DNA from: Clostridiales bacterium
GTDB lineage: Bacteria > Bacillota > Clostridia > Lachnospirales > Lachnospiraceae
Assembly: GCA_015655565.1 (NCBI GenBank)
Contig: JAATEU010000295.1
Span: 1-14,315 of the forward strand
DNA length: 14,315 bases
Reading direction: 5' to 3'
Shown here piece after piece: positions 1 to 14,315 of the stretch (within the stretch, counting starts at the first letter, position 1; each line of letters starts with the position of its first letter). Position numbers and translations under genes: made by a program. The notes under the pieces are model-generated. The model did not search any database, was not told the origin of the DNA, and worked only from the letters and a program-made list of their open reading frames with translations.

Positions 1-1131
1 ATGCGACATTGGAACAGAAAACATTTTCTGTTACCATCTAAAATGCAGTTTCCGGCAATTTGTTACAGAAGTTCACATCCATATGGAAATGTATTAATTA
101 TGTCACCATGGAATTATCCTTTTATGTTAACCATGGGACCGTTATTAGGCGCAGTTGCAGCGGGAAACTGTGTTATAGTAAAACCTAGTGCTTATAGTTC
201 TTTGACATCAGAAATAATTAAATCTATTATTGAAGAAACATTTGAGCGAGGGCATGTGGATGTTATTACAGGGGGCAGAGAACAAAACAAAGAGTTATTA
301 GATATTCGGTTTGACTATATTTTTTTTACTGGAAGTAGTAAGGTTGGAAAACAAGTTTTAGAAAAAGCTGCTCATTATTTGACTCCTGTCACACTGGAAC
401 TGGGAGGAAAAAGTCCCTGTATAGTGGATGAAACTGCAAATTTAAAAAAGGCAGCTAAAAGAATCATTTTCGGAAAATTTGTAAATGCAGGCCAAACATG
501 TATAGCTCCAGATTATATTTTAGTACATGAATCAGTAAAAGATTCATTATTATTTTATTTAGTAAAAAATATTAAAGAGGATATACTAAACTATAATGAT
601 TATAGTCATATTGTTAATCTCAAGCATTTTAATCGATTATTAAATCTTATGGAAGATGAAAATATTTATTATGGTGGCGAAAGCGATAATAAAAAATTAT
701 ATATAGAACCAACTATATTGATAGATGTAGATTGTGAAAGCAAAGTTATGCAGGAGGAAATTTTTGGACCAATACTCCCAGTAATAACATATAAGACGTT
801 AGAAAATGCTATTGAATATGTGAATCGAAATGGAAAACCATTAGCAATGTATTACTTTACTCAAAAAAGTAGTAGATTTAATAAGGTTTTAAGTTCTTGC
901 AATTTTGGTGGTGGATGCCATAATGACACGGTATTACATATGGCAACAGGACATATGCCATTTGGAGGGGTAGGTGATAGTGGAATGGGAGGATATCATG
1001 GGAAATACACATTTAATACTTTCAGTCATTATAGAAGTATTATGAGAAATTGTACAAGTTTTGAAAACCCTTTAAGGTATCAACCGTATAGTAAAGTAAA
1101 AGAAAATATTCTTAAATTATTAATTCGCTGA
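1..1131 (+). CDS. Aldehyde dehydrogenase, class 3-like, 5'-truncated by the window edge
   Basis: NAD(P)+-dependent oxidation of an aldehyde to a carboxylate, cytosolic or membrane-associated; the actual substrate cannot be told. Numbering from base 1, the visible 376 residues contain the family landmarks in order: Pro-Trp-Asn-Tyr-Pro with the oxyanion-hole Asn38, the cofactor-binding Lys61, the Phe-Thr-Gly-Ser turn (109-112), Glu133 in Glu-Leu-Gly-Gly-Lys-Ser-Pro, the catalytic Cys167 in Gly-Gln-Thr-Cys, Glu-Ile-Phe-Gly-Pro (253-257) and the Pro-Phe-Gly-Gly-Val-Gly-Asp-Ser-Gly motif near 320-328. All key residues are present. Class 3-type enzymes (YwdH, ALDH3) are about 450-460 residues, so roughly 80 N-terminal residues lie upstream of the window and the ATG at base 1 is most likely an internal Met. 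A terminator follows, so the gene is transcriptionally separate from the agr operon. Confidence 0.92.
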   Translation: MRHWNRKHFLLPSKMQFPAICYRSSHPYGNVLIMSPWNYPFMLTMGPLLGAVAAGNCVIVKPSAYSSLTSEIIKSIIEETFERGHVDVITGGREQNKELLDIRFDYIFFTGSSKVGKQVLEKAAHYLTPVTLELGGKSPCIVDETANLKKAAKRIIFGKFVNAGQTCIAPDYILVHESVKDSLLFYLVKNIKEDILNYNDYSHIVNLKHFNRLLNLMEDENIYYGGESDNKKLYIEPTILIDVDCESKVMQEEIFGPILPVITYKTLENAIEYVNRNGKPLAMYYFTQKSSRFNKVLSSCNFGGGCHNDTVLHMATGHMPFGGVGDSGMGGYHGKYTFNTFSHYRSIMRNCTSFENPLRYQPYSKVKENILKLLIR

Positions 1132-1465
1132 TAGAATTGGTAATGGTAGAGTAGACTGGTAGCCTATAATTAATTAAGAGCAGTGCTCCTTTATTTAACT
1201 TATAAGACTCAGCATAAAAAGAGTAACCCCTTTTTTTATGCTGAGTTTTTGTGCTATTTTTAATAAGTCTAGATCTTTGACCTTTTGTATTTGATGCAAT
1301 AGTATGGTGAAGTTAATAATTAACAAATAATTTTCAAATGCAGCATTTTGATTCCATTTTACCTAAATTTTAAATATATAAATACTTATAATAATGATAT
1401 TATATGGGGAATATATGTTGAATTATAGGTATTATTATCGTAAAGGATAGTAAGGAGTGTTCAAA
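1132..1465. other. Intergenic region between aldehyde dehydrogenase and the regulator operon
   Basis: This stretch holds the terminator at 1207-1250 and, just before it, a short GAGC/GCTC hairpin (1178-1188). From 1251 on it is very AT-rich, with no ORF I can support. A TATAAT hexamer at 1387-1392 could be a -10 box for the downstream regulator operon, but no good -35 lies at the right distance, so I do not claim a mapped promoter. Confidence 0.5.
1207..1250 (+). terminator. Rho-independent terminator after aldehyde dehydrogenase
   Basis: Perfect 14-bp stem (1207-1220 with 1233-1246; ACTCAGCATAAAAA and its complement), a 12-base loop, then a T run at 1246-1250 followed by a second T-rich stretch. 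The A-run at the base of the stem means it could also work, less well, in the other direction. Confidence 0.9.
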
Positions 1466-1813
1466 ATGCAAAATAAAGCAAAGGAGTTACGAAAAAGTAG
1501 ACGCTTAACTCAAGTAGAATTAGGTAAAATCATTGGAGTAACTCAACAAAATTATAGTAGATATGAAAAGGATATCACAATAATACCAATAGATATTTTG
1601 ATAAAAATATCGAAATATTATAATGTTACAACAGATTATTTACTAGGAATTTCGGAGGTGAAGCGGGGGCTGGAACAGCAAATTCTTGTTAACAAAGCAT
1701 TAGATGAGTATTATGATTTTGTTGAAGTTTATAAAACACTGAAAGATGAAGAAAAGGAGCTTATTTGGATGATTGTAGAAAAAATGAGACAACTTAGAAT
1801 ACGAAAAGGATGA
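1466..1813 (+). CDS. XRE/Cro-type helix-turn-helix regulator, small
   Basis: Predicted 115-residue DNA-binding protein. Residues about 4-60 form an HTH_3 (phage repressor Cro/CI-like) domain: an N-terminal Lys-Ala-Lys-Glu-Leu-Arg helix, the Thr-Gln-Val-Glu-Leu-Gly-Lys...Gly-Val-Thr-Gln-Gln core, and the usual Tyr-Asn-Val-Thr-Thr-Asp-Tyr-Leu-Leu-Gly end. The remaining 50 residues are a charged helix, probably for dimerisation. The start is set at ATG 1466 because AAGGAG (1452-1457) sits 8 bases upstream; an in-frame GTG at 1457 overlaps that site and is unlikely. The stop is only 7 bases before the response regulator start, so the two are almost certainly co-transcribed. Its target is not visible; self-regulation of the operon or a role alongside the Agr response regulator is inference. 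Confidence 0.85.
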   Translation: MQNKAKELRKSRRLTQVELGKIIGVTQQNYSRYEKDITIIPIDILIKISKYYNVTTDYLLGISEVKRGLEQQILVNKALDEYYDFVEVYKTLKDEEKELIWMIVEKMRQLRIRKG

Positions 1814-1820
1814 TGTATGT

Positions 1821-2552
1821 ATGTTAAATATTGTGGTTTGTGATGATGATATAAGATTTACTGGAAAATTTGAAAGTATACTATATGAAATAGCGGAACA
1901 GAAAAATATAACTGTCGATATAGAAGTACTTTGGAATGGGGCAGAGTTGATTAATAATGTCTGCAATGAGAAAAAATGTTATGATTTAATCTTTCTGGAT
2001 ATAGAAATGAAAGGAATGGATGGTATTGAAGTAGCCAGAAAGATTAGGGAAATAGATGAAGTTGTGTTACTTATTTATGTTACAAACTATAAAAGTTATG
2101 CTATAGAGGCATACGAGGTCCAGCCTTTTCAATTTATTGTGAAGCCTGTAAATATTGATATTTTATATAAGTATTTTAAAAAAGCTTACGAAAAGATTAT
2201 TTCAGGTGCATTTTACTTTGAATATAAATATGGAAAGTTTTATTGTAAAATATTGGTGAAAGAGATCATGTATTTTGAAAGTAAGAAACGAGTTATCTAC
2301 ATATATATTTTTGATAAAATGGTACAGAAGTTTTATGATAAACTAAATAATGTTGAAGAACGGTTAAAAAATGAAAAGGTGGATTTCTGGAGGATACATC
2401 AGTCATACTTGGTAAATACAAGATATATCCGTAGAAAGTCTTATGATGAGATAGAGTTAGTAAATGGTAAAGTTTTATATATTAGTGAAGACAGAAGAAA
2501 AGAAGTCAGTGAACTTTATTGTGATTATATTGGGGGAGAAATAGTTGAATGA
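1821..2552 (+). CDS. agrA: LytTR-family response regulator, AgrA-like
   Basis: Cytoplasmic two-component transcription factor of 243 residues. The receiver domain (about 1-120) shows the acidic pocket Asp8-Asp9-Asp10, the phospho-acceptor Asp60 in Leu-Ile-Phe-Leu-Asp-Ile-Glu-Met, Thr88 and Lys108. Residues about 132-235 form a LytTR DNA-binding domain, recognisable from the Glu-Ile-Met-Tyr-Phe-Glu-Ser and Phe-Trp-Arg-Ile-His-Gln-Ser-Tyr-Leu-Val-Asn segments. The AAAAGGA site ends 10 bases before ATG 1821. The kinase gene overlaps the 3' end by 8 bases, which indicates translational coupling. Its expected role, from the AgrA family, is to be phosphorylated by the neighbouring kinase in response to the cyclic peptide and to bind direct repeats; such repeats are seen upstream of agrD (3868-3902). 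Confidence 0.9.
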   Translation: MLNIVVCDDDIRFTGKFESILYEIAEQKNITVDIEVLWNGAELINNVCNEKKCYDLIFLDIEMKGMDGIEVARKIREIDEVVLLIYVTNYKSYAIEAYEVQPFQFIVKPVNIDILYKYFKKAYEKIISGAFYFEYKYGKFYCKILVKEIMYFESKKRVIYIYIFDKMVQKFYDKLNNVEERLKNEKVDFWRIHQSYLVNTRYIRRKSYDEIELVNGKVLYISEDRRKEVSELYCDYIGGEIVE

Positions 2553-3861
2553 AGAAAGCATAAATTTTTTTGTAAGTCTAATAATGCTCATGTTAATGTC
2601 TGGGTTGTCCCTTGTGATATTATATGAATATTTTAGGATGTTTTTAAAAAAGCATAAAAATACCGGCATAAATTGGACTATATGGATTATTTATTTTGCA
2701 TGGCAGATAATTGCAACTACGAAAAATATTGATTTGACAGTAGTTAATAGAATGTTACTAAGTGTTCTGTTTGTATTTTTGGTAGCATTTAATTTCAATG
2801 GTAGCGTTATACATAAATTTATTTTTACTGCAATTTACAATTCTATATGGATGCTTATGGAATTTCTCATAGGATATGTATTTATTAGTTTGGGAATGGA
2901 TTACCTTTCATGGGAATTATTGGGCTCTTTATTATCTAAGATAATGCTGTTATTAGTTGTAAAGTTGTTACAACGTTTTTTCGATAATTATAATATTCAG
3001 AATTTACCTAATTATTACGAAATTTTATTAATGTTGATTCCTGTGGGGAGTATGTTTGTGGTTTATAATTCATTTATGATGAGTAGTCAATCTTATGAGA
3101 GCCGGAACATATTATGTTCATTTGTGTCACTAATTATTATGTTAATTATAAATTTTTTAATATTTTACATATATTTAAAATTATCCGAAGATTTGGAATT
3201 AAGGAATAAAAATGAAGTATATAAGCAAGAAATTGAACTGTATAGCAGATATATTGATGAAAAAGAAAATACAATGCTTAGATTTCGTAAAGCTCGTCAT
3301 GATTTAAAAAATCAACTAATTTATCTGCTAGGGTTGTTGGAAATTAAAGAATATGATGAATTAAACACATATTTGTCAAAATTAATTGAACGAGAACCAT
3401 TTGATAGGCTTACCATAGCTAACTCTAACAATTCGGTTGTAGATGCTATTGTAAATTATAAATATGGGATAGCAAGACGTAGTGGTATTGAGTTTCAAGT
3501 TAAGTTGAATGTACCCATGAAATTGAATGTTGACAATACCGATCTGTGCTTAATTCTTGGCAATGCCTTGGATAATGCAATAGAGGCTAATATAAAATTA
3601 AATAGTAAAAAGCCATATATTAAACTTCTTATGAAATTGGATAAAAATAATTTGATAATAATAGTTGAGAATTCTTTTGATGGAATTATTAAAACAAATG
3701 ACCATGGCAAAATATTATCTATTAAAGAAGACATTGTGAATCATGGTATTGGTATAAACACAATACAAAAGACTGTTAATAAATACCATGGATTTTTAAA
3801 AATTAATATAGAGAATAAAGATAAAATATTTGTTTTAAAAATAGTATTATATCTAAATTAG
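2545..3861 (+). CDS. agrC: Membrane sensor histidine kinase, AgrC-like (GHKL family)
   Basis: Predicted peptide receptor of 438 residues. The N-terminal half (about 8-212) is six to seven hydrophobic segments with short loops, as in AgrC receptors. A coiled-coil-like linker (about 213-245) leads to the phosphorylation motif Arg-His-Asp-Leu-Lys-Asn-Gln with His252. The GHKL ATPase part shows the N box Gly-Asn-Ala-Leu-Asp-Asn-Ala-Ile-Glu-Ala (339-348) and the glycine-rich Asn-His-Gly-Ile-Gly-Ile-Asn (399-405). This is the HATPase_c_5 type typical of peptide-sensing kinases. The start is TTG 2545, with GGGGGAG (2532-2538) 6 bases upstream; no ATG fits. It overlaps the response regulator gene by 8 bases. 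All catalytic motifs are intact, so it should be functional. Signal identity is inferred from the agrD gene just downstream. Confidence 0.9.
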   Translation: MNEESINFFVSLIMLMLMSGLSLVILYEYFRMFLKKHKNTGINWTIWIIYFAWQIIATTKNIDLTVVNRMLLSVLFVFLVAFNFNGSVIHKFIFTAIYNSIWMLMEFLIGYVFISLGMDYLSWELLGSLLSKIMLLLVVKLLQRFFDNYNIQNLPNYYEILLMLIPVGSMFVVYNSFMMSSQSYESRNILCSFVSLIIMLIINFLIFYIYLKLSEDLELRNKNEVYKQEIELYSRYIDEKENTMLRFRKARHDLKNQLIYLLGLLEIKEYDELNTYLSKLIEREPFDRLTIANSNNSVVDAIVNYKYGIARRSGIEFQVKLNVPMKLNVDNTDLCLILGNALDNAIEANIKLNSKKPYIKLLMKLDKNNLIIIVENSFDGIIKTNDHGKILSIKEDIVNHGIGINTIQKTVNKYHGFLKINIENKDKIFVLKIVLYLN

Positions 3862-3867
3862 GATATC

Positions 3868-3902
3868 ATTACTTGTAATTGACTAAAATGAATATTACTT
3901 GT
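3868..3902 (+). promoter_or_regulatory. Pair of 9-bp direct repeats upstream of agrD, possible LytTR/AgrA sites
   Basis: ATTACTTGT occurs exactly at 3868-3876 and 3894-3902, with starts 26 bases apart. Read on the other strand each is ACAAGTAAT, which loosely resembles the 9-bp half-sites bound in pairs by AgrA-type LytTR regulators. A weaker third copy on that strand reads ACAAGATAA near 3979. The spacer (17 bases) is longer than the 12-13 bases usual for AgrA. The position, between the kinase gene and agrD, fits autoinduction of agrDB. The function is inference. Confidence 0.35.
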
Positions 3903-4005
3903 TAGGAGGCGATAAAGGATATTTGAATTGTAAAATTTCTTCATATAGGTAAAAGTTACATGAATTCTCGAAAAAATTACAAGATAAAATATTTTTATAT
4001 TTTCA

Positions 4006-4023
4006 TGATAAAATCTTTTATCA
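4006..4023. promoter_or_regulatory. Perfect palindrome overlapping the agrD leader
   Basis: TGATAAAA-TC-TTTTATCA is an 18-bp perfect inverted repeat ending directly against the ribosome-binding site AAAGGAGG (4024-4031) of agrD. With a 2-base centre it suits a dimeric repressor operator better than an RNA hairpin. The XRE-type regulator of the same operon is an obvious candidate binder, but that is a guess. Its AT-only arms make chance occurrence more likely in this composition. Confidence 0.35.
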
Positions 4024-4043
4024 AAAGGAGGTAGATTATTATT

Positions 4044-4202
4044 ATGAAGAATTTTAAAGACTTTATATCACAAAAATTGAGGACTCCAAACACCCTAGCT
4101 TCTATAGCATTGGTATTTGCTGTTATAGGGGCAAATACTAAATGCTGTTGTATATTTCATCAGCCTAAAAAACCAAATATGAAAAAGCTGAGGAAATTCT
4201 AG
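4044..4202 (+). CDS. agrD: Cyclic autoinducer peptide precursor, AgrD-like
   Basis: Predicted precursor of 52 residues. Layout matches AgrD: an N-terminal amphipathic/hydrophobic helix (about 1-30) for membrane docking, a core Asn-Thr-Lys-Cys34-Cys35-Cys36-Ile37-Phe38, and the charged tail His-Gln-Pro-Lys-Lys-Pro-Asn-Met-Lys-Lys-Leu that is characteristic of clostridial AgrD peptides. The family route is that AgrB cuts at the end of the core and closes a thiolactone from a Cys side chain to the new C-terminal carboxyl. A five-residue ring, the usual size, would use Cys34 and Phe38 and leave two free cysteines inside the ring. AAAGGAGG (4024-4031) lies well placed before ATG 4044. The stop TAG shares its G with the GTG start of agrB. 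Precursor identity is secure from sequence plus neighbours; the exact mature peptide is not. Confidence 0.9.
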   Translation: MKNFKDFISQKLRTPNTLASIALVFAVIGANTKCCCIFHQPKKPNMKKLRKF

Positions 4203-4777
4203 TGGATAGACTTGCAGATAAGTTAACATGCTATATTATTTCACAAAATATTATTAGTAAAGATGATTATGATGTGTATAAATATGGTATGCAGACCGGT
4301 CTTGAGATGATTTTGTGTATGGCTATATGTTCAATTGTGACCATATATATGAAATCATTTTTTGAATTTCTTATGGTTATATCTATATTCTTTTCAATGA
4401 GAGCTTTCGTAGGAGGAATTCACTTAAAACATTTTATTACATGTTTAACGTGTTCTTTCATAGTAATAAACTCAATATTAATTCTTCCTAAGTTTTATAT
4501 ACCTTATAAGTCCGATTCATTAATTTTTACTTGGATATGTTTATTATCAATTATTTTATTAACTCCAGAAGCAATAAAAAATAGCGTGAAAGATCAAGAG
4601 GAATGGATTTATTTAGATAAACAGAGAAAAAGAATTCTAATAGGTATAGCGATATTAGGTCTGGTATTATGGATGTTTAACCTAACGAAATTATTATCAT
4701 TAATATTTTATACCACAATGGCAGTATGTATTTCAATGGTTTTAGAAATTATAAAAAATAGGTGTTTAAATAATTAA
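4202..4777 (+). CDS. agrB: Accessory gene regulator B, AgrD-processing endopeptidase
   Basis: Integral membrane cysteine protease of 191 residues that trims the AgrD tail and helps form the thiolactone. Several membrane segments are visible (about 33-50, 54-68, 80-96, 105-120, 143-182). The family core Arg67-Ala-Phe-Val-Gly-Gly-Ile-His74-Leu-Lys-His-Phe-Ile-Thr-Cys81 is present; His and Cys seven residues apart match the catalytic pair of staphylococcal AgrB. Cys84 is a nearby extra cysteine. The start is GTG 4202, with GAGGA (4190-4194) 7 bases ahead, overlapping the agrD stop by one base, so the two are translationally coupled. Length is normal for the family (about 190-210). No disruption is seen. 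The next sequence, 3 bases after the stop, is a decayed recombinase. Confidence 0.95.
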   Translation: MDRLADKLTCYIISQNIISKDDYDVYKYGMQTGLEMILCMAICSIVTIYMKSFFEFLMVISIFFSMRAFVGGIHLKHFITCLTCSFIVINSILILPKFYIPYKSDSLIFTWICLLSIILLTPEAIKNSVKDQEEWIYLDKQRKRILIGIAILGLVLWMFNLTKLLSLIFYTTMAVCISMVLEIIKNRCLNN

Positions 4778-4779
4778 GG

Positions 4780-5165
4780 GTGATATTGAGGAATAATACC
4801 GAAATAGTATGGTTGCTTGATGATATAATTTCCAAAGATGCATATGATGAAAAATACAGAGATTTTACTGATAAAATCAACAAGTACAAAGAAGAGTACG
4901 AATTTCTTATAATGAATATGGATGAACAAAAGAACATCGCAAAGCGTATGAAAGAGTTAAGAAAAAAATTTCAGATATCGATGTACTTGATACGTTTGAT
5001 AGAGTTGTATTTGAAAGCATCGTCGAAAAAGTAATTGTTGGTGAAGTTAATGAACAAGGAATAATTGATCCTTATAAGTTGACCTTTGTGTTAAAAGGTA
5101 ACGGATGCAAGGTACTTAGTGATGCAAAGGACAGATATTCAAATTCGTGTAGAAAAGTAAATTAA
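4780..5165 (+). pseudogene. C-terminal remnant of a large serine recombinase, frameshifted
   Basis: The first frame (4780-5034) encodes a coiled-coil stretch of the type found near the end of large serine recombinases: Ile-Ser-Lys-Asp-Ala-Tyr-Asp-Glu-Lys-Tyr-Arg-Asp-Phe followed by repeated Lys/Glu. The second frame, from 4971, continues the family pattern with Asp-Val-Leu-Asp-Thr-Phe-Asp-Arg-Val-Val-Phe-Glu-Ser-Ile-Val-Glu-Lys-Val-Ile-Val-Gly and then Asp-Pro-Tyr-Lys-Leu-Thr-Phe, ending at TAA 5163-5165. The switch lies at or near an A7 run (4962-4968). The catalytic resolvase domain, zinc ribbon and all upstream parts are missing, so this is about the last 125 residues of a protein normally over 500. 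It marks an old mobile-element boundary. The GTG at 4780 is not a real gene start. Confidence 0.75.
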
Positions 5166-5210
5166 TTAATAATTAAATATTTTTAATAGGTTAGAAAGGA
5201 TGCTTTAGAA

Positions 5211-5453
5211 ATGAGCGTACAAAATGACCTGTTGAATAATAAAGAAGAATTTTTGAATGAAATTGATAATGAAGTAAAGGATAATAACCAAATGTGTTCT
5301 TTTTGGCAGGACGAGCTAGAGGATATATGTTCTTCTTGGCAAAACGACTCATGTGGAGGTGATAATAATGATGACACCCAAAAAACACAATTTAGCATAA
5401 GAAAATCCAAAGGCATCAAGATGAAAAATCTTAATGCCTTTGTTTTCATATAA
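5211..5453 (+). CDS. Small acidic Cys/Trp-repeat peptide, candidate modified-peptide precursor
   Basis: Unrecognised 80-codon ORF. Residues 1-28 are acidic and helix-prone with no cysteine, like a leader. Then a unit recurs with an 11-residue period: Cys29-Ser-Phe-Trp32-Gln-Asp34 and Cys40-Ser-Ser-Trp43-Gln-Asn45, followed by Ser-Cys48-Gly-Gly. The DNA of the two units (20 bases from 5295 and from 5328) matches at 17 of 20 positions, so it is a true duplication. This leader-plus-repeated-core layout is typical of ribosomal peptide precursors; Trp-x-Asp/Asn triplets are the kind cross-linked by radical SAM cyclophane enzymes. No such enzyme is in the window. AAAGGA lies 10 bases before ATG 5211. 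The last 25 codons run through a terminator hairpin, so the present 3' end may be an accident of truncation. It could also be a meaningless ORF. Confidence 0.4.
   Translation: MSVQNDLLNNKEEFLNEIDNEVKDNNQMCSFWQDELEDICSSWQNDSCGGDNNDDTQKTQFSIRKSKGIKMKNLNAFVFI
5355..5400 (+). other. Near-consensus ribosome-binding site leading to a 10-codon stub
   Basis: GGAGGTGAT at 5355-5363 is an almost perfect anti-16S match, 4 bases (8 from GGAGG) ahead of ATG 5368, with a second ATG at 5371. The frame reads Met-Met-Thr-Pro-Lys-Lys-His-Asn-Leu-Ala and stops at 5398-5400, just ahead of a terminator. The site lies inside the 3' part of the small Cys/Trp ORF, the arrangement used to couple a precursor to the next gene. 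Either a downstream gene has been lost, or this is a genuine tiny ORF or leader. Confidence 0.4.
5408..5446 (+). terminator. Rho-independent terminator after the small Cys/Trp ORF
   Basis: CAAAGGCAT (5408-5416) pairs with 5434-5442; after one C/A mismatch, AAGAT (5418-5422) pairs with 5428-5432 around a GAAAA loop. A TTTT run follows at 5443-5446. The hairpin lies inside the reading frame of the 5211 ORF. Confidence 0.75.
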
Positions 5454-5455
5454 GT

Positions 5456-5551
5456 ACATAAAACAACTTAATAAATTCGTCATAAGGCGAACTACTATAT
5501 CGTAAATATCTATATAGGGACTAAGAATAAATTTTTGTGTTGATCTAACAT
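5456..5551 (-). pseudogene. Possible vestige of an IS1182-type transposase N-terminus
   Basis: On the minus strand a GGCGGTGAT site precedes ATG 5551, which begins Met-Leu-Asp-Gln. One frame over, the same stretch reads Gln-Lys-Phe-Ile-Leu-Ser-Pro-Tyr-Ile-Asp-Ile-Tyr-Asp-Ile-Val-Val, and one more frame over Pro-Tyr-Asp-Glu-Phe-Ile-Lys-Leu. Placed end to end these resemble, from memory, the start of IS1182-type transposases (a Leu-Ser-Pro-Tyr...Leu-Tyr-Asp segment, then Pro-Lys-Asp...Leu-Arg). Two frameshifts within about 80 bases and no continuation mean that, if real, it is only a short decayed fragment. I cannot confirm it by alignment. Confidence 0.3.
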
Positions 5552-5591
5552 AAGTATCACCGCCTGAATTTGTTACTTCTATATATAATAA

Positions 5592-5637
5592 AAAAACACT
5601 ATAAATGCTGTGAACTTTCAACATTTATAGTGTTTTT
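5592..5637. terminator. Perfect 16-bp bidirectional terminator
   Basis: AAAAACACTATAAATG (5592-5607) and its exact complement (5622-5637) flank a 14-base loop that contains a further TGAA/TTCA pairing. T runs flank the stem on both strands. On the minus strand it lies about 100 bases beyond the lysR stop and should end that transcript. On the plus strand it backs up the terminator at 5408-5446. Confidence 0.85.
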
Positions 5638-5740
5638 ATTAACACAGGACTTTTTTAGTACCCTCAAAAACAAGGGTTTAGAGATTTTCTTGTTTGATTG
5701 AAAATAGTGCAAATAGGTATATCCAATCATTTGAGAACCT

Positions 5741-6619
5741 TCAACCACTTATAAAGTTTAAGAATTTTCTATTCGCCGGAATTTCGCAGGCATCCATAGG
5801 CATTGCAAAATATATTGTCTGAGTTATTACTCTTTTTAGAGGCCGATACATAATTCCATTATATATATTTGCTTGGACTAGCACTTCCGAGCCAAATGCA
5901 ACACCCATTTTGCCTACTACCATCTGTACCATTATTTCCGGATGACATGTCTCACAAATAATTTTGGGATTCACATTACTGTTAGAGAATCCAGCAACCA
6001 AAATAGAATGAAGGTTTGAAGTAATTAATGGCATAATTATATTTTCATCTTTCATATCAGTATAATCAATACAGCACTTTTCTCTTAACGGATGATCGGG
6101 AGACAGGAGCACAAACATGTTTGTATCATACATTTTAGTCATATAAATACCCTGAATGTCTGGGGGATTTCCGTAAAACGGGATGAATGCTGCGTCAAGG
6201 TGATGAGCTGTCAGCATATTCAGAAGGGTCTTACCTTCATTCACTGTAATTAAAGTTTCTATCATTGGGTTTTCACGCGAAAATAAAAAGAGTCTATTTA
6301 ATATAGAGGAGGCTCCAAAGGAGCTAAACATACCTATGCGTATCTTCCCTTTGTTATGCATAGAGTAATCTGTCATAGCATTTGTCAGGCAATCCAAATC
6401 ATTCAATATACGCCTGGCATAAACTAAGAATTCTTCACCAGCCAAGGTAGTTACCATATTTCTACTTTGACGAACAAAAAGCTGAACACCCAATTCTTCT
6501 TCTAACTTCATGATTTGCTGAGAGAGAGTAGGCTGTGTAACAAAAAGTTTTTCTGTAGCGGCAGTTATACTACCACATTCACTTACTGTAAGAATATACT
6601 CAAGTTGCGTTAGTTTCAA
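5741..6619 (-). CDS. LysR-type transcriptional regulator
   Basis: DNA-binding regulator of 292 residues. The N-terminal winged helix-turn-helix (about 1-60) has the classic pattern Leu-Thr-Gln-Leu-Glu-Tyr-Ile, Gly-Ser-Ile-Thr-Ala-Ala-Thr-Glu-Lys-Leu, Val-Thr-Gln-Pro-Thr-Leu-Ser-Gln-Gln-Ile and Leu-Glu-Glu-Glu-Leu-Gly-Val-Gln-Leu-Phe. A linker helix leads to a periplasmic-binding-protein-like effector domain (about 90-290). The start is taken as TTG 6619 because GGAGGGG (6631-6625 on the minus strand) lies 5 bases upstream and the protein then begins exactly where family members do; an ATG at 6634 overlaps that site and has none of its own. It is divergent from the SLC13/ABC transport cluster, the usual layout for a LysR regulator and its target. 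The effector is not deducible from sequence. Confidence 0.95.
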   Translation of the reverse strand: MKLTQLEYILTVSECGSITAATEKLFVTQPTLSQQIMKLEEELGVQLFVRQSRNMVTTLAGEEFLVYARRILNDLDCLTNAMTDYSMHNKGKIRIGMFSSFGASSILNRLFLFSRENPMIETLITVNEGKTLLNMLTAHHLDAAFIPFYGNPPDIQGIYMTKMYDTNMFVLLSPDHPLREKCCIDYTDMKDENIIMPLITSNLHSILVAGFSNSNVNPKIICETCHPEIMVQMVVGKMGVAFGSEVLVQANIYNGIMYRPLKRVITQTIYFAMPMDACEIPANRKFLNFISG

Positions 6620-7004
6620 ATTAACCCCTCCCATAGTCTAATAGCATATTGTATAGTAAAGTTTTTATCAATATGTTGGTTCTTACACGTTATATTTTAA
6701 AATAGTTATTATTGTTAAGTTATAATAATTATAAACTTGATTTCATATAGATTCAAGATAAATTTACTAAATTAAATTTTAATATATATAAAATAAACAA
6801 TAATATAGTTAAATATTAATTTTTATTTGTGGTAATGTATAGCCGAAACCTATGGGAACCATACATAAGAACAATTATACTTATTGGATGAAATATATTA
6901 TGATAAAATCAATAACAGGGCGAAATTAAAGTAATGATATTTATACAAAATAACTAAAAATTTAACTTGTTAAGGTATTTCATAATTAGTCGGGAGGTGG
7001 TTGT
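6620..7004. other. Divergent regulatory region between lysR and the transport cluster
   Basis: This is a very AT-rich 385-bp stretch with no supported gene. Its one compositional island is the dyad at 6835-6866. A TATGAT hexamer (6899-6904) downstream of the dyad could be the -10 box of the transporter promoter; no good -35 is seen, as is common for activator-dependent promoters. On the lysR side, ATAG and TATAG repeats at about 6641-6656 and an imperfect AT-only inverted repeat near 6703-6735 are too weak to name. The transporter ribosome-binding site GGGAGGTGG is at 6992-7000. Confidence 0.45.
6835..6866. promoter_or_regulatory. Compound dyad with an ATAG-N7-CTAT box, likely LysR-type operator
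   Basis: Three overlapping inverted repeats lie within 32 bp: an outer ATGTAT (6835-6840) with ATACAT (6861-6866); ATAG (6839-6842) with CTAT (6850-6853), a perfect T-N11-A box as bound by LysR-type regulators; and TATGG-GAA-CCATA (6851-6863). It sits about 140 bases before the SLC13 start and about 220 from the lysR start, in otherwise featureless AT-rich DNA. The neighbouring LysR protein is the expected ligand. As RNA the same segment could also fold, so a small structured leader is an alternative. Confidence 0.55.
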
Positions 7005-8405
7005 ATGTCGGTATTGAATGGCGATAGCAAGAAAAAAAACTGGTATGCCAAAATGTTTGCAAGTTTCATTGTCCCGGCAATTATTATTTTAATACGTCCT
7101 TTAGAGATGAATGTCCGTCAGGCATTGGTGTCTGCAGCGCTTATACTGGTTATTACCTGGTGGTCAACTAAGCTGGTAAATAAGATTATAGCATCAAGTT
7201 TTTTGCTTGGTGCATTTGCTATTTTTAGTTCAGCTCCGCTGAAAACTGTTTTCTCATTTCCATTGTCAGAAACTTTTGTGCTTATTATTTTAAGCTATTT
7301 GTTTTCACAGGGAATAAAAAACTCTAGGTTGGCGGAACGAGCACTGGAACCTTTATTATCAAGATACATAAATACACCAGTGAAGGCATTTGGATCCATC
7401 ATACTTGTTTTTATTCTTACAATATATGTGATTCCACAGCCACTTGCAAGACTTATCATTATCGCTAATATTTATCATAATCATCTAAAAAAAACAAACA
7501 TACCAAAGCGATCAGTTTCGGTTATTATGCTTTCAATCTTTAATTTTTATGTAGCAGTGAATATGATGGCAATTGACGCAGACCTTATTCTCAATTCAGC
7601 ATCTGCCGGCTTTGCTGGAATTGATATAACCAATGGTCAATGGATGAGTTATATGACTGTTCCTACTCTAGCTTTCTCTGTCGTAATGATGGGATTGATT
7701 TGTCTGATATTCCGTAAGGATGTATTTCGTGTCAGATTTGAAGTTAGCGATACAATAAAAGCGGCTAAACCTCCTATGTCGGGATGGGACAAAATAACAG
7801 CTATCGTTGTTATTGGTACCGTGTTACTTTGGGCTATAAGTGGTCTGTTTGGAGATGTACTAACGTTTACAATAAATCCTACTATAGTTACTTTAGTAGG
7901 TACACTTATCTTATTTGCTTTAGGTACGCTTAAACTGAAAGATTTGAGAGCCATTGATGTTACTACAATTATTTTTATATCGGCTGCCTTCTCCATAGGT
8001 GGTGTTATGAAAGCCTGTGGAATTGCGGATATTGTATTTTTAAGAGTTACAATACTGTTCCCGGATACTTTTTCACTACGTTATATTGTAGTAATAATTC
8101 TAGTTTCCATGGGAATGCACTTGATTTTAGGAAGTAATACGACAACACTATCTGTTGTTTTACCTGGCCTTGTTATGATTGGTGAAGGAGTCATACCTGC
8201 AACTGCAACATTATTTATTTGTTATACAAGCTTGGCATGTCACTATCTGTTACCATTTCATTCTGTTGGAATGATGATAGGGAGCTCGAATGAATATTTT
8301 GAGACTCGTGACATCGTTAAATTAGGCTCAGTGCTCATGGTAATAATATTTATTGCTGTATTTGTACTGTTCCTGCCGTGGTGGCAGCTTCAGGGCTTAC
8401 TATGA
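7005..8405 (+). CDS. SLC13/DASS-family permease (anion or dicarboxylate transporter)
   Basis: Membrane protein of 466 residues with about a dozen hydrophobic segments, belonging to the ion transporter superfamily that includes divalent-anion:sodium symporters and CitT. The C-terminal half contains the family motif Gly-Ser377-Asn378-Thr379-Thr-Thr, part of a sodium and substrate site, and a later Leu-Leu-Pro-Phe-His-Ser (415-420). The matching place in the N-terminal half (about 143-155) reads Ile-Pro-Gln-Pro-Leu-Ala-Arg and lacks the usual Ser-Asn-Thr, so ion coupling may differ from characterised members. ATG 7005 follows GGGAGGTGG closely. It is the first gene of the cluster opposite lysR; the next gene begins 56 bases after its stop. 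The substrate is unknown; a carboxylate or other small anion is the family-based guess. Confidence 0.85.
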   Translation: MSVLNGDSKKKNWYAKMFASFIVPAIIILIRPLEMNVRQALVSAALILVITWWSTKLVNKIIASSFLLGAFAIFSSAPLKTVFSFPLSETFVLIILSYLFSQGIKNSRLAERALEPLLSRYINTPVKAFGSIILVFILTIYVIPQPLARLIIIANIYHNHLKKTNIPKRSVSVIMLSIFNFYVAVNMMAIDADLILNSASAGFAGIDITNGQWMSYMTVPTLAFSVVMMGLICLIFRKDVFRVRFEVSDTIKAAKPPMSGWDKITAIVVIGTVLLWAISGLFGDVLTFTINPTIVTLVGTLILFALGTLKLKDLRAIDVTTIIFISAAFSIGGVMKACGIADIVFLRVTILFPDTFSLRYIVVIILVSMGMHLILGSNTTTLSVVLPGLVMIGEGVIPATATLFICYTSLACHYLLPFHSVGMMIGSSNEYFETRDIVKLGSVLMVIIFIAVFVLFLPWWQLQGLL

Positions 8406-8461
8406 ATTGGCCACACATGAGTGTGTCTAATATAAAAAATTAAGAAAGAGGAGGAACCACA

Positions 8462-10054
8462 ATGATGAAGAAGTGGATTGCAACGATGTTGTCACTAGTA
8501 ATAGTAATGGTATTAAGCTTAACCGCTTGCGGTGGCAAAGGGGGACAGAAAGAGGGTCAGGATTCTCAAAGTACTGGCACCGAGAGTAAAACGGAGGGTG
8601 AAACAAGGAGCGATACTGTAAGCACTCCGGAAGGTAAGACTGCTCTGAAGTTTGCATTGGATGCAGAACCAGCATCTCTTGATCATTATATGCATACGAA
8701 GCAGCAAGGATTTACTGTTGGCACACTCATTTTTGAAACACTAATTAAAAAGGACACAAATGGCGAGTATATCCCTTGGTTGGCAAAAGAGTGGGAATTT
8801 GTTGATGATACAACAATTATCTTCAAGTTACGCGATGATGTAACGTTCCATGATGGAAGTAAATTTACAGCAGAAGATGCTGCATATTCCCTTGCTCTTG
8901 GAGCTATAAGCTCATTCAGCAAAACAATTTTCAGCAGTATAGATTCTGAAAATACAAAGGCAATCGATGAATTTACTCTAGAGCTCAAACTTCTTAATCC
9001 CTATGCTCCTATTATGGAGGCACTAGCTTCTTTCCGTGGAGCCATGTTAAGTAAAAATGCACGTGAAACTATGGGAGAAGAGGCATATGGACGTGCACCT
9101 ATAGCAACAGGACCAATGAAGTTCACCGAATGGGTTTCCGGAGATCGTATTGAAATGGAAGCATATGAAGGCTATTGGGGAGAAAAACTTGCTTTTAGTA
9201 AAGCAACTGCACGTATTATTGTAGAATCCTCCGCTCGTAGTATAGAACTTGAAACTGGTGGTGTAGATATTGCAATGGAATTAGCTTTCTCTGACTGGGA
9301 GAGAATAGAGGAAAATCCTGATACTGTTCTTATAAGTGGAGAAAGTCAATCAAGCACATTTATACTTCTTAATAATTCCATGGAACCTTTTAATGACATT
9401 AGAGTAAGACAAGCATTGGCATATGCTCTGGATTTGGAATCACTTGTTGATATTGTATTCCAGGGGCAGGCTACGATTGCAGACAGTTATTATATCCCAA
9501 GTATATTAGGACATAAAACAGTAGGTCCAATGGAATATAACCCTGAAAAAGCCAAAGAATTATTGGCAGAAGCGGGATATGCCGATGGTCTTACAATAGA
9601 CTATTACACCTATGAGAACCCCATCCATTCACCAGTTGGAGAAGTTGTTCAAAGTATGTGGGCCCAGGTTGGAGTTACAGTAGAAATCAAAACAGTCGAT
9701 CTTGCAACAATGACAGATATGAATAATAACGGTCTAGTTTCTGTGGCACATATGTCTCCTACAGTTGCAATTGCTGATCCAGATGCTGCGCTGATGATAT
9801 GGCCAACATGGCGTACAATATCAATCAAACATAACGACCAGCATGTTCAGGATCTTCTGGATGCCGGACGTTCTACCTATGATGATGCCAATCGTGCTGA
9901 GATATATGGTGAGCTTCAGGATTACTTATTCAGCAAGACATATAATATTCCTATTGCATTCCCAAAAGCAGCATTTGGAACACGTGGTAATATAGGAGGG
10001 CTTGCATTTGCTCCAAGCTTTGTGCCAGACCTGACACAGATTAAGTTTCAGTAA
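8462..10054 (+). CDS. Peptide/nickel-type ABC transporter substrate-binding lipoprotein
   Basis: Extracellular solute-binding protein of 530 residues, family 5 (SBP_bac_5: DppA/OppA/NikA). Residues 1-22 are a lipoprotein signal with the lipobox Leu20-Thr-Ala-Cys23; Cys23 would be lipidated, tethering the protein to the outer face of the membrane. Residues 24-60 are a flexible Gly/Ser/Glu/Thr linker. The mature fold begins near 61, with the typical Phe-Lys-Leu-Arg-Asp-Asp-Val-Thr-Phe-His-Asp-Gly-Ser at 121-133 and, later, Asp-Ile-Arg-Val-Arg-Gln-Ala-Leu-Ala-Tyr-Ala-Leu-Asp. GAGGAGG (8448-8454) sits 7 bases before ATG 8462; an in-frame ATG follows directly. It delivers ligand to the two permeases downstream. 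Ligand may be a di- or oligopeptide or another small molecule; sequence alone does not decide. Confidence 0.93.
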   Translation: MMKKWIATMLSLVIVMVLSLTACGGKGGQKEGQDSQSTGTESKTEGETRSDTVSTPEGKTALKFALDAEPASLDHYMHTKQQGFTVGTLIFETLIKKDTNGEYIPWLAKEWEFVDDTTIIFKLRDDVTFHDGSKFTAEDAAYSLALGAISSFSKTIFSSIDSENTKAIDEFTLELKLLNPYAPIMEALASFRGAMLSKNARETMGEEAYGRAPIATGPMKFTEWVSGDRIEMEAYEGYWGEKLAFSKATARIIVESSARSIELETGGVDIAMELAFSDWERIEENPDTVLISGESQSSTFILLNNSMEPFNDIRVRQALAYALDLESLVDIVFQGQATIADSYYIPSILGHKTVGPMEYNPEKAKELLAEAGYADGLTIDYYTYENPIHSPVGEVVQSMWAQVGVTVEIKTVDLATMTDMNNNGLVSVAHMSPTVAIADPDAALMIWPTWRTISIKHNDQHVQDLLDAGRSTYDDANRAEIYGELQDYLFSKTYNIPIAFPKAAFGTRGNIGGLAFAPSFVPDLTQIKFQ

Positions 10055-10076
10055 GTATTAGTGGCAGCATGAACAT

Positions 10077-10114
10077 GGGTGGTTGCGTCTAAGTTAAACT
10101 ACAACGAACCACCC
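10077..10114 (+). other. Intercistronic hairpin between binding-protein and permease genes
   Basis: GGGTGGTT (10077-10084) pairs perfectly with AACCACCC (10107-10114), with a 22-base loop that contains a small AGTT/AACT pairing. No T run follows, so it is not a classic terminator. Its place just after the binding-protein stop fits an mRNA 3'-end stabiliser that gives more binding protein than permease, as known for several ABC operons. Confidence 0.55.
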
Positions 10115-10163
10115 GCTATCCATAACAATACGGATTATATACCTGAAAGAAGAGGTAATATTT

Positions 10164-11129
10164 ATGCTAAAATTTGTAATTAAGCGTATTCTTGTAACTA
10201 TACCCGTGCTTTTGGGTGTTACACTTCTTATATTTACGATGATGTATTTCACAAATGGTGATCCCGCCAGATTGATTCTGGGCGATGAGGCCACAGAAAT
10301 AGAGGTTGAAGTGCTAAGGGAAGATCTTGGGCTTAACGATTCTTTCCTAGAACAATATACCAATTATCTGATTGGTGTTATAAAAGGCAATTTAGGAACC
10401 TCCTATGTAACTGGAATTCCTGTAAGCGTAGAAATTATGGATCGTATTGGCATTACTATCCGGTTGGCGACACTTAGTACCTTATTCGCCGTCGTCATTG
10501 GAATACCAGCTGGTATTATTTCAGCGGTGAAACAATATTCCGCAGTAGATAATATTACCATGATACTAGCTCTTTTGGGTATCACAATGCCTAACTTCTG
10601 GTTAGCGCTTATGCTTGTATTGTTCTTCTCGGTATTCCTGAATATCCTTCCGGCGTCCGGACTATATGGACCTTTATATTATATTATGCCAGTTATTAGT
10701 ATTAGCGCAGTATCCATAGCTACCATTGCACGGATGACAAGGTCTAGTATGCTAGAGGTAATTCGTCAGGATTATATTCGTACCTCAAGAGCAAAAGGCC
10801 AGACCGAATTCATTATTATCTTCAAACATGCTTTAAAAAATGCATTAATTCCAATTATTACAGTTATAGGTATACAATTTGCTATATCTCTTGGTGGGGC
10901 AGTAGTAAATGAGCAGGTTTTCGCCATACCAGGACTCGGCAAATTCATGGTGGATGCTATTAAAGCAAGGAATTACCCAGTGGTTCAGGGAGGTGTATTG
11001 GTAATTGCAATCATGTTTAGTATTCTTAATTTATTGATTGATTTACTATACGCATTTGTTGATCCGCGAATTAAAACTCAATATCAAAAGTCCTCTAAAA
11101 AATTAAAAATTGCTAAGGAAGAGGGGTGA
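10164..11129 (+). CDS. ABC transporter permease, DppB/OppB type
   Basis: Integral membrane subunit of 321 residues, one half of the import channel. It begins with the family signature (Ile-Lys-Arg-Ile-Leu-Val...Ile-Pro-Val-Leu-Leu-Gly-Val-Thr), has a long extracytoplasmic loop (about 30-95), then five more membrane segments. The cytoplasmic coupling helix (EAA loop) lies at about 203-230: Asp-Tyr-Ile-Arg-Thr-Ser-Arg-Ala-Lys-Gly through Ala-Leu-Lys-Asn-Ala. AGAGGT lies a few bases ahead of ATG 10164. The gap of 109 bases from the binding-protein gene holds the hairpin at 10077-10114; the next permease starts 4 bases after this stop. Length and motifs are normal. Confidence 0.95.
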   Translation: MLKFVIKRILVTIPVLLGVTLLIFTMMYFTNGDPARLILGDEATEIEVEVLREDLGLNDSFLEQYTNYLIGVIKGNLGTSYVTGIPVSVEIMDRIGITIRLATLSTLFAVVIGIPAGIISAVKQYSAVDNITMILALLGITMPNFWLALMLVLFFSVFLNILPASGLYGPLYYIMPVISISAVSIATIARMTRSSMLEVIRQDYIRTSRAKGQTEFIIIFKHALKNALIPIITVIGIQFAISLGGAVVNEQVFAIPGLGKFMVDAIKARNYPVVQGGVLVIAIMFSILNLLIDLLYAFVDPRIKTQYQKSSKKLKIAKEEG

Positions 11130-11133
11130 TGGA

Positions 11134-12006
11134 ATGTCTAACAAAAATAAAAAGGAAGCTGCTAAGCAAAGCCAGCTACATGAAGTGTGGAGAAGACTGA
11201 AGAAAAACCGATTAGCAATATTTGGACTATGCGTTTTGCTCCTTATCATTTTATTGGCTTTAACAGCAGACATCATTTCGCCTTATCCTTATGATTATCA
11301 AGATTACAGTGCGGCAAAGGAATTCCCATCTTTTAAACATCTCTTTGGTACTGATAACTATGGTCGCGATATTCTAAGCCGAGTAATTTATGGAGCACGA
11401 ATTTCACTGCAGATTGGTTTTATATCATTGAGCACGGGAGCCCTGGCAGGTTGTATTCTCGGTGCAATTGCCGGTTACTTTGGTGGAGCATTTGATACGG
11501 TTATTATGCGTTTTACTGATATTTTAATGTCTATACCAAAAACCATACTTGCCATTGCAATTGCTACAACACTGGGACCTGGACTTACAAATGCTATGAT
11601 TGCAGTTTCAATTAGTTCAATACCGAATTTTGCCCGTGTAGTTCGAGCCTCCACCCTGACAGTTAAAGATCAGGAATTTGTAGAGGCAGCAGTATCCATC
11701 GGTGCTGGTAATTTCCGTATTATATTTAGACACATTTTCCCTAATATATTGGCGCCTATTATTGTTCAAGCTACACTTGGTGTCGGTACAGCAATTATAC
11801 TTGCAGCATCACTCAGCTTTCTTGGTCTTGGAATCGAGCCACCTACTCCTGAATGGGGAGCAATGCTCTCAGCAGCAAGAGCTTTTATCCGTGATGAGTG
11901 GTACATGGTTATGTTCCCCGGTCTTGCAATCATGCTAACAGTTCTTGGACTTAATCTATTTGGTGATGGTTTGAGAGATGCACTTGATCCAAAGTTGAAA
12001 ACATGA
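11134..12006 (+). CDS. ABC transporter permease, DppC/OppC type
   Basis: Second channel subunit, 290 residues. It shows the N-terminal Trp-Arg-Arg-Leu-Lys-Lys-Asn-Arg-Leu-Ala motif, a first membrane helix (about 27-48), the conserved His-Leu-Phe-Gly-Thr-Asp-Asn-Tyr-Gly-Arg-Asp (69-79), the coupling loop with Glu-Ala-Ala (184-186) through about residue 207, Leu-Ser-Phe-Leu-Gly-Leu-Gly, and the closing Phe-Gly-Asp-Gly-Leu-Arg-Asp-Ala-Leu-Asp-Pro. ATG 11134 is chosen because GAGGGGTGAT (11121-11130) sits right before it and the family N-terminus then fits; an in-frame TTG at 11110 would overlap the upstream gene and lacks support. It pairs with the DppB-type permease to form the heterodimeric pore. 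Confidence 0.95.
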   Translation: MSNKNKKEAAKQSQLHEVWRRLKKNRLAIFGLCVLLLIILLALTADIISPYPYDYQDYSAAKEFPSFKHLFGTDNYGRDILSRVIYGARISLQIGFISLSTGALAGCILGAIAGYFGGAFDTVIMRFTDILMSIPKTILAIAIATTLGPGLTNAMIAVSISSIPNFARVVRASTLTVKDQEFVEAAVSIGAGNFRIIFRHIFPNILAPIIVQATLGVGTAIILAASLSFLGLGIEPPTPEWGAMLSAARAFIRDEWYMVMFPGLAIMLTVLGLNLFGDGLRDALDPKLKT

Positions 12007-12058
12007 CGATGTAATAAATGATGCTACGTCCAACAAAAAGACAAAGGAGTGCTAATAT

Positions 12059-13030
12059 ATGAATGACAAAAGTAATACACTGTTATTTGTAAGAGATCTT
12101 ACCATATATTACATTACCGATGACGGTGTTGTAAAAGCCGTCAATGGTATCAGTTTTGATTTGGAACGAGGAGAAACATTGGGCTTAGTAGGAGAAACAG
12201 GAGCTGGTAAAACAACTGCAGCACTAGGTCTAATGCGACTGATCCCTGATCCTCCTGGTAAAATAATAAGTGGTGAAATAGTTGTAAATGGTAAAAATAT
12301 TCTTCAGGCAACCAAACATGAGCTTCACGGATATCGAGGAAAAGAAGTTTCAATGATATTCCAGGATCCTATGACTGCTCTTAATCCGATACTTACAGTT
12401 GGAGATCAAATTGCAGAAGTAATTCGACTCCATGAAAAAATGTCAAAGGAACAGGCTTACAAAAAAGCTTCTGATATGCTTGAATTAGTTGGAATACCAA
12501 GTGAGCGGATGAGTGAATATCCCCATCAGTTCTCAGGAGGTATGAAACAGCGTGTGGTAATCGCTATTGCATTAGCCTGCAATCCCCAATTACTTATAGC
12601 AGATGAGCCAACAACAGCACTGGATGTAACAATCCAGGCACAGGTTCTAGCTCTTATGCGTGAACTTAGACAAAAATATGACACATCCATGATTATGATT
12701 ACACATGACTTAGGTGTTGTTACTGAAATATGTGATAAAGTTGCCATTATGTATGCAGGTCAAATCGTAGAAAGTGGTAATCTTGAAGATATCTACGAAA
12801 ATACAAAGCATCCATATACTAAGGGGTTGTTTGGATCTCTGCCAAGTCTTTCATCTAAGGTGAATCGCCTTAGCCCGATACACGGTTTAATGCCTGATCC
12901 TGCGAACTTGCCTGATGGTTGTGCTTTTCATCCTAGATGCCCAAATAAAATGCCTGAATGTGAAACTCGGTGTTCGGTAAATACAGAGATAGAGTCTGGT
13001 CACTTTGTCAGATGTCTGTTATATGAATAA
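12059..13030 (+). CDS. ABC transporter ATPase, DppD/OppD type
   Basis: Cytoplasmic ATPase subunit of 323 residues that powers the importer. Walker A is Gly45-Glu-Thr-Gly-Ala-Gly-Lys-Thr52, the Q-loop Phe-Gln-Asp-Pro is at 101-104, the signature Phe-Ser-Gly-Gly-Met-Lys-Gln-Arg at 158-165, Walker B with Ala-Asp-Glu-Pro at 181-184, and the switch His216. Walker A has Thr and Ala where most relatives have Ser; this is conservative. The C-terminal oligopeptide-transporter extension (about 240-323) has the four-cysteine set Cys288, Cys294, Cys301 and Cys319, which in relatives is associated with metal or Fe-S binding. AAAGGAG (12043-12049) lies 9 bases before ATG 12059. It should pair with the next ATPase as an asymmetric dimer. 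Confidence 0.95.
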   Translation: MNDKSNTLLFVRDLTIYYITDDGVVKAVNGISFDLERGETLGLVGETGAGKTTAALGLMRLIPDPPGKIISGEIVVNGKNILQATKHELHGYRGKEVSMIFQDPMTALNPILTVGDQIAEVIRLHEKMSKEQAYKKASDMLELVGIPSERMSEYPHQFSGGMKQRVVIAIALACNPQLLIADEPTTALDVTIQAQVLALMRELRQKYDTSMIMITHDLGVVTEICDKVAIMYAGQIVESGNLEDIYENTKHPYTKGLFGSLPSLSSKVNRLSPIHGLMPDPANLPDGCAFHPRCPNKMPECETRCSVNTEIESGHFVRCLLYE

Positions 13031-13082
13031 GAATAGTAAATAATAACCTCGATAACAAGGAATTATTTAATTGGAGGGAACC

Positions 13083-14042
13083 ATGTCTAAATTGCTTGAA
13101 GTGCGAGTTCTGAAAAAATATTTTGAAACAAAACGAGGGTTGCTACATGCAGTTGACGGAGTAAACTTTGCTATCGACGAAGGCAAAACCTTGGGAGTTG
13201 TGGGGGAATCCGGTTGCGGTAAATCTACTCTCGGCAGGGTTGTGATTCGCTTACTTGATTCTACGGATGGCGCAATTTTATTTCAGAGCAAAGATATAAC
13301 CAATGTAAAGGATAAGCGAACGATCCGTCGAGAAATGCAGATTATATTTCAGGATCCTTTTTCTTCATTTAATCCAAGAATGTCAATTAGTGAGATAATT
13401 GGAGAGCCACTTACGATACATAAAATGTGCAAAAATAAAGTTGAACTCAAAGATCGTGTAAGTGAGCTTATGGATACAGTAGGATTAGCTCTACGCCTTG
13501 CTAATTCCTATCCCCATGAGTTGGATGGGGGACGCCGTCAAAGAATAGGTATAGCACGTGCTTTGGCTTTAGATCCTAAATTTATCGTATGTGATGAACC
13601 GGTATCTGCTCTTGACGTTTCTATTCAAGCTCAGATTCTAAATCTAATGCAGGATTTGCAGGAACAGCGAAACTTCACATACATGTTTATAACCCATGAT
13701 TTGTCGGTGGTTAAGCATATATCAGATGAAATCATGGTTATGTATCTTGGAATGATAGTAGAAAAATGCGAATCCAACGAGCTATTTGAACATACTTTGC
13801 ATCCATACACCAAAGCCCTACTTTCCGCAATCCCTGAACCAACGATTAAGAAAACGAAACAGCGCCTATTGCTTCAAGGAGAAATTACATCACCCATAAA
13901 TCCAAAACCAGGATGTCGTTTTGCTGCTAGATGCAATTATGCCTGTGATAAATGTAGTCAAGTGACCCCAACGCTTGAGGAAGTTTCGCCAGGGCACTTT
14001 GTGGCTTGCCACCTAGTACAGCCCTGCACAATTATCGCCTAA
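13083..14042 (+). CDS. ABC transporter ATPase, DppF/OppF type, with a variant signature motif
   Basis: Second ATPase subunit, 319 residues from ATG 13083 (GGAGGG at 13073-13078 is 4 bases ahead; an in-frame TTG at 13071 overlaps it and is rejected). Walker A Gly41-Glu-Ser-Gly-Cys-Gly-Lys-Ser48, Q-loop Gln90-Asp, Walker B with Cys170-Asp-Glu172-Pro and switch His205 are intact. The ABC signature reads Leu147-Asp-Gly-Gly-Arg-Arg-Gln-Arg, with Asp in place of the usual Ser. I recall this variant from other clostridial OppF-like proteins, so it is probably a subfamily trait rather than damage. The C-terminal cysteines are Cys278, Cys284, Cys288/291 and Cys309. The last nine residues (from Leu311) and the stop are encoded by the palindromic element that begins at 14013. 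Confidence 0.94.
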   Translation: MSKLLEVRVLKKYFETKRGLLHAVDGVNFAIDEGKTLGVVGESGCGKSTLGRVVIRLLDSTDGAILFQSKDITNVKDKRTIRREMQIIFQDPFSSFNPRMSISEIIGEPLTIHKMCKNKVELKDRVSELMDTVGLALRLANSYPHELDGGRRQRIGIARALALDPKFIVCDEPVSALDVSIQAQILNLMQDLQEQRNFTYMFITHDLSVVKHISDEIMVMYLGMIVEKCESNELFEHTLHPYTKALLSAIPEPTIKKTKQRLLLQGEITSPINPKPGCRFAARCNYACDKCSQVTPTLEEVSPGHFVACHLVQPCTIIA

Positions 14043-14179
14043 TTCAGCACCCGCTATTTACGCCAGTGCTGCGTTGTCGTCAGTCAGCGTAGAGCACCGC
14101 TACGCTTCCTTCCTCCGCCTTGCCCTGACGCAAATATCAGGCACTGATATTAAGCGAAATTTATGCAGGGCCGTACTAG
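14013..14179. repeat. 167-bp palindromic, MITE-like element, G+C-rich core
   Basis: The arms 14013-14069 and 14122-14179 are imperfect inverted repeats, matching at about 45 of 58 aligned positions by hand, with one single-base gap. The outer 16 bases (CTAGTACAGCCCTGCA against TGCAGGGCCGTACTAG) differ at one position. The centre contains the hairpin AGCGTAG (14086-14092)/CTACGCT (14100-14106), and the right arm holds its own perfect ATATCAG-GCA-CTGATAT. The core is clearly richer in G+C than its surroundings. All eight transition differences between the arms have the direction that gives G-U pairs in a minus-strand RNA. No convincing target-site duplication is visible. It overlaps the 3' end of the ATPase gene. 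A repeated intergenic element or a structured RNA are both possible. Confidence 0.7.
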
Positions 14180-14289
14180 TAGACGAAATTAATAAATAAG
14201 TTAAATGAAAATCAATTGAACATTGAAATAAATATGGCCATACACAGAATTTACGCCTGTGAGCAAGTCGCAGACAGAAAGGTTTAAAA

Positions 14290-14315
14290 ATGATTGTAAG
14301 ATCCGAAAGAAGTAC
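14290..14315 (+). CDS. Start of an unidentified gene, cut by the window edge
   Basis: AGAAAGG (14276-14282) lies 7 bases before ATG 14290, which opens the frame Met-Ile-Val-Arg-Ser-Glu-Arg-Ser to the end of the window. Only eight codons are visible, so no function can be assigned. It has the same orientation as the transport cluster and could belong to it, with the palindromic element in between. Confidence 0.4.

Follow-up and report, generated by a model that had tools for sequence, protein, structure and literature searches.

Three adjacent cysteines in the predicted ring of a clostridial Agr pheromone

A short gene from a Clostridiales bacterium encodes a peptide that resembles the precursor of an Agr pheromone and carries three cysteines in a row where its ring would be. 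Which of the three closes the ring, and what might the other two be doing there? We approached these questions by comparing the peptide and its neighbors in a 14,315-nucleotide stretch of DNA (hereafter the window) with related systems. The reading that we favor, with a probability of about two in three, is that the locus specifies an ordinary pentameric thiolactone signal in which positions 35 and 36 would adjust specificity for the receptor, their thiols being incidental.

The agrD gene and its ring cysteine

The 52-residue AgrD translates as MKNFKDFISQKLRTPNTLASIALVFAVIGANTKCCCIFHQPKKPNMKKLRKF, and in it Cys34, Cys35, Cys36, Ile37 and Phe38 stand directly before His39-Gln-Pro-Lys-Lys-Pro (HQPKKP); the cysteine codons are TGC TGT TGT (4143–4151). 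The original prediction had described an Agr pheromone precursor with Cys-Cys-Cys-Ile-Phe before HQPKKP, a description borne out by the translation and by a score of 37.4 bits against the NCBIfam AgrD model TIGR04223 (cut-off 19). The length, amphipathic leader, HQPxxP motif and charged tail are all typical, and the gene adjoins agrB. The gene order of the cluster is agrA-agrC-agrD-agrB (Table 1), and the GTG start of agrB shares one base with the agrD stop codon. In AgrB, both His74 and Cys81 are intact and are separated by six residues (His-x6-Cys), as in the active site of this family; by analogy with S. aureus AgrB they would be the catalytic residues. Among solved structures, none was a credible match for AgrB, and those for AgrC covered kinase parts only. 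Judged by these sequences, the window holds a complete AgrA-AgrC-AgrD-AgrB quorum-sensing system.

Table 1. Features of the agr locus, in window coordinates.
Feature	Position	Strand	Basis
agrA-like LytTR response regulator	1821..2552	+	PF00072 and PF04397; Asp60 intact
agrC-like sensor histidine kinase (GHKL)	2545..3861	+	PF14501, 78.6 bits; His252 in RHDLK intact
Two direct repeats before agrD, 21 bp apart	3951..3984 (3951–3963, 3972–3984)	+	conservation in three loci
Possible −10 element TAAAAT	4009..4014	+	aligned with TATAAT in both orthologues
agrD ribosome-binding site AAAGGAGG	4024..4031	+	conserved in alignment
agrD, autoinducing-peptide precursor, 52 aa	4044..4202, stop codon included	+	translation, TIGR04223, homologues
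Predicted five-residue ring Cys34-Cys35-Cys36-Ile37-Phe38	4143..4157	+	alignment of Cys34 with the ring cysteine of other AgrDs
agrB, membrane peptidase	4202..4777	+	PF04647, 92.9 bits (cut-off 23)

A profile search for AgrD, with queries rich in CC cores, returned 312 hits, of which the best 120 were read. Ring position 1 is a cysteine in all 120 of these, and Cys34 aligns there. According to an excerpt of PMC11297923, the thiolactone cysteine commonly lies at i−4 from the C-terminus. Because of this alignment and this common placement, Cys34 is the expected ring residue and very probably closes a five-residue ring as usual, in agreement with its earlier designation as the standard thiolactone cysteine; we infer that AgrB cuts after Phe38 and closes the ring on Cys34. 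Six-residue rings have been predicted in some clostridia (PMC10301443, excerpt). The window AgrD shares its ring-cysteine place, five residues before the predicted cut, with the clostridial type described by TIGR04223, which has a five-residue core before [HY]QP, and differs from it in the extra cysteines at ring positions 2 and 3.

Occurrence and variation of the extra cysteines

Three adjacent ring cysteines had been flagged as unusual, and the comparisons agree: they occur in 7 of the best 120 of the 312 hits, a set enriched for CC, and in none of 70 AgrDs sampled across the class. The class sample comprised 118 genomes, 39 of which, the window's own included, had AgrD matches. All 70 AgrD places outside the window's own genome were read (one, L231, gave no core by the search expression and was judged by eye); none has CC at ring positions 1 and 2, none has CCC, and in five the eight residues that precede the cut include two cysteines. 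A second ring cysteine is seen class-wide in L219 (CLLCV), at position 4, and in L193 (CICLI), at position 3.

A pattern search for CCC cores, which covered only those with Gln after His/Tyr and an HQP[KEDN]xP tail, found 51 places in 47 of 397 family genomes, roughly the frequency of a chance pattern. At none of the 50 places besides the window did the stretch examined contain an AgrD-like frame accompanied by an AgrB, leaving the window's as the sole CCC-pattern AgrD among these genomes. The same pattern found 24 places in genome_contigs, two of them real AgrDs (L135 and L139), and four in viral_contigs, none an AgrD. The sole AgrD match in viral_contigs, L146, reads CCCIFHQEKNPSM inside a longer frame and was not taken as an AgrD; it is more probably a zinc finger of a CHC2-type primase. 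A weak match in a genus genome, L076, was likewise set aside, its CCC lying in a frame without AgrD features, and P0001 had no match in plasmids. Among the Agr-peptide papers listed in literature searches, no title or abstract opening mentions an AgrD ring with two or three cysteines.

In the window's own genome, which is 63% complete (3.18 Mb in 632 contigs), AgrD is matched seven times, six of these above the family cut-off, and AgrB likewise seven times, with one copy broken by stops. The other cores are CLFLG, CVFLG, CTMIL, CMGLF, SRWFF and a Cys-less one on contig C73, so that the window AgrD alone has more than one ring cysteine. Serine in place of the ring cysteine marks a second AgrD type of the genus (L007 490–597, on own contig C73; L104; L112–L113; L242–L244), an example being ASQYGI-HQAVEP beside an AgrB.

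The original prediction had called for a search for other clostridial Cys-Cys-Cys cores, and such cores came to light. The nearest protein among the matches listed, P0002, from a separate Anaerocolumna-labelled metagenome-assembled genome, is 81% identical and has the same CCCIF core. L135 and L139 encode AgrDs of the form SKCCCFY-HQPEKP (core CCCFY), each beside an AgrB, and their genomes (loci L161 and L162) show the window's agrA-agrC-agrD-agrB order, with AgrC orthologues 47% identical to the window kinase and AgrBs 46 and 45% identical to the window AgrB. Between these two agrD genes dN is 0.088 and dS 0.727, and agrD is therefore under purifying selection. A single substitution separates the 52-residue AgrD of L135 from P0007; it lies at ring position 4 (Phe/Ile), as expected if that is a specificity position. 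Common to related AgrDs, two of them in the same gene order, the CCC core is inherited and no product of chance.

Within the best 120 of the 312 AgrDs, 95 carry one ring cysteine, nine have cysteines at positions 1 and 2, nine at 1 and 3, and seven at 1, 2 and 3; several genus loci gave no core by the search expression and are left out of the counts. The extra cysteines (25 of 120) occupy positions 2 and 3 only, 16 of 120 each, with none at positions 4 and 5 and 24 among 3561 leader residues. Ring positions 2 and 3 are strongly enriched in cysteine, which arose there repeatedly, and the thiol may be put to use. Counting methionine (41) together with cysteine (16), 57 of the 120 have a sulfur-containing residue at ring position 2. 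In a tree with ring positions 2–5 masked, which rests on 43 columns and has weak support, a branch (support 86, not starred) separates the twelve CC rows from the rest, with at least five changes for the position-2 cysteine and at least ten for the position-3 cysteine.

In the twelve nearest AgrDs of these best 120, position 35 is always Cys, a constancy that may be overstated since the CC-bearing queries enriched this set for CC. Position 36 is Cys in seven, Trp in three and Tyr in two, residues whose codons (TGY, TGG, TAY) are one base apart; positions 37 and 38 are Ile/Phe/Leu and Phe/Tyr, and the spacing from the core to HQP is constant. A Cys35-Cys36 pair is thus found in 7 of the 12 only and is lost in sister systems. 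When the 397 family genomes were searched with the window AgrB, sister cores were found beside AgrBs: CVCIY (L249, L250), CAYIF (L252, L263), CAYIY (L253) and CCLFF (L251). A further locus, L247 (MT836234.1, human-faecal, labelled Bacteriophage sp., a label that is unverified), has a kinase, an AgrD with core CCYIF and an AgrB; it is a bacterial contig under the wrong label or else an agr system carried by a phage. Cores with and without the extra cysteines therefore adjoin AgrBs of this one kind (CCCIF, CCCFY at two loci, CCYIF, CCLFF, CVCIY, CAYIF, CAYIY), which indicates that these cysteines come and go.

Possible roles of the ring thiols

Sister systems can have Ala or Val at position 35 and Tyr or Leu at position 36. 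That systems this close do without the cysteines is, on the sequences compared, the strongest reason to doubt that the thiols are indispensable, and variation at 35 and 36 likewise speaks against the idea that all three cysteines share a dedicated role. If the signal is an ordinary one, AgrB would cut AgrD after Phe38 and close the Cys34-Phe38 thiolactone of five residues, and the exported peptide, keeping an N-terminal tail, would be sensed by AgrC. AgrC would then activate AgrA, which would bind the direct repeats before agrD and set up positive feedback. Positions 35 and 36 would be ordinary hydrophobic sites of the ring through which the cognate AgrC recognizes it, with position 37 also giving specificity; Cys35 and Cys36 would most likely remain free, reduced thiols in an anaerobe, with Cys35 stable in the closest lineage and Cys36 one among several allowed bulky or hydrophobic states. 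The constancy of position 35 counts against this specificity reading, as it exceeds that of an ordinary specificity position; so does the enrichment of cysteine at ring positions 2 and 3. Docking of the ring thiols to a receptor thiol is not favored, since the sensor parts of three AgrC orthologues have no cysteine common to all.

The AgrB of the window has its own additional thiol, Cys84, which forms Cys81-x-x-Cys84 with the catalytic residue (His74, Cys81 and Cys84 span 4421–4453). A cysteine three residues after the catalytic one occurs in 4 of 56 distinct AgrBs, namely in all four beside near-lineage CC AgrDs and in none of the 52 others, a distribution that would suit a partnership in which this pair cooperates with the additional thiol of AgrD, perhaps by supplying a resolving or acyl-relay cysteine. 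However, a follow-up search found CxxC AgrBs also beside single-Cys AgrDs with cores CAYIF and CAYIY, which contradicts a strict coupling, and two CC-type AgrDs (L067, L150) have AgrBs without CxxC. The seven CxxC rows of the AgrB tree lie on one side of a branch (83/81; the CxxC of the L251 AgrB, which is outside this tree, was read by eye), and since they form one branch we regard CxxC as a lineage trait and not a strict partner; a thiol partnership is highly improbable.

Could the extra thiols nonetheless have chemistry of their own? The original prediction had raised smaller rings, thiol exchange, oxidation and metal binding, none of which gained support from the present comparisons. Its view that redox sensitivity or ring isomerisation would be a novelty in such a signal is too strong in view of two papers. 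S. aureus AIP-1 and AIP-4 are inactivated by oxidation of a ring methionine (PMC12312760, excerpt). Like the predicted product of the window AgrD, they are thiolactones with an oxidizable ring sulfur, which is Met there and Cys here. Listeria monocytogenes and Ruminiclostridium cellulolyticum have pentameric thiolactone precursors like the window AgrD, and there ring rearrangement is already known: tail-less pentameric AIPs rearrange within minutes by an S-to-N shift at the N-terminal ring cysteine, Listeria P2 having a half-life of 1.3 min at pH 7, and the R. cellulolyticum AIP reportedly undergoes a comparable shift (PMC11297923, excerpt).

The rearranging AIPs lend some weight to ring exchange, in which Cys35 or Cys36 would attack the Cys34 thioester to give smaller rings, or an N-terminal Cys34 would lead to an amide-closed cyclopeptide; free thiols next to the thioester should make such exchange chemically possible. 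Yet ring position 1 is invariably Cys in the 120 and HQP spacing is fixed in the nearest 12, so that it is the ring of five residues that has been conserved, and smaller rings would be more strained. Residue 33, before Cys34, is Lys in nine and Ala in three of the nearest 12 within the best 120, which does not settle where the N-terminal cut falls. We consider ring exchange unlikely. Redox gating would demand that the Cys35 thiol (with Cys36 where present) be reduced, oxygen turning the signal off through a Cys35-Cys36 or intermolecular disulfide. It could draw on the constant Cys35 of the nearest branch, a thiol adjacent to the ring sulfur, the frequency of sulfur at ring position 2, and the oxidizable ring residue of S. 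aureus AIP-1 and AIP-4 (PMC12312760, excerpt). But position 36 is Trp or Tyr in 5 of the 12 near relatives, so a Cys35-Cys36 disulfide cannot be a conserved feature, and position 35 itself is Ala or Val in sister systems; nothing among the scanned window genes pointed to a thiol-oxidation pathway. Redox gating is accordingly rated as decidedly unlikely.

Metal binding has a physical precedent in human PP1 Inhibitor-3, whose SKCCCIY is identical to residues 32–38 of P0007 and whose CCC motif binds Zn2+ with a KD of about 3 uM (PMC10066265, excerpt). The CCC stretch might by analogy bind Zn, Cu or Fe in the precursor, the linearized peptide or the ring, and the window AgrD does give a weak match to the Inhibitor-3 family PF07491. 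That match scores 18 bits against a gathering cut-off of 27, and homology was rejected; as the likeness spans seven residues only and falls below the cut-off, it represents convergence with an unrelated eukaryotic linear peptide, not kinship. Moreover, Cys34 would be acylated in the mature thiolactone, leaving two thiols, and position 36 is not Cys in 5 of the nearest 12, so that we hold metal binding to be very unlikely. A broader proposal joins the thiol-rich ring, with Cys35 constant and Cys36 variable, to the CxxC AgrB: a thiol next to the thiolactone would make the signal switchable between forms that may be oxidized, metal-bound or ring-exchanged and may differ in activity, and anaerobes would read redox state and cell density in one molecule. 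We give this proposal little credence, comparable to that of redox gating.

The ordinary thiolactone signal, with specificity tuned at positions 35 and 36, is thus our preferred reading. On this reading the Agr pheromone ring would tolerate, and in some lineages keep, one or two free thiols beside its thioester. With seven AgrD systems in one incomplete genome, several signals have to be kept distinct, and the distinction seems to be made at ring positions 2 and 3. Should the thiols prove reactive in their own right, the signal would link the sensing of cell density to redox or metals.

Control region and flanking genes

The direct repeats have the form AAAGTTACATGA, and both their 21-bp period and their sequence are kept upstream of agrD in three loci (the window, L135 and L139). 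None of 300 first-order Markov windows contained such a pair, a comparison in which the pattern itself was taken from the observed sites. All three upstream regions show the repeats, then a −10-like element, then an AGGAGG site; the window's TAAAAT was absent from the list of a plain consensus scan. The repeats are likely AgrA (LytTR) binding sites, which fits autoinduction.

At the other end of the gene, we considered whether the C-terminal KLRKF of AgrD is kept solely as codons for the agrB ribosome site. This idea was dropped because contig C3 of the same genome has agrB before agrD, yet its AgrD ends in NKLRKF.

Beyond agrB, at 4780–5162, two out-of-phase frames resemble the remnant of a longer gene; they gave no Pfam match above cut-off and may be the tail of a mobile-element recombinase. 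Farther downstream, at 5211–5453, lies a frame for a small acidic protein with repeated CSFWQDE/CSSWQND units. It matched no Pfam family and has one relative, 55% identical over 50 residues with an internal stop, in 1 of 14 other genus genomes; its product is perhaps a regulated secreted peptide.
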